A stretch of 64,000 nucleotides of DNA from Caryophanales bacterium UBA4856 (GTDB lineage Bacteria; Bacillota_I; Bacilli_A; RFN20; CAG-288), in NCBI GenBank assembly GCA_002399765.1, contig DHEG01000015.1, positions 8,973 to 72,972 on the forward strand, in the 5' to 3' direction. Of this stretch, positions 1-64,000 are shown one piece after another (position 1 is the first letter of the stretch; every line of letters begins with the position of its first letter). The notes beneath the pieces are model-generated. The model saw nothing but the letters and a program-made list of their open reading frames with translations. It did not search any database and was not told where the DNA came from. A program made the translations under genes and the position numbers.

Positions 1-1160
1 TCATCGAGCCCAACCAAGTAAGCAAGGTCGTCCCTATCGCTATTCAAAAGATCCTCATAGGCTCCCAACGGCATAAGTCTCGCCAAATCAACTTGCACGT
101 CTTTTATGGAATCGACCAGAATGCCTTTCCGTTGGTCACGTTGTTCGTTCTCGCCTTTCGGGCCGTAAAAGTTTTTGTACCAATTAGTCGCCACCGGGCA
201 CACTACTCCTTCAGGCACCTTCTCGACTTTACGCGGGTACGATAGCGTCATGCCCAAGGACATATTGCGTATATCATTCAAGGCTTCAAAGTTGCCTTTT
301 GTAGTTCTTTCGGAAGATGTCTTGATAATGCTTTTTATTTTTTCCTGTAGGGAAGCAAGCAAGGGTGCCCCCGAAGAAGCCTTTGCCTTGTCACCGTATA
401 GCTCAGCGAACCTCTTCAAACCATCATTTATTTTCGTAAGTTTTCTAAGGGTTTCATCCAAGATGATGCCATAGTCTTTGTCGATTCTCTCGGGTGAAGA
501 AAAATGGTTGAGGTAATAGGCGAAGCTCTTTTCGGGATTGGCAAACTGGCTCCGGAATCTCTCAACCGCCAAAAGGTCTTGCCGAAGCTTGGAGCCATCG
601 AGGTCTTTGCGTTTGTCGAAATATTTCCTTATTTCTCCATCGCCATTTTCAAATTCAAAGGCTATTGCTGCGTCGGCTTCCTTTTGGAACACGAAAGACT
701 CAACGGTCTCATCGAGTATGGTGAAGTCAGAGCGGATGCCGGCCTTGGAAGCATATTTGCGCAAGATTCCATTGGCGAAGGAATCGAAGGTGGTTATATT
801 GGCAGTCTGGGCCATTTGGGCTTCGGTCTTCAGTCTCGCACGCACGTTCCTATCCACGAACGGGAAGGTCGATGCATCGGCCTCGGCCTTATCGTTCAGG
901 TCTTCTCCTATCCTCTCCCTCATCTCCCGGGCCGCATTGTCAGTAAAGGTAAGGATAACCATATCGGAGACCGAGATGTTGCAAGTCAAGACCTGAGCCA
1001 AGACCCTAAGTGACAAGGCAGTGGTCTTTCCGCATCCGGCCCCAGCGGAAAGAAGGACGTTCTCCCCGCTTGATGTAATGGCTTCAACCTTTTGGGAATC
1101 GACCTTCGTGGCCAGCCAAGACCTGAAGGCTTCAGGCAGGACCAGTACCTCTTTTCTCAT
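1..1160 (-). CDS. addA: AddA-like helicase-nuclease subunit, N-terminal part (runs off window)
   Basis: About 386 codons of an open frame begin at the ATG at 1160 and run through the left window edge without a stop. The start of the protein looks like a UvrD/AddA superfamily 1 helicase. It has a Q-like residue near position 23, a Walker A motif AGAGCGKT at residues 39-46, and a motif Ia region (TFTDNAAREMRERI) at about 71-84. AddA is the motor and nuclease subunit of the double-strand-break end-resection complex AddAB in Bacillota. The start lies one base after the stop of the AddB-like gene, which indicates translational coupling and supports AddA over a plain UvrD/PcrA. The C-terminal nuclease domain that would prove AddA is outside the window. 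Confidence 0.8.
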   Translation of the reverse strand, partial: MRKEVLVLPEAFRSWLATKVDSQKVEAITSSGENVLLSAGAGCGKTTALSLRVLAQVLTCNISVSDMVILTFTDNAAREMRERIGEDLNDKAEADASTFPFVDRNVRARLKTEAQMAQTANITTFDSFANGILRKYASKAGIRSDFTILDETVESFVFQKEADAAIAFEFENGDGEIRKYFDKRKDLDGSKLRQDLLAVERFRSQFANPEKSFAYYLNHFSSPERIDKDYGIILDETLRKLTKINDGLKRFAELYGDKAKASSGAPLLASLQEKIKSIIKTSSERTTKGNFEALNDIRNMSLGMTLSYPRKVEKVPEGVVCPVATNWYKNFYGPKGENEQRDQRKGILVDSIKDVQVDLARLMPLGAYEDLLNSDRDDLAYLVGLD

Positions 1161-1161
1161 G

Positions 1162-3801
1162 TCAATCACCTTCATCGCTTTCCACGTCATCGTCATCATC
1201 GTCCAATTCGGAAGCGGCTTCTCCCCCACTTTCGTCCACATTGTCGAAATCATTCCAAGTTGTCGGCAACTTGTCGCCTTTCAAAGGGTAGATGAAATGA
1301 CGTTGCTCGGGCCGGGCATAACTGATGTCATCGTAACTATCCAAGCTTTCCTTGTCCTCGGCTCCCTTCCCCGGATATTGGACCTCATAGACCGGGAACC
1401 ACCTTACACCGGTCTTGGTCTTCAGCCGGCCTTCCCGCAAATACCTGTAACAGGAGAAGAGAGTTAGCCCGGCCATGGCCACCATCCTCTCCCCAAGGCT
1501 TGAGCCAAACATCTTACTCACGTCGCCACCGAATCCCGAAATATCGAATCCGGTTAGGTCGAGACCTTCCGCCATGCTGTCGGCCTGCTTCTTGAAAGCA
1601 GCCAAGGCCTCGTTGCCTTTCTTCACCTTATCGCTGTTGGTCTTTTCATTAATGGTGTCCTTGAAGACGAAGTTGGGATCCTTCTCCCCGCTGGCGAATG
1701 CACCGGGTTGGGCCCTGAACCCCGTGAAGATCTTCTTGTTTATCCTCAGCCCGTCATGGCTCTGGATCAAGACGATGAAAGCCCCAATGGGATCGGCGAG
1801 GTCTTTGAGTTGAGGCTCCTTGTCCTTAATGTAGGGGAAGGCGAACACATAGAGCGGGAGTTGAAGCGTCCGGCCAACCAGGGCGTGCAAGAGACTGACG
1901 TAGCTATCGGCTTTGCTGGCGGTCTTGAAGTCGACGATCAGCGAATCGCTGGTGCCCACTCTATACACGGCATCGTATTTCACCGTGAGCTTAAGACCAT
2001 TTCCCAGGGGGACCGTCTCGCCGAATTCATCCCTGTCCCCCTTCGGCTTTATCAAAGTGAACCCCTCATCCTTCTCCGCCTGTTTTAAGTCAGGTAACAC
2101 CAATGACTTGAACTGCTTGTAAGCTTTTTCGAGGAAATAGCGTACTTCCAAATCACCCATATCCGGGTCCTTGAACCCGGAGGTAAGAGAAGTGGCTTCC
2201 TTATCGAAGTCAAAGCCGTCCCGTTCCTCCGCAAAGGCATGGAGTAGTTGACCGGTTATGGAGCGGAACGAGGAAGGTGCCCGGATGTTCAATACAGTGC
2301 CGCAGAAGTATGAGAAGGGATTTACCTGGTAGGCATCAAGTGTCGAATGTGAAAGGGTGACTCCCGCTTTGAAATAACTCCGGAAATATTCCTGGGTCTT
2401 GGGATCATCGTCGAAATCGTTGTCGTAGCTGAGATATAGCCTGTCGCTTCCCGGGGAGATTTGGGCCATCCTCTCCGCAAGCTCGTCGCTGGCTCCGATC
2501 TTTACGTAGCGCTCATGCATCAGGCTCAGATAAAGACCCAAATCGGCCCTCCCTTCACCAAGAGGCAAGCCATGACTTTCAAAGGACTTCAAGGAAAAAG
2601 AAGCCTCCGTGAAATTCTTCCCGTCGGCGAAGAATCCCTGGGGATATTCCCCAAATGAATCAGCCAAGGCCCTGGAAAGCCAAACGTTCTTTGAAAGTCC
2701 GATGGCTTCCTTAAGCCTCTTTAACTTGGCAATGTTCTTTTCGACGGCCGTCATCCCATAGGAGACCAGGGGTTTTATCTTGTCTGGCACCAGACCATTG
2801 TCCTTTGCCGTGGGCACAAGGTTCTCCGAAAGGCCCAACACAAATAGATTGGGGACCGGCTTGAGGCCTTGGAGAGAATTGACCACCCTTATGCCCGCAT
2901 ATTTTCCGGGAAGGGAAACCTCACCGCTGAGTTTGCTGGCCAAATATTCCTGGCATAACCTCAACCCGACCCTGTCCTTGATGGGCTCGGTCACGGCAAG
3001 GGTTTGGTAAACCTGGCTGACGAGCCTGTCGAATTTGCCGCCTTTTAATTCGGCCAGGGAGTCATATGTCCCTTTCCGGCCGTATTCATCAGCCAACTTC
3101 TTAATAGGGTCTAGGGTTTTCAAAGGTGTATCTGCGATATTCAGAGGTATTCCGAAAGCCTGGGCTAACTGCGAGAGGCGAAAGTTATAGGACGAAGGAC
3201 AGGCAATAAGGAAATTTGACGGACGATAGAGGGACCCAAGGCTCAAGATCTTGGCGGATATGTTTTCAAGAGCAAGACTTATTTCGAGAAACGAATCATC
3301 GAAACGCGATATCAGTATAGGAGAAACGTCCTCTTTCCCTAGACCATAATCGGCATTTATGCCTAAGGTGAAACTGATTCCGTTGGACTTGAGAAGGCCA
3401 AAAAGGTCTGCGTCTTCTTTTCCATAGCCCAATATCACCAGCGGAAAACGCGTCAATTCAGCCTTGATCAGGGGATCGGGTTTCCCCAAAAGGCCCTTGG
3501 CCAAAGCTTCTTCCCGGGCTTTGAAAAGTTCTTCCACCGGGGCGAAGGACAACGAAGGGGGGAAGTTGTCCCTGAGCGTCGGGAAATAGGAGAAAAGATT
3601 GCGGGCCTTGTCGAAACTCATTCCCTCTTCGCCGGCAAACAGGAGCGCGTCGGTGTCGTCATAGGTCCAGGACAAGCCCCTCAGGGCCTCGGCCTTCGAT
3701 AGGAAATGGGCGTGGGGAAAAGCGCCGAGGCCAATCAGCTTGGCCTTGAGGGCATCCGGCAACACCACAGTTATTTCCCGCTCGCTCTTTGTCTCTCTCA
3801 T
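1162..3801 (-). CDS. addB: AddB-like PD-(D/E)XK nuclease, short and lacking Fe-S cysteines
   Basis: This 879-residue protein is the likely partner of AddA in double-strand-break processing. The nuclease fold shows GQLLHAF (His about 521), Asp about 610, VDFKT (Asp 624, Lys 626) and LQLPLY (Gln 647), the usual order of a RecB-type nuclease. The first half has no Walker A motif, as expected for the inactivated helicase half of AddB. It is shorter than typical AddB (about 1100-1200 residues). The conserved 'CPF.YF' cysteine is replaced (VNPFSYF near 493-499), and the C-terminal CxxC cluster that binds an Fe-S centre in B. subtilis AddB is not visible. The C-terminus is a run of acidic residues. 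It ends one base before addA. A generic PD-(D/E)XK nuclease is the alternative call. Confidence 0.72.
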   Translation of the reverse strand: MRETKSEREITVVLPDALKAKLIGLGAFPHAHFLSKAEALRGLSWTYDDTDALLFAGEEGMSFDKARNLFSYFPTLRDNFPPSLSFAPVEELFKAREEALAKGLLGKPDPLIKAELTRFPLVILGYGKEDADLFGLLKSNGISFTLGINADYGLGKEDVSPILISRFDDSFLEISLALENISAKILSLGSLYRPSNFLIACPSSYNFRLSQLAQAFGIPLNIADTPLKTLDPIKKLADEYGRKGTYDSLAELKGGKFDRLVSQVYQTLAVTEPIKDRVGLRLCQEYLASKLSGEVSLPGKYAGIRVVNSLQGLKPVPNLFVLGLSENLVPTAKDNGLVPDKIKPLVSYGMTAVEKNIAKLKRLKEAIGLSKNVWLSRALADSFGEYPQGFFADGKNFTEASFSLKSFESHGLPLGEGRADLGLYLSLMHERYVKIGASDELAERMAQISPGSDRLYLSYDNDFDDDPKTQEYFRSYFKAGVTLSHSTLDAYQVNPFSYFCGTVLNIRAPSSFRSITGQLLHAFAEERDGFDFDKEATSLTSGFKDPDMGDLEVRYFLEKAYKQFKSLVLPDLKQAEKDEGFTLIKPKGDRDEFGETVPLGNGLKLTVKYDAVYRVGTSDSLIVDFKTASKADSYVSLLHALVGRTLQLPLYVFAFPYIKDKEPQLKDLADPIGAFIVLIQSHDGLRINKKIFTGFRAQPGAFASGEKDPNFVFKDTINEKTNSDKVKKGNEALAAFKKQADSMAEGLDLTGFDISGFGGDVSKMFGSSLGERMVAMAGLTLFSCYRYLREGRLKTKTGVRWFPVYEVQYPGKGAEDKESLDSYDDISYARPEQRHFIYPLKGDKLPTTWNDFDNVDESGGEAASELDDDDDDVESDEGD

Positions 3802-3810
3802 GGCTCTATT

Positions 3811-6510
3811 CTACTTCACCTGACGTGACTTTCCATTCCCACCCAAGAGGTTATGGAACGAATCGCGGATCGAATGGTCCCCTGATAGGCCCTTGACCTT
3901 CAAGGGCCATTCGAAACGGTCCTTGGTGCGGAAGACGAACGCGGTGGAAAGCTCGTCCACCAACGCATAGATGGGCGTGGCGCATAAGGCCAAGCCGACG
4001 AGCCACTGCCAGGCCAGGGGGAAGGTGAACAGGACGCTCAACACGCAATCGGAGGAATAGAACGGGACATACACTCCCTTGTAGCCATTGGGGACGCTAT
4101 CGGCTCCCAAGAAGTACATCGGGGCAACCAGGATCGCAAAGGCCGTTATGAACACGGATACGCCAAGGCAGAGGAAGCGGAATTTGGTGAGGGGGGAGCA
4201 GACCTTAACCATCACGGCCAAGGCGGCCAAAGAGGCGGTCAAGATCGCCAAGGGTTCCTCGATCAAGAACACCGAGGACATTATCGCGTCATAGGAGGAG
4301 GGATAGGCCGCCACCAAATCCGTGAACTCCGAATAGCTGAGCCCATCCCCGGTGGCAAGCCCCTCAAACAAGGCGTTCCCGAAGCGTGCATGGACGTAGG
4401 CATAGGGCAGAAGGCCGACCTTGGTCAGGATCTGGACCGTCAACACGGCCAAGAAAATGAAGAGCCCTGCGGGCAGGGCCCGGCTCAAGACGTTGGGTAC
4501 GAAGTGGCCGTGGACGGGATCGTTGGAATCCTCCAGGCCCAACAGGAAACCGCCTATGCCGGTGACGAACCAAGTCACCAGGTAGAGGCCCTCTATCGAA
4601 TAGGGGAGATGGCCAAAGACGGGGAAGGAGGCAGCCATGGCAAGGGAAAGGAACGATTTCATCAGGAAGAGGGTCGCGGCCCTTTCCATGTTGTTCACGC
4701 TCTTCCGTCCCTCCTTGATAATCGAGGGCATATGGGAGAAGTCACCGTCGAGGATCGTCACGTCGGCCACCTGGGCCGCCGCGGAAGCCCCACCTTCGTG
4801 GGAGATGCAGATGGAGCAGTCGGCCGCCTTGGCGGCCAAGATGTCGTTTAGCGCATCGATCACCATCGCCACTTTGTGGCCCTGTTCCTGCAAGGCGTGG
4901 ACGATGTAGCTCTTCTGCTCGGGATTGGCCCGGCCGAATATCACCTGGGAACGGGCGGCGGCCCCGGACTGCCATTTGTCCATTCCCGCCATCGAGACGC
5001 ACTTGTCGTAGCCGGGGATGCCGATCCTTTTGGCGATGGCGGAGACCGTCACCGGATCATCGCCGGAGATTATCCTTATCTGCACTCCCGACTCCACGAG
5101 CCTTTGGATGATCTTGGGCGCACTGGGCCTTATCTGGTCCTTCAGGTATATCAGGCAAAGGGGAATTACCTTTCGGGGATCATCGGCGGGCCGCTTCACG
5201 AAAGCCATGACCCTCAAGCCCTCCTTGGCCTTTTCCTCGATCCGGTCGAAGAGGAAACTGTCGCCGCCCAAGAGGAACTGGGGCGCCCCTAGCGCATAGA
5301 AGAAGTTGGGGTCATTCAGAAACACGCAGCCGGAATACTTGATACGGGAATCGAAGGGGATGACCCGGGTCGCCCTATAGGGCCTTTCCACCGCATAGGC
5401 CTTCCTCAGGGCCATTACCGTCTCGCTCCTGTCGGGGACTTCGGCCAAGACCGAGGCCAGGAAGGGAAGTAACTGGGCCGGCCTGTTGCCAAGCCAGTCG
5501 ATGCCATCCACCTCCATCTTGCCGGTGGTGAGGGTACCGGTCTTGTCCAGGCAGACGACCGTGGAGAGAGCCAAACCCTCTACCGAGCGCAACTCCTTAA
5601 CGGAGGTCTTCTCCCGGAAGAGGGAGATTATCGAAAGGGCGCACCTTCCGGAAGCCAGAAGGACCAAACCGGTAGGGATGGCGCCGACTATCGTGGTCCC
5701 GACCTGCACGGCCACGTCCTGGCCGGTTTGGCCGGCCAGATAGGCATATACGCCTACGATAGTCGCCATCGGGATTATCAGGACCGACAGGGCGAAGACA
5801 AATATCTGCACGCCCCGGGTCATGTCGGAATGGGGTTTCTTCTCCTTGGCCAAGGCGACGCGGAGCCTTTGGGCATAGGTGGACTTCCCCACCGCCTCCG
5901 CCTGAAGGTGGGCGATACCGGAAATAACGATGGTACCGGCATAGACCTTGTCGCCGACGCTCTTGGTCCGCTCCTTTTGCTCACCGGTCAAAAGGGAATC
6001 GTCGGTGGCTATGGTCCCGCGTATTATCTTGCCGTCCACCGGGACCTGCATCCCGCTTTCCAAGACGATCAGGTCATCGGTGACCACATCGCTGCTCTTG
6101 ACTACCTGCTCTAGGGAGTTCCTTATCACCTTTATCTTGGGGACGTTGAGGATCCTAAGCTTGTCGGTGACCTTCTTGGCCTTGCATTCCTGGAAGATCC
6201 CGATGAACAGGTTCACCAGGACCGGGATCAAGAAACCGTATTTGGTAATGCCGTATTCCGACTGGCCCGGAAAGCCCACCCCAAGGATCAGGAAGGCCAC
6301 GGCCACTCCAAAAAGAATTAGGTTGAACCAGTTGAAGATGTTCTTGAAGACTATGAAAAAATACGAGTGGGAAAAGCGTGACCCAGCCACGTTGTCCAGT
6401 CCCAGCCTCTTGCGCTTGAGGACCTGAAGATCGGTAAGGCCCGTCTCCAACGATACGGGTCCGGTCTGGATGAGCGCGATTCGCTCCCTTCGTTCCTGTC
6501 TAGATAGCAT
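3811..6510 (-). CDS. P-type cation-transporting ATPase with atypical motifs
   Basis: This 899-residue membrane protein has the P-type ATPase order. TM helices lie at about 53-105, the actuator domain at 120-230, further helices follow, then the phosphorylation motif DKTGT (Asp 322), an N domain, SGDDPVT at 482-488, a hinge at 550-556 and a C-terminal helical block. There is no heavy-metal CxxC domain. The general look is of CtpE-like or P2-like pumps. Several usual signatures are changed: TGES reads TGEQ (175-178), PEGL reads PTGL (279-282), KGAPE reads LGAPQ (407-411) and GDGVND reads IDALND (551-556). The aspartate to be phosphorylated and the ND pair remain, so activity is possible, but the transported ion cannot be told. 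It follows hemW by 15 bases and precedes addB by 9. Confidence 0.85.
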   Translation of the reverse strand: MLSRQERRERIALIQTGPVSLETGLTDLQVLKRKRLGLDNVAGSRFSHSYFFIVFKNIFNWFNLILFGVAVAFLILGVGFPGQSEYGITKYGFLIPVLVNLFIGIFQECKAKKVTDKLRILNVPKIKVIRNSLEQVVKSSDVVTDDLIVLESGMQVPVDGKIIRGTIATDDSLLTGEQKERTKSVGDKVYAGTIVISGIAHLQAEAVGKSTYAQRLRVALAKEKKPHSDMTRGVQIFVFALSVLIIPMATIVGVYAYLAGQTGQDVAVQVGTTIVGAIPTGLVLLASGRCALSIISLFREKTSVKELRSVEGLALSTVVCLDKTGTLTTGKMEVDGIDWLGNRPAQLLPFLASVLAEVPDRSETVMALRKAYAVERPYRATRVIPFDSRIKYSGCVFLNDPNFFYALGAPQFLLGGDSFLFDRIEEKAKEGLRVMAFVKRPADDPRKVIPLCLIYLKDQIRPSAPKIIQRLVESGVQIRIISGDDPVTVSAIAKRIGIPGYDKCVSMAGMDKWQSGAAARSQVIFGRANPEQKSYIVHALQEQGHKVAMVIDALNDILAAKAADCSICISHEGGASAAAQVADVTILDGDFSHMPSIIKEGRKSVNNMERAATLFLMKSFLSLAMAASFPVFGHLPYSIEGLYLVTWFVTGIGGFLLGLEDSNDPVHGHFVPNVLSRALPAGLFIFLAVLTVQILTKVGLLPYAYVHARFGNALFEGLATGDGLSYSEFTDLVAAYPSSYDAIMSSVFLIEEPLAILTASLAALAVMVKVCSPLTKFRFLCLGVSVFITAFAILVAPMYFLGADSVPNGYKGVYVPFYSSDCVLSVLFTFPLAWQWLVGLALCATPIYALVDELSTAFVFRTKDRFEWPLKVKGLSGDHSIRDSFHNLLGGNGKSRQVK

Positions 6511-6525
6511 GATGACCTCTGGGCT

Positions 6526-7659
6526 TCATTTTACGCCGTTGAAATTCAGCAAGTCCACCAACACCTCGTCGAGGACATAAAGATACTCGGGTTTCACGCG
6601 CACGCGTTGGCGATCGACAATGAGCGATTGGGATACCTTGGCTATGTTGGCCGCATAGGAGACGAGGAAGTCCTTATGGAAGCGGCGCGTGAATTCACTT
6701 AGGGCAAAGCCCTTCGCCAACCTGAGGTTGAGCATCAGGAAATTGAACTCACGGGTCTGGGCGTTCTCGGCTTCCCGCCGTAGGACATAGGCGCCCTTCA
6801 TGTAGGAGACGATGTCCCGGTTCCTCACTTCCCTTACGCCGTTTTCGTAACTCGTCGCCCCCATGCCTATGGCCGCATAGGGGTCGTCATGCCAATAGCA
6901 GAGATTGTGCTGGCACTCATACCCGGGCTTGGCAAAGTTGGAGACCTCATACCTGAGGAAACCCTTGCGGGCCAGTTCGCGGTTGATGAGCTCATACATA
7001 TCGGCAAGGGTATCCGAATCCGGCGTCTTGACCCCCTGGATGTAAAACATCGTGTGCTTCTCCACCTGGAGGGCATAGAAGGATACATGCGTCAGGTACC
7101 TGAATTGGTCTACCCCATCGAGGTCTTTCTTCACGTCGGCGATCGTTTGGCCGGGAAGGGCGTAGATAAAGTCTGCGCTAAGGTTGTCGATGCCTACCTC
7201 GTGAAGGAAGCCCACGGCCTGGAGGGCCTTGGCGAAGGTGTGGTTGCGGCCGAGCTTCCTAAGGTAGCCATCGTCTACGGTCTGCACGCCCAACGAGACC
7301 CGGTTGACGCCGGCTTCCCTCAAGGCTTTGGCGAAGGGAAGATCGACATCCTCCGGATTGCATTCGACCGTCATCTCCTTGGGCCTGCCATGTCTTTTCG
7401 TCAATTCGCCCAAAAGCTCCTTGAGCTGTTCTCCGCCCAAGGCGGAAGGCGTCCCCCCACCCAAAAAGATCGTGTCGAATCCATATCCCCGGTATCTTTC
7501 GTCCTCTTTAAGCAAGGCGCTCACGTAATCCTTGTTGAAGCCGGTCGAGAGCAGGACTTTGGGGAAATCGCAGTATGGGCAGATGGAGCGGCAAAAGGGG
7601 ATGTGGACATACAGGGAGCGCGGCTTGTCGATGAACATCCCGCCTGAAGTGTCGTTCAT
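6526..7659 (-). CDS. hemW: Radical SAM heme chaperone HemW (coproporphyrinogen oxidase-like)
   Basis: This 377-residue protein opens with YVHIPFCRSICPYCDF, which carries the CxxxCxxC cluster (Cys 23, 27, 30) for a 4Fe-4S radical-SAM centre and the trailing CDF typical of HemW. FLGGGTPS (about 65-72) and the 'NPED'/'SLGVQT' segments also fit this family. The family binds heme and delivers it to target proteins. Older annotations call it oxygen-independent coproporphyrinogen III oxidase, but true HemN has a fourth cysteine here. The start overlaps the upstream gene by ATGA (4 bases), so the two are translationally coupled. Confidence 0.88.
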   Translation of the reverse strand: MNDTSGGMFIDKPRSLYVHIPFCRSICPYCDFPKVLLSTGFNKDYVSALLKEDERYRGYGFDTIFLGGGTPSALGGEQLKELLGELTKRHGRPKEMTVECNPEDVDLPFAKALREAGVNRVSLGVQTVDDGYLRKLGRNHTFAKALQAVGFLHEVGIDNLSADFIYALPGQTIADVKKDLDGVDQFRYLTHVSFYALQVEKHTMFYIQGVKTPDSDTLADMYELINRELARKGFLRYEVSNFAKPGYECQHNLCYWHDDPYAAIGMGATSYENGVREVRNRDIVSYMKGAYVLRREAENAQTREFNFLMLNLRLAKGFALSEFTRRFHKDFLVSYAANIAKVSQSLIVDRQRVRVKPEYLYVLDEVLVDLLNFNGVK

Positions 7660-8885
7660 TGGTTGCCCTTGACTTTCTTGTCGGTGCCCGGCAAGGGGGC
7701 ATAGGTGAATTTCTTCCCGGTCTTGCTCTTGGCGTAGAATCCCAGCTGGGCCAACATGTCCATGCCCTTCCGTGCCGTTTCATAGGCCACCTTCTCGCCG
7801 CTCTTGAATTCATCGACGGTGTAGAACTTGCCCAGGGTACAATGAGTGACCAGGAAATGGGCCTGGACCTTATGGAGGACCGGATAGCTTTCAAGCAGGC
7901 CGTGGACCTTCTGGGCGACGAGGTCATCGACGGCGGATGGCGAACCGTTTTCACCCAGATCATCGCGGATGCTCTCTTCTTCCCTTTCGCGTTTCAAGGC
8001 GATGTTCTCTGCTGATATCATCCATCCCTCATCCGCCTCAATGGCTTGATCGACATACACGGCGAAGGAATTGAGAAAATAGGTAAAATCGCCACTTGTA
8101 TCCGAGAGGGAAATCACCTTCTGCAGGCCTTGCCTCAGATGATAGACGGCGCTTTCCAAAGGCAAGAGGAAGGCGACCCCATAGAAACCGTTTGCCGCAA
8201 GGAACACCTTGGTCAGGAGCACGGAAGTCTCATCGGCCAAGATATCGTATGGTTTGGCAACTGCAAACCAGAAAGGGATGAAGCAGGCCTTCAGGAACAA
8301 AGGGAGGTCATCAGAGCGATCGAGGAATGCGAGCAAGGGCCTTAGTCCCTTTCCTACCGGCGCCTTCTCGCCAGGCTGGAGATCTTGGAGCAACGAGTTT
8401 ATGCCGTCGACAAATCCCTCATCCAGGTCCCCCAAGAACTTCCGGGACATTTCCCGTTGGGCTTTGGCGTAGTCGAAAAGCACCGCATTCCTGGGATCGA
8501 CGTTTTCCTTTTCGGCCCTGATGGCTTCGATGGCCTTACCGTCCAAGTCCAGGCCGTAGTAAGAGGAGACGGAGGCCAGCTCTTGCGCTTCGGCCAGGCC
8601 AGTCAGGAACTCCTGTTCGCCTTGCCTTAGCCTTACCGAGCGGACGAGCAGGCCACCCAGGCGTCGTTCCAGGCCGTAAAGCCTAGAAAGCAGGGAGCGG
8701 GTCAAGACCGCAGAGAAATCGATGCCGTCGTTATTGGCGATGCCGAGGGAAACACGGAAAAGGCTACGGTATTCGGTCACCTCCTTCCAGATGCCCTCGA
8801 TGTCGGGAAGGTTGTAATGGGCCCCGATCTCCTCCTTGGAGAGGTAATTCCCATCAGTGAAAAGGCGTCCTTTATCCAGTCCCAC
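7656..8885 (-). CDS. Uncharacterised protein with Fic-like fold but no catalytic motif
   Basis: This 409-residue soluble protein has no signal peptide or membrane helix. The order of segments resembles Fic-family proteins. It has an N-terminal helical part (about 30-125), a region where Fic proteins carry the HPFxDGNGR loop, a 'LPLESAVYHLRQGLQKVISLSDTSGDFTYF' type stretch (split here for reading, about 241-270), and a C-terminal winged-helix-like segment (about 330-395). At the loop it reads KPYDILADET (211-220), so the catalytic histidine and the DGNGR anion site are absent and AMPylation is not expected. The fold assignment rests on pattern reading alone. It sits between lepA and hemW and overlaps hemW by 4 bases. 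The true function is unknown. Confidence 0.55.
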   Translation of the reverse strand: MGLDKGRLFTDGNYLSKEEIGAHYNLPDIEGIWKEVTEYRSLFRVSLGIANNDGIDFSAVLTRSLLSRLYGLERRLGGLLVRSVRLRQGEQEFLTGLAEAQELASVSSYYGLDLDGKAIEAIRAEKENVDPRNAVLFDYAKAQREMSRKFLGDLDEGFVDGINSLLQDLQPGEKAPVGKGLRPLLAFLDRSDDLPLFLKACFIPFWFAVAKPYDILADETSVLLTKVFLAANGFYGVAFLLPLESAVYHLRQGLQKVISLSDTSGDFTYFLNSFAVYVDQAIEADEGWMISAENIALKREREEESIRDDLGENGSPSAVDDLVAQKVHGLLESYPVLHKVQAHFLVTHCTLGKFYTVDEFKSGEKVAYETARKGMDMLAQLGFYAKSKTGKKFTYAPLPGTDKKVKGNQ

Positions 8886-8935
8886 GGTTAGCCCTCCATC
8901 CTAAAATACCATTTTGCCACTAATCGGCCCGAAAT

Positions 8936-10768
8936 CTACTTCTGCTTGCTGCCCGAATCGCCCTCATCGATGGATAGGACCGCGATGAAGGCATCCTGAG
9001 GCACGTATACCTTGCCGAATTCCTTCATCCGCTTCTTGCCTTCCTTCTGTTTCTCCAGGAGTTTCTTCTTGCGGCTTATGTCCCCGCCGTAGCATTTGGC
9101 CAAGACATCCTTGCGCAAGGCCCTTATGTCGCTTCGGGCAATGATCCTGCGATCAACCGCCGCCTGTATCGGTATCTCGAATTGCTGTCGGGGAATGACC
9201 AACGCCAACTTCTCCACGATCGCCTTGGCTCGTGGATAGGCCGTGTCTTTGAATACGACGGTCGTCAAGGCATCGATCTTCTCTCCGTTAAGCAGGATAT
9301 CCATCCTGGCCAGACGGGATTCACGATACCCAATCGGCTGGTAGTCGAGACTCGCATAGCCGGCCGAAAGGCTCTTCAGTTTGTCATAGAAGGAGAAGAT
9401 TACCTCCGAGAGGGGCAATTCGTATTTGAGCGAAGCCCTCTTGGTATCGACGTAGTCCATCCCCAGGTATGTCCCCCTCCGACTCTCGCACAATTGCATA
9501 AGCGGTCCGATGAAGTCGGTTGGAGTCATTATCTCGGCCTTGACGAATGGCTCATAGGCCTTCTTAATCAGGGAGGTGTCATCGGGGAAGTCGGCGGGGT
9601 TTTCGATGACCTTGGTGGTGCCGTCGCTCATCTGTAGGCGATAGCCGACGGACGGCGCCGTGCAGATAAGGTCTACCCCATAGTCTTCCTCGAGCCGCTC
9701 CTGTACGACCGACATGTGCAAAAGGCCCAGAAAGCCACAGCGGAATCCCGATCCCAAGGCAATTGAGTTCTCTGGCTCGTAAATAAGAGAGGCATCGTTG
9801 AGGGAAAGCTTGTCCAAGGCATCGTGGAGTTTCTCGAAATCGTTGTTCTCGGTCGGATAAAGACCGGAATAGACCATCGGCATCAATTTGCGGAACCCCG
9901 GCACCTCGACCGGGGCGGGATCCGCCTCAAGGGTCACGGTATCGCCGACCTCGACATCCTTTATGTCCTTTATCTGGGCGCCAATATAGCCGACTTCCCC
10001 TGCCTTCAAGGAATTTGTTTTTTGCTCTTTGGGCGTCCTGATGCCTATTTCCTCAACCTGGAACGCCTTCTTGTTTGACATGAGAACAATCTTGTCGCCA
10101 ACCTTTACTTGGCCTTCTTTGACCTTCACCTCGATGAGGACGCCCCTATACGAGTCAAACTTGGAATCGAAGATCATGGCCTGAAGCGGCTTGTTCGGGT
10201 CTCCGCTGGGTCCGGGAAGTCGCTTGGTGATGGCCTCAAGCAGGGCCGGGACACCCTGGCCGGTCTTGGCGGAGATGAGCAGCACGTCGTCGGGATCGAT
10301 GTCCAAAGTGTCCATCAGGTCTTCCTCGGCCATCTCGACGTTGGCCGAAGGGAGATCTATCTTGTTTATGACGGGCAGGATCTTCAGCTTGCCGTCCAAG
10401 GCCAAATAGGCATTGGCCAAGGTCTGAGCCTGCACGCCCTGGGTCGCATCCACCAAAAGGATAGCCCCCTCGCAGCAGGCCAACGAACGGGAGACCTCAT
10501 AGGAGAAATCGACGTGGCCTGGGGTGTCGATGAGGTTGAAGAGATAGTGCTCGCCGTTTTGGGCCTTGTAGTCTAGGTTGACGGCATTCAGCTTGATGGT
10601 AATGCCCCTTCTTTGCTCAAGGGGAAGATCGTCAAGCATCTGCTGGGTCGCCTCCCTTATGGGTACGGCGCCGGTAAGCTCGAGGATTCGATCGGAAAGA
10701 GTGGTTTTCCCATGATCGATGTGCGCGATTATCGCAAAGTTACGGATGTGATCTTGATCATAGTCCAT
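8936..10768 (-). CDS. lepA: Elongation factor 4 (LepA), ribosome back-translocating GTPase
   Basis: This 610-residue protein begins MDYDQDHIRNFAIIAHIDHGKTT, which contains the G1 loop AHIDHGKT. It continues with RGITI (switch I), DTPGH (G3), NKID (G4) and SAKTG (G5). The C-terminal half carries the LepA-specific domain with RRGTYLGMDYVD and KKKLLEKQKEGKKRMK near the end. The length is normal for LepA/EF4 (about 600). LepA remodels stalled or mis-translocated ribosomes and is a translational GTPase of the cytosol. It is in the long minus-strand run, 51 bases after the helicase gene and about 50 before the Fic-like gene. All key motifs are intact. Confidence 0.97.
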   Translation of the reverse strand: MDYDQDHIRNFAIIAHIDHGKTTLSDRILELTGAVPIREATQQMLDDLPLEQRRGITIKLNAVNLDYKAQNGEHYLFNLIDTPGHVDFSYEVSRSLACCEGAILLVDATQGVQAQTLANAYLALDGKLKILPVINKIDLPSANVEMAEEDLMDTLDIDPDDVLLISAKTGQGVPALLEAITKRLPGPSGDPNKPLQAMIFDSKFDSYRGVLIEVKVKEGQVKVGDKIVLMSNKKAFQVEEIGIRTPKEQKTNSLKAGEVGYIGAQIKDIKDVEVGDTVTLEADPAPVEVPGFRKLMPMVYSGLYPTENNDFEKLHDALDKLSLNDASLIYEPENSIALGSGFRCGFLGLLHMSVVQERLEEDYGVDLICTAPSVGYRLQMSDGTTKVIENPADFPDDTSLIKKAYEPFVKAEIMTPTDFIGPLMQLCESRRGTYLGMDYVDTKRASLKYELPLSEVIFSFYDKLKSLSAGYASLDYQPIGYRESRLARMDILLNGEKIDALTTVVFKDTAYPRAKAIVEKLALVIPRQQFEIPIQAAVDRRIIARSDIRALRKDVLAKCYGGDISRKKKLLEKQKEGKKRMKEFGKVYVPQDAFIAVLSIDEGDSGSKQK

Positions 10769-10819
10769 GGCGAAGCCCTCTGATTCTTGTCAAACGATTA
10801 TCCCACACCCTAAAGCCTA

Positions 10820-13183
10820 TTAGGAAGCCTTCCAGAATCCGTCGCAAAGCCGCCTGATCTGAGAAGGGGAGGAGACATACTGGGCCTGGGGGAACGAATC
10901 CTTAAGCAACTCCTGGTACTTGGGATAGCCAAAGCGCCGATCCACCAAAAGGACGGTCCCATGATCGTTCTGGTCGCGGATGAGCCTGCCGGCGGCCTGG
11001 ACCACCCTGTTGAATCCGGGATAGGTGTAGGCGAAGTCGAATCCGGACACGCCTTTCTTGTCGTAATAACTCCTAAGCAGCTCATTTTCAAACCCGATGC
11101 CGGGAAGGCCGACCGAAACGATTGCCACCCCGCTCAGGGCGTGATTCAGAAGCTCGATCCCCTCACCGAACACCCCGCCAAGCACCGCGAACCCTATCCT
11201 CGTCCTTTCTGGATTGGGGCCGAAGGATTCGATAAAGGCATCCCTTGAGAGGGGATCCATATGCTTCTCCTGCTTTAGGCAATCGATATCGGTCAGGCTT
11301 GCGAACATCGCATAGGCCTTTTCCATATAGTCGAAGGAGGGGAAGAAGAAGAAATAGTTGCCCGTTCTGGCGCTGGCCAAGGCATAGAGAGAATTGCAGA
11401 CGCTTTTCAGCGTGGCCTCCCGACTGCTGTAGGTAGTGCTTATTTTGTCGTCCACCAACACCAGTCTGTTGCCACTTTCAAAAGGCGAAGGCAATGAGAT
11501 GACGCCGTCAGGACTGACGGTCCCGCCCAAGAGCTTGATGTAGTAATCTTTGGGCGACAGCGTCGCCGAAAAGAACAGGCCATAACTCAAGCGCGAAGTG
11601 ATGGACTTGATCTGGGCAGAAGCATCGAGACATCTGATCTCCAAGGAAACGGCAAAGCCCTTTTGGCCAAAGACATAGTAATAGATGTAATTGTCCGCTC
11701 CGCTTAAGGGCAACGACAGCAAAGCCTTGAACTCGCTTTTCAAGGTCACGTATTCATCGGGAGCCTTGAGAGGCCGGCTCTTTTCAAGATCATTGCCCGT
11801 GGAGCCGAAAAGCTTGAGCAGGCCGATTATCTCGCTGGGAATCTCGCTTAGCACCTGGACGTTTCCCACACCCGTGTTCTTTTGGCCCCGGAAGAAATCC
11901 TTGAGCCTTTCAAGAATCGCGTTGACGTGGGAGAACTCCTTGCCCTGAATGGCGGCACTGACACGGTCGATCTCGCCCAAGGATATTTCGGCGGAATACA
12001 TGTCCCTGGCCCTTTCCGGAAGGTTATGGGCCTCGTCAACCAAAAGCCCATAGTCGACTTTTCCGACATCCTTTGTCAAGGCGGGAATGCCGACCACGGG
12101 ATCGTAAACGTAGTTGTAGTCGCAGATTACGATGTCAGCTAATCCTGCCATATCTAATTGAAGTTGGAAAGGGCATATCGTATATTTCTTTGCAAGGTAA
12201 ACAAAGTCTTTCTCATCGAAAATGGATTTGGTTGCAAGCGCCTCCTGGATGACCTTCTTGACCTTGTCGTAATAACCCACGTCATAAGGGCATTCATCCG
12301 GATTGCATTGCCTTGTATAGCCCGGGACATCGAGGGCGAAATTGTCCTTGGAGGTCAAAACCACGACACGGATGTCGGCACCCTTCTCTGCCATTATCCT
12401 AGCCGTAAGCAGAGCCTGGCGCTTTATGGAGGTCTTGGAAGTAAGGTAATAGATCTTCTCGGGCCCGTCTTCTCCCAATAGGGATTTTAGCGCCGAGTAA
12501 AGAACGCACACGGTCTTGCCGATCCCCGTCGGGGCCTCTATATAGCCGGTCGATCCTTCCATCGCGATCTTGTCGCAGAAGGCCATCAGGTCCTTCTGAC
12601 CGGGCCTGAATTCCGGGAAGGGGAATTCCATGGCGCTCAAGGACTTGTTGCGATTGCCGATGTGGTCAAGCTTGAAGAAGAGGATTTTAAGGTATTGGGC
12701 GATTGTCTGATGGGCAAAGGCATCGAGGTCATCGAAAGAGAAATGGTCTTCCTGAATCAGGCGCTCCTCTTCATGGTGTTGCCTCACATAGGTCATCCTC
12801 ACCGTCATCTCGCCTATCTTGTTCTCGCGGCAAAACATCCAGGCATACATTTTCGCCTGGCCCTGATGCCAGGGAAAATTCGCTTCCTTGAAGGCGGACA
12901 GGGGGGCCACGGTGGACTTTATCTCATCGACGGTGAACCCGTCCGGGCCCTTTATAAGGCCATCGGCTCGGCCCTGGATGTCCAACGTCAAAGACCCGGA
13001 GGTGAAAAAGGTCTCCAAGGGATACTCGGGATAGTAAGTTGAGTCCTGCTCGCTTTGGACATGGCGGTGGACCATGGTGCCCTCTTCCATCGTCTCCTGA
13101 TTAAAGATGCGGTTATCGAGGTTCCCACCCCGAAGAACCGCATCGACAATGTCATGAACCGAAAGACTTATTACGCTTCCCAT
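10820..13183 (-). CDS. DinG/XPD-family DNA helicase with N-terminal Cas4-like nuclease domain
   Basis: This 787-residue protein has two parts. Residues 1-165 look like a PD-(D/E)XK nuclease: His 39, Asp 74 in GRADG, DEIKS at 86-90 with Lys 89, then GQAKMYAW (Gln 109) as in Cas4/RecB nucleases. Residues about 190-787 form a superfamily 2 helicase with Walker A EAPTGIGKT (216-224), a DEAH box (383-386) and a cysteine set (Cys 293, 298, 337, likely 354) suggesting the 4Fe-4S cluster of XPD/DinG enzymes. The family unwinds DNA 5' to 3' and acts in repair of unusual structures. The fusion occurs in other Bacillota 'Rad3-related' helicases. It lies between a Sel1 protein and lepA. Confidence 0.85.
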   Translation of the reverse strand: MGSVISLSVHDIVDAVLRGGNLDNRIFNQETMEEGTMVHRHVQSEQDSTYYPEYPLETFFTSGSLTLDIQGRADGLIKGPDGFTVDEIKSTVAPLSAFKEANFPWHQGQAKMYAWMFCRENKIGEMTVRMTYVRQHHEEERLIQEDHFSFDDLDAFAHQTIAQYLKILFFKLDHIGNRNKSLSAMEFPFPEFRPGQKDLMAFCDKIAMEGSTGYIEAPTGIGKTVCVLYSALKSLLGEDGPEKIYYLTSKTSIKRQALLTARIMAEKGADIRVVVLTSKDNFALDVPGYTRQCNPDECPYDVGYYDKVKKVIQEALATKSIFDEKDFVYLAKKYTICPFQLQLDMAGLADIVICDYNYVYDPVVGIPALTKDVGKVDYGLLVDEAHNLPERARDMYSAEISLGEIDRVSAAIQGKEFSHVNAILERLKDFFRGQKNTGVGNVQVLSEIPSEIIGLLKLFGSTGNDLEKSRPLKAPDEYVTLKSEFKALLSLPLSGADNYIYYYVFGQKGFAVSLEIRCLDASAQIKSITSRLSYGLFFSATLSPKDYYIKLLGGTVSPDGVISLPSPFESGNRLVLVDDKISTTYSSREATLKSVCNSLYALASARTGNYFFFFPSFDYMEKAYAMFASLTDIDCLKQEKHMDPLSRDAFIESFGPNPERTRIGFAVLGGVFGEGIELLNHALSGVAIVSVGLPGIGFENELLRSYYDKKGVSGFDFAYTYPGFNRVVQAAGRLIRDQNDHGTVLLVDRRFGYPKYQELLKDSFPQAQYVSSPSQIRRLCDGFWKAS

Positions 13184-13219
13184 TGGCGGTTTTATTCTAG
13201 CACCGCCAGGCCTTAGGCC

Positions 13220-14077
13220 TCAGTCTAAAGCCTCTTCCCCATCGTCATTGACCACTGCGTTTTCCTCCTCGGCTCCCTTCTCCTTCAAATGCGATAGCCC
13301 TTTAAGTCTATGCGATATCTTCGCCAGGTCCTTGTCGATGACGTCAACGCAGTTGGAAGAGAGACTGGAGAATTGGCGAGATCTTTTCTCTACCATGGGG
13401 TCGGCGACTATCGAATCGCTAAAGGCCAGGCCTAGGGAATGGCCTTTGAGGATTACATATGAGGCGAATTTGCTGCCCATGAAGGCCAAGGAAGACAGGT
13501 TTAGTAGGCCTTGGGGCTTTGTCACGCCGGAAACGGCATCGATGAAATGACGATAGGCGATGCAATCGACATCGCTGATTTCCATGGCCCGGGAAAAGCA
13601 ATCGCGGGAGCGGGCAAAGTCCCTTTTCGTCCCGATGCCATAGAAATTAATAAGTCCCAGTTCGAACCAGGCGGGAGCAAAGCCAAGCATCCCCGATTGG
13701 CGGAAGAGGTCGATGGCCACCTTGAGGTTCCTCTTTAGGCCCCTGCCGGTCCAAAAGAAATAGGCCAAATCGAAAAGGGCTTCGGGTTCGCCATAGAGGA
13801 AAGCCAGCTTAAGGTAACTGAACAGGTTATCGTCGTCCCCTATCCTGTTCCCTGCGCTGTCGGCAGTGAGGAATTCCTTGAGATAGGAGGCATCCACGTC
13901 GAAGCCTTTGGCCAACATGGCCTGGGCCTGCTTGATGAATTCATGGCACAAGCCTTTTTCGTACCTTATCAAATAGGCTGGCGTCCCCCTTTTGTGCCAG
14001 GCGATGAATTCGTTGAAAGTGCCAGCGCGTTTTTCCGAATAGTCAAACGAATGGGGAAAAGCTCTGTCCTTTCTCAT
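13220..14077 (-). CDS. Sel1-like (TPR-type) repeat protein
   Basis: This 285-residue protein contains at least two Sel1-like units. The first is about residues 95-132 ('DLAYFFWTGRG', then 'AIDLFRQSGMLG'). The second is about 136-168 ('ELGLINFYGIGTKRD', then 'DCFSRAMEI'). These repeats form helical protein-binding scaffolds. There is no signal peptide, and the C-terminus is acidic. A GAAGGAG ribosome site lies about 10 bases before the ATG. It is the first gene of the long minus-strand series. A specific partner or pathway cannot be deduced. Confidence 0.7.
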   Translation of the reverse strand: MRKDRAFPHSFDYSEKRAGTFNEFIAWHKRGTPAYLIRYEKGLCHEFIKQAQAMLAKGFDVDASYLKEFLTADSAGNRIGDDDNLFSYLKLAFLYGEPEALFDLAYFFWTGRGLKRNLKVAIDLFRQSGMLGFAPAWFELGLINFYGIGTKRDFARSRDCFSRAMEISDVDCIAYRHFIDAVSGVTKPQGLLNLSSLAFMGSKFASYVILKGHSLGLAFSDSIVADPMVEKRSRQFSSLSSNCVDVIDKDLAKISHRLKGLSHLKEKGAEEENAVVNDDGEEALD

Positions 14078-14099
14078 TGTTCAAAACTCCTTCAAGGGG

Positions 14100-14128
14100 A
14101 TACTACCTAAAGCAGATTCATACTGCAA
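14100..14128 (-). promoter_or_regulatory. Candidate promoter for the 14077-to-1 minus-strand run
   Basis: On the minus strand a TTGCAG hexamer (14128-14123) is followed after 17 bases by TAGTAT (14105-14100), about 23 bases before the ATG at 14077. Both boxes are moderate matches to sigma-A consensus. The 264-base interval 14078-14341 separates divergent genes, so a promoter here is expected. No clear terminator or RNA element was seen in it. Confidence 0.4.
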
Positions 14129-14341
14129 TGAGCGATTTCCTAGGACATTGTCTGTTTTTGCTTCCTTTCTTTGTCATTCTCATATCTATTGTCGCTTTTC
14201 CATCAAGGTTTTACCTGACACTTCCTAAAAGGCCGTCATTGCCATACCCGGCCTTAAGGCTCAAAAGGCGATGGCTGAATTTACGTTCAAGTTTCCTTTG
14301 ACCCGCCTTCTTTGGTGTAACATTCTAGCGAGGAAGGTAAA

Positions 14342-15130
14342 ATGAAATTCAGCCTGTTCGAGTACCTTTACTACGCCATTCCCAAAAGCTACGAGAACTC
14401 AATGGAGAAAAAGTACTTCGACAAGTACTCCAACGTTCTTTCGGTGGCCGATTCCACACGCCCCTATCTTGACGCTGATTCGGGTTTCGCCTTGATCCAG
14501 GCCGATGTCGTCATCCAGGCCCTTAGGAACAAGGAGAAGATAGAGTCCTTCGCGGACCTTTTCCGCGTAGCCGGGAACGTGAGTGCCGTCGGTCTTGAGG
14601 CCGCCCATAAGGACCTACCTCACTTCGCCTGGAAGCAAAAGGAGATATATGTCCCAATCTTTGCCTCAGGGCTCAATACCCGCTATGACAAGGAAATAGT
14701 CCAATTGGCGAAACGTCCCCTCAAGGGCCTTAGGGCACCCAATGGCATCGACGTCTTCTTCGTAAACCCCTTTTCGACATATGGGACGGCCTTATACGAT
14801 TCGACTTTCACCCGCCTGATGAGGATCATGTCTTACGAGCGGGAGACCGTCTTTTACTCCTATTCCTTCGATACCATCTATTCCGTTTCGGATCAAGGGA
14901 CCTTGGAATGCCAGATCCCCCTGTTCGACCGTGACTTGGAGATGCCAGACCGTAGCGATTTGCCTGTGCGGGTCAAGAAACTGATGGAATCCTATTTCGC
15001 CTTCGACCGTCCGGCCTTCATCGCCAAGCTGCAATCCTTGGGCTTCATATCCGCGGAGCTTTACGACAATATCGAAAGGCTTTCCTTGAAGGACGGGCGC
15101 AAACACCAGCCAAAAGCAGACCTTATTTAA
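14342..15130 (+). CDS. Unrecognised cytosolic protein, 262 aa
   Basis: The product starts MKFSLFEYLYYAIPKSYENS and has no signal peptide, membrane helix or metal-binding motif that I can name. The composition is ordinary, with aromatic-rich segments such as NPFSTYGTALYDSTFTRL (about 142-159). The start is the ATG directly after a GAGGAAGG ribosome site. It is transcribed divergently from the Sel1 gene and is followed 37 bases later by tRNA-Ala. A shared transcript with the tRNA is possible because no terminator lies between them. I do not recognise the family. Confidence 0.7.
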   Translation: MKFSLFEYLYYAIPKSYENSMEKKYFDKYSNVLSVADSTRPYLDADSGFALIQADVVIQALRNKEKIESFADLFRVAGNVSAVGLEAAHKDLPHFAWKQKEIYVPIFASGLNTRYDKEIVQLAKRPLKGLRAPNGIDVFFVNPFSTYGTALYDSTFTRLMRIMSYERETVFYSYSFDTIYSVSDQGTLECQIPLFDRDLEMPDRSDLPVRVKKLMESYFAFDRPAFIAKLQSLGFISAELYDNIERLSLKDGRKHQPKADLI

Positions 15131-15167
15131 CCAAGCCCTATGTGATATATTCTTCATCGCATGTTTT

Positions 15168-15243
15168 GGGGCTGTAGCTCAGTTGGGAGAGCACGTGCTT
15201 TGCAAGCACGGGGTCGCGAGTCCGATTCTCGTCAGCTCCACCA
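15168..15243 (+). tRNA. tRNA-Ala (anticodon TGC)
   Basis: All arms fold. The acceptor GGGGCTG (15168-15174) pairs with CAGCTCC (15233-15239), with one G-T wobble. The D arm uses GCTC/GAGC. The anticodon stem CGTGC/GCACG encloses loop TTTGCAA with TGC at 15201-15203. The T arm has the GTCCGATTC type loop. The CCA end is encoded (15241-15243). The anticodon UGC reads alanine GCN codons. Confidence 0.97.
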
Positions 15244-15258
15244 TAATCGCAAACAAAC

Positions 15259-15287
15259 GGGTCCGGCCAAGCTCCGGGCCCTTTTTT
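15259..15287 (+). terminator. Rho-independent terminator after tRNA-Ala
   Basis: GGGTCCGG (15259-15266) pairs with CCGGGCCC (15274-15281), with one T-G pair and a 7-base loop, followed by six T. The T run overlaps the first repeat of the PHO-like box that follows, so the tRNA transcript ends just where the phosphate promoter region begins. Confidence 0.85.
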
Positions 15288-15312
15288 ACACCTTCTTTAC
15301 ATTCTTTTACGA
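15285..15312 (+). promoter_or_regulatory. PHO-box-like direct repeats upstream of pstS
   Basis: Three hexamers stand at an exact 11-base period: TTTACA (15285-15290), TTTACA (15296-15301) and TTACGA (15307-15312). A weak fourth is TTCGAA (15318-15323). B. subtilis PhoP binds TT(A/T/C)ACA repeats spaced by 5 bases, so this matches the known operator design. A -10-like CATAAT lies at 15343-15348 and no good -35 is present, as at many PhoP-activated promoters. The operon encodes its own PhoP/PhoR pair, which suggests autoregulation under phosphate limitation. Confidence 0.72.
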
Positions 15313-15378
15313 AGGCTTTCGAATTCGGCGAATCTATTGCCACATAATACGAGAGGTTACCGAAAGGAAGGATAACTA

Positions 15379-16512
15379 ATGAGAAAAGGTTTGGTTTCCG
15401 TAGTCGCTCTAGTAGCTTCGTTTGGGCTGCTCATGTCTTGCTCTGATACCACTGGTGGTTCCACTTCTTCCACCTCCTCCACCTCTTCGTCCTCTTCCCA
15501 GATCTCAAGTTCTTCCGCCTCGATTTCGACCTCAGTAGATGCCAACCACAAGATCAATCCGTACACCCGTGACACCACCTCCGGCACACGTGACGGCTTC
15601 TCGACCAAGATCGGTATCGAGAAAGCCAAATCCAACGATTCCCTCTTGACTAGTTCCGTCACGCAGGTCACCAGCAATGGCGACATGATGGCCAAGGTCG
15701 CAGCCGACGAATGGGGAATAGGCTACGCTTCCTTCTCCGATCTCAGTGCCAATACCGGCGTAAAGGGAATCGAGATCGAGGGGGTTGCTGCTTCCGAAGC
15801 CACCGTCCAGGACGGCTCTTACAAACTTCAGCGTAATTTCAATTACGTCATCCCGGTCGCTGGGGAAAACGACCGCTCTGATGTAAAGATGGCTTTGATT
15901 GATTCCTACGTTGCCTTCATGCATTCCGTCGAAGGCTTGGCCGTCATCAAGAACAAGGGGGGCATCCTGGATTCCTCAGTAATCAACAGTGCCCAAAGCT
16001 GGGATGACATCATCGCCGATACCACCGACAATCCTTGGGCGACGACCTTGGGCCTCACTTCCTCTGGCGCTACCAACACTTCAATCACTTCCGAGACCGT
16101 CTACTTCGTGGGTTCCACTTCCGTCCAGGATATGTCGACTGACCTTTCCACGGCCTGGTCAGCCCTGTTTGGCTCCAACGAACCCCAGATAAACCACAAC
16201 CACACCGGTTCGGGCGACGCCGTGAAGAAGGTCGCCGATGGCTCGGGCGATATCGGATTCGCCTCCCGTGAATTCACGGATGCCGAAAAGAGTGCCCACA
16301 CCACTTGGACTTTCGGCAAGATCTGCATGGATGCAATAAGCGTAATCATCAATGCCGACAACGACCTGATCAGCAACATCACCCTACAGCAGCTCCGCGA
16401 CATCTACGTCAATCCCACTGCCATCGCCGACTCCGCCACTTCCGAGACCAACTTCGGAGTTGACTATTCCGACGAGACTCCGATAACCACTTGGTCACAG
16501 TTGGTTGACTAA
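15379..16512 (+). CDS. pstS: Phosphate-binding lipoprotein PstS, apparently circularly permuted
   Basis: This 377-residue protein has a signal peptide with a lipobox LMSC (Cys 21) and a Ser/Thr-rich linker (23-52). It binds phosphate outside the membrane for the PstCAB importer. The domain order is unusual. Residues 58-200 carry what is normally the C-terminal half of PstS: the phosphate loop YTRDTTSGTRDGF at 62-74, WGIGYASF at 112-119, then YKLQRNF and the closing helix. Residues 240-377 carry the normal N-terminal half: VGSTSV at 244-249, TGSGDAV at 276-282, GDIGFASRE at 290-298, and ISNITLQQLRDIY at 331-343, ending at ITTWSQLVD. The last residues are those that usually precede the first loop, so the two ends would join seamlessly. 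First gene of the pst-pho operon, with AAAGGAAGG before the ATG. Confidence 0.88.
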   Translation: MRKGLVSVVALVASFGLLMSCSDTTGGSTSSTSSTSSSSSQISSSSASISTSVDANHKINPYTRDTTSGTRDGFSTKIGIEKAKSNDSLLTSSVTQVTSNGDMMAKVAADEWGIGYASFSDLSANTGVKGIEIEGVAASEATVQDGSYKLQRNFNYVIPVAGENDRSDVKMALIDSYVAFMHSVEGLAVIKNKGGILDSSVINSAQSWDDIIADTTDNPWATTLGLTSSGATNTSITSETVYFVGSTSVQDMSTDLSTAWSALFGSNEPQINHNHTGSGDAVKKVADGSGDIGFASREFTDAEKSAHTTWTFGKICMDAISVIINADNDLISNITLQQLRDIYVNPTAIADSATSETNFGVDYSDETPITTWSQLVD

Positions 16513-16530
16513 CCGCGTCGATTCGCTTGT

Positions 16531-16560
16531 AAAATAAGGGGGTCAAAATCCCCTTATTTT
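16531..16560 (+). terminator. Perfect hairpin between pstS and pstC (attenuator or mRNA stabiliser)
   Basis: An 11-base perfect inverted repeat, AAAATAAGGGG (16531-16541) and CCCCTTATTTT (16550-16560), has an 8-base loop and lies between the pstS stop and the pstC ribosome site. The T-rich 3' arm could act as a weak terminator, or the hairpin could protect the pstS mRNA 3' end. Either would give more PstS than membrane subunits, as is common in binding-protein transporter operons. Confidence 0.7.
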
Positions 16561-16575
16561 GGAAAGGAGACATGG

Positions 16576-17667
16576 ATGGCAAGCAATGACGTCCAAGTCA
16601 ATAGCCAACTTTCCGGAGCCATAAGCCAGCAGGCCACCAAACGCGCTGACCGGGCCCGGAAGGAGGATGCCTTGGTCAAGGGTGTCTTCGCCCTCATCGC
16701 GCTTATTTGCGCGAGCGTCATCGTCTTCATAACCGTATTCGTCTTCTACAAAGGCATACTGCCATTCGTGAAGGAATATGAGTCGGTCACCAACGGGGGA
16801 GTGAACGGCTCGGGAAAGCAAAGCTTCGTCTCCTTCCTCACGGGAAGCTATTGGAATGCCGGCGAGTTCGACCACGCCGCCGGTTACCTTGCCGTGAACA
16901 CCATCTATGCCACCCTGCTGTCCCTGGTGATATCCGTTCCGGTATCCATCCTCGCCTCGCTATTCATAGTGCGCGTCGCACCCAAGGGCCTGGGCTGGGC
17001 CTTGGAGAGCGGCGTGGAATTGTTGGCCGACATCCCCTCGGTCATCTTTGGCCTCTTCGGCATGGGAGTGATCACCGCAGTCGTCAAGAACATAAGCCAG
17101 GCCTGGGGGATTCAGACCTCAGGGGGCGCTTCCCTCCTTTCCGGCGTAATCGTACTTTCGATGATGTCGATGCCCACCATGATATTGATGTCGGTGACCG
17201 CGATGAAGTCGGTCAATCCCAACCTAATCAACGCCTCCTTGGCCTTGGGTGCCACCAAGACCCAAACCGATTTCAAGATCGTGGTTTCCGATGCCCAATC
17301 GGGAATATTCGCCGGCCTCATACTGGGGATAGGCCGGGCGATGGGGGAAGCCACGGCCATCCAGATGGTAATCGGGAACGCGATGTCGGGACCTACCTGG
17401 AATCCCTTCAGCATCTCCGCTACCATAACCACCCAGATGCTTATGGGCATCGGGGAGGCCACGCCGGGTACCATGGGCTACGACATCCGCTTCTCCGCCG
17501 GCATCCTCCTGATGGTCCTTTTGATCGTCGTCGACTATTCCCTAAACCGCATCAAGGACACCCTCTATGCCCGTAGGACCGGTCAGAAGGCACCTCAGTC
17601 CTTGCTTTCGAAGGCTTTCCGAAAGATCTTCCATATCGGTAAAAAAGAGGCCACCGGCAATGAATGA
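16576..17667 (+). CDS. pstC: Phosphate ABC transporter permease PstC
   Basis: This 363-residue inner-membrane subunit pairs with PstA to form the phosphate channel. A helix lies at about 36-57 and is followed by an outside loop, then the permease core begins near LAVNTIYATLLSLVISVPVSILAS. The EAA-type loop that contacts PstB is visible as SLALGATKTQTDFKIVVSDAQSGI. The start used is the ATG at 16576, 5 bases after AAAGGAGA. A nearer ATG at 16572 is out of frame. The 3' end overlaps pstA by 8 bases. Confidence 0.95.
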   Translation: MASNDVQVNSQLSGAISQQATKRADRARKEDALVKGVFALIALICASVIVFITVFVFYKGILPFVKEYESVTNGGVNGSGKQSFVSFLTGSYWNAGEFDHAAGYLAVNTIYATLLSLVISVPVSILASLFIVRVAPKGLGWALESGVELLADIPSVIFGLFGMGVITAVVKNISQAWGIQTSGGASLLSGVIVLSMMSMPTMILMSVTAMKSVNPNLINASLALGATKTQTDFKIVVSDAQSGIFAGLILGIGRAMGEATAIQMVIGNAMSGPTWNPFSISATITTQMLMGIGEATPGTMGYDIRFSAGILLMVLLIVVDYSLNRIKDTLYARRTGQKAPQSLLSKAFRKIFHIGKKEATGNE

Positions 17668-19285
17668 TCTCCTGAATATGGATATAAGGGCCCTGGTAGA
17701 GAAAAAAGAAGCGGAGGGCAAGAGCGGCAGGGAGGCCGTCCAGTCCTTGGCTGAAGACGCGAAACTCATCAGGGCCAAGGACAGGGATGCCTTGGCCAAA
17801 TACCACGTAAGGCCCATGTTGGCTTGGCTCTATTCCTTCTTGCTAAACCGGGCCCTGGTCAAATACAACGAGAAGATGATCGAGGGCAAAAACGAGAAGG
17901 ACCGCCTGGCCCTGGACGACATGGAAGACGAGCCTGGCTATTCCGCCCAGGAGAAGAGGAAATCGGTCGAGCGCATCATCCGCAACGGAAAAAGGCGCGA
18001 ATTCCAAAGGGGGCTGGCCGATTTCCTCAAGCAGCTTTCCACCTACGTCATGTCGGCGATCTTGATAGTGATCCTGGTCGGCATCTTTGCCTATTGCTTC
18101 GAGGAAGGCTCCTCGACTCTCAGCTGGGACTTCATCACCGGCAATTACGAAGCAGAGACCACGGCCATCTACATGGACCCTGCCGATGCCTCGGATCCCC
18201 AAGCCCTTTTCACCTACGACACCACCAGCGACGACGAATACTTTTCCTCCCGCTGGGGCGTAGCCCTCATCGACACGACAAATTCCGATGGGACTTACGA
18301 CATGGAAATATCCTATATCGCTAGCGGATCCCCTCTGGAGACACTGAAGAACAAGTCCAGCGGGGAATACGTATCGGTCGCATTGGGTTCTTCGATCACG
18401 ACCTTGATCGGCAAAGACGATGAGGGCAATGCGGTCTGGATCTTGGCAACCGCCGACCACGCCCAGGCCTCGGCCGCCAATTTCGACAAGATGGCCTACA
18501 TCACTTCCGGCTACCTCTCGACAGGCGGCTATGGCATCAGGGGGCCGGTGGTGGCCACACTCTACTTCATCTTCTTCGCCCTGCTCTTCTCCCTGCCCTT
18601 GGGAATAGGGGGTGCCATCTATTTCTCGGTGTACGCCAAGAGGAACGCCATCAATTCAATCCTCAAGTCGATGGTCGACATGATATCGGGCGTCCCCTCG
18701 ATAATATTCGGCCTGGCCGGTGCCATCATCTTCATCCCGCTTTTCTCGGGCGGGGGGAGTATCGGCAACATCCTTTCCGGTTCGGCGACTCTGGCCTGCA
18801 TGGTGCTTCCGACCATAATGAAAAACACCGAGGAAGCCATAAAGAACATCCCCCATACCCTTAAGGACGCCTCCTTGGCTTTGGGGGCCTCCCAAACCCA
18901 GACCGTGTTCAAGGTCATACTTCCAAGTTCGGTCCCAGGCATCCTGACGGGCACCCTTTTGGCCATCGGGAGGATCATCGGCGAATCCGCCGCCCTGGTC
19001 TTCGCCACGGGCGTGGTCATCCAAGACGAGGTCACGCCCACCACCTCGGCGGCCTCATTGGCCGTCTACATCTGGCGGATAATGTCGGGCGAGGCTCCCA
19101 ATTACAAGGCCGCCGCGGCAACTTCGATACTGATACTCATGATAGTATTCATAATTAACATGTCGGTTAAGTTTTTGGCCTACAGGCTTGACAAGTTCAA
19201 GCCCATAAAGGCTCAAAACCCCATGTTGTCATGGCTCAAGAGGAGATTCGAAGGCAAGGAGAAAGCGAAGGAGGCCGGCAAATGA
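17660..19285 (+). CDS. pstA: Phosphate ABC transporter permease PstA with large N-terminal and external additions
   Basis: The C-terminal 250 residues (from [15 protein letters not shown], about 292) are a standard PstA permease with the EAA loop [20 protein letters not shown]. The protein has 541 residues against about 290 usually. Residues 1-125 are an extra, charged cytoplasmic segment. The first helix is about 128-147, and 148-290 form an inserted domain predicted to lie outside the membrane. The start is the ATG at 17660, which overlaps pstC by 8 bases. An in-frame upstream extension inside pstC is not needed. Enlarged PstA proteins are also annotated in Mollicutes (from memory, not checked here). 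The outer domain may contact the unusual PstS. Confidence 0.93.
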
Positions 19286-20193
19286 ACGAAGAAAGCGAAG
19301 AGGAAAAACGCGAGAGGGCCAAAGCCCAAAAGCGCCTCGAAGCCATGAGGGAAGCCGACAGGAGGGCCGACTTGGACATCGGGAGACCGGCCGTAATAGG
19401 CGCCCCGGCCATCGCCCAAGAGGAAGAGAAATACGAGACACCCAAAGACGTGGTGTTCGAGTCCCGCAGCCTTTGCCTTTCCTATGGGGACAAGGAAGCC
19501 CTCCATTCGATAAACATCAAGGTCTATCGGAAGAAGGTCACCGCCTTCATCGGCCCGTCCGGTTGTGGGAAGTCGACCTTCTTGCGGTGCTTCGACCGCA
19601 TGAACGACCTCATCGATACTTGCCATATCACCGGTCAGCTCCTCTATGACGGCATCGACGTCAAGCAGATGAACCCCATTCTCTTGCGCACCAGGGTCGG
19701 CATGGTATTCCAGCAGCCCAATCCCTTTCCGATGTCGATAAGGGACAACATTACCTATGGTCCCCGCTGCCAGGGGATAAGGGACAAGAAATATCTCGCC
19801 AAGCTTACCGAGGACAGCCTTAGGGAAGCGGCCCTCTACGATGAGGTGAAGGACCGGTTGAAGGATTCGGGCATGGCCTTGTCCGGCGGTCAGCAGCAAC
19901 GCCTTTGCATCGCTCGCTGCGTGGCCATGCGTCCTGACGTCATATTGATGGACGAACCCACTTCCGCCTTGGATCCCATCGCAACCAAGAAGATCGAGGA
20001 TTTGATAACCAAGTTGAAGGAGAAATACACCATCATCATCGTGACCCACAACATGCAGCAGGCGACCCGGGTCAGCGACTATACCGCCTTCTTCATGCTG
20101 GGTAGATTGGTCGAATTCGCCCCGACCGACGAGTTCTTCTCGCACCCCAAGGAAAAGGAGAGCGAGGACTACATTACCGGCAGGTTCAGCTAG
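19282..20193 (+). CDS. pstB: Phosphate ABC transporter ATPase PstB
   Basis: This 303-residue cytoplasmic ATPase drives phosphate import. Walker A is GPSGCGKST, the Q loop is [12 protein letters not shown], the signature is LSGGQQQR, Walker B is [13 protein letters not shown], and the switch is THNMQQA. About 60 charged residues precede the ATPase core ([16 protein letters not shown]), longer than usual. The start chosen is the ATG at 19282, which overlaps the pstA stop as ATGA. The frame is open further upstream, but that would lie inside pstA. Confidence 0.96.
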
Positions 20194-20207
20194 AGGGAGA
20201 TGGGAAA

Positions 20208-20858
20208 ATGAACCTAGATCAAGAACTAGCATACATAAACGAAGAAATAGAGAAGATGTTCTCCCTGACGAGGGAGTTCCTCAGGCGGGCCTTGGTGTAC
20301 TACCTTTCGAACGAGGACAGCCGCTTCGATGCCGAAATCGACGACGACCAGGTAAACGCCTGCGAACGCAACGTGGAGGCCTGGTGTCTCTCCATCCTCT
20401 TGAAGGAGAAGGTCTATGCCGCCGACCTGCGGCGGGTCACCGGAGCCTTGAAACTCGTGACCGACATCGAAAGGATCGGCGACCATGCCCGGGACATAAA
20501 GGAAGCGGCAGACAAGATCAAGGGCCTGAACGAGAAGGGGGTGGACCTTGCCCAGGTCCAGGAACTGGTCGACTGGGTCCTCAAGCTCTACGACGATTCG
20601 GTGAAGTCCTTCGTAAACTACGACACCGACCTGGCCGAGCAGGTGGCTTCCCACGACAACGAGGTCGACAACAAGTACGACGTCATCATGTCCGACCTCA
20701 TCAAGGTGGCCGAGAACAAGGAGATATCGACCCAATATGCCATCTACCAGACCTTGGTCCTTAAGTACATCGAGAGGATCGCCGACCATGCCGTCAACAT
20801 CGCCGAATGGGTCGTGTTCATCAAGAACGGCTTCCATAAGGACAGCATAATAATCTGA
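20208..20858 (+). CDS. phoU: Phosphate signalling protein PhoU
   Basis: This 216-residue all-helical protein contains the two PhoU repeats. Each carries a metal-binding helix, TDIERIGDHARDIKEAA in the first and KYIERIADHAVNIAEW in the second. PhoU links the Pst transporter to the sensor kinase and dampens the response when phosphate is plentiful. The length is normal. It follows pstB by 14 bases with a GAGGGAGATGGG ribosome site, and the response regulator begins 10 bases later. Confidence 0.95.
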   Translation: MNLDQELAYINEEIEKMFSLTREFLRRALVYYLSNEDSRFDAEIDDDQVNACERNVEAWCLSILLKEKVYAADLRRVTGALKLVTDIERIGDHARDIKEAADKIKGLNEKGVDLAQVQELVDWVLKLYDDSVKSFVNYDTDLAEQVASHDNEVDNKYDVIMSDLIKVAENKEISTQYAIYQTLVLKYIERIADHAVNIAEWVVFIKNGFHKDSIII

Positions 20859-20868
20859 GGTAAGGCCA

Positions 20869-21564
20869 ATGGAAAAGGGCAGCGATAGGGACGACCGTTC
20901 GGTTGCGGTCGTAGAAGACAACGATGACATACGTAACCTGGAAGTTTTGGCCTTGACCAAGGAAGGCTATTCGGTCCGGCCTTTTGCTGATGGCCGGTCT
21001 TTCCTGACGGGTTTCGCCAAGGATAAGCCAGATTTGGTCATCCTCGACCTGATGCTGCCAGACATCCAGGGCGAGGAAATACTAAGGGAGATCAGGAAGG
21101 ATACCGAAAATGCCGAGGTCCAGGTGATAATCGTGTCAGCCAAGACCATGCTGACGGACAAGGTCCTCGGTCTCGATTCAGGGGCTGACGACTACATCGA
21201 GAAGCCATTCGACATCTTGGAATTCCTGGCCCGCGTCAATGCCCGGTTCCGCAACGTCCCCGGAACCAAGAAGATGGAATTCGCCGGCTTGACCCTTGAT
21301 CCGAACGCCCACCAAGCCTTTTTCAGGGGAAGTGAACTGCACCTCACCAACGCCGAATTCGCAATCCTTAGGGAATTGATAGCCAAGGGGGGATCGGTCG
21401 TAAGCCGCCAGCACCTAATCCAAGTCCTCTGGGGCCATGTGGACCCCTTGACGACCAGGACCATCGACATGCATGTCCGCGCGATAAGGCTGAAGATAGA
21501 TGACAGAGAGGGGAAACTCCTCCAAACCGTCTACGGAATAGGCTACCGCCTTTCGGAAAAGTGA
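20869..21564 (+). CDS. phoP: OmpR-family response regulator, PhoP/PhoB type
   Basis: This 231-residue protein has a receiver domain with acidic pair Glu 16/Asp 17, phospho-acceptor Asp 60 (ILDLMLPD) and Lys 112 (EKPFD). A winged-helix DNA-binding domain follows at about 130-231 (TNAEFAILRELI, then TTRTIDMHVRAIRLKI and VYGIGYRL). Its position between phoU and a histidine kinase indicates the phosphate-starvation regulator. The likely target is the repeat at 15285-15312. Confidence 0.93.
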   Translation: MEKGSDRDDRSVAVVEDNDDIRNLEVLALTKEGYSVRPFADGRSFLTGFAKDKPDLVILDLMLPDIQGEEILREIRKDTENAEVQVIIVSAKTMLTDKVLGLDSGADDYIEKPFDILEFLARVNARFRNVPGTKKMEFAGLTLDPNAHQAFFRGSELHLTNAEFAILRELIAKGGSVVSRQHLIQVLWGHVDPLTTRTIDMHVRAIRLKIDDREGKLLQTVYGIGYRLSEK

Positions 21565-21571
21565 GGGGGAA

Positions 21572-23230
21572 ATGAGGAAACGGATTGGGCTCTCCTGGCT
21601 TTTGGTGGGAATAGGCGGAATGGCCGCTCTGTATCTGGGGACCGCCTTGCCTTACTACCTGACTCAGGAAACAAGGCTGAAGAGCATCGTCAATGCCACG
21701 GGAAACACTCTTTCCGATTTTTTCTACGCCAACGGTTTAGCCTCTTTCGAAAGTAATGTGGCCGAAAGCTACCAACTCAATCCCTTGGGCGAGGATACGA
21801 TAGTGTTGCTCAACTCCTCAGCGGGATTCGAGACCCTTGCAGGTGACGGGAGTGGGATCGAGGCGGAGGCATTCACGGGGAAAAGAGAGACCTTCTATGT
21901 AAACGGTGGTGGCATAGGGTACCTCGCCTTCGATTCGGGCCTTTTGACGGCAAAGGATGGTACCAGCGGGGAATTCGTCTTCGGGGTGAGAACCGCTCCC
22001 TGGCTTCTGGTTCCCCTTTCCCTCATCTATGCGGGAGCCGCCTTTTGGGTTGCCACCAGCGTGGTGATGACGGCCCTGTGGCTTGACTTCACCACGAAGT
22101 TGGCCAGGCCCATCGGGAAGGCAGTGGAAAGCCTCTCCAAGGCCGGGGGATTGGATCTCCAGGGCTGGAACTTCGCAAGCAACCCAAACTTGATGGTCCC
22201 TGCCATCGAGGTATCCACCGGCATCTTGGCGAGCAATGCGGCCAGCGCCGAGCAGGAGCGGGACAAGGCCCAAATAATTCTCGACTCCATGACCCAGGGC
22301 TTCTTGGCCTTAGACTACGGCGGGTCGGCAATCCTGGAAAACCAAAAGGCCAGCGAGATCCTTGGCGCGGGCGGCAAGGGGCAAGGTTTTGCAAATCCCG
22401 TCGGCGAATTCAAGGATTCGATAGCGAAGGTGTTGGGCGAAGGCAAGAGTCAGTCCCTGGACTGGGAGCGCGGGGACAAGATATATTTCGTCACCCTCTC
22501 CCGCTTCAAGGTAAAGGAGCAAAAGCCGGGCGTGGCCCTGGTATTCGAGGACGTTTCCGATAGGAGGCGACTCGAGAATGCCAAGACCGACTTCTTCGTC
22601 TATGCCAGCCACGAGCTCAAGTCGCCCTTGACCTCCATCATCGGGTATCAGGAAATGATAAGGTCGGGATTGCTAAAGAAGCCCGCGGAGATCAACACCG
22701 CCTTGGATAACTCGATCAGGCAGGCCAAGGAGATGAGGGGAATGATAAGGGACATGCTTGACCTTTCCTACTTGGAGTCCAGTCAACCACGTTCGCTTTC
22801 GCCCGTCGATCTCGGCCGGGTTGCCCTTTCCTGCATCGAGGACTTTGTGCCGGAAGCGAACGCAAGGGGGGTGAAGATCATCCGCGACCTGCAAAGCCTG
22901 ACGTTCGACATGAATCCCCAGGATGCGGAAAGACTATTGCGAAACCTGATGGACAATGCCCTGAAGTACAACCGTCCCAATGGCTCCGTCTTCGTCGGGA
23001 TCGATGCCAAGGAAAGGAAGATAACGGTCGCGGATACGGGCGTCGGCATCGCGAAGGAGGATCTTGCCCGCATCTTCGAGAGGTTCTATAGGGTAAAGGG
23101 GACCAAGGCCGAAGGAACCGGCTTGGGTTTAGCCATAGTCAAACACGTCTGCCTTTACTATTCGATCAAGATCGCCGTCGAATCGGAGCTGAACAAGGGC
23201 ACCAGCTTCGTCTTGACCTTCCCCAAGTGA
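21572..23230 (+). CDS. phoR: Sensor histidine kinase, PhoR type
   Basis: This 552-residue membrane kinase has TM1 at about 8-28, an outside domain at 30-140, TM2 at 143-170, a PAS-like segment at 232-330 (ILDSMTQGFLALDYGG), an H box SHELKSPLTS (His 347), an N box LRNLMDNALKYN (about 457-468), a G box ADTGVGI (about 488-494) and GTGLGLAIVKH. It follows the regulator by 7 bases. The outside domain is larger than a simple PhoR loop but shows no motif I recognise. Its stop abuts the stop of the opposite gene with no bases between. Confidence 0.92.
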   Translation: MRKRIGLSWLLVGIGGMAALYLGTALPYYLTQETRLKSIVNATGNTLSDFFYANGLASFESNVAESYQLNPLGEDTIVLLNSSAGFETLAGDGSGIEAEAFTGKRETFYVNGGGIGYLAFDSGLLTAKDGTSGEFVFGVRTAPWLLVPLSLIYAGAAFWVATSVVMTALWLDFTTKLARPIGKAVESLSKAGGLDLQGWNFASNPNLMVPAIEVSTGILASNAASAEQERDKAQIILDSMTQGFLALDYGGSAILENQKASEILGAGGKGQGFANPVGEFKDSIAKVLGEGKSQSLDWERGDKIYFVTLSRFKVKEQKPGVALVFEDVSDRRRLENAKTDFFVYASHELKSPLTSIIGYQEMIRSGLLKKPAEINTALDNSIRQAKEMRGMIRDMLDLSYLESSQPRSLSPVDLGRVALSCIEDFVPEANARGVKIIRDLQSLTFDMNPQDAERLLRNLMDNALKYNRPNGSVFVGIDAKERKITVADTGVGIAKEDLARIFERFYRVKGTKAEGTGLGLAIVKHVCLYYSIKIAVESELNKGTSFVLTFPK

Positions 23231-23710
23231 TCAGTCAGGGTCCTTGGCAAAGGAAGCGGGAATAAGCTCTGCCACCTTCAAGGCATCAGTCGTCTTCACG
23301 GTCACCTGGGCCCCGACCCTCCCGCCCGAAAACGAAATGCTTCCAAACGATAAGGCGGTAGAATCGATGAAATGCCTCATTCTTTTCTTCATTCCTATTG
23401 GACTGCAACCACCATGGACATAGCCGGTGACAGGCAAGAGCTTCTTCAACGGCAACATCTCAATGGATTTCTCCCCCGCAGCGGAAGCGGCCTTTTTCAG
23501 GTCCAGCTCTTTCGCTACCGGGACCAAGAAGGCGAAATAGTCTCCGCTTTTACCCTGTGCGACCAATGTCTTGAACACCGTTTCTATTCTCTCTCCCAAT
23601 ATCTGGGCTATCTGGGCCCCGGTGAGGGTAGGATCGGCTTTGTAGAAATGGGGGACATATTTGACATGCGCCTGCTCCAAGAGCCTCATGACGTTAGTTT
23701 TGGTTTCCAT
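23231..23710 (-). CDS. ybaK: Cys-tRNA(Pro)/Cys-tRNA deacylase YbaK/EbsC type
   Basis: This 159-residue protein of the YbaK/ProX editing-domain family hydrolyses Cys wrongly attached to tRNA-Pro. Typical segments are KTLVAQG (about 47-53), FLVPVAKELDLKKAASAAG with the catalytic-type lysine, and TGYVHGGCSPIGMKKRM. The length is standard for a free-standing member. It is tail-to-tail with phoR with no gap and no visible terminator between them, so some read-through antisense RNA is likely. Confidence 0.93.
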   Translation of the reverse strand: METKTNVMRLLEQAHVKYVPHFYKADPTLTGAQIAQILGERIETVFKTLVAQGKSGDYFAFLVPVAKELDLKKAASAAGEKSIEMLPLKKLLPVTGYVHGGCSPIGMKKRMRHFIDSTALSFGSISFSGGRVGAQVTVKTTDALKVAELIPASFAKDPD

Positions 23711-23743
23711 TGTGTGCCTTTGACCTTTCTTGCCTAATTTGGA

Positions 23744-23772
23744 TTGCCACCAGGCAGCAAATGTAATATATT
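23744..23772 (+). promoter_or_regulatory. Sigma-A-type promoter for the RNase J2-like gene
   Basis: TTGCCA (23744-23749), a spacer of 17 bases and TATATT (23767-23772) give a close match to the vegetative consensus. The start codon is at 23839, leaving an untranslated leader of about 60 bases, with GGGAG 18-22 bases before the ATG. Confidence 0.6.
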
Positions 23773-23838
23773 AATCATGATTTTGAGATTGCAAACAATG
23801 TGTTTGCTTGCTAACGGGAGATAATTTTCTTACTAAAA

Positions 23839-25728
23839 ATGGATAAAGCGCGTGTGGTCGCTTTGGGCGGCCTTAATGAATCGGGCAAAAACTGTTATTG
23901 CCTTGAGGTAGATGGCGACATATTCGTGATTGAATGCGGACTTAAGTACCCGGCAGCCGACAATCCTGGCGTGGATTACCTGATACCTAATTTCGATTAC
24001 CTGAGACGCAATTCCAGCAGGGTAAAAGCCGTGATAATAACCCATGGCCATGACAGCCAATATGGTGCTTTGCCCTACCTCCTTAACCTTATCAACGTGC
24101 CTGTCTACGCTTCTTCGACCACCATAAACATGATAAGGATGGATTACGGGAGGAAGTTCCGCCGCTTCGGGACCTATAGGTTCGTAAGCGTCGTCCCCTC
24201 CTCGACCGTCACTATTGCCGGACATGTGTTCCAGTTCTTCCAGACCACGCATTCGATGCCCAATTCATTTGGGTTCTCGCTTAAGACCTCGGCCGGCAAC
24301 ATCGTCTATACCTCCGACTTCATATCCGACTACAACCACTCCGGTAACTTCTCCTTCGATATGCCCAGGATGTGCCAGATCGCCCAGGCGGACAAGACCC
24401 TCCTTTTGATGTGCGAATCCGAAAGCGCCCAGCTCCCTGGGACCGCTTCGCCTAACCACCGTCTGGCGCCCCATATAGAGTCGGCTTTCGAAGAGGCCAA
24501 AGGGCCGGTCTACATCGCCCTGTACACCCAGAACTTCTTCAATATCCAAGAAGTCATAGACACGGCGGTGAAGGCCGACAAGGTGGTGACCTTCTACACT
24601 CCGGAAATGACCGATTTTTTGAAGTCGTTCAACGCTTCGGGCGATTTGGTCATCCCGACCGGTCACTACGTGCCGTTCACCGACATAAAGTCGGTACCCG
24701 AGAATCAGCGCGTCGTCATAATAACCGGTTCCGGCCTCAAGCTTTTCAGCGACATAAAGGAACTGGCCTACGGTGCCCGCAAAGCCGAAGGATTCGGCCT
24801 CGGGGTTGGTGACACCTTCATCATGGCCTGCCCTTCCGTTCCGGGTATCGAGGTTCAGCACACCGAGGCTTTGGATACGGTATTCGCCACGGGAGCCAAG
24901 GTCTTGAACATCACCCGCCGGGACATCGCCGCCATGCATGCCCAGCAGGAAGACATCAAGATGATGATCACCCTCTTCCACCCCAAGTACTACATGCCTG
25001 TCAAGGGGGAATTCAGGCAGTTGATGGCAAATGCCCGCACTGCCGTTGACATGGACATCGGCTTGAACCATCGGAACATATTCGTATACGACAACGGCAT
25101 GTTCATAAAGTTCGATGACAAAGGTGAATTCATCCCCGTACCCGAGAAGGTCTTGGCCAATGACGTGGTAGTGGATGGTGCCACGGTGGGGGAAGTCAAG
25201 GACAACGTGCTAGAGGAACGTGCCACGATGTCTTCGGATGGCGTGATCCTCATGGGGGCTCTGGTTTCCCTTAAGAACAAGGTCCAGCTTAGCACCCCCG
25301 ATATCCAGATGAGGGGTTTCATCTATCTTAAGGATTCGACCAAGCTGGTCGACAACGTGAATGCCATTTTCTCCGCCACGGTCGACTCTTTGCTTAAGTC
25401 GGAGAAACCCGTGGCTCTGGCCGAGATCCAGCACAAGGCTTCGGAGAAGATCTCCCGCTTCCTCAAGAAGGAGACCGACAAGCAGCCTATTGTGATCTGC
25501 GTCATCCGCAATGCCGATGAGGCCCAACGCTCCTTGGAGCAGCGACACAAGGCCCATGAGAATAGGACTCCCGGCAGCAAGAACTTCTTCCATCCGCGCC
25601 GACCCCAGTTAAATAGGTCTCCCGCTCCCGCCCCCGTTGCCTCCCAGGTCCCCAACGTGAAGATCGACCTTCCCTCGCCGCGTAAGCCGGTCGTCACGAC
25701 GCCTGCCGATACTGAAGAGAAGAAGTAG
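23839..25728 (+). CDS. rnjB: RNase J2-like protein with eroded metal site
   Basis: This 629-residue protein has the RNase J arrangement: a metallo-beta-lactamase domain, a beta-CASP insert and a C-terminal domain with a Pro/Lys-rich tail. RNase J degrades and matures RNA from the 5' end. The active-site motif HxHxDH reads HGHDSQ here (69-74), so the Asp and last His are lost. His 138 and Asp 160 remain, while the PVHGE histidine is Lys 389, and the phosphate-pocket GSQGEP motif is absent after ITGS (about 295-298). B. subtilis RNase J2 is likewise degenerate and works mainly as a partner of J1, so a J2 role is the best reading. A separate J1 gene would be expected elsewhere. Confidence 0.82.
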   Translation: MDKARVVALGGLNESGKNCYCLEVDGDIFVIECGLKYPAADNPGVDYLIPNFDYLRRNSSRVKAVIITHGHDSQYGALPYLLNLINVPVYASSTTINMIRMDYGRKFRRFGTYRFVSVVPSSTVTIAGHVFQFFQTTHSMPNSFGFSLKTSAGNIVYTSDFISDYNHSGNFSFDMPRMCQIAQADKTLLLMCESESAQLPGTASPNHRLAPHIESAFEEAKGPVYIALYTQNFFNIQEVIDTAVKADKVVTFYTPEMTDFLKSFNASGDLVIPTGHYVPFTDIKSVPENQRVVIITGSGLKLFSDIKELAYGARKAEGFGLGVGDTFIMACPSVPGIEVQHTEALDTVFATGAKVLNITRRDIAAMHAQQEDIKMMITLFHPKYYMPVKGEFRQLMANARTAVDMDIGLNHRNIFVYDNGMFIKFDDKGEFIPVPEKVLANDVVVDGATVGEVKDNVLEERATMSSDGVILMGALVSLKNKVQLSTPDIQMRGFIYLKDSTKLVDNVNAIFSATVDSLLKSEKPVALAEIQHKASEKISRFLKKETDKQPIVICVIRNADEAQRSLEQRHKAHENRTPGSKNFFHPRRPQLNRSPAPAPVASQVPNVKIDLPSPRKPVVTTPADTEEKK

Positions 25729-25738
25729 CAAACGAAAA

Positions 25739-25767
25739 GCCTTGGCCGCGAAGCCAAGGCCTTTTTT
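25739..25767 (+). terminator. Terminator after the RNase J2-like gene
   Basis: GCCTTGGC (25739-25746) pairs perfectly with GCCAAGGC (25753-25760) across a 6-base loop, followed by C and six T. On the opposite strand the hairpin is followed by TTTTC, so it may also end deoC transcription. Confidence 0.9.
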
Positions 25768-25786
25768 GCGTATCCGTCTCCCCTGC

Positions 25787-26446
25787 CTACAGTTTGGCGC
25801 CCAAGTCCTTGAGCAACTGGGCCCCATGGGAAGTCCCGATCCTGGTGGCACCCGCCTGGATGAGGGAAAGCATTGTCTTGCCGTCCCTTATCCCCCCGGC
25901 CGCCTTGACGCCCAGTTTCCCCCTGACGGCCTTTGCCATAAGACTCACGTCATGGACGGTGGCCCCGCCTTTGGCAAAACCGGTCGAGGTCTTTACGAAA
26001 TCGGCCTTGGCCCTTGCCGCGCATTCACAGGCCTTGACCTTTTCCTCGTCGGTGAGGAGACAGCATTCGAGGATGACCTTGAGGACATGGTTTCCCGCGG
26101 CTTCCCTTACCTCCCTGATGTCTTCGGTCACGAAGTCCCAGTCGTGATCCTTGACCTTGCCGATGTTTATGACCATGTCGACCTCATCGGCTCCCTCCCG
26201 TATGCTCTCCTTGGCTTCGAAGGCCTTGGATTTCCCCAGGGTCGCCCCCAAGGGGAAACCGATGACGGTCACTACCCCGACCCCGCTCCCCTCCAAAAGC
26301 CTCTTGGCCAGGGCAATGCGGGAAGGATTCACGCATACGGATTTGAACTTGAATCCACGGGCTTCCTTGCACAGGGCGGAAATCTCTTCTTGGGTCGCAT
26401 CGGGCTTAAGCAACGTAGAGTCGATATAGCTTGCGTAATCTGTCAT
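25787..26446 (-). CDS. deoC: Deoxyribose-phosphate aldolase
   Basis: This 219-residue enzyme splits 2-deoxyribose-5-phosphate into glyceraldehyde-3-phosphate and acetaldehyde, the last step in using deoxynucleosides. The Schiff-base lysine is Lys 152 in ADFVKTSTGF. The proton-relay residues are in DEVDMVIN (about 87-94) and KAAGGIR (about 182-188). Length and motifs are complete. It is a single gene with its own upstream space and is convergent with the RNase J2-like gene. It fits with the nucleoside importer at 55346-60867, although no other deo gene is in the window. Confidence 0.96.
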   Translation of the reverse strand: MTDYASYIDSTLLKPDATQEEISALCKEARGFKFKSVCVNPSRIALAKRLLEGSGVGVVTVIGFPLGATLGKSKAFEAKESIREGADEVDMVINIGKVKDHDWDFVTEDIREVREAAGNHVLKVILECCLLTDEEKVKACECAARAKADFVKTSTGFAKGGATVHDVSLMAKAVRGKLGVKAAGGIRDGKTMLSLIQAGATRIGTSHGAQLLKDLGAKL

Positions 26447-26524
26447 TTTCGGGCCTCTTTTTCTTTATCCGATTTTACAATACGGCCATAGATTTGGGGT
26501 AGACTATGCGCAAAGGAGAAACAC

Positions 26525-27247
26525 ATGAGAGGGATCTTGAAGAAGGATCTTAGTGACAACTTGTGGCCAGAACTGGTCTTCGGGGCCATCTTCCTGCTAG
26601 GCTTTGGCCTTTCCTTGGTCTTCATGGCCTATATCGGCGTGCCTTACGATCCTTCGACCAAAGACGACAACACCTTCCTTAACGGCATGACCTCCCTGGC
26701 TTCCAGCATCGGCCTGGCGATGTCGGTATCCTATGCGAGTTCTTTGACCATAGGGATGATGATGCGCGACATGAAGAGCGGGTGGATACAGTTCCTGGTT
26801 ACCATCGGCATCACCCGCAAGGAGATATATTGGGCCAAGACCGGCTATGGCCTCTTGGCCAGTGGCGCGATGGCGCTTTTGGTCTTCCCGATGTTCTTCG
26901 GGATCTCCTACTACCAGGTTAACGCGATGGGATATGACCTTGGATACATCAACATGGTTTCCTGGCTCAACTTGTTCTTCGTATGTGCCGGGATGTCCGC
27001 CTTGGGAAACCTGGCCGGCTTCGCCTTTTCCCCAAACATTAGCAGCCTGCTGGTAAGCATCGGCGTCTTTTTGGGCCTCGCCCTCTCCTTTGGGGGTGGC
27101 TTGACCATCTTCCTTCCGCCTGACACTTCCTCAAGTTATGGCCTTGCTTTGGTTTGGGTCGAGGTGATCGTCTTTTTGCTCTCGGTAACGGCCACCGTCC
27201 TTTTGAACTGGGCCTTCTACCGTTCCTTCACCAGGAAAGACATGTAG
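26525..27247 (+). CDS. ABC transporter membrane subunit (ABC-2-like)
   Basis: This 240-residue protein has about six hydrophobic segments (about 17-40, 60-85, 110-135, 145-170, 177-200, 212-235) and no enzymatic motif. It has a clear AAAGGAG ribosome site and is followed after 12 bases by an ABC ATPase, so the pair forms a small exporter or membrane-stress transporter of the type seen with GntR-family or lantibiotic-immunity systems. No regulator or substrate-specific gene is adjacent, so the substrate is unknown. Confidence 0.8.
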   Translation: MRGILKKDLSDNLWPELVFGAIFLLGFGLSLVFMAYIGVPYDPSTKDDNTFLNGMTSLASSIGLAMSVSYASSLTIGMMMRDMKSGWIQFLVTIGITRKEIYWAKTGYGLLASGAMALLVFPMFFGISYYQVNAMGYDLGYINMVSWLNLFFVCAGMSALGNLAGFAFSPNISSLLVSIGVFLGLALSFGGGLTIFLPPDTSSSYGLALVWVEVIVFLLSVTATVLLNWAFYRSFTRKDM

Positions 27248-27259
27248 GAGGGAAAGACC

Positions 27260-28138
27260 ATGGATGCATTGAAAGTCAACGGACTTAGGAAGGCATTCGA
27301 CAAATTCACCCTGGACAGGGTCTCCTTCGCCTTGGAGGAAGGCACCATCACCGGCTTCATCGGCGAGAACGGGGCTGGCAAGACCACCACCATGAAACTA
27401 ATCGCCGGGCTCACCCATAAGGACGGTGGGGAAGTGGCGATATTCGGGAAGGAGCAGGAGGACTTGACCAAGGCCGACCGGGAGAAATACTCAATAGTGT
27501 TCGACGAACCCACCTTCCCGGACAAGGTCAGGCTCACCAGGCTCAACGACATCCTCGACGACCTGTTCCTCGATTGGGACAGCGGGAAGTTCTTCTCCTA
27601 CCTCGAATCGTTTGGGATAGACAAGACAAAGAGGATCAATGAGCTTTCAAACGGCATGAAGGGCAAGCTGAACATCGCAATCGCCCTGTCCCATGGCTCG
27701 CGGCTTTTGATTCTCGACGAACCGGCCAATGGCCTGGACCCCATGGCCCGCGACGACTTCTTGGGCATCCTGGCTTCCTTCGTCCGGGACAAGAGGGGGA
27801 CGGTTCTGATCTCCTCCCACATAGTGTCGGACTTGGAGAAAATCTGCAGCCGGTTCATCTTCATCCACAGGGGAAGGATACTGTTTGACGATTCCAAGGC
27901 CAACCTCATGTCGCGCTACGAGCTGATAAGCCTTCCTTCCGCCAAGAAGGATTTGGCCCTGCGGGAGGGGATAATCTCCAAGCGGGACAATCCCCTGACG
28001 GGTGAGCTTGAAGTCCTGGCCAAGGCGGGGACTTTCGAAGACCTCGGTTTAGAGGCCAAGAGCCCCTCTTTGGAGGAATTGGCCATCATGTTGATCAAGT
28101 CCGATTCCCTTTCCCCCAAGGCCAAAGATTCCTTGTAG
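27260..28138 (+). CDS. ABC transporter ATP-binding protein
   Basis: This 292-residue ATPase has Walker A GENGAGKTTT (about 35-44), a signature region LSNGMKGKLNIA, where the common LSGGQ reads LSNGM, Walker B LLILDEPANGLDP and the H-loop ISSHIVSD. This pattern is typical of BcrA/YtrB/EcsA-like exporter ATPases. It pairs with the preceding membrane protein. The stop codon lies within a candidate promoter for rpsT. Confidence 0.92.
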   Translation: MDALKVNGLRKAFDKFTLDRVSFALEEGTITGFIGENGAGKTTTMKLIAGLTHKDGGEVAIFGKEQEDLTKADREKYSIVFDEPTFPDKVRLTRLNDILDDLFLDWDSGKFFSYLESFGIDKTKRINELSNGMKGKLNIAIALSHGSRLLILDEPANGLDPMARDDFLGILASFVRDKRGTVLISSHIVSDLEKICSRFIFIHRGRILFDDSKANLMSRYELISLPSAKKDLALREGIISKRDNPLTGELEVLAKAGTFEDLGLEAKSPSLEELAIMLIKSDSLSPKAKDSL

Positions 28139-28161
28139 ATATATGGCATAAGTGCTAATAT
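28133..28161 (+). promoter_or_regulatory. Candidate rpsT promoter
   Basis: TTGTAG (28133-28138, containing the stop of the ABC gene), 17 bases and TAATAT (28156-28161) form a weak to moderate vegetative promoter about 47 bases before the S20 start. Confidence 0.35.
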
Positions 28162-28207
28162 ACAACACGCTAAGAATTGTTCATTGAAAGGAAAGTCTAT
28201 ACACTAA

Positions 28208-28519
28208 ATGGCACAGATAAAGTCTGAAAAGAAAGATATTTTGACTAACGAGAAGAACAACCAGAGGAATTCGGCCTACAAGTCTCGGGTCAGGACCGCC
28301 ATCAAGAAGGTCGAGATCGATGTCGAGAAGAAGGACACCGTAAACGCCGAGGCCGATTTGAAAATAGCCTTGGGTCTCATCGACCGTTCTTTGGGCTTGG
28401 GCATCCAGAAGCAGAATACCGTAAACAGGCAGAAGGCCCATGTCTACGCTGCCTACAACAAGCTGAAGGCGCTCCCCAAGGCGGAGGAGAAGCCGGCCGC
28501 TGTCGCTTCCGCCAAGTAG
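28208..28519 (+). CDS. rpsT: 30S ribosomal protein S20
   Basis: This 103-residue basic protein has the S20 pattern: KSEKKDILTNEKNNQRNSAYKS (shown in part, residues 5 on), SRVRTAIKKVE and NTVNRQKAHVYAAYNKL. It binds 16S rRNA in the small subunit. It is slightly longer than the usual 85-90 residues because of an Ala/Lys/Glu-rich tail (from about 90). The ribosome site is GAAAGGAAAG. It is followed by its own terminator. Confidence 0.96.
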   Translation: MAQIKSEKKDILTNEKNNQRNSAYKSRVRTAIKKVEIDVEKKDTVNAEADLKIALGLIDRSLGLGIQKQNTVNRQKAHVYAAYNKLKALPKAEEKPAAVASAK

Positions 28520-28541
28520 TAGTCAAGGTTTCCGGCAAAGT

Positions 28542-28569
28542 AAAAGCAAGGCTTGGGCCTTGCTTTTTT
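28542..28569 (+). terminator. Bidirectional terminator between rpsT and holA
   Basis: AAAAGCAAGGC (28542-28552) pairs with GCCTTGCTTTT (28557-28567) around a TTGG loop and is followed by TT. The A-rich 5' arm gives a T run on the other strand, so it can also end the minus-strand holA unit. Confidence 0.92.
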
Positions 28570-28597
28570 CGTCGCTTCTCAATCAATCCCATCGAAG

Positions 28598-29572
28598 CTA
28601 ACCGTAGCGATGCGCGAATGAAACGAACCAGTTCTCCAACGAGGTGTCGGGATCGTCGAGATTGAACTTGATGTCCTTCTCCATCCGGCCCAGATCGGCC
28701 AAGATGGCCACCAAGCCGGTGAACGTGCGGCCCTTAAGTTTCTTTAGGTTCATGTAGACCCGCCCCGGACGGCAATTGAGCTCGCTGGCAATGCGATCGC
28801 TTCCCAGGCCATGTCCGGCCAGATAACTCACCTGAGCCATGAAGCGAAACTGGGAGAAGAGGACCGGCAGAAAGCCTATGGGATCCAGGCCGCCTCTCCT
28901 AAGGTCCCTATAGGACCTAAGGGCCTTGAGGGGTTCGTCGGACATCAAGGCATCGGCGATGGCAAAGACGTTGTCCGCCAATGGCCTGGGGACCAAGGCC
29001 TCCACATCGGGCAGCCTTATGGCGTCGGTATAGAGGCAAAGCTTCTCGATGGTGTTCCTGAAGACCCTGAAATCGCCGCCGACCCTAAAGACCACTTCCA
29101 TGGCCGAGGTCTGGTCGATGTTCTTGCCCAGTTCCGCCGCAATCTTCATTCCCTCCATGGCCAGTTGCTCGCCTCTTGGCAGGGGGTGGTCCTCGAAGTC
29201 GGCCCCACTGGCCTTCAGGGCCTTGGCCAGAGGCGACTTCCCCAGTTTTCCGACCAGGCAGATGAAAAGGGAATTCACCGGATCGGGGTGCTTGAGGTAA
29301 GCGGCGAATGCCTGGATGTCAACCGGAGTCTGGAAGTCCTTTTGACCTTTGCCGTCGGTAAGGTAAAAGCAATCGGTCAAGAGGAAGACCTTCCCCTCAC
29401 CGCTAAAGGAAGGGGTCGAGGCTTCTTGGGCAAGGTTGGCAAGGCTGTCCTGATAGCCATCGATCCTATATAGATCCGAGCCATAGTCCAAGGTCGGGAA
29501 CTTTCTTCTTATCTGTTCCCTGGCGACCGCTTCGCAGTACCCGGAATCGTCCGACACCAGGACCTTGATCAT
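28598..29572 (-). CDS. holA: DNA polymerase III subunit delta
   Basis: This 324-residue clamp-loader subunit opens the sliding clamp during replication. The sequence is divergent but fits HolA in length and in segments. The N-terminal domain includes VFLLTDCFYLTD, the middle part FEDHPLPRGEQLAMEGMKIAAELG, and the C-terminal part DALMSDEPLKALRSYRDLRRGGLDPIGFLPVLFSQFRFM (described by parts, about 210-250), the usual delta-subunit collar helix pattern. The neighbour rpsT is the usual convergent partner of holA in Bacillota, which supports the call. It begins 2 bases after the cyclophilin stop. Confidence 0.85.
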   Translation of the reverse strand: MIKVLVSDDSGYCEAVAREQIRRKFPTLDYGSDLYRIDGYQDSLANLAQEASTPSFSGEGKVFLLTDCFYLTDGKGQKDFQTPVDIQAFAAYLKHPDPVNSLFICLVGKLGKSPLAKALKASGADFEDHPLPRGEQLAMEGMKIAAELGKNIDQTSAMEVVFRVGGDFRVFRNTIEKLCLYTDAIRLPDVEALVPRPLADNVFAIADALMSDEPLKALRSYRDLRRGGLDPIGFLPVLFSQFRFMAQVSYLAGHGLGSDRIASELNCRPGRVYMNLKKLKGRTFTGLVAILADLGRMEKDIKFNLDDPDTSLENWFVSFAHRYG

Positions 29573-29574
29573 CC

Positions 29575-30096
29575 CTATCTCTCCGGCAAGGTCGCCACGG
29601 CCGTGTTGGGCTCGTCGGGGGAGACGGTCACATCCTCGATTATCACGGCCTTTACCGGCCTGTCGTCCTCTTTGTCAGTGGGAACCGCCGCGACCTTGTC
29701 CAGCACGTCCAAGGAGGCCTGGTCGGCGACATCGCCAAAGGCGGCGTAGCTGCCGTCCAGGAATTCGTCATCCGCATCGCAGATGAAGAACTGGGAACCG
29801 GCGGAATCGGGATCCTGCGCCCTGGCCATCGAAATGGCCCCACGTTTATGGCTGTGGGCGTTTTTTACGCCATTGGCCAGGAACTCGCCCTTGATGGCAT
29901 AGCCAGGTCCGCCCATGCCCGTCCCGGTGGGATCGCCACCCTGTACCATGAAGTGCTTTATGATCCGATGGAACAGCAAGCCGTCGTAGAAGCCCTTGCG
30001 TGCCAACGCAACGAAATTGGCGCAAGTGTTGGGGGCACTCTTCCAATCCAAGTTGACCCTTATCGAACCATAGCCCTTTATCTTTATCTCAACCAT
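29575..30096 (-). CDS. Peptidyl-prolyl cis-trans isomerase, cyclophilin type
   Basis: This 173-residue cytosolic cyclophilin has the motifs FHRIIKHFMVQGGDPTGTG and GAISMARA, with SAGSQFFI and a GYAAFGDV-like SYAAFGDV. It catalyses proline isomerisation during folding. An earlier in-frame start at 30129 would overlap fmt by 29 bases. The ATG at 30096 lies 4 bases after the fmt stop behind a GAAAGGAAATAG site and starts MVEIKIKGYG, as in related proteins. There is no signal peptide. Confidence 0.93.
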   Translation of the reverse strand: MVEIKIKGYGSIRVNLDWKSAPNTCANFVALARKGFYDGLLFHRIIKHFMVQGGDPTGTGMGGPGYAIKGEFLANGVKNAHSHKRGAISMARAQDPDSAGSQFFICDADDEFLDGSYAAFGDVADQASLDVLDKVAAVPTDKEDDRPVKAVIIEDVTVSPDEPNTAVATLPER

Positions 30097-30100
30097 TTTC

Positions 30101-31096
30101 CTATTTCCTTTCCGGGGTAGAATCACCATTTGTCTGGGTAGGGAACACCTCGTCTACGCCCAGCATCCTCTTACCAGCCAAACCTCTTTCACCATTTAGA
30201 AACGCCTTTGCGTCCATCGCCTTCTTACCGGGCTTTTGCAAGGTAAGCAACTTGACATAGCCACCTTTCAAGCCTATGACGAATTCACCATCCTGGGCCT
30301 TCTCCACCACGCCTTGGCCATGGTCTTTGCCATCCAGTAGGCCAACGCATCGATAGACCTTTATCTCCAGTCCGCCGTCGAGCCTAAGGAAGGCGCCGGG
30401 CTTAAGGGCGAAGGCGCGGACCTTGTTGACGAACGAAGCGGGGGAAAGGTCAGGGGTGAGGAGCGAATCCTCCTTCTTGAGGATATGGCAGACGGTTGCC
30501 GCGCCCTCGTCCTGAACCTCACCCACGAGCTGGTTGGAAAAGTATTTGGGCAGGTATTCCCTCAGCATCCGTATGGCGACGGAAACGATCTTGGCGGAGA
30601 GGGTGGTGGTGTTTTCTTCGGCGGCTATTGCGACCTTCTGGCGGGCGAAGACCCTGCCGGCATCCATGGCCTTGACCATCTCCATCAGACACACCGCCGT
30701 CTCCCTGTCGCCTTCCAAGATGGCCGTCTGGATCGGCGAGGCGCCCCTGAGTCTGGGTAAATCGGAGGCATGGACGTTCAAAGGCGGGAACTTGCCCGAG
30801 AGGGCCAAGACCTTGGAAGAGAGGATCTGGCCAAAGGCGAAGGTCAGCAAAACGTCGGGCTTGAGCCGGGCCACGAAATCGTAATCGTGGTTAAGCTTGA
30901 CCGGTCTGTGCAAGGGAATTCCCAATTCCAGGGCCATGGCCGAGACCGGCGAGGGTGTCGGCGTATGGGACCGACCCTTGGGGCTATCGGGCTGACTGAC
31001 CACGCCGACGACGTTGAAGCCCGACTCCACCAGGGCCTTCAGAGCCTGGGCCGCCATGTCGGGAGTCCCGAGGAACACTATTCTTTCATCGCTCAT
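30101..31096 (-). CDS. fmt: Methionyl-tRNA formyltransferase
   Basis: This 331-residue enzyme adds a formyl group to initiator Met-tRNA. The active-site region reads LNVHASDLPRLRGASPI (Asn and His of the NxHxSLLPxxRGxxPI family motif), followed by TAVCLMEMVKAMDAG. The N-terminus IVFLGTPDMA is also typical. The usual 'AYG' in the catalytic strand reads AFG here. Start: ATG at 31096, 8 bases after AGGAGG. The neighbour order fmt, cyclophilin, holA suggests a housekeeping operon. No def gene is in view. Confidence 0.95.
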   Translation of the reverse strand: MSDERIVFLGTPDMAAQALKALVESGFNVVGVVSQPDSPKGRSHTPTPSPVSAMALELGIPLHRPVKLNHDYDFVARLKPDVLLTFAFGQILSSKVLALSGKFPPLNVHASDLPRLRGASPIQTAILEGDRETAVCLMEMVKAMDAGRVFARQKVAIAAEENTTTLSAKIVSVAIRMLREYLPKYFSNQLVGEVQDEGAATVCHILKKEDSLLTPDLSPASFVNKVRAFALKPGAFLRLDGGLEIKVYRCVGLLDGKDHGQGVVEKAQDGEFVIGLKGGYVKLLTLQKPGKKAMDAKAFLNGERGLAGKRMLGVDEVFPTQTNGDSTPERK

Positions 31097-31107
31097 GGAT
31101 CAACCTC

Positions 31108-32178
31108 CTAAAAGCCTAAGGCCATAAGCACTACTGAGGATACGACTATCAAGAGGCTTATGGTGGCGTTGGCGATTACATAATACGATCTCATCATCTT
31201 CCTAAGCATCAGCCAAAGGGTGATGGCCGCGGTGAAGAGGGACAAGACCAGAGAGGCCAAGGAGCCCACGGCAAAGGTCTTGAGGTTGGGGACATACGAA
31301 GGGACATTGAGGATGAAGGGCAAGAGGAAGCAGGATAGGCCCAATAGCAGCGCGAGGGAGAGAAACGACAGGGAGAGCAAAAGGTTGCCGATCAAAACCT
31401 GGGCCTGGCCTTGGGCAATGGAGAACTCGGAATCGGTGGCAAAGGCGTCGATTTCGGGCAATCCATAGAAGTAATATTTGGCCGCCTGGCCCGATAGAAG
31501 CTTCCTAAGTCCGCCGACCTGCTTTGGCGAAAGGGTGGACTTGGGGATCAGGACCGGCACCTTCTGCCCGGCAACGTAGAGCTGGAAGCCGTCTTTGGTC
31601 TCCCCCAATTCCTTGATGGTGGAATAGGGGAAGGCCATAGCCGACCCGCCCTTCCCGCTTCCGACCTTCATGACCACCTTGTCCAAGAAGAAAGAATAGG
31701 TCACCACGTCCTCTCCCTTGGGCCAGAACGCAAAGAGCCGATAGAGGGGATAGAAGAGCGCGCAGCCGAAGAGGGCCAAACCAAAGATGGCAAAGATCTC
31801 CTCCTGGAAGCTCATCCCGTCAAGGCCCAATTCCAGATACTTCGCCAGGCCTATGGAGAAGAAGAAAAAGCCAGCGGCGAGATAGACCAAGACCGTGGTC
31901 AGGGAGAAGGAACGGAAATAGAAGGAACGGAAAGTTCCCTTAGGGTCGGAATCGGAAACCTTCCTGACGCATATCTCCGCAAGGCTCCCGTTCACAAGCG
32001 CGACCGGGGAGGTATCGAAATGCCTGGCCAGGGGCTCAATCAAGGCAAGTGTCGGTTCCTGGCCTTCGCCGACCAGGGCGTAAAATGCGTCGATGGTCAG
32101 GCCACATTCCCGGGCCAGGTCCTCGTCGGTCTCACCCCGCCCCGCCGCCAAGGCGCGAAGCCTGTCGATGAAGGTCAT
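31108..32178 (-). CDS. Membrane protein with N-terminal HTH and YcxB-like domain
   Basis: Residues 1-67 of this 356-residue protein resemble an XRE-type helix-turn-helix (LAAGRGETDEDLARECGLTIDAF, read in part). Two helices follow at about 90-112 and 125-147, then a cytoplasmic domain at 155-245 that resembles YcxB-like C-terminal domains (FPYSTIKELGETKDGFQLYV, LIPKSTLS), and three more helices at about 260-355. It could be a membrane-bound regulator, but no target can be inferred. It overlaps the upstream CNNM gene by 4 bases (ATGA). Confidence in coding is high and in role is low. Confidence 0.7.
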   Translation of the reverse strand: MTFIDRLRALAAGRGETDEDLARECGLTIDAFYALVGEGQEPTLALIEPLARHFDTSPVALVNGSLAEICVRKVSDSDPKGTFRSFYFRSFSLTTVLVYLAAGFFFFSIGLAKYLELGLDGMSFQEEIFAIFGLALFGCALFYPLYRLFAFWPKGEDVVTYSFFLDKVVMKVGSGKGGSAMAFPYSTIKELGETKDGFQLYVAGQKVPVLIPKSTLSPKQVGGLRKLLSGQAAKYYFYGLPEIDAFATDSEFSIAQGQAQVLIGNLLLSLSFLSLALLLGLSCFLLPFILNVPSYVPNLKTFAVGSLASLVLSLFTAAITLWLMLRKMMRSYYVIANATISLLIVVSSVVLMALGF

Positions 32179-33368
32179 TTCTTGTCCGCCCCCTTGTCCT
32201 TCTTGTCGTCATCGGGTCCGTAATCCTCATCGTAATCATCGTTCCGGGGAAAGATGGCCGTGTCCTGGAAATTGGATTCCAGGATCCTCTTCTCGGCCTT
32301 GGCCGCCAGTTCCGATTTCTTCTCGAGTTCCTGGGCCTGCTGCTTCTGGATGTCCTCGGCATCGTACTCGTCTTCGATCTCCCCGACTATTTCCTCGACC
32401 AGGTCCTCTACCGTTATAAGGCCGACCACCTTGCCATCGGCCTGGCTACGCACGATCGCTATGTGCTGGCGAAACCGCTGCAGCCGCTTCAAGGCCAAGG
32501 AGGCGTTTATGCTGTCGGGGAAGAACAGGGCCGGCTTTATCAAGGTGGCAACCGGTTTCTTCTCAGTCAAAAGCATCTCGTAGAAGTCCTTCTGGAACAG
32601 GATTCCCTCCACCTGTCCGGAGTCCTTGTCAAAAAAGGGGACCCGGGAATAGTTGTTCTCGATGAAGAGATGCTCGATTTGGGCCACGGTCATGCCCGAA
32701 TCGACATAGACCACGTTCTTGAGCGGCGTCATGACCCTGGCGATGGTCTTGTCGTCGAAGGAAAGGGAGTTCTGGATGAGGTCGTGCTCTTCCTTCTCGA
32801 TCGCGCCCTCGTCATAGACATCGGTCACCACCGCCTGGAGGTCCCTTTCCGACATGTCGGGCTTCTCCTTGATCTTAAGGACATGGGAGGCAAACCAGCG
32901 GAAGAATCCCACCAGATTGGTGAAGGGGAAGAGGAGGTAATAGAAGAAAAGGGTCGGCAAAGCCAGATAGGAAGCGGTCAATTCGGGCCTGTTGGAGCCA
33001 ATGGCATAAGGCATTATCTCGCCCAATATCACGGCCGCCAAGAGCAAGACGATTACGGCCACCACGTTCCCCAGCCAAAAGGGGGTCACCGAGGCGATAA
33101 CGATGTAATAGAGGATCAAGGCCAAAGAGGCTTGGCAGAGTATGCTTAGGACACGCATGGTCGAGATGGTCCGATCCTTGTGCTGCAAAAGCTTGAGGGC
33201 CACCCTTCCGCCCACGGAGGAAGCGGCATACCTCAACTTGGTCTCGCTGGCCTGGGAGAAGGAACGCTCGCCCAAGGTCGCAAAGGAGTCCAGGACAAGC
33301 AAGAGAAAGGCCACCACCCCAAGGATGGAGCCATTTACGGCATCGAGCTTAAACATGTCTGCAGGCAT
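32175..33368 (-). CDS. CNNM/DUF21 membrane protein with CBS pair (CorC/TlyC family)
   Basis: This 397-residue protein has a DUF21 membrane domain with about four helices (12-160), then two CBS domains (about 210-330), the first with VMTPLKNVVYVDSGMTVAQI and the second ending VVGLITVEDLVEEIVGEI. These proteins are linked to magnesium or other metal efflux, and older records call them hemolysin-like. The usual CorC_HlyC C-terminal domain is missing, and it ends instead in a charged Lys/Asp-rich tail. The start ATG follows GGAGG. Confidence 0.9.
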   Translation of the reverse strand: MPADMFKLDAVNGSILGVVAFLLLVLDSFATLGERSFSQASETKLRYAASSVGGRVALKLLQHKDRTISTMRVLSILCQASLALILYYIVIASVTPFWLGNVVAVIVLLLAAVILGEIMPYAIGSNRPELTASYLALPTLFFYYLLFPFTNLVGFFRWFASHVLKIKEKPDMSERDLQAVVTDVYDEGAIEKEEHDLIQNSLSFDDKTIARVMTPLKNVVYVDSGMTVAQIEHLFIENNYSRVPFFDKDSGQVEGILFQKDFYEMLLTEKKPVATLIKPALFFPDSINASLALKRLQRFRQHIAIVRSQADGKVVGLITVEDLVEEIVGEIEDEYDAEDIQKQQAQELEKKSELAAKAEKRILESNFQDTAIFPRNDDYDEDYGPDDDKKDKGADKK

Positions 33369-33430
33369 CTTTGTCCTCCGCTACTGCCATTGATTATATA
33401 GGTAAACCCGGCCAAGGCCCAAAAGACCAT

Positions 33431-33919
33431 TCAAAGGAAGGCCAATATCTTGCCATAGGCCCTGACAAGATCAGCGAGGGAAGAGGAAGCGTTGGCGGCG
33501 GAAGGGCTAGGCAAGACGAATGCCGGCTCGCTGAAATACCTTCGATAGAGGGTGTAGGCCTTTTGGCCGGTTACGAATATGGCCTTTACCGTCTGACATG
33601 CGGAAAGAATCGCCCTTAGGTCGCAAGGCCTTGCCTCCTTTATGGACGAATCCGAAGAGCCTCTCACCAGACAGGATTCGACTACGTCGTACAGGGCGAT
33701 GCCATGCCGGGTCAGAAACGCCTTCCTGTCTTTCGTCCCGAGTGGCTCCTCCTCCTTGAACAGGGCTCCCAAGGTCTTGTAGAAGCGGTTGGTGGGATGC
33801 ATGTAGAAGAAGCCCGACTTCCTTGAAGCCACCGAAGGAAAGGAGCCAAGGATCAAGACCTTGGCTCCCTTGGGGATGAAAGGCGAAAAGCCGTGATCTA
33901 TTAGGGCTTGCCCTTTCAC
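33431..33919 (-). CDS. Hypoxanthine/uracil DNA glycosylase, family 6 type
   Basis: This 162-residue protein of the uracil-DNA-glycosylase fold has ILGSFPSVASRKSGFFYMHPTNRFY (read by parts, 25-49) and LPSPSAANASSS near the end. This matches the DNA-deoxyinosine glycosylase (HDG) subgroup, which removes hypoxanthine from deaminated adenine. The start is a GTG that follows the upstream stop directly (TAGGTG), and no in-frame ATG gives a complete domain. It is last in an apparent operon behind two GH13 genes. Confidence 0.85.
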   Translation of the reverse strand: MKGQALIDHGFSPFIPKGAKVLILGSFPSVASRKSGFFYMHPTNRFYKTLGALFKEEEPLGTKDRKAFLTRHGIALYDVVESCLVRGSSDSSIKEARPCDLRAILSACQTVKAIFVTGQKAYTLYRRYFSEPAFVLPSPSAANASSSLADLVRAYGKILAFL

Positions 33920-35476
33920 CTATTTGATATCGCCCCTGAAAACGACGCCCGAATGCTTGGGTAGCACGATGCTCCCCTGGCTTATCTGGTGCTCCCCGAC
34001 GGCCAGAAGTATTTCGCCCGAGCCGACCGGAATCCTTACCGGCTCGTCCTTGAGATTCATCGCGACCAAGACGTCCTTGTGGCGATAGGACAAAGGCCAC
34101 TTCATGAACGAGAAGTCAGCGGTACGGGTGAGCTGGGGGACATCGTCGCGCAGTTTGTTCAAGGCCTTGATGAGGTTGAGGACCGAAAGCGGCTCGGCCT
34201 CCCTTTGGGCCACCGTCTCATCCTCGGGATTCTGGGGAAGGTAGAGTTTTGCGGGTTGGGCCTTGGAAAAGCCAAACGCCCCATTGGAGTCGTCCCACTT
34301 CATCGGGAGCCTGGCGCCGGTGCGCTGGAAGCCGCCTTCCTTGGAAGGCAAGCCCCGCCAGGTGGTCTGGCCGGCTTCATCGCCGGCAAAGACGAACGGA
34401 ACGTTGGGAAGGGTGAATATCATGAGATATGCCAACAGCAGGCTGTTGCCCTTAAGGGAGTCGGCGATGCGCCAGGTGTCGTGGTTTCCCGATATCAGGG
34501 ATAGATAGTGACCGGGGGCCTTTATGGAGGCGTCCATCTCCCCCTCCATCTCCTTCAGGTATTGGTCCCAGAGCTTTTGGTCGAACTGGGCCAAAAGCGG
34601 CTTCTCGTAGGGCCGGGGATCCATATAGCCATCGCCGGCCCTAAAGAAGGCATGGGAGAAATTGTCGGTATGGTCCAAGACGAAGTCGGAATCGAACCCG
34701 GCCTTGAACGACCGCTCCGGATAGGACCATTCGGAGACCATCCTGAAGGAGGGGAACTCCTTGTGGACTTCCCTAAGGATCCGATGCCAGGTCTCGATGG
34801 TGGCAGTCTTGTCGTCGTCGTTCTTGACCAGTGAGTCGGCCATGTCGACCCTGAAGCCATCCACGCCCCTGCCGAGCCAGAACTCCATGACCGACTCGAG
34901 GAACTTGCGGGTCCCCTCGGCGGCCAAAGAGTCGATGCCCTTCTCCCAGCTGGGATAGTCGATGCGGCTGAAGCCATAGTTCAGGGCCGGCTGATGGTCG
35001 AAGAAGTTGACCCAGTAGGCGCCATCGCGTTGATACAGGCCGTGGACCAGATTGACCTCGGCCTTGGGATAGGGCTTGCCTTCCCCATCGGTCCAGATGT
35101 ACAGGTCGCTGTACTCGTTTGGAGTCGGTAGGGCGGATTTCTCAAACATCGGGGAAGACCAGGAGGTATGGCCGGGGACCAGATCGAAGAAGACCAAAAA
35201 GCCAAGCCTATGGGCTTCCCCAATCAACCTCAGGGCATCGTCCATGGTGCCGAAGCGCTTGTCGACCTTGAAATAATCAATGATGTCATATCCGCCGTCT
35301 TTCCAGGCCGATTCAAAGATTGGGTTTATCCAAAGTCCGGTGAATCCCAATGATTTTATATATGGAAGCTTCTCTATGATTCCTTCCAAATCCCCGATTC
35401 CGTCACCATTTGCGTCATTGAAGGTAAGCGGGTAGATCTCATAGAAGGTCCTTTGACCATATTCTCTCTCTGACAT
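33920..35476 (-). CDS. GH13 alpha-glucosidase (oligo-1,6-glucosidase-like), copy 1
   Basis: This 518-residue cytosolic enzyme cuts alpha-glucosidic bonds in short malto- or isomalto-oligosaccharides. The opening EIYPLTFNDANGDGIGDLEGI carries the N-terminal GH13 motif. The nucleophile is Asp 211 in GFRVDMAD, the acid/base Glu 249 in MVSEW, and the third acid Asp 333 in SGNHDTW. Region I reads DLVPGHTS instead of the common DLVxNHTS. There is no signal peptide. It follows copy 2 by 3 bases and abuts the glycosylase gene. The substrate cannot be settled from sequence. Confidence 0.92.
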   Translation of the reverse strand: MSEREYGQRTFYEIYPLTFNDANGDGIGDLEGIIEKLPYIKSLGFTGLWINPIFESAWKDGGYDIIDYFKVDKRFGTMDDALRLIGEAHRLGFLVFFDLVPGHTSWSSPMFEKSALPTPNEYSDLYIWTDGEGKPYPKAEVNLVHGLYQRDGAYWVNFFDHQPALNYGFSRIDYPSWEKGIDSLAAEGTRKFLESVMEFWLGRGVDGFRVDMADSLVKNDDDKTATIETWHRILREVHKEFPSFRMVSEWSYPERSFKAGFDSDFVLDHTDNFSHAFFRAGDGYMDPRPYEKPLLAQFDQKLWDQYLKEMEGEMDASIKAPGHYLSLISGNHDTWRIADSLKGNSLLLAYLMIFTLPNVPFVFAGDEAGQTTWRGLPSKEGGFQRTGARLPMKWDDSNGAFGFSKAQPAKLYLPQNPEDETVAQREAEPLSVLNLIKALNKLRDDVPQLTRTADFSFMKWPLSYRHKDVLVAMNLKDEPVRIPVGSGEILLAVGEHQISQGSIVLPKHSGVVFRGDIK

Positions 35477-35479
35477 TTG

Positions 35480-37027
35480 TCAGTCCTCCCTGTAAACGAG
35501 TCCGCTCTTGGGCGGCACGACCAATAGACCATCGTCCACCTCCACCGGGCCGAAGGTCAAAAGCAACTGCCCCTTGCCGACCTTCACCTTCTCAATACGA
35601 TCGGTGATGTTGGCCACGACCAAAGTCTTCCGGCGCTTGAAGGATATGGGGTCGGAATCGTCGAACGAGAGGTCATGGTTGCCAGTCAGGTCCGAATCGG
35701 TATTGCGGATGTAGTTGATCTTGGCTATGGCGTTGAGAAGGGAATCCTTATCGTCCTCAAGGTCACTCACGGTCTTGTCGTTGGGGTTGATGGGAAGATA
35801 AAGCTTGTCCTCAGGAGCTGTGGAGAAGCCGTTGTCGACGCCATGGTCCCACTTCATCGGAGTCCTGGTGCCAGTCCTGGCGTAACCTCCGTCCTTGGAC
35901 GGGAGGCCGAAATAGGTGGTCTGCCCTATCTCGTCGCCAGCATACATGAAGGGAACGTTGGGGAGGAGGAAGCCAACCAGGTAGGCCAACTTGAGTTCCT
36001 GCTCCGTCAGCCAATCCGCAAGACGGGAGGTGTCATGGTTACCCGATATCAAGCTCAGCCACTTGCCATCGTCCTTGGACGCGTCAAAGCGCTTTGCGAA
36101 ATCGCCTTTCCATTGGTCGAAAAGGGCCTTGTCCCAGGTATGGAACAAAGGGGTGCCATCGCCGAAGAAGGTATGCTGGCCCTTCAGGCCCTTGCCGTTC
36201 CTGAGGAAGGCGTGGGTGAAGTTCTCGCTCCAGTAGAGCACGAAGTCGGAGTCGAAGCCGCTCTTCAAGGACTGCCAGGGGCAGGACCATTCCGAAACCG
36301 CCACGCAGTCGGGATAGTCCTTACGGACCTGCCCGAACACGTCCTTCCACATCGCGATGGTCCCGGTGGCGTCTTCGTCGTCCTGCTTGACCATCCAGCC
36401 TGCCATATCGGCCCTGAAGCCATCGAAGCCCTGGCTAAGCCAGTAGTCGATAATCTTCACCAAGAACTTCTTGGCCTTGGTCGGACCCTTACCGTCGATC
36501 GGCTCCTCCCAACTGTACTGGGGATGGAGAAAGCCATAGTTCAAGGCCGGCTGATGGACGAAGAAATTAGCCAGGAACGTTCCATTGCGGTCGTAAAGGC
36601 CCCGGACCATCCTCAGCTTGTCGTCCATCATCCAGGGATTGTCGGACCAAATGAACAGGTCCGAGTATTCGTTTGGCGTGGGCTCGGCCGATTGCTTGAA
36701 GTAGTAGCTGTCCCAGGAAAGGTGGCCACCCACCAAGTCGAAGAGGACCGCGAAGCCCAAGGAATGAGCCTTGGCCAGCATCGTTTTAAGGTCCTCCAGC
36801 GTTCCGAAGCGGGGATCCACGGAGAACGGATCCGAGATGTCATAGCCTCCGTCCCTGAAGGGGCTTTTGAAGATGGGGTTAAGCCACAGACCGGTGAAGC
36901 CCAAGCTCTTGATGTACTCAAGCTTCTGGCTGATGCCATTAAGGTCTCCGATGCCATCGCCGTTCGAATCGAAATAGGAAGTCGGATAGATCTCATAGAA
37001 ACTGCGTTTGGAATAATCGATTGTCAT
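35480..37027 (-). CDS. GH13 alpha-glucosidase (oligo-1,6-glucosidase-like), copy 2
   Basis: This 515-residue paralogue of the next gene has Asp 207 (GFRADMAG), Glu 246 (AVSEW) and Asp 332 (SGNHDTS) as the catalytic set. Region I reads DLVGGHLS, so the usual NHT is changed as in copy 1. The start taken is the ATG at 37027 (MTIDYSKRSF) behind an AGGTAAGG site. The longer open frame up to 37135 would cross the dnaJ terminator and is rejected. No sugar transporter or regulator is adjacent, so its inducer is unknown. Confidence 0.92.
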   Translation of the reverse strand: MTIDYSKRSFYEIYPTSYFDSNGDGIGDLNGISQKLEYIKSLGFTGLWLNPIFKSPFRDGGYDISDPFSVDPRFGTLEDLKTMLAKAHSLGFAVLFDLVGGHLSWDSYYFKQSAEPTPNEYSDLFIWSDNPWMMDDKLRMVRGLYDRNGTFLANFFVHQPALNYGFLHPQYSWEEPIDGKGPTKAKKFLVKIIDYWLSQGFDGFRADMAGWMVKQDDEDATGTIAMWKDVFGQVRKDYPDCVAVSEWSCPWQSLKSGFDSDFVLYWSENFTHAFLRNGKGLKGQHTFFGDGTPLFHTWDKALFDQWKGDFAKRFDASKDDGKWLSLISGNHDTSRLADWLTEQELKLAYLVGFLLPNVPFMYAGDEIGQTTYFGLPSKDGGYARTGTRTPMKWDHGVDNGFSTAPEDKLYLPINPNDKTVSDLEDDKDSLLNAIAKINYIRNTDSDLTGNHDLSFDDSDPISFKRRKTLVVANITDRIEKVKVGKGQLLLTFGPVEVDDGLLVVPPKSGLVYRED

Positions 37028-37095
37028 TGCTATTACCTTACCTGGCCATTTGCGAATCCCCTGTATTTTAATATCAGGTAGGTTGCATAGCAAAC

Positions 37096-37121
37096 AAAAA
37101 GGCCCGGCTTTATGCCGGGCC
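37096..37121 (-). terminator. Terminator of the hrcA-grpE-dnaK-dnaJ operon
   Basis: On the minus strand GGCCCGGC (37121-37114) pairs with GCCGGGCC (37108-37101) around ATAAA and is followed by five T (37100-37096). It lies 10 bases after the dnaJ stop. Confidence 0.93.
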
Positions 37122-37131
37122 ATCGCAAGCC

Positions 37132-38277
37132 TCACTTCTTATGGAAGATTCCCGAGAATATGTTGTTTCGATCTTTGTCCGGATCGGGCTGACCAGCCAA
37201 CTGGGAATAAAGTTCGCGCTGGCTATCGGAGAGATGGGTGGGAATCCTTATGTACAGATGGACGAACTCATCGCCGGTCCTGCCATCCACGCCCCTGATG
37301 CCCTGACGCCTCAAGGTCATGATGGTGTTGGGCTGGGTCCCCGAAGGAATCCTCAACTCGCTGGTGCCATAGACCGTGGGAACGTTGACGTCCCCACCCA
37401 AGACAGCCGTGGTCAAGGGAATCTGGACGTTGACATGGACATCGTTGCCCTCGCGGGTGAAGGTCTTGTCCTTCTCGACCACCATCTCGATGAAGAGGTC
37501 GCCGTTCGGCCCACCATTGAGTCCCCGTCCGCCTTTGCCGGGAACCCGCAGCTGCTGGCCTTCATTGATGCCAGCCGGGATCTTGATGTTCAGGGTGGTC
37601 TTGACCCTGACATAGCCCCTGCCTTTGCAATTGGGGCAAGGATTGACGATCCTGGTGCCCTTGCCATGACAGGTCGGGCAGGTCGTCTGAGTCTGGAAGG
37701 TGCCAAACAAGGTGCGCTGGCTGGAAATGACGGTGCCAGTCCCGCCACAGGTGGGACAAGTCTCGACATCGGATGCGTTGACGGCACCCTTGCCACCGCA
37801 TTGATCGCAGGTGGTCTCGTATTCGTAGGGCATCGGCACCTCGCGGCCGTTCACGGCCTCCATGAAGGAGATCCTCATCTTCATGAAGACATCGTCCCCC
37901 TTATGGGCGCCGGAGTAACGCCGCTGGCGCCTTCCGCTCGAAGCGGCCCCACCGAAGAACTGGCTGAAGATGTCGCCCAGGTCGTCGGCATCGAAACCGG
38001 CGTTCTGGAAGCCATTGAAGTTACCGTTGTTGAAGCCGGCATTGCCATTCTCGTCGAAGGCCCCGGTCCCGAACTTGTCGTAGGCCGCCCTCTTTTGGGG
38101 ATCCTTCAAGACCTCGTAGGCCTTGGTGATCTTCTCGAACATCGCCGTGGCGTCGGAGCTGTGGTTAATATCGGGGTGCCACTTCTTGGCCAATTCGCGA
38201 TAGGCATGGGTAATGTCATCCTGGCTGGCATCCCTGCGAACGCCCAGGATCTTGTAGTAGTCCTCATCTTCGGCCAT
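37132..38277 (-). CDS. dnaJ: Chaperone DnaJ (Hsp40)
   Basis: This 381-residue protein has a J domain at about 1-70 (HPDINHSSDA, the HPD that activates DnaK), a Gly/Phe/Asn-rich linker at 75-115, and a zinc region with four CxxCxGxG units (CDQCGGKG, CPTCGGTG, CPTCHGKG, CPNCKGRG, about 147-210). The C-terminal peptide-binding domain follows. The start is the ATG at 38277 (MAEDEDYYKILG), 7 bases after AAAGGAG. The frame is open 21 bases further but has no better site. A strong hairpin lies between dnaK and this gene. Confidence 0.97.
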   Translation of the reverse strand: MAEDEDYYKILGVRRDASQDDITHAYRELAKKWHPDINHSSDATAMFEKITKAYEVLKDPQKRAAYDKFGTGAFDENGNAGFNNGNFNGFQNAGFDADDLGDIFSQFFGGAASSGRRQRRYSGAHKGDDVFMKMRISFMEAVNGREVPMPYEYETTCDQCGGKGAVNASDVETCPTCGGTGTVISSQRTLFGTFQTQTTCPTCHGKGTRIVNPCPNCKGRGYVRVKTTLNIKIPAGINEGQQLRVPGKGGRGLNGGPNGDLFIEMVVEKDKTFTREGNDVHVNVQIPLTTAVLGGDVNVPTVYGTSELRIPSGTQPNTIMTLRRQGIRGVDGRTGDEFVHLYIRIPTHLSDSQRELYSQLAGQPDPDKDRNNIFSGIFHKK

Positions 38278-38299
38278 ACCTTGTCTCCTTTCCGCCAAA

Positions 38300-38323
38300 G
38301 GAGGCCGGGATCATCCGGCCTCC
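38300..38323 (-). terminator. Hairpin between dnaK and dnaJ
   Basis: GGAGGCCGG and CCGGCCTCC form a perfect 9-base stem with a 6-base loop (38300-38308 with 38315-38323). Only a short T run (TTT) follows on the coding strand, so it may be a partial terminator or an mRNA processing or stability element that lowers DnaJ relative to DnaK. Confidence 0.6.
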
Positions 38324-38348
38324 AAAAGCTTTATTGCCGACTTTGGCC

Positions 38349-40199
38349 CTACTTGCCGCTCTTGCCGTCTTTGGTCGCATCGTAGACATGAGTGTCGTTG
38401 TCGGGCTTAGCCGAATCGGAGCTGCCGGATGCGGCGGCGCCGGGAGCGGCGCCACCCTGCGCCGCAGCCTGGCTGGCCTGATAGGCGGCCTGCTGAAGCT
38501 GGGCGATCTTGGCCCTGACGCTGTCCAGGTCGTTCTTGTCCAGATCGGCCTTGATCTCGTTGCGGATCTTCATTATCGAGTCGCGTTGCTCAGGTGTCAG
38601 CTTGTTGCCGTTCTTGTTTACCTGGTCGTCGATCTGGTTGATGAGGGTCTCGGCCTCGTTCTTGGTATCGGCATCCTGCTTGCGCTTCTTGTCGGCTTCC
38701 TCGTTGGCCTTGGCGTCGCTGACCATCTTGTCGATCTCTTCCTGCGAAAGCCCGGAAGAATTGGAGATGGTTATGTGCTGTTCCTTGTTGGTGTCGAGAT
38801 CCTTGGCCGAGACGGTCAGGATGCCGTTCACGTCCAAGGCAAAGGTGACCTGAATGCGAGGTACGCCACGGGGCGCGGGACGGATGCCATCCAAGGTGAA
38901 GCGACCGAGGAACTTGTTGTCCGCAGCCATCGGACGTTCGCCCTGGAAGACCATGACCTCCACGCCCGGCTGATTGTCAGCCGCAGTGGAGAATATCTGG
39001 CTCTTCGAGGTGGGTATGGTGGTGTTGCGCGTGATCAACGGCGTCATCACGCCACCCAAAGTCTCGATGCCCAAGGTCAAAGGGGTCACATCCAGCAAGA
39101 CCACGTCCTTGACGGTTCCACGGATGACGCCGCCATTGATGGCTGCGCCGACGGAGACCGCGGTATCGGGGTTGAGGCTCTGGCTGGCCTTGCCCATATA
39201 ATTCTTTACCAAGTCGATCACGGCTGGCATACGAGTCGAGCCACCTACCAAGAGGACATCGTCGATCTGATCCTTGGTCAGATGGGCGTCGGAAAGGGCC
39301 TTCTCCATCGGGGTAAGGCAACGATCCAAGAGGCTCTTGGTCAGCTCCTGGAACTTGGCACGCGTAAGGTTTTCATCGTAGTTGACTGGCTGACCATCGC
39401 TACCGGGGGCAAGATAGGGCAAGGTGATCTCGGTATCGACCTGGGCAGTCAAGGCAATCTTGGCCTGCTCGGCGGCATCCTTTATACGCTGCATGGCCAT
39501 CTTGTTGGCGTGAAGGTCGAGCCCGAACTGCGCCTTGATGCCGGAAAGGATCCACTCCATTATGGCCTTATCCCAGTCATCGCCACCCAGATGGGTATCG
39601 CCGGAAGTGGAGATGACCTGGAAGGTGCCATCGCCGATATCGAGAAGCGAGACATCCAAAGTGCCGCCGCCGAGATCGAAGACCATTATCTTTCCGGCCT
39701 TCTTCTTGTCGGAGTAGCCATAGGCCAAAGCGGAAGCGGTGGGCTCGGCAAAGACGCGCACCACATCCAAGCCAGCGATGGTTCCGGCATTCTTGGTCGC
39801 CTCGCGCTGAGCATCGTCGAAGTAGGCGGGGCAGGTGATGACGGCCTTCTTCACCGGATGCCCGATGTTGGCCTCGGCATACTGCTTCATGTAACTGAGG
39901 ATCTTGGCCGAGATCTCCTCGGGCGTGAAGTCCTTGTTGAGGCAATTGATGTGGACCTTGTAGGCACGATCGCCCATATGACGCTTGATCGAATAGACCG
40001 AATCGGGGTTGGTTATCATCTGACGCTTGGCGGCGTTTCCGACGATCTCCTCCCCGTCAGCCTTGAAGGCGACCACCGAGGGACAAGTCAACGGTCCCTC
40101 GGGAGTGGGGATGACCTTTACCGTGCCATCGTCTTGCATGTAGGATACGACCGAGTTGGTCGTTCCCAAATCTATACCTAGAATCACTTCGTTTGCCAT
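38349..40199 (-). CDS. dnaK: Chaperone DnaK (Hsp70)
   Basis: This 616-residue protein has the Hsp70 signatures [12 protein letters not shown] near the start, [12 protein letters not shown] (about 170) and [13 protein letters not shown] (about 310). The substrate-binding domain and helical lid follow, with an Ala/Gly-rich tail. It lacks the insertion typical of Gram-negative DnaK, as expected for Bacillota. It folds proteins together with DnaJ and GrpE. The ATG has a GGAGG site, and the gene is third in the heat-shock operon. Confidence 0.98.
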
Positions 40200-40220
40200 A
40201 TATTTGTTTCCTCCAGATTC

Positions 40221-40943
40221 CTATTTCTTTTCATCCTTGTTCGCATCGCCATCGGCCTGGGCCTTGCCGGCAGTCTTGCCACCAAGGCCCTTGTCCTCGG
40301 CCGCGGCCCCTTCCTGGGGCTGAAGCACGGGCTTTTTGGGGATGGTGACCACGACGCTGGCCGGAGCCAAGACCCGATCCTTGAGCATGTAGCCCTTCAT
40401 CAAGACCGCATGGACCAGATCGGGCTTGTCATCCTCGAACCCCTGGACCGACTCCATGGTATGGGGATCGAACCTTTCGCCTGCTTTGGGATCGATCACG
40501 GTCACGCCCTCCTCAGCCAGGGCAGACATAAGCTGCTTGTAGATCATGTGCATGCCGCTTACCCAGCCCTTGGCCGCGTCATCCTTGGGCTCGGAACGGA
40601 AAGCCATGTCGAACGAATTGAAGAAGGGGATCAACCGCTCCACGAAAGGCTCCGCGCGATACTTCAGCAATACTTCGTTGTCGCGCTGAATGTCCTTCCT
40701 GAGGTTTTGGACATCGGCGAGCTCGGTGTAGTACTTGTTCATCCACTGCTCCTTCTCGTCCTGGGCTTGCTTCAGCTGCGCCTTCAATAGTTCTTCGTTT
40801 CTCTCTTCCCGACTCAGGGCGTCTTCCTGGCTGGGCTCGGCGGCCTTTTTCGCGTCAGGTGACGCCACCTTCTCCTCCCCTTTTCCCCGGGGGGCCTTGG
40901 GGCTCTCGTCCACCTTCTTGTCGTCCTTATCGTTATTAGCCAT
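40221..40943 (-). CDS. grpE: Nucleotide exchange factor GrpE
   Basis: This 240-residue protein has a disordered charged N-terminus (1-60), a long coiled coil at about 60-110 (ELADVQNLRKDIQRD) and the conserved beta domain (GVTVIDPKAGERFDPHTMESV). An acidic/Lys-rich tail follows (from about 205). GrpE releases ADP from DnaK. The ATG at 40943 shares one base with the hrcA stop (TGATG). A TTG one codon upstream is possible but less likely. Confidence 0.95.
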   Translation of the reverse strand: MANNDKDDKKVDESPKAPRGKGEEKVASPDAKKAAEPSQEDALSREERNEELLKAQLKQAQDEKEQWMNKYYTELADVQNLRKDIQRDNEVLLKYRAEPFVERLIPFFNSFDMAFRSEPKDDAAKGWVSGMHMIYKQLMSALAEEGVTVIDPKAGERFDPHTMESVQGFEDDKPDLVHAVLMKGYMLKDRVLAPASVVVTIPKKPVLQPQEGAAAEDKGLGGKTAGKAQADGDANKDEKK

Positions 40944-42031
40944 CAACCTTCATTGCCCCCTTTCTTGTCGTCATCCTTTTTGGAAACAACCTTCGGCGGC
41001 GTCTCGCCGGTGCTCTCATAGTAATCAGCCAGCGTCTTGGCCAAACCTCTAAGCAGCAGGATCACTTTCTTGTAATCCATCCGCCGGGGCCCGACCACGG
41101 CGATGTCCCCGGCCGGAAGACCGGGGAGGTTGAAGCTTTGGGAGACGACGGCCACATCGGCCCTGTCGCTAAGGGACACGTTGGTCCCCGGACCGACTTG
41201 GGCCTTGACCGTATCCGCGCTTTCGGGATCGAGGCCCTCGCCAAGATAGCTCACGGCCTTGCGGAACGCCTCCTCATCGGAGAACTCCGGTAGCCCCAAT
41301 AGATTGGTAGTGCCATACGCCTTGTAGCGCTTCTTGGCGAAACTGAGGAAGGCATCGACGAAGGCCTCGACGACGATCTTGGAATCCCGTCCAACCTGGC
41401 TTTTGAGTATAGGCTCCAAAGCCCGGGTCTTGGACTCCAAATCGCTGATCTTGGTTCCGGCCAACCTGTCGTTCAAAAGCTTCACGCCATAGGTTACGGC
41501 CTTGATGTCAACGCCCTTGGGCATCGGGAACGTCTTGTTCTCGACGCTGCCCCGATCCGTCACCAAGATGACCGTTGCCGCCACGGGCGAAAGCGGGATC
41601 ATGCTCACCGAGACCAAGGTCTCGTTCCTGGCCTCGTTTCCCAAGACCACGATGGCGAGACTAGTCACCTGGCTCAAGACCTCGCAGGCCTTCTGGATGG
41701 TGTCCTCGACGGATTGGGTCTTGGACTTGAAGACCAAGGCAAACTCCTTCTCGAATCCTTCGGCCACATTGCGCTTCAAGCTCTCGCCGCTGCCCAGCTT
41801 CTCGACATAGTAGCGATAGCCGGCGGTGGAGGGCACCCGACCGGAGGAGGTATGGGTCTTCTCGATCAACCCATCCTTCTCGAGTCCGGCCATGACGTTC
41901 CTTATGGTCGCGGAAGACATATCGAGCCGATGCTTGCCGAGTAGCGCATTGCTTCCCACCGGTTCGGCGGTGGCGATGAAATCTTCCACGATGTACTTGA
42001 GGATCATGTCCTTGCGCTGCTGGCTGTTCAT
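40943..42031 (-). CDS. hrcA: Heat-inducible transcription repressor HrcA
   Basis: This 362-residue repressor has a winged-helix N-terminus (LDMSSATIRNVMAGLEKDGLIEKTHTSSGRVPS, read by parts, about 33-68) and a GAF-like dimerisation domain ending near SYGxx-type GPRRMDYKK (about 322-330). HrcA binds CIRCE and represses chaperone genes until heat releases it. A CIRCE lies 16 bases before the start codon, and a second stands before hsp20 at 53206. First gene of the operon. Confidence 0.96.
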   Translation of the reverse strand: MNSQQRKDMILKYIVEDFIATAEPVGSNALLGKHRLDMSSATIRNVMAGLEKDGLIEKTHTSSGRVPSTAGYRYYVEKLGSGESLKRNVAEGFEKEFALVFKSKTQSVEDTIQKACEVLSQVTSLAIVVLGNEARNETLVSVSMIPLSPVAATVILVTDRGSVENKTFPMPKGVDIKAVTYGVKLLNDRLAGTKISDLESKTRALEPILKSQVGRDSKIVVEAFVDAFLSFAKKRYKAYGTTNLLGLPEFSDEEAFRKAVSYLGEGLDPESADTVKAQVGPGTNVSLSDRADVAVVSQSFNLPGLPAGDIAVVGPRRMDYKKVILLLRGLAKTLADYYESTGETPPKVVSKKDDDKKGGNEG

Positions 42032-42046
42032 CGTGCCCTCCTTGTC

Positions 42047-42073
42047 CTGGCACTCTTTTCTTCGGAGTGCTAA
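42047..42073 (-). promoter_or_regulatory. CIRCE operator of the hrcA operon
   Basis: On the minus strand the inverted repeat is TTAGCACTC (42073-42065), 9 bases, then GAGTGCCAG (42055-42047). It matches the CIRCE consensus (TTAGCACTC-N9-GAGTGCTAA) except for two bases at the outer end. It lies between the -10 box and the hrcA start. Confidence 0.95.
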
Positions 42074-42077
42074 GACG

Positions 42078-42105
42078 ATTATAGTAAGTCACTTGGCAAA
42101 GTCAA
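42078..42105 (-). promoter_or_regulatory. Promoter of the hrcA operon
   Basis: TTGACT (42105-42100), 16 bases and a perfect TATAAT (42083-42078) on the minus strand. The CIRCE begins 5 bases downstream of the -10 box, so HrcA binding would block initiation. Confidence 0.88.
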
Positions 42106-42127
42106 CAGCAATCTGCCAAAGCACTGA

Positions 42128-42149
42128 AAGAGGGGCCTCGGCCCCTCTT
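42128..42149 (-). terminator. Terminator after pncB
   Basis: AAGAGGGGCC (42128-42137) and GGCCCCTCTT (42140-42149) form a 10-base perfect stem with a two-base loop (the innermost pairs must open to give a real loop). Only a TTTC run follows on the minus strand, so strength is uncertain. It insulates the pncB operon from the hrcA promoter. Confidence 0.65.
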
Positions 42150-42177
42150 GGCTAAACAGGCAACAACCCAAAGCCAC

Positions 42178-43299
42178 CTAGCCAGGCATCCTCATATCCA
42201 CGGGCCTAAGGCGGGGATTGGGGACATCGCTACGGCCTTCCTTGGCCTGCGGCTTGCCATTGAGACGGACCAAGTCGCCGGTATAGCCGACATGGTTCTT
42301 GACCAGGTAAGTGCCTACGCCATAGATGTCCACGGGGGCATCCTCGCGTTCGAATCTGGCAATCCTTTCCGGATTGAAGCTGGAAGAGACGCAGATCTTG
42401 ACGAAGGGGAAGCCATTGTCATCTAGGGCCTTGCGCAAGGCCTTGATCTGAGGCACCACCACCCCATGGAGATCCTGGTTGGGGAATTGGTCCATCTTGT
42501 CGTCGAAATAATGGTCGATCAAGGCCAGGGAGGTATCGACCCTTACGCAGCCCAGCTTGGTTCCCATGTGCTTGGCCAAGATCACCGCATCCCTGACCAC
42601 GTCGTCGTTGTAGTCGATCAAGGCGGTTATGGGTTTATCGGGGTAAGTCTTGTAGAAGAGGTCGCCGGCCTTGCAGACATCGCCATCGCAAAGCTCGATA
42701 AGGGCATGGGGCATGGTGCCTCCGCCTTTGATTCCGACCCAGGCGCCTTGGGCATCGGTGGAGAACAGCCTCATCCCGGCCACATATGAGGCATACCCAT
42801 CCCCGGCCTGGGTATAGGGGTCATCCTGCCTGTCGCCCATGTTCAAGACGGGCTTGCCGTTGGTGACCCTCAAGACCCTCATGGCATTGGTAGCGACCGA
42901 GGAGCGACGCGAGAGAATCCCGTCGATGGCCGATTCGAGATAGCCGAAGTCCTCGTACTTGCCGGTGATCTTAAGCACCGGTTCGCCGGCCTTCACGACG
43001 TCTCCGTCGTTTAGGGCCAAGACCTTAAGTCCCTTGGGATTCCTGGCGAAGAGCTTTACCAGGGCAATAACCTCGTCAAGCCCGCAGACCATCACGTCGT
43101 CCTCACGCTGGAAGAACTGCAAGGTCGTGATGTTCCCGGCCAGGTTTTCCTCGACGATCCTGCGGGTCTTCAAGAAATAGTTTGCCGAATAGTAGCCGGT
43201 CCCGAAACGGGGATCCAGCTTGAAGGTCCTGTTGGTTAGGCGGGGCAGTTCTCCATCTTCCTTGAGCCTTATTTCCGGCACGTCCGAAGCGATGCTCAT
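42178..43299 (-). CDS. pncB: Nicotinate phosphoribosyltransferase
   Basis: This 373-residue enzyme makes nicotinate mononucleotide for NAD salvage. Typical stretches are GYYSANYFLKTRRIV (about 37-51), TLQFFQR, GVGTYLV near the end (phosphate-binding region) and the internal ALIDYNDDV. The ATG at 43299 is preferred because AAAGGAG stands 6 bases upstream. The GTG at 43305 would lie within that site and overlap trmB by 4 bases. Last gene of a comEA-to-pncB series. Confidence 0.9.
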   Translation of the reverse strand: MSIASDVPEIRLKEDGELPRLTNRTFKLDPRFGTGYYSANYFLKTRRIVEENLAGNITTLQFFQREDDVMVCGLDEVIALVKLFARNPKGLKVLALNDGDVVKAGEPVLKITGKYEDFGYLESAIDGILSRRSSVATNAMRVLRVTNGKPVLNMGDRQDDPYTQAGDGYASYVAGMRLFSTDAQGAWVGIKGGGTMPHALIELCDGDVCKAGDLFYKTYPDKPITALIDYNDDVVRDAVILAKHMGTKLGCVRVDTSLALIDHYFDDKMDQFPNQDLHGVVVPQIKALRKALDDNGFPFVKICVSSSFNPERIARFEREDAPVDIYGVGTYLVKNHVGYTGDLVRLNGKPQAKEGRSDVPNPRLRPVDMRMPG

Positions 43300-43301
43300 C
43301 T

Positions 43302-43928
43302 TCACTCCTTTCTGGCCACGATCCGGTAGATGGGCTGGCCCAAGCCGCGGAACTTTGCCTCGAACTCGGTCATCACATCCGACGGGTCATCAGCCTCATA
43401 GATGCCCGAGAATTCTATAGCGAATCCGCCAAACTGGGCAAAATATTGCTCGGAGGCCGAAAACAGGTCCTTGTTGTCGGTCTTGAAAAACACCTTCCCG
43501 CCCTTCTTAAGCAAACCATAGTACTCGGCCAGGCGGGACGGAAAGGTCAAGCGCCTCTTGAACTGCCGCTTCTTGGGCCAGGGATCGGGGAAATTCAAAT
43601 AGATTTCCCTGACGGATCCCTTGGCCATCAAGGGCAGGGCCTTGGCGAAGGGGACGTTCAGGAAGGCATAGTTTTTCATGGTAGGCAGATAGGAGGTATC
43701 CTCCGATTTCTTGATGGCGATGGAGAAGGCATTGTAGTTAATCTCGATCCCCAAGAAGCGAAGGGTGGGATTGGCCTTGGCCTTTTCCAAAAGGAAACGG
43801 CCTCGGCCAGATCCTATCTCAAGGCAATCGAAAAGCGGGAGGCCCTTCTCAAGCGCTTCGGGACCCAAAGCCGTGTCCGGATGGCGGGCGATAATAGCCG
43901 GCGCCCATTTCTTGTGACGGAGACGCAT
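43302..43928 (-). CDS. trmB: tRNA (guanine-N7)-methyltransferase
   Basis: This 208-residue SAM-dependent enzyme forms m7G46 in tRNA. The SAM site is LEIGSGRGRFLL (about 36-47), the motif LGIEINYNAF follows, and the substrate motif is YLNFPDPWPKKR, diagnostic of TrmB. It begins 9 bases after the dipeptidase stop and is followed by pncB at 2 bases. Confidence 0.97.
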   Translation of the reverse strand: MRLRHKKWAPAIIARHPDTALGPEALEKGLPLFDCLEIGSGRGRFLLEKAKANPTLRFLGIEINYNAFSIAIKKSEDTSYLPTMKNYAFLNVPFAKALPLMAKGSVREIYLNFPDPWPKKRQFKRRLTFPSRLAEYYGLLKKGGKVFFKTDNKDLFSASEQYFAQFGGFAIEFSGIYEADDPSDVMTEFEAKFRGLGQPIYRIVARKE

Positions 43929-43937
43929 TGCCCGGGC

Positions 43938-45365
43938 CTATTTCTTGGCTTCCTTCTTGGCCAGTTGGCCCAAAGCATAGACGGCATGGGCAAAGATGCC
44001 GATGTCGGCATAGAAGTCCGGGATGTAGAACCACTCATTGTCTTCGTGCATGCCGAAGTCGCGGCCAGGGAAGCAGCCGCCGAAGCCCACGGTGTTCTGA
44101 CTCTCCTTGGCATAGGTACCACCGCCTATGGCCTCGGGTTTGCTCTTGGTGTCGCCGGTCTCCTCCTGATAGACGCCCATCAGGGTCTTGATGAAGGCGC
44201 TCTTGGGATCGACGTAAAGGGCCGGGGTCTTGGAAGTCACCTTGAGCTTGTCGACGTAGGTCCGCTCCCTGACATTCTGGGCAGCCTCGTCTATGTCGGC
44301 ATCCTCGGGTAGACGCATGTTGACGTGAAGCACCAGCTTTCCGGAAGTATAGGAGAACATTCCCACGCAATAAGACGAACGGTCGAAGGCCTTGGACTTG
44401 TAGTTGCCGCCGAAGGGTTGCCCGTCCCCGGTCTTGTAGTCCTCATAGACCTCATGGAGCCGCTGAAGACCGATCACCTTGCCCAGGATGTTGATCATGT
44501 AAAGGCCGGCATTGACGCCATTCCAGGGCATGGAGCCATGGTATCCCTTGCCCTTGACATGGAGCAGGGTGCCGTTCCAGGTGCCCTTGATCTCAGGATG
44601 ATCGGCCAAATAGTTGTCTACCACCGCCTTCACCTTGTCGAAGGGAAGATGGGCTGGAAGGTTCTTGAAATCATATTCGGCATCCTCGCAGACAAGGTTC
44701 AGGACCGTGCCCCAGCGGAAAGGCGCGGGGCCCAAGTCCACGTTGTAGGTCGCATCGTAGTTGCACAAGGCCTTTTCCGCATAAATAAGGGGAAAGTCGG
44801 CATCGGGACTGATGCCATAAGTTGGGTAGCCCTTCTTCAGGACATGGAAATAATGTTCCAGGCAGCGTTCGTCAAGCTCCTCGTTGCCCCCAAAGACGAA
44901 CCGCACCCTGTAACCATCGATGAGCCCATGGTCCTTCAAGGCCTTTACCCCGTAAAGGCAAGCCAACCCCGGGCCTTTGTCATCGCTAGCGCCCCTGCCG
45001 ATGATGCGGTCGCCGACGATGGTCGGCTTGAAGGGATCGGTATTCCAATTCTTCAAAACCACCGGCACGGTATCGGAATGGGCATAGACATCGATCAAGG
45101 GGCCTTCCCCATAGGAAAGCTCGGTGCAATAGTTGTCGCACCTATCGACCTTGAAGCCCAGTCTCTTCCCCAGTTCGGCCGTGAAGGCCAAGGCATTCTC
45201 GACATATTGGCCGAATGGATGCTCTTTGGTGGCAGTCTTGGGGTCGTTGTAGGAGGGAGTGGCTATGTATTTCTCGTAATTCTCCAAGGCCTCGGCGTAA
45301 TAGGGCTTCGCCAACTCGGACCATTTGGTGTCCTTGGCACGATAATCGCATTTGTCACTGATCAT
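43938..45365 (-). CDS. pepV: M20-family dipeptidase, PepV type
   Basis: This 475-residue dinuclear zinc peptidase cleaves dipeptides in the cytosol. Zinc ligands are visible in VYAHSDTVP (His), GRGASDDKGPG (Asp), FGGNEELDE (general-base Glu and ligand Glu), the SPDADFPLIYAEK segment and a C-terminal FPGRDFGMHEDNEW (His). Length and the lid-domain insertion match PepV/Xaa-His dipeptidase. It has a GGGAGGAG site and no signal peptide. Confidence 0.92.
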   Translation of the reverse strand: MISDKCDYRAKDTKWSELAKPYYAEALENYEKYIATPSYNDPKTATKEHPFGQYVENALAFTAELGKRLGFKVDRCDNYCTELSYGEGPLIDVYAHSDTVPVVLKNWNTDPFKPTIVGDRIIGRGASDDKGPGLACLYGVKALKDHGLIDGYRVRFVFGGNEELDERCLEHYFHVLKKGYPTYGISPDADFPLIYAEKALCNYDATYNVDLGPAPFRWGTVLNLVCEDAEYDFKNLPAHLPFDKVKAVVDNYLADHPEIKGTWNGTLLHVKGKGYHGSMPWNGVNAGLYMINILGKVIGLQRLHEVYEDYKTGDGQPFGGNYKSKAFDRSSYCVGMFSYTSGKLVLHVNMRLPEDADIDEAAQNVRERTYVDKLKVTSKTPALYVDPKSAFIKTLMGVYQEETGDTKSKPEAIGGGTYAKESQNTVGFGGCFPGRDFGMHEDNEWFYIPDFYADIGIFAHAVYALGQLAKKEAKK

Positions 45366-45434
45366 TTTCTCTCCTCCCGGAAATCATGAGTTTCTTTCCA
45401 CTATTCTAACCTACTTGGGACCTTTGACGATTCT

Positions 45435-46226
45435 CTACCGGCTTTCCGGAAAGGAAAGTTCCAGTCCGAAGGCCCAAGCAAGGCCTTTCAAAGTCAGCTG
45501 TGGGTCGAGGATGAAGTCCAGCGGCCCCACCTCGGCCAGGCCCTTCTCGACGGTTTGGCAATCCCCGCCGGTCAAGAAGACAGGCATTCCGTAAAGGCCG
45601 TATTTGGCCTGGATGGCCTCGACTAAGCCCTTGACCCAGGCGGCCGCGCCGAAGACTATCCCGGAAGAGATGGCCCCTTCCGTAGACAAGGAAAGGAGTT
45701 CGCGAGGGAAGAACAGTTCGTCGGACTTGGCATGACTGGTCCCGGAATTAAGACTCACGCGCATCATTTCCTGCCCTGGCGCAATGGCACCGCCGAGGAA
45801 ATGGCCGCTTTTGTCCAAGGCCACGGCCTTGATGGCGGTCCCGGCATCGATAACTATCATGCCATTCCGCCTGGGCCCCAAAAGATCGCAGAACAGATCC
45901 CCGCCGAGGAAATGGTAGTTGGGAACATCCAGGCCCAATTCGGCAGACCTTCGGGCCATCACGGCCGGGGTTAGCAACTCGGCCTTTCCAAGACCCGCTT
46001 CGGAAATACCCGCCAAGGCCTGGGACAGCAACGCCTCGTTTACCGAGGAGACCAGGACCCTTGCCCCGCTGCCCTTGGCCCCGACTTCCTCCAGGAAGGA
46101 GGAAATGTGCGCCGAGGCGGCATTGTCTCCCGGTATCGACAGCACCTGTTCGACCGACCCCTGACTGGACCAAAGAACATGGATGTTGGTGTTCCCTATT
46201 TCCAAAAGCAAGAGATCCAAAGCCAT
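45435..46226 (-). CDS. coaX: Type III pantothenate kinase
   Basis: This 263-residue enzyme performs the first step of coenzyme A synthesis. The phosphate loop reads LEIGNTN at the start. The usual Asp of DxGNT is replaced by Glu 9. VIDAGTAIK and GGAIAPGQEMM are as expected in CoaX. The start chosen is the ATG at 46226 (MALDLLLLEIGNTN) with GGAGG 5 bases upstream. The longer frame reaches into comEC and is rejected. Confidence 0.9.
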   Translation of the reverse strand: MALDLLLLEIGNTNIHVLWSSQGSVEQVLSIPGDNAASAHISSFLEEVGAKGSGARVLVSSVNEALLSQALAGISEAGLGKAELLTPAVMARRSAELGLDVPNYHFLGGDLFCDLLGPRRNGMIVIDAGTAIKAVALDKSGHFLGGAIAPGQEMMRVSLNSGTSHAKSDELFFPRELLSLSTEGAISSGIVFGAAAWVKGLVEAIQAKYGLYGMPVFLTGGDCQTVEKGLAEVGPLDFILDPQLTLKGLAWAFGLELSFPESR

Positions 46227-46269
46227 TTGCCTGCCTCCATTGGCCTTGATTCTACCATCACCTTCACCT

Positions 46270-48249
46270 TCAAAGAACAAGGGTGCCATCAAGGTCGGTG
46301 CGCCAATAGTCGATCCCGAGTCTCTCAAGCCTTTCCAGGACCTCGTCGGTGGGATGGCCATAGCTGTTACGGCCGACTGAGATGACGGCCAATCCGGGCC
46401 TAACGGACTGAAGGAAGGAGAAGCCGGACGAAGTCTTGGAGCCATGATGGCCCAGCCGGATCACATCGGCCTCCAGGGAAGGATTACGCCCCAGGATTTC
46501 TTCTTCCTGCTCGATTCCGGCATCGCCCATCACCAAGAAATCTAGACCCTTCACGTTGAACCGATACACTCCCGAGCAGGCATTGTCGGAGGGGTCGTCA
46601 TCATTGTCGTTAAGGTCTTCGAAAGCGATGTCGCCGACGGCAAAGGGGCCAAAGGTTTCGCTTCCCAGGATTACCTTTTCTATTGGGAAATTGCTTTGGA
46701 GCGAAGCCAGCGCCCCAAAGTGGTCAAAGTCGGTGTGGGTGATGAGCACGGCATCCAGCTTCCTTATCCGCAGTTTCCTGAAATACGGTATGAGGCAGGC
46801 GGTTGCCAAGTCGTCGTATTTGCTGCCGCCGGTGTCGATCAACACATTGGTGTCTCCTTTCCGCACCAGGGTCGCATCGCCTTGGCCGACGTCGATGAAA
46901 TGGACGCTATCGTTAAAAGCCAAAGACCCCAATGGCTCCAGGGCCAGCAACGCCAAGAAGCCCACGGCGAGAAACAAGCCCTTTCGCCTCAGGTTCAACG
47001 CCAAGAATACGCTAAGCGACAGAAGCAACAGGTACCATAGGGCCAAAAAGAGGATCGATACCCCGCCATAGCCAAGACCCGGGATCGTCTCGAGAAGATT
47101 CAAAAGACCCAGATAGCCCAAGGCCGGATAGGACGCCACCTTCCCCCACCAGGGGATAAGCAAGATCGGGATCAGCAGCACGAACACCCCACCCGACAGG
47201 GGAATCATGAACAGCTGGCCCAGGGTGTTGCCTAAAGAGAGCGAGCCTCTTTGGGCCAACGCTATCGGGACAAGGAAGGCAAACCTGGTCCCATTGCGCA
47301 GAATCGTGCGCCAGAAGCGGTCGAATTTGGCCACGAAACCCGAAAAGGCAAATGACACGAAGGCCAAGCCGAAAGGGACATAGAAGGAACCATCGGTAAC
47401 GATGAAAGGGTTCAGCAAGAGAAACAGGGAACCTGCGCAAAAATATATTTCCTTGGATCCCAAACCCTTCCCTTCTAACAGCAAATAGGCCAAAGAGACG
47501 ATCAAGAGCCGTTGGAATGTCTGGGAAAAGCCGGAAATTATGTAGAAGGTCCCCGTAATGGCCAGGCTGACAAACGGCAAGGCCCTCCCCTGGCCCGTTC
47601 TCGCAAATAGGCCTTTGAGGCCCTTGGCCAGGAAGGATAGATGCAGGCCAGCACCCGAAAGGAAAATCCCAAGGCCCGAACCGAACAGCTCCTCCGCGTT
47701 GGAAAGGCCAGAACTTCCGGTACCGAAAAGAAACGAAGAGGCCAAGGCCCTGCCATCGCCCTCGACATGAGAAAGGCACCAGGACCGGTAGCCTACCAAA
47801 TTCAGATGGGTGTTGAAGAGGTATTCGCTTCGATAGACATCCAGGGCCTTGAACACCCCTCGTCTTTCCAGGTATGATTCGAAGTCGAACGAGCCTTCGA
47901 AATGGGCGAAAGACAAGGCTTTTGCCTCTCCCTCGACCCTGAGCAAGGACAGGAAAGAAGGCGGGGTGTCCGTCGGTACATAGTAGGTCCCATCGAGGGT
48001 CCAAAGAAGGCAATAGCTGGAGGAGGGCTTCACTACCAGGCCGATGACGGACACCTCCCCTGTCGCACCTTTGGGATAGATAAGGCAAAGGCCATAGAAC
48101 AGCCCCAGGGAAAGGAGTGCCATTAAGGCGCCTTTCGCCTTGCCCTTCAAGTATGCGGCTAGCACCGGCATCAATCCCAACACGGACAGCCAGGGCGAAA
48201 TAGAGGCCAGGGAGCCTACCACCAAGGCCAAGAAGACGGCAAGGACCAT
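46270..48249 (-). CDS. comEC: ComEC-type DNA uptake channel protein
   Basis: This 659-residue membrane protein moves single-stranded DNA across the membrane in competent cells. The N-terminus has short helices and an outside OB-like domain. The middle is the Competence domain with about eight helices (roughly 180-430). The C-terminus is a metallo-beta-lactamase domain with FIDVGQGDATLV and THTDFDHFGAL (about 470-545). It follows comEA by one base. No comGA, comF or comK is in the window, so competence is not shown. Confidence 0.9.
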   Translation of the reverse strand: MVLAVFLALVVGSLASISPWLSVLGLMPVLAAYLKGKAKGALMALLSLGLFYGLCLIYPKGATGEVSVIGLVVKPSSSYCLLWTLDGTYYVPTDTPPSFLSLLRVEGEAKALSFAHFEGSFDFESYLERRGVFKALDVYRSEYLFNTHLNLVGYRSWCLSHVEGDGRALASSFLFGTGSSGLSNAEELFGSGLGIFLSGAGLHLSFLAKGLKGLFARTGQGRALPFVSLAITGTFYIISGFSQTFQRLLIVSLAYLLLEGKGLGSKEIYFCAGSLFLLLNPFIVTDGSFYVPFGLAFVSFAFSGFVAKFDRFWRTILRNGTRFAFLVPIALAQRGSLSLGNTLGQLFMIPLSGGVFVLLIPILLIPWWGKVASYPALGYLGLLNLLETIPGLGYGGVSILFLALWYLLLLSLSVFLALNLRRKGLFLAVGFLALLALEPLGSLAFNDSVHFIDVGQGDATLVRKGDTNVLIDTGGSKYDDLATACLIPYFRKLRIRKLDAVLITHTDFDHFGALASLQSNFPIEKVILGSETFGPFAVGDIAFEDLNDNDDDPSDNACSGVYRFNVKGLDFLVMGDAGIEQEEEILGRNPSLEADVIRLGHHGSKTSSGFSFLQSVRPGLAVISVGRNSYGHPTDEVLERLERLGIDYWRTDLDGTLVL

Positions 48250-48250
48250 G

Positions 48251-48793
48251 TCATTTCAGGACCACCTTGTCGCGCAATTGCTTGTAGGTGGCTTCTCCGA
48301 TTCCCTTGACTTCCTTAAGCTCCTCCAAAGTCTCGAAAGGGCCATTGGCTGCGATGTAGTCAAGGATGGCCTGCGCCAAGGTCGTCGAAACGCCCAAGGC
48401 CTCCTTCAAGGTCGAGACAGTCCAGGAGGTATCGTTGATGTTGATCTTTTCCCCTTCCGTGGGCTCGCAGTATTCCAAAGCCTTGGCCGGGATATAGAAA
48501 TAGTCCCGTTCCCCTATTACCAAGGAGGGGAGATAGGAGTCGGTATCGGCCTCCTCCGTCACCCCGCCAGCCTTGGCGATGAGCTCCTCAAGGGTATCGT
48601 CGGCCATCATCCCGTAGGTGCCTGGATGGAGGACCTGTCCCTCTATTTGGACATCCTGGGAGCCATCGGCGTTTACGGAGACGTAGCTGGTGCTTGTCGA
48701 ATCGGAACCAGACTTGGTGGAAGGATCGATCATGGTCATGGCAAAAAGGGCCACGATCGTGAGAATGACCCCCACGATGATTACTTTGAACAT
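48251..48793 (-). CDS. comEA: ComEA-type DNA receptor
   Basis: This 180-residue protein has one N-terminal membrane anchor (about 2-23), a SLBB-like domain at 43-105 (VQIEGQVLHPGTYGM) and a helix-hairpin-helix DNA-binding end at about 118-180 (ININDTSWTVSTLKEALGVS, LEELKEVKGIGEATYKQL). It binds outside DNA and hands it to ComEC. The start is the ATG at 48793 with GGAGG 9 bases before. An upstream in-frame start lacks a site. Confidence 0.92.
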   Translation of the reverse strand: MFKVIIVGVILTIVALFAMTMIDPSTKSGSDSTSTSYVSVNADGSQDVQIEGQVLHPGTYGMMADDTLEELIAKAGGVTEEADTDSYLPSLVIGERDYFYIPAKALEYCEPTEGEKININDTSWTVSTLKEALGVSTTLAQAILDYIAANGPFETLEELKEVKGIGEATYKQLRDKVVLK

Positions 48794-48845
48794 TGTCCTA
48801 ACCTCCGTAGAGGTTATGGAAGGCATTCGGCTTTTTTAGGTAAAT

Positions 48846-48864
48846 CAAAAGCCCCCTAGGGGGC
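48846..48864 (-). terminator. Terminator after greA
   Basis: GCCCCC and GGGGGC (48851-48864) form a short GC stem with a tight TA centre, followed on the minus strand by TTTTG (48850-48846). It lies 18 bases after the greA stop and separates it from comEA. Confidence 0.75.
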
Positions 48865-48882
48865 CTATCAACCGATTTGCGT

Positions 48883-49368
48883 CTACTTGACTTCGATGAT
48901 CTTGACCTTGTAGGGCTTGGCGACAGGAATCACTACGACATCGCCTTTGCCGTGGCCGAATATGGCCTTTATCAAGGGGGAATTGGAAGCCACTTGAGGT
49001 ATTGGCAAAGTCAGGTTGACCTCGGAGGAGCCTACCACCTTGTAGGTGAAAGTCTCGTTCTTCTTGAGGTTCTGGATGGTGACTACGGATCCGAGCTGCA
49101 CGCCGCTGATTCCGGCCTGCTTGCCAACCACCTTGTAGGTATCCAGTTTGTGCTGAATGTCCAATATCTCGCCTTCGATCTCCGCCTGCTTGTTACGGGC
49201 CGCATCATAATCGGCGTTTTCGGACAGATCGCCTTGCGAACGGGCCAACGCCAATTCCTCTTTGTTCTTCGGACGCTCGACGTTGATCAACTCCTGAAGG
49301 CGCTCCTCCAGCTTCTTCTTGCCTTCGGGGGTAAGAATCTGCTCACTTGTTTCATCTGTTGTAGCCAT
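48883..49368 (-). CDS. greA: Transcription elongation factor GreA
   Basis: This 161-residue factor stimulates transcript cleavage by stalled RNA polymerase. The N-terminal coiled coil (about 15-80) carries the tip motif RSQGDLSENADYDAAR. The C-terminal FKBP-like domain follows (GSVVTIQNLKKNETFTYKVVG, read in part). The start is the ATG at 49368 behind AAGGAG. The 21-codon upstream extension has no ribosome site. Confidence 0.97.
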   Translation of the reverse strand: MATTDETSEQILTPEGKKKLEERLQELINVERPKNKEELALARSQGDLSENADYDAARNKQAEIEGEILDIQHKLDTYKVVGKQAGISGVQLGSVVTIQNLKKNETFTYKVVGSSEVNLTLPIPQVASNSPLIKAIFGHGKGDVVVIPVAKPYKVKIIEVK

Positions 49369-49413
49369 ATTAAACGCTCCTTGATGGCACCCTTGCCCAT
49401 CGTATGCCTTGAA

Positions 49414-49442
49414 AATATAACACCAAAACAAGGTGGTGAAAA
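49414..49442 (-). promoter_or_regulatory. Candidate greA promoter
   Basis: On the minus strand TTTTCA (49442-49437), 17 bases and TATATT (49419-49414) lie about 46 bases before the greA start. The -10 box is good and the -35 is moderate. Confidence 0.5.
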
Positions 49443-49529
49443 GGTCCCCTGCTTCCTCAACACCCCAACCACCTTGTAAGGGCTATACCATTGTACTAAC
49501 CTTGGTATGCAAATGCAGGAGGGACGAAC

Positions 49530-51197
49530 ATGGCCATTTCCGCTTTTATTATTAAGGGACGGGGCAAGTCACTAAAAGAATTGCTAAGTGGCCTGATGGG
49601 ACCCGCTGGTTTCTGCGTGAGTCTCGACAACCAAATAAAGGAACTGTCTTATGTCCTTACGGACGATCGACAACATCAGGCACGACCCTTGGATTGCCAT
49701 GATCCGGAAGCCACCAAGATATACGAAGCCAGCCTCCGCTTCTTGGTGGGGATGGCCATGGATGCCATCCAACCCGAGCTTAGAGTCGTCATCACCTATG
49801 GGGTCTCGCGTTCCCTTTTCCTCTCCTTCTACCGGAAAGGCGACGGGAAGATTTTCAAGGCCGACCGGCAGTTGAAGGACAGACTCAACGTGGAATTGAG
49901 GAGACTTGTCAAAGCCGACCTACCCTTCGTCAAGAAGACCCTTTCCAAAGACGAGGCCCTTGCGTTATATGGGGAGAGGGGCCTAAGGGATCGCCTGGAT
50001 TCCCTGGCATGCCGTGACGAGAGGCAGGTCCACCTCTACTACTGCAAGGACTATTTCGACTACCCTTATTCCTGCATGGTCCCCTCGACAGGGTATCTAT
50101 CCAGATTCCGCCTTAACTTGGTCAAGCCTGGCATCGCCCTCTGCTATCCGCGCTATGACCAAGATGGCCAAATCCCCCCTTTGACAAAGGAGAAAAACTA
50201 TGGCAAGGCCTTGAGGCGGAACCTCGAGTGGAGCCAAGAGGCCGGCCTTGATACCATCGCCAAGCTGAATCAGGCCCTGTTGACCTTTGGGCCCGTGGCC
50301 TTGATCTCGATGAGCGAAGCCTACGCCGATAGTCAGCTCGACTCCCTTTGCCAGAAGATCCTGGCCAAAGGCAACGACATCAAGTTCATCTGCGTGGCCG
50401 GGCCCTCTTCCTCGTCCAAGACCACCTTTGCCAAGAAGCTCAGGGCCTGGCTGATGTCCTTCGGCCTCAGGCCCATAAGGATCTCCATCGATGACTATTA
50501 CCTTCCGCAAAGGCTGGCGCCGCATAAGGATGACGGCAAACCCGACTTAGAGAGCGTCCATGCCTTGGATCTGAAGAGGTTCGACAAAGATATGGCCTCC
50601 TTGGCCAGGGGGGAAGCCACCACCATCCCGGAGTTCGACTTCACGAGGGGATATGCCACCAAGAGCCGCGTGGTGAAGCCATTGCCCGGCCAACCGGTGA
50701 TAATGGAGGGAATCCATGCCCTCAATCCCCTCTTGACCCCCTCGATACCGGACAGGGAGAAATTCAACGTCTTCATAAGTCCCCAAGGCCAACTTGCCAT
50801 AGACGACCACAATCCAATGTCTTTGACCGACAATCGCCTGATAAGGCGGATCGTCAGGGATTCGCTTACTAGGGCGACTTCCGCCGAAAGGACCATCTTG
50901 ATGTGGCCAGGCGTCAGGGAGGGGGAGTTCAAGTACATCTATCCCTTCGAGGACCAGGCCGACTTCGTCTTCAATTCGTTCTTGAGCTATGAGACCTGCG
51001 CCTTGAAAGACCTGGCCTTGCCACTCCTCGCGAAGGTGCCAAAGGACAGTCCAGCCTATCCTACCGCGACAAGGCTCACGAAATTCCTGGGCTTCTTCCC
51101 CAGCCTCGATGCCAGGCTAATCCCCAACGATTCCCTGATAAGGGAATTCATCGGCGGAAGCTGCTTCGACGATCAATCCGTGAAAAGGGGTACGTAG
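49530..51197 (+). CDS. Uridine-kinase-like P-loop protein with ThrRS-like N-terminal part
   Basis: This 555-residue protein is of the phosphoribulokinase/uridine kinase family as found in Bacillota 'nucleoside kinases'. Residues 1-270 resemble the TGS/second-additional-domain region that precedes the kinase in this family. The kinase part begins at ICVAGPSSSSKTT (289-299), then ISIDDYY, FDFTRG and EGIHALNP. The Walker A is GPSSSSKT: the usual Gly just before Lys 297 is Ser. This may weaken catalysis. The product could phosphorylate a nucleoside, but the substrate is unknown. Its 3' end overlaps the opposite lipoprotein gene by 25 bases. Confidence 0.8.
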   Translation: MAISAFIIKGRGKSLKELLSGLMGPAGFCVSLDNQIKELSYVLTDDRQHQARPLDCHDPEATKIYEASLRFLVGMAMDAIQPELRVVITYGVSRSLFLSFYRKGDGKIFKADRQLKDRLNVELRRLVKADLPFVKKTLSKDEALALYGERGLRDRLDSLACRDERQVHLYYCKDYFDYPYSCMVPSTGYLSRFRLNLVKPGIALCYPRYDQDGQIPPLTKEKNYGKALRRNLEWSQEAGLDTIAKLNQALLTFGPVALISMSEAYADSQLDSLCQKILAKGNDIKFICVAGPSSSSKTTFAKKLRAWLMSFGLRPIRISIDDYYLPQRLAPHKDDGKPDLESVHALDLKRFDKDMASLARGEATTIPEFDFTRGYATKSRVVKPLPGQPVIMEGIHALNPLLTPSIPDREKFNVFISPQGQLAIDDHNPMSLTDNRLIRRIVRDSLTRATSAERTILMWPGVREGEFKYIYPFEDQADFVFNSFLSYETCALKDLALPLLAKVPKDSPAYPTATRLTKFLGFFPSLDARLIPNDSLIREFIGGSCFDDQSVKRGT

Positions 51198-53128
51198 GTC
51201 TCGTTGAACTCTGGGAAGACGTCTATGGTGGAGACGACCTGCCCATCGCTCTCCCTGACAAAGCCAGACACTTCCCTACCGGGATAGAGCGTCTTGATAT
51301 AGGAAGCAAGGGGGAACTCATCTCCTTCGACTCCCTCATAACTCCCCACGGTGACCCCGTCGGCGCCATCGCGGAAGGTGAGCAAGACCTTGTTGGCGTA
51401 CACGGCCCAAAGGCTCTCGTCGCCGGCTATTGTATAGGGAAGGGAAAGGCCGCCACCGCCTTGGGTGTCGCTCCACCCCTTCAGGGTCCTTGCTACATAG
51501 TCAAGGCCCGTTACCGGAATGTCTGGAACGGTCACCCCATAGGCGGAAAGATCTGACCAATCGAATATGGTGCCATCGGATTGCCTTATGTATATTTCCG
51601 AACTGCCTCCTGTCCAATTGAGAGTGACTTTGTACCTTGAAGATGTCACTAACCTGAACGCGACGTCATTACCAGGCATGGTGTAGGATGTGATTGACCC
51701 AGCCGTGGGCGAGGAGGAGACGGTTCCGTCGATCGTGACTTCCTTTATCCCATCGATGCTCAAGTCGTTGGGGGCGGTGTAGTTGGAGACGTCGAGGTAA
51801 GCGGACAGATCGGTCCCGCTGGCCAGGGATACCGAATAGACTCCCTGGCCTTGATCGGGCGCCGGTTCAAGGCCGAGACTGTTCGAAGGAACGATCTGGT
51901 CCGTGCCCAGGTCGACATAAAGGACACCCCATTGGGAGAATTCGGGTTCGAGGACCAGCTTTTCCAGATCGGTCGGCACCTTTGCGGTATTCGAGCCATC
52001 GAACTTGATGTCCGTTCCCGTATCGAAGACTCCGTTCCCATCGGCATCGTAATACCAGAACTCAAAGGTCTTGCCGCTTGCCTCAACTGAAGGCAGGATC
52101 GAATCGTCGAAGGCCTCGCCCTCCCAAACATAGACGTTCCCATCGTCTTCCTTGGTCGCATCGAAAGACGTGGAGTCTACGAGTTGTTCATCGGCCCCAT
52201 AATCAAGTTCGATGGGGATCTTCTTCTCGAACTTGGCATAGACATCCAGATCCGAATCGCCCATCGAGATCACGTCATCGAAGACGAAGCCGAAAGTCAA
52301 GTCCGAATCGTAATACCAGCCCGAGAATCTGTAGTGCGACGGGATTCCAAGCGAAGAGACATCGGGCTCGAACCCAGCAAGGGAGGTGCCAGGCGCCAAA
52401 GCCAAAGGCAAAGGATCGCTTACGACGCCGCCATAATGGATCCGGAGCTCGGGATAGGCCGAGAACTTGACGTAATAGGTCGTAGGGGCATCGCTAACCG
52501 TGATGCTGGTCAAGGGATCGCCACTCCCATCCTCGTCGGCGTAGATTCCCGTAAAGGTGCCATCGGCCTGACCGGTTTGGGAATCAACGGCAAGTTCGGC
52601 GTTGAAAGTGGTCAGGACGTTTTCCAAGGCCGCCATATTCAAGAGGACGCCATAGTAGTAATCGGCGCCCTGGAGAACGACCGAGGCTATGTCCTGTTCG
52701 GTGTCGATGGCCTGGAACGTTACCGATGACTCTTTGGCAAAAACCGCGGAATAGGTGACGGCAGAGAAGGGAACGGCAGAAGTGGAGAAATCGGTCAGCA
52801 AAGGCTTGCCGATGGTACCGTCGCTTCTCTTTTGGCCCCATCCCGAGAAATGATAGCAATCCTTGACAGCCTTGGCCGTCTTTATCTTTTGCGGCAATTG
52901 GGAACCAGCCGTTCCTACATATGTCGGAAAAGAGGTTATCGAATGGTCGAAGACTGAATCGGAAGGATCAAGCGTCTGGGTATTGCCCTCAGCATCGGCA
53001 TAAGTCAAATAGTCGGCGCCCTGGGAATCCAGGCTCAGGGAACCGGTTATGTCCCCACCGCATGAATAGAGAGAGGGCAGGCCTAAGGAGAGAACTGCCA
53101 AGAAAGCCTTGAGATTTTTCCCTACCAT
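51173..53128 (-). CDS. Surface lipoprotein with InlB-type (Listeria-Bacteroides) repeats
   Basis: This 651-residue protein has a lipoprotein signal (lipobox SLYSCGG, Cys 23). The rest is predicted outside the cell. At least three or four repeat units of InlB_B/Flg_new style appear, each ending in a pattern such as HFSGWGQK...YSAVF, YRFSGWYYDSD...VYAKF, or TLKGWSDTQGG...LWAVYANK. Calcium-like DADGNGVFDTGTD also occurs (about 365-377). Such proteins are surface adhesins or of unknown role. The start is the ATG at 53128 after AAAAGGG. The longer upstream frame is rejected. It overlaps the kinase gene at the 3' end. Confidence 0.8.
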   Translation of the reverse strand: MVGKNLKAFLAVLSLGLPSLYSCGGDITGSLSLDSQGADYLTYADAEGNTQTLDPSDSVFDHSITSFPTYVGTAGSQLPQKIKTAKAVKDCYHFSGWGQKRSDGTIGKPLLTDFSTSAVPFSAVTYSAVFAKESSVTFQAIDTEQDIASVVLQGADYYYGVLLNMAALENVLTTFNAELAVDSQTGQADGTFTGIYADEDGSGDPLTSITVSDAPTTYYVKFSAYPELRIHYGGVVSDPLPLALAPGTSLAGFEPDVSSLGIPSHYRFSGWYYDSDLTFGFVFDDVISMGDSDLDVYAKFEKKIPIELDYGADEQLVDSTSFDATKEDDGNVYVWEGEAFDDSILPSVEASGKTFEFWYYDADGNGVFDTGTDIKFDGSNTAKVPTDLEKLVLEPEFSQWGVLYVDLGTDQIVPSNSLGLEPAPDQGQGVYSVSLASGTDLSAYLDVSNYTAPNDLSIDGIKEVTIDGTVSSSPTAGSITSYTMPGNDVAFRLVTSSRYKVTLNWTGGSSEIYIRQSDGTIFDWSDLSAYGVTVPDIPVTGLDYVARTLKGWSDTQGGGGLSLPYTIAGDESLWAVYANKVLLTFRDGADGVTVGSYEGVEGDEFPLASYIKTLYPGREVSGFVRESDGQVVSTIDVFPEFNETYVPLFTD

Positions 53129-53154
53129 AATGTTTTTCCCTTTTCTTTTTGATA

Positions 53155-53183
53155 AGTATAGCATCAGCACTGCCTTTTTCGAA
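53155..53183 (-). promoter_or_regulatory. Candidate promoter of the repeat lipoprotein
   Basis: TTCGAA (53183-53178), 17 bases and TATACT (53160-53155) on the minus strand, 27 bases before the start. The -10 is good and the -35 weak. It lies back-to-back with the hsp20 control region. Confidence 0.42.
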
Positions 53184-53205
53184 CACCCGATAAGTTTTGA
53201 TGCAA

Positions 53206-53232
53206 TTAGCACTCACCCCTTTACAGTGCTAA
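53206..53232 (+). promoter_or_regulatory. Second CIRCE operator, upstream of hsp20
   Basis: TTAGCACTC (53206-53214), 9 bases, CAGTGCTAA (53224-53232). Only one base departs from the perfect palindrome. It overlaps the -35 box of the hsp20 promoter, so HrcA from 40943-42031 should repress this gene. Confidence 0.95.
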
Positions 53233-53247
53233 CAAACATGCTATACT
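53220..53247 (+). promoter_or_regulatory. hsp20 promoter overlapping CIRCE
   Basis: TTTACA (53220-53225), 16 bases and TATACT (53242-53247). The -35 sits in the right half of the CIRCE. The leader to the ATG at 53297 is about 42 bases. Confidence 0.72.
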
Positions 53248-53296
53248 ACAAGTGCTTTCGGAGAAGAAGCCGAAAGGGCATAGGAGGCTAGAGAAT

Positions 53297-53806
53297 ATGG
53301 CAGAGAAAGAATTGAGAAAAGCTGAGAATCAGCAGGTCAACGAGAAAGGCGTCAACCGTTCCAACAAGCGTTTGCTGAGTTTGTTCGATCCATTCGGTTT
53401 CGATGACGACTTGCTTCCGGCTTTCGATGGGTTCGGGTTCCGTCCATTCCGTGCCCCGCGTTTCAACGACATCATGAAGACCGATATCAAGGACGACGGC
53501 AAGGAATACGAGATGACAGTCGAGGTCCCCGGCATCGACAAGAAGAACATCAAGGTGAGCCTAGATGATGGTTATTTGACTATCAACGCCAATACCGACG
53601 AGACAAACAAGGAGAATGGCAAGGAGAGCGGCGATTATGTGGTAAAGGAGCGTTTGGTCGGCTCCTATCAGCGCTCTTGGTATGTCGGCGATGACCTCAA
53701 GGTAACCGACATCCATGCCAAGATGGACAACGGCGTCTTGACCTTGACCTTCCCCAAGGAAGCGAAGAAGACCGAAGACGTTAACAACATCGTCACCATC
53801 GCCTGA
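53297..53806 (+). CDS. Small heat shock protein, Hsp20/alpha-crystallin
   Basis: This 169-residue holdase has an N-terminal arm with an FDPFGFDDDLLPAF segment, the alpha-crystallin domain at about 58-165 (YEMTVEVPGIDKKNIKVSLDDGYLTI, read in parts) and the closing GVLTLTFPK motif. It binds unfolding proteins during stress. The ATG at 53297 has AGGAGG 10 bases upstream. An earlier in-frame ATG lies before that site and is not used. A CIRCE and a terminator make it a single-gene heat-shock unit. Confidence 0.95.
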   Translation: MAEKELRKAENQQVNEKGVNRSNKRLLSLFDPFGFDDDLLPAFDGFGFRPFRAPRFNDIMKTDIKDDGKEYEMTVEVPGIDKKNIKVSLDDGYLTINANTDETNKENGKESGDYVVKERLVGSYQRSWYVGDDLKVTDIHAKMDNGVLTLTFPKEAKKTEDVNNIVTIA

Positions 53807-53824
53807 AGTTGGTCGCACTTCGCC

Positions 53825-53850
53825 AAAGGCCCTTTTGAAGGGCCTTTTTT
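53825..53850 (+). terminator. hsp20 terminator
   Basis: AAAGGCCCTT (53825-53834) pairs with AAGGGCCTTT (53838-53847) and the T run continues to 53850. A TATAAT at 53879-53884 just beyond may start the next gene. Confidence 0.9.
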
Positions 53851-53915
53851 CGTACCTGCCTTTCCTTACCCGTGAATGTATAATCAACGTATGCAAAGAC
53901 GAAAGGAGCATGCCA

Positions 53916-55289
53916 ATGCCGTTTAAGTGCCACCATTTGGATAAATGGGAATACATGAATCTGGACCTATGCGAGGAAGTCTTGGAGCACAGCAGCCGCT
54001 GCGTGGTATTCATCGGGGGTGCTTCCTCGTCGGGGAAGTCGTTCTGCGCCAAGAACCTCAAGAGGGTCTTGGAGGGCAATGGGCATAAGGCATTGGTGGT
54101 CTCCACCGATAACTACAACAAGGGAATATCGGGAATAATTACCGACAAGGTCGCCGAGAAATACTTCGGCGGCGATCTGCCGAACCGCGAGAAGGTGGTC
54201 AGGGAGGTCAAGAGCGTCTTGCTGAAGACCCCCTTTTCCAAGAAATTCGACAGGGATTGCCTTGACCAGATCAAGCCTAAACTCGCCAGCTTTTTGGCCC
54301 CGGCCGATCTCAGCAAATATTTGGATGGCTGCGCCGAGGAGATCAAGCACCTCAACTTCGATGAACCCGATGTCTACGATCTGTCCTCGGTCGCGACGGA
54401 CATCAAGGCCTTGCTGGCGGGGAAGACCGTCAGCTGCAAGAAGTATTCGAAGGTCGTCTCCGAACAGGTCCCCGCCCATAGCCACTACGATGGAAGCAAA
54501 TACCAGGTCCTGATCGTGGAAGGCATCTATGTCCTTTCGGACCATCTTCTCGATCGCTTCGACCGGGGCATGGCGGTGACCAACTTCATCGAAGGGAGTC
54601 CCAAGTCTTTGTTCCTCCGCCGGGTCATCAGGGACAACAAGATAACCTCTTCCCCTTCCTATTACACGATCGGGATGTACTTCCACAACATCGTAAAGTC
54701 CTATAACGAGACCATAATCCCCTCCCGGGACAACGCGATGGTCATATTCAACAACGACATGACCTTCGCCGAGCTAAGGGAAGGGAACCTCTACCTAACC
54801 AAGGATCGGGTGAAGGTCACCAATCCTCTCTTCATCCAGGAAATGCTTAACAAGGCAAAGCTACTAAGCACGACTTTCCAAAAGGACATCTATTTCACCG
54901 GCATAGGCGAACCTTCTGACTTCAACAATCTTCTTCGCCTAAGGGAGCTTTCCACCGATGGGGGCAAGACCTATGTCCCTTCCAGCCTCGTTAACAAGGG
55001 CTCGCCCAAGGCCAGGAGGGACGGCAAGGTGATAAGACCCATCAATGTCTTGCTCAAGGAAGGCGATTTCTTCAAGGTGTTCGGGAGCGAGAAGGACTTC
55101 TTGGACAACATGGCCGCCGCTGGATTCGCTATCGACAGGCAGGTCTTCAAGGTGAAGAGAAGGATCACCTATGATGGCTATAGGTTCACGATATCCGATT
55201 TCAGGGGCGAGGGGGTCTGGCTGGAATTCGCCGATCCCGACCTTCCGCTGAAGGTCCGCGACGAATTCATCAGCGAAGCATCGGAGTGA
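53916..55289 (+). CDS. Uridine-kinase-like protein with possible C-terminal CYTH-like domain
   Basis: This 457-residue protein has a kinase part at about 28-240 with Walker A GGASSSGKS (34-42), VVSTDNYNKG and VEGIYVLSD. The C-terminal 150 residues hold FTGIGEPSDFNNLLRLREL and RRITYDGYRFTISDFRG, then VWLEFADP, which recall the charged beta strands of CYTH/triphosphate-tunnel domains. Kinase-CYTH fusions are known elsewhere. The start is placed at the ATG at 53916 (7 bases after AAAGGAG). The ATG at 53910 is possible. The substrate is unknown. Confidence 0.75.
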   Translation: MPFKCHHLDKWEYMNLDLCEEVLEHSSRCVVFIGGASSSGKSFCAKNLKRVLEGNGHKALVVSTDNYNKGISGIITDKVAEKYFGGDLPNREKVVREVKSVLLKTPFSKKFDRDCLDQIKPKLASFLAPADLSKYLDGCAEEIKHLNFDEPDVYDLSSVATDIKALLAGKTVSCKKYSKVVSEQVPAHSHYDGSKYQVLIVEGIYVLSDHLLDRFDRGMAVTNFIEGSPKSLFLRRVIRDNKITSSPSYYTIGMYFHNIVKSYNETIIPSRDNAMVIFNNDMTFAELREGNLYLTKDRVKVTNPLFIQEMLNKAKLLSTTFQKDIYFTGIGEPSDFNNLLRLRELSTDGGKTYVPSSLVNKGSPKARRDGKVIRPINVLLKEGDFFKVFGSEKDFLDNMAAAGFAIDRQVFKVKRRITYDGYRFTISDFRGEGVWLEFADPDLPLKVRDEFISEASE

Positions 55290-55299
55290 CATCCAAACG

Positions 55300-55334
55300 A
55301 AAAGGGGCAGCCATCTTCGGGCGGCCCCTTTTTT
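55300..55334 (+). terminator. Bidirectional terminator between convergent genes
   Basis: AAAAGGGGCAGCC and GGCGGCCCCTTTT pair with one internal mismatch, followed by a T run ending at 55334. The A-rich left arm provides a T run for the minus-strand transporter operon as well. Confidence 0.85.
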
Positions 55335-55345
55335 GCCTTTGGCTT

Positions 55346-56374
55346 TCAGACCTCTTCCGAATAGGGTATGCCATCGTATTTCGGCGCCCGGTTGTGCTTG
55401 GAGAAGGCCATCAGCACCAGGATTGTGGCGAGGTAGGGAACCATGCTGAACAGGGGGCCATAGGAACTCAAAGACGAGCCGCCAGGAATAAGCGATATGC
55501 CAGAGCCCAAAGTCTGGAAGAAGGAGAACAGCAGGGCGGCAAGCGGTATGAGCGAGGGCTTCCAGTTGCCGAATATCATTACCGCCAAGCCCAGGAACCC
55601 GAACCCGGCCACGTCGGCGCTGAACTCCTTGGAGATGGTGGAAGCGAAGAAGAACCCCGCCATGCCGGCCAGCACTCCCGAGATGGAGGTGCCGATGAAG
55701 CGATAGCGATTGACCGCTATTCCCGAGGCCGCGGCGGCATATGGGTTTTCGCCAACAGCCTTTAGGCGGAGGCCGAATCTGGTCAGGTTCAGCACTATGG
55801 GGGCGATCATTATCACGATGATGCCGATGAAGAACGACGGGTAGGTGTTTTGGAAGAAGAGCTTCCCGATAACGGGGATGCTGCCCAAACCCGGCGTCGA
55901 GGTTATGAGGAACAGGTTGTTGTCCAATATCAGTTTGGCCATTCCGGTCTTTCCGGCGAAACCGTATGAGGAGGCAAGCAAAAGGCAAAGGGCCGGGCCG
56001 ATGATGTTCAAGGCAGTGCCGGTTATTATCTGGTCAGCCTTGAGGTGGAGTGCGGCGAAGGAGTGAAGCAGGGAGAACGCAAAGCCGGCAATCATGGCGC
56101 TCAACAGGGAGACGCCATATATCAAGACCTTTACCCAAACGTTGGTGATGATGGTCGAAGCGGTCTTCATTTCGTCGATGGAAACGCCGAATCCCATGGC
56201 CATGTAGTCCATCACCAAAACCCCGAAGAAGCCACCGAAGATCATTATTCCTTCCAAGGCGATGTTGGTTACGCCGCCTTTTTCGGAGAACATGCCGGCC
56301 AGGGCCACTATTACCAGGGGAATGAAGGATATGAGACAAAGATCGACGAATGAGTAAATCCAATCGGTATTCAT
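55346..56374 (-). CDS. Nucleoside-type ABC importer permease, second subunit (NupC/YufQ type)
   Basis: This 342-residue inner-membrane protein has about nine helices. Family pieces are GGVTNIALEGIMIFGGFFGV (about 29-48) and FGLRLKAVGENPYAAAASGI (about 205-225), typical of the BPD_transp_2 permeases that import nucleosides together with BMP lipoproteins. It overlaps the fused ATPase-permease gene by 4 bases. The operon order is lipoprotein, ATPase-permease, permease. Confidence 0.92.
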   Translation of the reverse strand: MNTDWIYSFVDLCLISFIPLVIVALAGMFSEKGGVTNIALEGIMIFGGFFGVLVMDYMAMGFGVSIDEMKTASTIITNVWVKVLIYGVSLLSAMIAGFAFSLLHSFAALHLKADQIITGTALNIIGPALCLLLASSYGFAGKTGMAKLILDNNLFLITSTPGLGSIPVIGKLFFQNTYPSFFIGIIVIMIAPIVLNLTRFGLRLKAVGENPYAAAASGIAVNRYRFIGTSISGVLAGMAGFFFASTISKEFSADVAGFGFLGLAVMIFGNWKPSLIPLAALLFSFFQTLGSGISLIPGGSSLSSYGPLFSMVPYLATILVLMAFSKHNRAPKYDGIPYSEEV

Positions 56375-59300
56375 ATTTCCTTGGCCTCCTTGTCAGGCTT
56401 CCTCTTGGTCTCCAGCAGGTCCCGGTTCTTGATTTGCTTCAGCTGCTGATGGCGGATTATCGAAGACGCAAGCTTGAAGGTGGCGGTGCTGTAGATGATC
56501 ACTCCCATTATCACATCCACCAGGAACTTGTCGTAGCCGATGGTCTGGAGAGGGACGCTCGCTTCCCTCAGCCAGGCGATCATTATGCCGGTGAATATGG
56601 TTCCCAGGGCATTGTTGTTCGCAATCAGGGCAATGGAAATGCCATCGAACCCTTCGTTGGAGACGGTGGAGGTGGCCTGCAGATAGCCCATCGGCTGCGA
56701 GGGGAAGTAATAGAGGACGCCGGCGATTCCCGCCATCAAGCCCCCGAGGGTCAACGACCATACCGTCAGTTTCCTGAAGGAATAGCCTGCCCCTTTTGCC
56801 GCATCGCGCGATAGGCCGGTAGCCTTCAGCTTGAAGCCGAACTTGGTACTGGAGACAAGGACCCACGAGAGGAGAGCAAAGCCGATGGCGATTATGATGC
56901 CCGAATCGATGTTGGAATTGGTGAACAGGGAACTCAATCCCCAGGTGGGGACGTTGGCACCGGTTACGCTGTAATTCGCTCCGGAGATGTCGACATCGTA
57001 CACGAAATCAAGGGAGACTATTATCTTGGCCACATAGACGGCAATCCAGTTCATCATTATCGTGCACACGACTTCGTTCACGTTCAGCGTGGCCTTGAGT
57101 ATTCCGGGAACGAATCCCCAAATGGCGCCGCCCAACGCCCCGGCAAGGAAGACCACCAGGAAAAGCCAAGGGCTCGACGTGACGCTTCCCATGAGATTCG
57201 CGACCAGGAACGCGAAGGCCGCCCCAAAGGTGAATTGGCCCGAAGCGCCTATGTTGAACAGGCCCCCCTTATTGGGGATGGCGACCGACAAGCCCAACAG
57301 AATCAACGGACCGGCCTTCCAAAGGGAGTTCCCGACGGATTTGAGGCCCCGCCTGGATCCGGAGGTGAAAAGATATTGGAACCCTTTCAAGGCCGAGGAC
57401 GGCTTCACGATCAGCATTACCAAAAAGCCTAGCAGGAGTCCTACCAAAATGGAGGTGAGGGAATTGAAGATCTTTGCCGTCGGTCCATCGTAGGACATCT
57501 TCCTTATGAAATTGAGCGGTTTCTCCAAAGAGACAAGGCCGGGCCTAAAGGCTATGGCCGCCTTCGCCCGCGCCTTGGGCTTCTCGTCATTGGCTATGGC
57601 GGAATCTATGTCATCGAATTGGGATTCCTTCTGGTCCTGGTTGGCTTTGGCCTTACCCGCCTCTTCCTTGGGAGGGACAAAGCCCTTATCGGCAGATCCG
57701 TCATATGAACTGCCGCCTCCCATATAGAAGCCCACTTCCTTGTAATCAACTGTCTTGGGATCGAGCTTTGCGATTAGGCGGCCGTTGAACATAACGTATA
57801 TGACAGTGCTGAGGTTGAAAAGATCGTCGAGCTCGGTGGAATAAAGGAGCACGGCACAGCCTTCGTCACGCGCCTTGATTATCTGCTTGTTGACGAACTC
57901 AATGGCTCCGACATCAAGTCCCCTGGTCGCCTGGTTGGACACCAACAGGGCGGGCTTGCGCTCCAACTCCCTGGCGATTATTACCTTTTGCTGGTTGCCC
58001 CCAGACATATTCCTGGTCAAGGTGGTGCGACCGGAAGGAGTCCTTATGTCGTATTTGGCGATCATCTTGTCGGCGTGCGAGGCAATCTTTTTCCGGTCTA
58101 TGAAGAAACCTTTGACGAAGGGCTTGCGCAAATCCTTGGATACCAGGTTCTTCTGGATGTCATAGTCGAGGATCAAGCCAAACCTCTGCCGGTCGGATGG
58201 GATCTCGGCGATTCCCTTCTTGATCCTCCGGTTGATGGCATATCGAATTATGTTTTGGGGCCTGTCTTTTGTGCTCTTGGCCCTCTTCAGGCGCCAGATC
58301 TCATCCCGGCAAAGCCTAAGGGCTTTTTGGGGATCGGTAGTCCCGAAAGCAAGAGACGAAGTCACGTCGCCCTTTTCGAGGAGTCTCTTCCGCCTCTTGA
58401 GCTTCTCCATTTGCTCGCCGACATCACCAGCCGGTCCGGCTACCTGGTCCGTCTCCTCCATGGAAGGATGGAACAATACCTGTCCTTTCAGCTTCGGGAA
58501 GGAATCGTCGATGCCGGTGACTATGTCGAGGAGTTCTTCCTGGCCGTTTCCTTCGACGGCGGCTATTCCGACCACCTCGCCGGCATGGACGGTCAAACTG
58601 ACATCGTCGACCGCCTTCTTGGAATGATCCTTGCGATCGCAGCTGAGGTTCTTGATCTCGAGAACGGGCCGACCCAAAGGTATCTCCTTTTTGGCAATGG
58701 TGAAGGATACATGCCTGCCAACCATCAGTTCTGCCAATTGCTCAGCGGTGCAGTCCCTGACTGCGAAGGTGCCCATATTGCACCCACGGCGCATGACGGT
58801 GACGGAATCGGCGACCATCTTTATCTCGTTCAGCTTATGGGTGATGAGGATCACGGCCTTGCCCGAATCGGCGAAATTCCTGATCACCTTCATAAGTCCC
58901 ACCGTCTCTTGGGGTGTGAGCACTGCCGTCGGCTCATCCATGATGATTATCTTGGCGTTTAGGAAAAGTATCTTGGCTATCTCGGTCTTTTGCTGGGTGG
59001 CAACGGGAAGGTCCTTTATCCTGCTGTCGAGAGGAAGGATGATGCCGTATTCCCTGAGGGTCTCCTCGACTTTCTTCCGGGCCTCTTTTTTTCTCAGGAA
59101 TCCCAGCTTTTGGTCTTCATGACCAAGGATTATGTTCTCGAAGACGGTGAAGACATCGACCAACTTGAAATGCTGGTGGACCATGCCGATATGCAGCTTG
59201 GTGGCCTCGTTCGAGTTTGCGATATGCACTTCCTTGCCATCTACTTTTATCGTCCCGGAATCCGCCTTCTTCAGGCCGAACAGAATCGACATCAAAGTCG

Positions 59301-59472
59301 ATTTGCCTGCACCGTTTTCGCCGAGGATGGCATGGACTTCGCCGTACTTCACGCGAAGGGTTACATCATCCAAGGCCTTGAGGTTATCGAAGGATTTGCA
59401 GATATTGAGCATTTCGACGGCATAAGACGGCTTATTGTCCTGAATTTTGTCTGTGCCAGTCTCAGTTTCCAT
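56371..59472 (-). CDS. Fused ABC ATPase (two domains) and permease of a nucleoside-type importer
   Basis: This single 1033-residue frame joins proteins that are normally separate (NupA/YufO ATPase about 510 residues and NupB/YufP permease about 350). ATPase 1 is at about 18-255 with Walker A GENGAGKS (51-58) and Walker B IIIMDEPTAVLTP. ATPase 2 is at about 270-600 with the degenerate A loop VEGNGQEE and signature MSGGNQQK. It carries an extra charged insert of about 100 residues (about 340-440). A linker rich in Lys, Glu and Ala follows (about 600-668), and the permease runs from about 669 to the end with GLFNIGASGQFTFGA and FGFKLKATGLSRDAA. The frame is open throughout with no sign of a frameshift. 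Confidence 0.92.
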   Translation of the reverse strand: METETGTDKIQDNKPSYAVEMLNICKSFDNLKALDDVTLRVKYGEVHAILGENGAGKSTLMSILFGLKKADSGTIKVDGKEVHIANSNEATKLHIGMVHQHFKLVDVFTVFENIILGHEDQKLGFLRKKEARKKVEETLREYGIILPLDSRIKDLPVATQQKTEIAKILFLNAKIIIMDEPTAVLTPQETVGLMKVIRNFADSGKAVILITHKLNEIKMVADSVTVMRRGCNMGTFAVRDCTAEQLAELMVGRHVSFTIAKKEIPLGRPVLEIKNLSCDRKDHSKKAVDDVSLTVHAGEVVGIAAVEGNGQEELLDIVTGIDDSFPKLKGQVLFHPSMEETDQVAGPAGDVGEQMEKLKRRKRLLEKGDVTSSLAFGTTDPQKALRLCRDEIWRLKRAKSTKDRPQNIIRYAINRRIKKGIAEIPSDRQRFGLILDYDIQKNLVSKDLRKPFVKGFFIDRKKIASHADKMIAKYDIRTPSGRTTLTRNMSGGNQQKVIIARELERKPALLVSNQATRGLDVGAIEFVNKQIIKARDEGCAVLLYSTELDDLFNLSTVIYVMFNGRLIAKLDPKTVDYKEVGFYMGGGSSYDGSADKGFVPPKEEAGKAKANQDQKESQFDDIDSAIANDEKPKARAKAAIAFRPGLVSLEKPLNFIRKMSYDGPTAKIFNSLTSILVGLLLGFLVMLIVKPSSALKGFQYLFTSGSRRGLKSVGNSLWKAGPLILLGLSVAIPNKGGLFNIGASGQFTFGAAFAFLVANLMGSVTSSPWLFLVVFLAGALGGAIWGFVPGILKATLNVNEVVCTIMMNWIAVYVAKIIVSLDFVYDVDISGANYSVTGANVPTWGLSSLFTNSNIDSGIIIAIGFALLSWVLVSSTKFGFKLKATGLSRDAAKGAGYSFRKLTVWSLTLGGLMAGIAGVLYYFPSQPMGYLQATSTVSNEGFDGISIALIANNNALGTIFTGIMIAWLREASVPLQTIGYDKFLVDVIMGVIIYSTATFKLASSIIRHQQLKQIKNRDLLETKRKPDKEAKEI

Positions 59473-59544
59473 TCGTTAAGCCTCCACCACTTACGCTTTA
59501 TAGACAAGGATAGGACTACTCGAACCAATAATCACCTGCTTTCT

Positions 59545-59582
59545 AAAAAAAAGGGGACATCCAAGACCGGATGCCCCTTTTT
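59545..59582 (-). terminator. Hairpin between the BMP lipoprotein and the fused ATPase-permease
   Basis: GGGGACATCC and GGATGCCCC pair with one bulged A (59553-59577), flanked by A and T runs of five or more, so the hairpin works in either direction. On the minus strand it follows the lipoprotein stop by 16 bases, which would give more lipoprotein than membrane parts. Confidence 0.85.
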
Positions 59583-59598
59583 CCTGATGAAAGCGGAA

Positions 59599-60867
59599 TT
59601 AGTCAGATTGGGGAAGTAAGACGGCAACCAAAGCGGAGGCAACGTCTTCGTCAACGTCATAGCCGGTCAAGATCGAGGCAAGATCAGCGCCATTGTCATC
59701 GAAGACCTGAGGGATCTTCACCGAAGCATCGTCATTCTCGATCTTTTCGAGAACTGCATTGTATTGGTCTTTGGTGAAATTGCTGAATCTCCAGGAATCA
59801 TCGGCAGTGGGGATACCCGCGGCATCCTGCTTTGCCCCAAGCGTAATGCTGGTACCGCCATCAGAGAATCCGCTGAACACATTGTCCAAGGCGTCCTGGA
59901 CGGCCACGCCCAAGCCCTTCATTGCCGAAGTCAATACATATTCGCTCTCGTTGTACTGATCGACATCCACGCCTATGGCCCAAGGAGCCTTGCCATCGAG
60001 ATCAGTATGGGTCTCGTGGTAGCTTTCCACGACATTGAACACGTTGTTGTTGACCTGTCCCGCGGCTCCGAAGATGCCATCCACTCCATCGTTGGCAAGC
60101 CAACCGGAAGGGGTGGTTTCGTAAGTGGGGCTCTCGGTGAAAGCACCAGCATAGTAAACATGGCTGGCGGTGAACTGCGCGCTCTTGCCATCGGTGTAAT
60201 TGGCATAGGCGATGCCCGCAGCGAAACCGGAACCGTAACGATAGACGGCGGGTATCTGCATTCCGCCAACGAAGCCCAAATTGGTCAAGCCCTCCTCGGC
60301 GGCAGCATAGCCGGCCAAGAAGCCAGCATCCTGTTCCTTGAAGACTATGTTGACCGCATTGGTGGCCGAGGCGATATTGGTCTGGGTGAAATCGATTCCT
60401 ATGAACTTGACGTCGGGATTGGCAACGGTCTCAGCCTCGAAGGCCTCCTGGAAGAGATATCCGGGGGAGACGATGACGGTGGCGCCGGCATCGATGGCAT
60501 CCTCGATGGTCTCCTCATAACTAGCCGTATCGCCGGCCGAAGGTCTCAGATAGTTGTAGGTCATGCCTCCGGTGGTGCCTTCGGTGAAGCCATTGGCCTG
60601 GGCCCAGGCCTCGACCCCTTCCCAGGTTCCCTGGTTGAATGACTTATCGTCGATGGTTCCGACGTCGGTAAGCATCGTTATGTGCGCATCGGATGGGATG
60701 TCCAAGGTTGAGCTGCCAGAAGTCTGGGTAGACGAAGAAGAGCCGGAACTTACGCTAGAAGACGCGCTGGAAGATGTAGAAGAGGAAGAGGTAGAGCCAC
60801 AGGAAGCTAGCGCGGTAGTAGATATAGCGAGAAGGGTAAATAATTTAACTGTACCAGATAATCTCAT
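59599..60867 (-). CDS. BMP-family nucleoside-binding lipoprotein
   Basis: This 422-residue protein has a lipoprotein signal (lipobox ALASC, Cys 23) and a Ser-rich linker (24-53). The binding domain reads ITMLTDVGTIDDKSFNQGTWEG (read in parts, 64-85), VIVSPGYLF, FIGIDF, GFVGGMQIPAVYRYGSGF and AIGVDVDQ. This is the BmpA/PnrA/TmpC family, which binds purine nucleosides for import. It is the first gene of the transporter operon, followed by a hairpin and the fused ATPase-permease. Confidence 0.95.
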   Translation of the reverse strand: MRLSGTVKLFTLLAISTTALASCGSTSSSSTSSSASSSVSSGSSSSTQTSGSSTLDIPSDAHITMLTDVGTIDDKSFNQGTWEGVEAWAQANGFTEGTTGGMTYNYLRPSAGDTASYEETIEDAIDAGATVIVSPGYLFQEAFEAETVANPDVKFIGIDFTQTNIASATNAVNIVFKEQDAGFLAGYAAAEEGLTNLGFVGGMQIPAVYRYGSGFAAGIAYANYTDGKSAQFTASHVYYAGAFTESPTYETTPSGWLANDGVDGIFGAAGQVNNNVFNVVESYHETHTDLDGKAPWAIGVDVDQYNESEYVLTSAMKGLGVAVQDALDNVFSGFSDGGTSITLGAKQDAAGIPTADDSWRFSNFTKDQYNAVLEKIENDDASVKIPQVFDDNGADLASILTGYDVDEDVASALVAVLLPQSD

Positions 60868-61198
60868 TTAGTCCTCTTTCCGTTTCCACCTAGCAAGCTT
60901 TGATTCATTCGATGCAGGACTTGCCTGGAAATCAAAGTGAATGATATTTATTGCCGAGGACTTTTTCAATCGCCCGATATCGCAAAAAAGCGATTTACAA
61001 GTGACAATCCTTTTTGCTCTCAAGGTTGTTTATGCACTTTGTCTCATTGCTTAATGGATTTTGGCCTAAAATTTCTTCGGCGTTTGACCAATTGTAAAGA
61101 AAAATTGCAAGCGTTTCCAACAACCACGGCCTGCCGCGTGCCAACAAAATGACCATAAGAATGTGTAGACTCAAGGGCAAAAGAGGCTTTGTGAAAGC
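60868..61198. other. Divergent intergenic region with a cre-like site
   Basis: These 331 bases separate the lipoprotein (minus) and the M32 peptidase (plus). At 61105-61120 stands TTGCAAGCGTTTCCAA, which fits the cre consensus WTGNAANCGNWNNCW in both directions, so CcpA-type sugar control of one or both genes is possible. A small hairpin-like ATCGCAAAAAAGCGAT lies near 60977-60992. I looked for a purine riboswitch before the lipoprotein gene and saw none. No open frame of note. Confidence 0.55.
60941..60969 (-). promoter_or_regulatory. Promoter of the nucleoside importer operon
   Basis: On the minus strand TTGAAA (60969-60964), 17 bases and TATCAT (60946-60941) match the vegetative consensus well. 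The leader to the ATG at 60867 is about 65-70 bases. Confidence 0.65.
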
Positions 61199-62722
61199 AT
61201 GGATCAAGAGACAAAAGTCAAATTGGACGACCTAACCAAGCGCAGAAAGGAAATCAAGGTATGGAATGGCATCTATAGCCTCTTGGTCTGCGAGACCGAA
61301 ACCGTTTGTCCCCCCAGCGGAAGGGACTTCGAGAGCGAAGAGACAAGCGTTTTAGGGCAAAAGCTCTTCTCTTTGGAGAAAGACCCAACCTTCCTTGGCG
61401 ATGTCGAATACCTCCAGGCCCACAAGGATCAACTCGATGCCATAGACAGGGCCATTGTCGTCAATTCCTACCGCGACATATGGAAAAACAAGAATGTAAC
61501 GCCTGAATTGGACAAAGAGGCGACAGGGGTCTACAGCAAGGCCTTCGACTCTTGGATCAGGGCCAAATACGATCGCAAATACGAGGAGTTCGAGCCAATG
61601 CTGGAAAAGGTAGTGGATATGCAGAAGCGACTGCTTAAGACAAGGGACAATCCAAAAGGGCTATCCCTTGAAGACATGGTTGTCGGCGATTATGCCACGG
61701 GCTTCAAGGCCAAGGACCTGGATGTCTATTTCGCCAATATGAAGGAGGGATTGGTCCCCCTTATAAAAAAGGTCTATTCATCGAGGAAGGTGATTCGCGA
61801 TGATTTCCTCACCCGACCCGTCCCACGTTACAAGCAGCTGGAATTCAGCAAATGGCTGATGAAGCTTTTGGGCTTCGACTTCGACTCGGGAGCCCTTCAG
61901 GAAACGGAGCACCCCTTTACCATCTGGCTGGGTTCCAAAGACGAGAGGGTGGCAACCCATGTCTATGAGGACATGATGGTGTCGAACCTCTATTCCATAT
62001 GCCACGAAACTGGACATGCCCTGTTCGCGCAAAACATTCCTGCCGAACAAGAGGAGCGAGGACTGGAGGATTACCAGACTCCCGACATGGACGAATCGGT
62101 CTCCCGTTTCTACGAAAACGTGATCGGCCGGTCCGAGGCGTTCATAGATCTGATCTTTCCGAAGATGAAGGAAGCCTATGCCCCGGCGCTTGACGACGTA
62201 ACCCCCCACGAATTCTATCTGGCTGCCAACAAGGTCTTTCGCCAACCCTTGAGGACCGAAGCCGACGAGCTTACCTACTCAATGCACATAATCCTGCGCT
62301 ACGAAATGGAGAAGGGACTGTTGGATGGGACCTTGCCCTACGCCGGCCTCAACAAGGTCTGGAACAGGAAATACAAGGACTATCTAGACATAGACGTCAA
62401 GGACGACAAGGAGGGAATACTCCAAGACGTGCACTGGACCAGTGGCCTTGGCTACTTCCCGGTCTATGCGATGGGCAACGGATACAATGCCGCCTACGCT
62501 AAGCTCATGAACCAGGACTTTGCCCCCGAAGGCGGCTTGGACGGAGTCATAAGGTCGGGTAGGATGGACAAGGTGTTGGCCTGGATGAAGGGACATGTCT
62601 TCAGAAAGGCCAACCTCCTCTCTTCCAAGGAATGGGTGAAGGAAGTCACGGGGCAGGATCTTCAAGCCGACGATTTCATCGATTACTTGACCAGGAAATA
62701 CTCGGCAATATACGATCTGTGA
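61199..62722 (+). CDS. M32 metallocarboxypeptidase (Taq type)
   Basis: This 507-residue cytosolic zinc carboxypeptidase has the active site HETGH at 269-273 within SICHETGHALFAQ, preceded by HPFTIWLGSKDERVATHVYEDM (read in parts, about 238-259), the typical M32 substrate region. Further family signs are ESVSR-like DESVSRFYENVIGRS and a TYSMHIILRYEME helix. It removes C-terminal residues from peptides. It is followed 22 bases later by the M3 peptidase, so the two probably act together in peptide breakdown. Confidence 0.94.
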   Translation: MDQETKVKLDDLTKRRKEIKVWNGIYSLLVCETETVCPPSGRDFESEETSVLGQKLFSLEKDPTFLGDVEYLQAHKDQLDAIDRAIVVNSYRDIWKNKNVTPELDKEATGVYSKAFDSWIRAKYDRKYEEFEPMLEKVVDMQKRLLKTRDNPKGLSLEDMVVGDYATGFKAKDLDVYFANMKEGLVPLIKKVYSSRKVIRDDFLTRPVPRYKQLEFSKWLMKLLGFDFDSGALQETEHPFTIWLGSKDERVATHVYEDMMVSNLYSICHETGHALFAQNIPAEQEERGLEDYQTPDMDESVSRFYENVIGRSEAFIDLIFPKMKEAYAPALDDVTPHEFYLAANKVFRQPLRTEADELTYSMHIILRYEMEKGLLDGTLPYAGLNKVWNRKYKDYLDIDVKDDKEGILQDVHWTSGLGYFPVYAMGNGYNAAYAKLMNQDFAPEGGLDGVIRSGRMDKVLAWMKGHVFRKANLLSSKEWVKEVTGQDLQADDFIDYLTRKYSAIYDL

Positions 62723-62744
62723 GACTGGAGAAAGGAAAAAGACA

Positions 62745-64000
62745 ATGCAAAAGTTATCTTCGTCGTTCGAGAAATTCTCATCGGTCGAGATTCCGACACC
62801 GGATCTTGACGAAATACGCTCTGAATACGAATCCCTGTCAAAGAGATTGATGGGCGCCAAGGACGCAGACGAGGCAATAGGTGCCATCAAGGACTTCTTC
62901 GATCTTGAAGACCAAATGGAGACCATATTCGCGATGATCTACATTCGCCACTCGATCGACACTACCGACGAGAAATACCAGGCACTCACCAGGCTATCTG
63001 ATTCGATTCAGCCGAAGGTGAGCAGCTACAGCGTAGCTTTCTCGAATGCCATTCTGGAATCTGGTTACCTTCCCCAAATCGAAAAGAGGTTCGGAAAACT
63101 CTGGATCGACGAGATAAGGCTTCAGAAGAAGACCTTCAGCCCCGAAATAATCCCCCTGCTCCAAAAGGAAAACCAGTTGACTAGCGAATACGGAGAGCTT
63201 ACCGGCGGCGCCCAAGTGGAGTTCCAAGGCAATTTCTACTCCTTGGCCCAGATGGGCAAGTTCATGCACAGCGACGACCGCTCTATACGCAGCCAAGCCA
63301 GTGAGAAGTACTGGGGCTGGTATTCCGACAATGACGACAGGATCGGCGGGATCTACGACGACATGGTTAAGGTAAGGACCCAGATTGCGAAGGCCTTGGG
63401 CTACCGTGATTTCGTCGGGTTGGGCTACGACCGGATGGGACGGTTGGATTGGGACGCAAACGACATAGACACTTATCGGGAGCAGGTACGTGAATTCGTG
63501 GTCCCCCTCGCCCAAAAGATCCGCGACGAGCAGGAGAAGAGACTGGGATTTGGGGCCCTGACCAAATACTATGATTTCGACATCTTCTACCAAGGTGGGA
63601 ACCCCAAGCCCTTGGGGGCTCCGGAAGAATTAGTCGCCAAGGCCCAAAGGATGTATGACTCCATGGATTCCACTACCGCCGGGGCTTTCTTCAGGAAGAT
63701 GGACGAGAAGGGAATGTTCGACTTGGTCGCCAAGAAGGGGAAGGAAGGCGGGGGGTACGAATACTACCTTCCGGCCTTGAAGATGCCTTTCATCTTTTCC
63801 AATTTCAACGGCACCAGTGATGACGTGGACACTCTCACCCATGAATTCGGACACGCCCTTCAGGCATATTTGGGTTCGGACCAGGAAGTGCCTGCCTACC
63901 GCAGCTCAACGGCCGAAATAGACGAGACCCACTCCATGTCCATGGAATTCTTGACCTATCCGTTCATGGATCTGTTCTTCGGGAAGCAGACCGAGAAATA
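62745..64000 (+). CDS. M3-family oligoendopeptidase (PepF-like), N-terminal part (runs off window)
   Basis: The frame starts at the ATG at 62745 after an AAAGGAAAAA site and stays open to the window edge (about 418 codons). The zinc motif HEFGH at residues 366-370 sits in LTHEFGHALQAYLG, and PAYRSSTAEIDETHSM follows with the third ligand Glu region, as in M3 oligoendopeptidases. The remaining 130 or so residues are outside the window. It is placed after the M32 carboxypeptidase, probably in one transcript. Confidence 0.92.
   Translation, partial: MQKLSSSFEKFSSVEIPTPDLDEIRSEYESLSKRLMGAKDADEAIGAIKDFFDLEDQMETIFAMIYIRHSIDTTDEKYQALTRLSDSIQPKVSSYSVAFSNAILESGYLPQIEKRFGKLWIDEIRLQKKTFSPEIIPLLQKENQLTSEYGELTGGAQVEFQGNFYSLAQMGKFMHSDDRSIRSQASEKYWGWYSDNDDRIGGIYDDMVKVRTQIAKALGYRDFVGLGYDRMGRLDWDANDIDTYREQVREFVVPLAQKIRDEQEKRLGFGALTKYYDFDIFYQGGNPKPLGAPEELVAKAQRMYDSMDSTTAGAFFRKMDEKGMFDLVAKKGKEGGGYEYYLPALKMPFIFSNFNGTSDDVDTLTHEFGHALQAYLGSDQEVPAYRSSTAEIDETHSMSMEFLTYPFMDLFFGKQTEK

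Follow-up and report, generated by a model that had tools for sequence, protein, structure and literature searches.

A PstS phosphate-binding protein with its two halves in exchanged order has been present in the Protein Data Bank since 2012, as entry 4h1x, the pneumococcal PstS2 (SP_2084). In the open-access literature, we found no paper that calls this structure permuted and no mention of "4H1X", and the papers listed by searches for PstS or phosphate transporters in combination with permutation included nothing relevant. Canonical Firmicutes PstS proteins (PDB 4gd5 and 4q8r; family TIGR02136) have the same halves and binding motifs, and are encoded with pstC in most of the loci compared, but their halves follow in the other order and they lack the linker-derived tail described below. 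A further structure, PDB 9l8j, is a cyanobacterial PstS-like protein whose title includes the words "an evolutionary hotspot". Outside the family, the part of the work on Treponema pallidum TpMglB-2 ("Type Ic") considered here describes a natural circular permutant of a membrane-tethered ABC-transporter binding protein that still binds its ligand (PMC4990184). That protein differs in being of the type I fold class and binding glucose, and in the same part of the source neither reversals nor tandem forms are described. In the sections of PMC3320104 considered, the standard model of permutation is a tandem duplication after which new start and stop sites arise, a route proposed there for DNA methyltransferases and for saposin/swaposin; unlike in the cases treated in those sections, the PstS orders, tandem genes and returns described below all belong to close relatives and to a single gene with a constant place in the operon.

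The gene studied here lies in the window, a stretch of 64,000 nucleotides of contig DHEG01000015.1 from Caryophanales bacterium UBA4856, where an open reading frame of 377 residues occupies positions 15379–16512 (Table 1). When the protein was compared with a profile built from 23 ordinary PstS proteins, profile positions 113–238 matched residues 56–196 (76.6 bits) and positions 2–100 matched residues 241–344 (65.2 bits). TIGR02136 and PDB sequences gave the same swapped order, confirming that it is far beyond chance. The preliminary description had proposed that the C-terminal half precedes the N-terminal half in this protein; the HMM alignment, which falls into two stretches in swapped order, and the structural superposition both agree. 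The Pfam family PBP_like_2 (PF12849) scored 57.1 bits in two stretches, above its gathering cut-off of 27, and TIGR02136 reached 106.6 bits in two stretches, below its curated cut-off of 206.6; the shortfall presumably arises because a permuted chain cannot be covered by one linear model. In general, linear profile models and order-bound structure searches give permuted proteins scores that are too low.

Table 1. Features of the window pstS gene and of the pst operon downstream of it
Feature	Position	Strand	Basis
PstS signal peptide and lipobox, lipidated Cys21	15379..15441	+	sequence; Cys21 invariant in 75 aligned permuted sequences
Ser/Thr-rich tether from lipid anchor to fold, residues 22–55	15442..15543	+	sequence; low pLDDT for most part
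Old C-terminal half, residues 56–199 (phosphate loop, GIGYASF, RNFNYV, last helices)	15544..15975	+	profile positions 113–238
Linker from old C-terminus to old N-terminus, residues 200–239 (W..II....WATTLGL....ETV)	15976..16095	+	tail comparison with relatives
Old N-terminal half to new C-terminus ITTWSQLVD, residues 240–377 and stop (VGSTSV, TGSGDA, DIGFASRE)	16096..16512	+	profile alignment, structure superposition
pstC, permease	16576..17667	+	TIGR02138 1.7e-55, slightly under its cut-off
pstA, permease, long N-terminal extension; start inferred	17660..19285	+	TIGR00974 4.4e-59
pstB, ATPase; start uncertain	19231..20193	+	TIGR00972 1.8e-115, above cut-off
phoU	20208..20858	+	TIGR02135 6.9e-45, above cut-off
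PhoB-like response regulator	20869..21564	+	TIGR02154 6.5e-50, MtrA 9.6e-52, both under cut-off
PhoR/PnpS-like histidine kinase	21572..23230	+	NF046044 6.9e-64, under its cut-off

The motifs on which the preliminary description relied are where it had placed them, namely YTRDTTSGTRDGF at residues 62–74, VGSTSV at 244–249, TGSGDAV at 276–282, GDIGFASRE at 290–298 and ITTWSQLVD at 369–377, and its view that the gene is intact also stands, both halves being whole and the lipobox conserved. The motifs GSTS, GSG, SR and R..SGT, which we take to map onto the phosphate site of E. coli PstS, are invariant in the 75 aligned sequences, except for T247, which is conserved in at least 90%. Elsewhere in the 64-kb window, either half found matches at chance level only (E values of 0.94 and 0.37).

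The predicted structure of the window protein has the PstS fold in the same permuted order as 4h1x, on which it superposes over 252 of 257 residues at 1.7 Å. By profile and predicted structure, each part of the parent fold is thus present once, cyclically shifted, in the same three-dimensional fold, as expected of a circular permutant. The two proteins share from 24% (Foldseek) to 31% (VIA-align) identity, and the linker of 4h1x is short and without the W..II motif. A common origin of the pneumococcal and window-type permutations was neither demonstrated nor rejected (p-AU 0.299), so we do not claim that they are independent. The preliminary statement that no permuted PstS had been described may hold for published text, but not for solved structures: the window gene on its own is of a known kind that has apparently gone unremarked so far. 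What is new for the family is that its order seems to have reverted, that a third order exists and that tandem genes occur.

The window pstS is followed by pstC, pstA, pstB, phoU and genes for a PhoB-like regulator and a PhoR/PnpS-like kinase, and being encoded with the first four of these it has the operon context of a PstS. A tRNA-Ala (tgc) gene lies at 15168–15243, about 135 bases 5' of pstS. Among the loci fetched, some of which overlap, pstC was found within 1500 bases downstream of 107 of 110 permuted ORFs. With the predicted fold and the invariant site motifs, the best reading is that the window PstS would capture phosphate and deliver it to PstCAB. The pstA ORF as listed begins at 17567, and the TIGR00974 core spans residues 321–541 of that longer ORF. 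In the permuted clade, canonical-order members included, PstA has an N-terminal extension of 155–324 residues ahead of the permease core, as against 40–102 residues in the 8 other loci compared (lengths counted from the preceding stop codon; 87 loci). Extensions are longest near the window, as in L001 (299) and L012 (324). The extension is probably extracytoplasmic, and that of the window PstA matched no family in Pfam. We considered whether it was tied to the permuted order and rejected this, since the canonical-order members also have it; it is tied to the clade.

In the following, CN denotes the permuted and NC the canonical order, and CNCN and CNCNCN denote tandem permuted units. Among 120 relatives listed, most of them from metagenome assemblies, 97 were CN, 18 NC, four CNCN and one of a third order (P0024), while 79 loci from genome records comprised 71 CN, four NC, three CNCN and one CNCNCN of 910 residues; these samples favour CN because the query was itself permuted. 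CN was present in the cultured strains Acholeplasma granularum (L046), A. oculi (L058), Paracholeplasma vituli (L060) and A. laidlawii (L062). An order-level sample gave a match in 64 of 196 genomes: by our hand count from the search listing, 46 were CN over most of the profile, five were NC near relatives, nine were ordinary or distant NC, one (G012, locus L112) had the third order and three (G033, G058, G068) had pieces only. Altogether, 284 proteins were classified (ORFs of at least 120 aa from partly overlapping loci), giving 208 CN, 63 NC, nine CNCN, two CNCNCN, one CNCNC (L080, cut by the locus end) and one CNC; P0024 is counted here as NC, its first piece being too short to reach the threshold. 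Of the half-match pairs listed, 24 of 25 were permuted. The permuted order is the usual one among the sampled Acholeplasmatales and related Bacilli. No relative was found in the viral contigs scanned. The locus L076, from a record titled as a Staphylococcus epidermidis MAG, has an Acholeplasma-type permuted pstS, and the record probably owes its title to faulty binning.

The preliminary description had suggested that an ancestral tandem duplication lost its outer halves, and had pointed to tandem homologues as something to look for. Such genes were found as CNCN and CNCNCN: L023, L026, L033 and L158 are double and L002 is triple (L159 comes from the same genome as L002, and L161 apparently repeats L026). 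In the trees they are spread over several parts of the permuted clade, and pstC lies directly 3' in all seven uncut tandem loci. Their units are 83.6–98.9% identical in DNA, with L158 lowest and L026, in which 798 consecutive bases are identical, highest; the most alike repeats (98–99%) could be misassemblies. Since the units inspected keep the phosphate-site motifs, the tandem proteins would probably bind two or three phosphates. These double and triple genes make the duplication route likely, but the duplicated unit in them is already permuted, and a canonical NCNC tandem, the intermediate expected for the first swap, was absent from the 284 classified proteins. No relics of lost outer halves were seen beside pstS. 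Seven loci matched outside the main ORF: in L009, L029, L056, L071 and L098 the alignment continues beyond the stop into unlike sequence; judged by coordinates, the match in L097 reflects a break of frame within the gene itself and that in L150 an additional copy.

The halves might instead have become separate genes that were rejoined in the other order, fission and fusion being the second recognised model of permutation in the sections of PMC3320104 considered. Single-half ORFs, however, made up none of the 284 classified proteins (at least 120 aa), as opposed to tandem units in 12, and we consider this route improbable.

The history of the two orders was followed in an IQ-TREE phylogeny with a site-mixture model, in which N and C halves were set in a common order (110 rows, 253 columns). 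These rows were kept from 216, leaving out long branches or odd ends (P0047, L125, L126, L155, L156, L157, L160), the partial rows L111, L097 and P0104, near-duplicates and, at an earlier stage, the short rows L124, L127, L130 and L131 and repeats of L080. The window and its relatives formed a clade of 82 rows (support 99/98), inside which were two separate NC groups of five and four rows. Group 1 shares an 11-row clade with the window (100/98), and group 2 belongs to a 9-row clade whose remaining rows are permuted (100/90); the branches adjoining the groups are weak (83/26 and 71/31). The minimum number of order changes over the tree is seven. Forcing the 73 inner permuted rows together was 146 log units worse (p-AU 4.81e-05) and forcing the two NC groups together was rejected (p-AU 2.52e-10), p-values that are optimistic because the groups were picked after the first tree had been seen. 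Trees built separately for the N and C halves each recovered the 82 rows together, the two NC groups nested among them, with local supports of 34–86 in the N-half tree and group 2 mixed with five CN rows in the C-half tree. The possibility that the NC genes are chimeras with ordinary pstS is thereby rejected. In an unrooted PstA tree (99 rows), where groups are splits, the NC loci L012, L016, L031 and L114 joined the window, L015 and L001 (SH-aLRT 99), and L074 and L113 joined the permuted L011 and L022 (81), with permuted and tandem operons one step out (99). In all six of these NC loci, pstC lies directly 3' of pstS.

The canonical-order members also differ in how they end. Past a fixed column in the C half, the tail is 8–24 residues long in ordinary PstS (36 rows, excluding L083, which repeats L074, and P0047, both "ordinary" by label only) versus 30–33 residues in 23 of 23 NC-group rows, which include six loci, five of them repeating listed proteins. 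The NC tails are the counterpart of the window linker and resemble the linkers of their permuted sisters: group 1 ends in ...DIVAEADWAVTLGLR, and permuted P0005 has ...ELCADTSNSWAVTLGLNGD and then continues into the N half; group 2 ends in ...WDEIKNSNKDFKELCSK, and permuted P0039 has ...WSTIIAKSENDDVEALCSATT. The simplest reading is that the tail represents a linker that was reopened. Together, the trees and tails indicate that the order reverted to canonical at least twice, an event invisible to the preliminary description, and tandem duplication is the likely route.

Alternatively, there may have been no reversal, with the canonical order retained in two lines and many parallel swaps at the same loop. 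That loop is indeed permissive, as the pneumococcal-type PstS, which in free trees falls among ordinary PstS, is cut there as well. By our reading of the 110-row tree, however, about 13 parallel swaps would be needed versus one swap and two returns, and the NC-group tail would have to be ancestral although the 36 ordinary rows lack it; we find this improbable as well. Much less probable still, the swapped order might stem from assembly errors or from split and rejoined metagenome genes, the sources being mainly metagenomic and P0040 and P0103 resembling joins with other operon genes, but for the permuted order this is refuted by the four cultured strains and the 4h1x crystal structure. It may still apply to isolated rare forms, P0024 and P0047 among them. 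An error at 15379–16512 itself is unlikely given a 99% identical protein (P0002) with 4 contigs and the prevalence of the order among the relatives listed.

Of the rare forms, P0103 has PstS joined to PhoU and P0040 has PstS joined to the ATPase end of a histidine kinase; both partners are pst-operon neighbours, and the joins are either operon deletions or assembly joins. In P0047, unrelated ends flank a PstS core of canonical order, and no signal peptide is evident. The first tree placed this protein beside one of the units of triple gene L002 (support 0.3), and it may be either a tandem gene that was trimmed or the product of misassembly. The third order, which opens at the strand end after RNFNYV, occurs in an intact operon in L112, with pstC directly 3'. 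The second case, P0024, may be cut at a contig end, and two origins of this order were not established (p-AU 0.0695).

We propose that the product of the window gene is functional: a lipid-anchored protein that binds phosphate for the Pst importer and has a circularly permuted chain, in which the linker joins the old ends and the new opening lies in the loop immediately ahead of the phosphate-loop strand. The ends of the old PstS chain lie close together, so that the chain can be opened where loops permit. The closed-up fold and binding cleft would be unaltered, and the protein would bind phosphate and pass it to PstCAB as other PstS proteins do. Within this branch of the Bacilli, the chain ends would be labile: tandem duplication and subsequent trimming to new ends would have shifted them between three or more places and restored the canonical order two or more times. 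We infer that the gene is expressed and that the route did lead through tandem genes of this type. We hold this explanation as a whole with considerable confidence. The stronger picture is that of a topologically fluid PstS passing through repeated cycles of tandem duplication and trimming, its termini lying at the canonical ends, in the loop preceding the phosphate loop or where the strand ends after RNFNYV, with genuine returns on two or more occasions and close operons carrying three orders. This seems to us probable, though less assured. In one PstA group of eight, the window, L112 and L012 carry three different orders.

To our knowledge, circular permutation has mostly been inferred once, between distant proteins and long after the event. 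Here the tandem, the two permuted and the returned forms coexist at the same place in the operon, which makes it possible to test the duplication model directly, along with its direction and cost. Some relatives of the window gene have apparently swapped back, and the family thus shows how proteins shift their chain ends in evolution.
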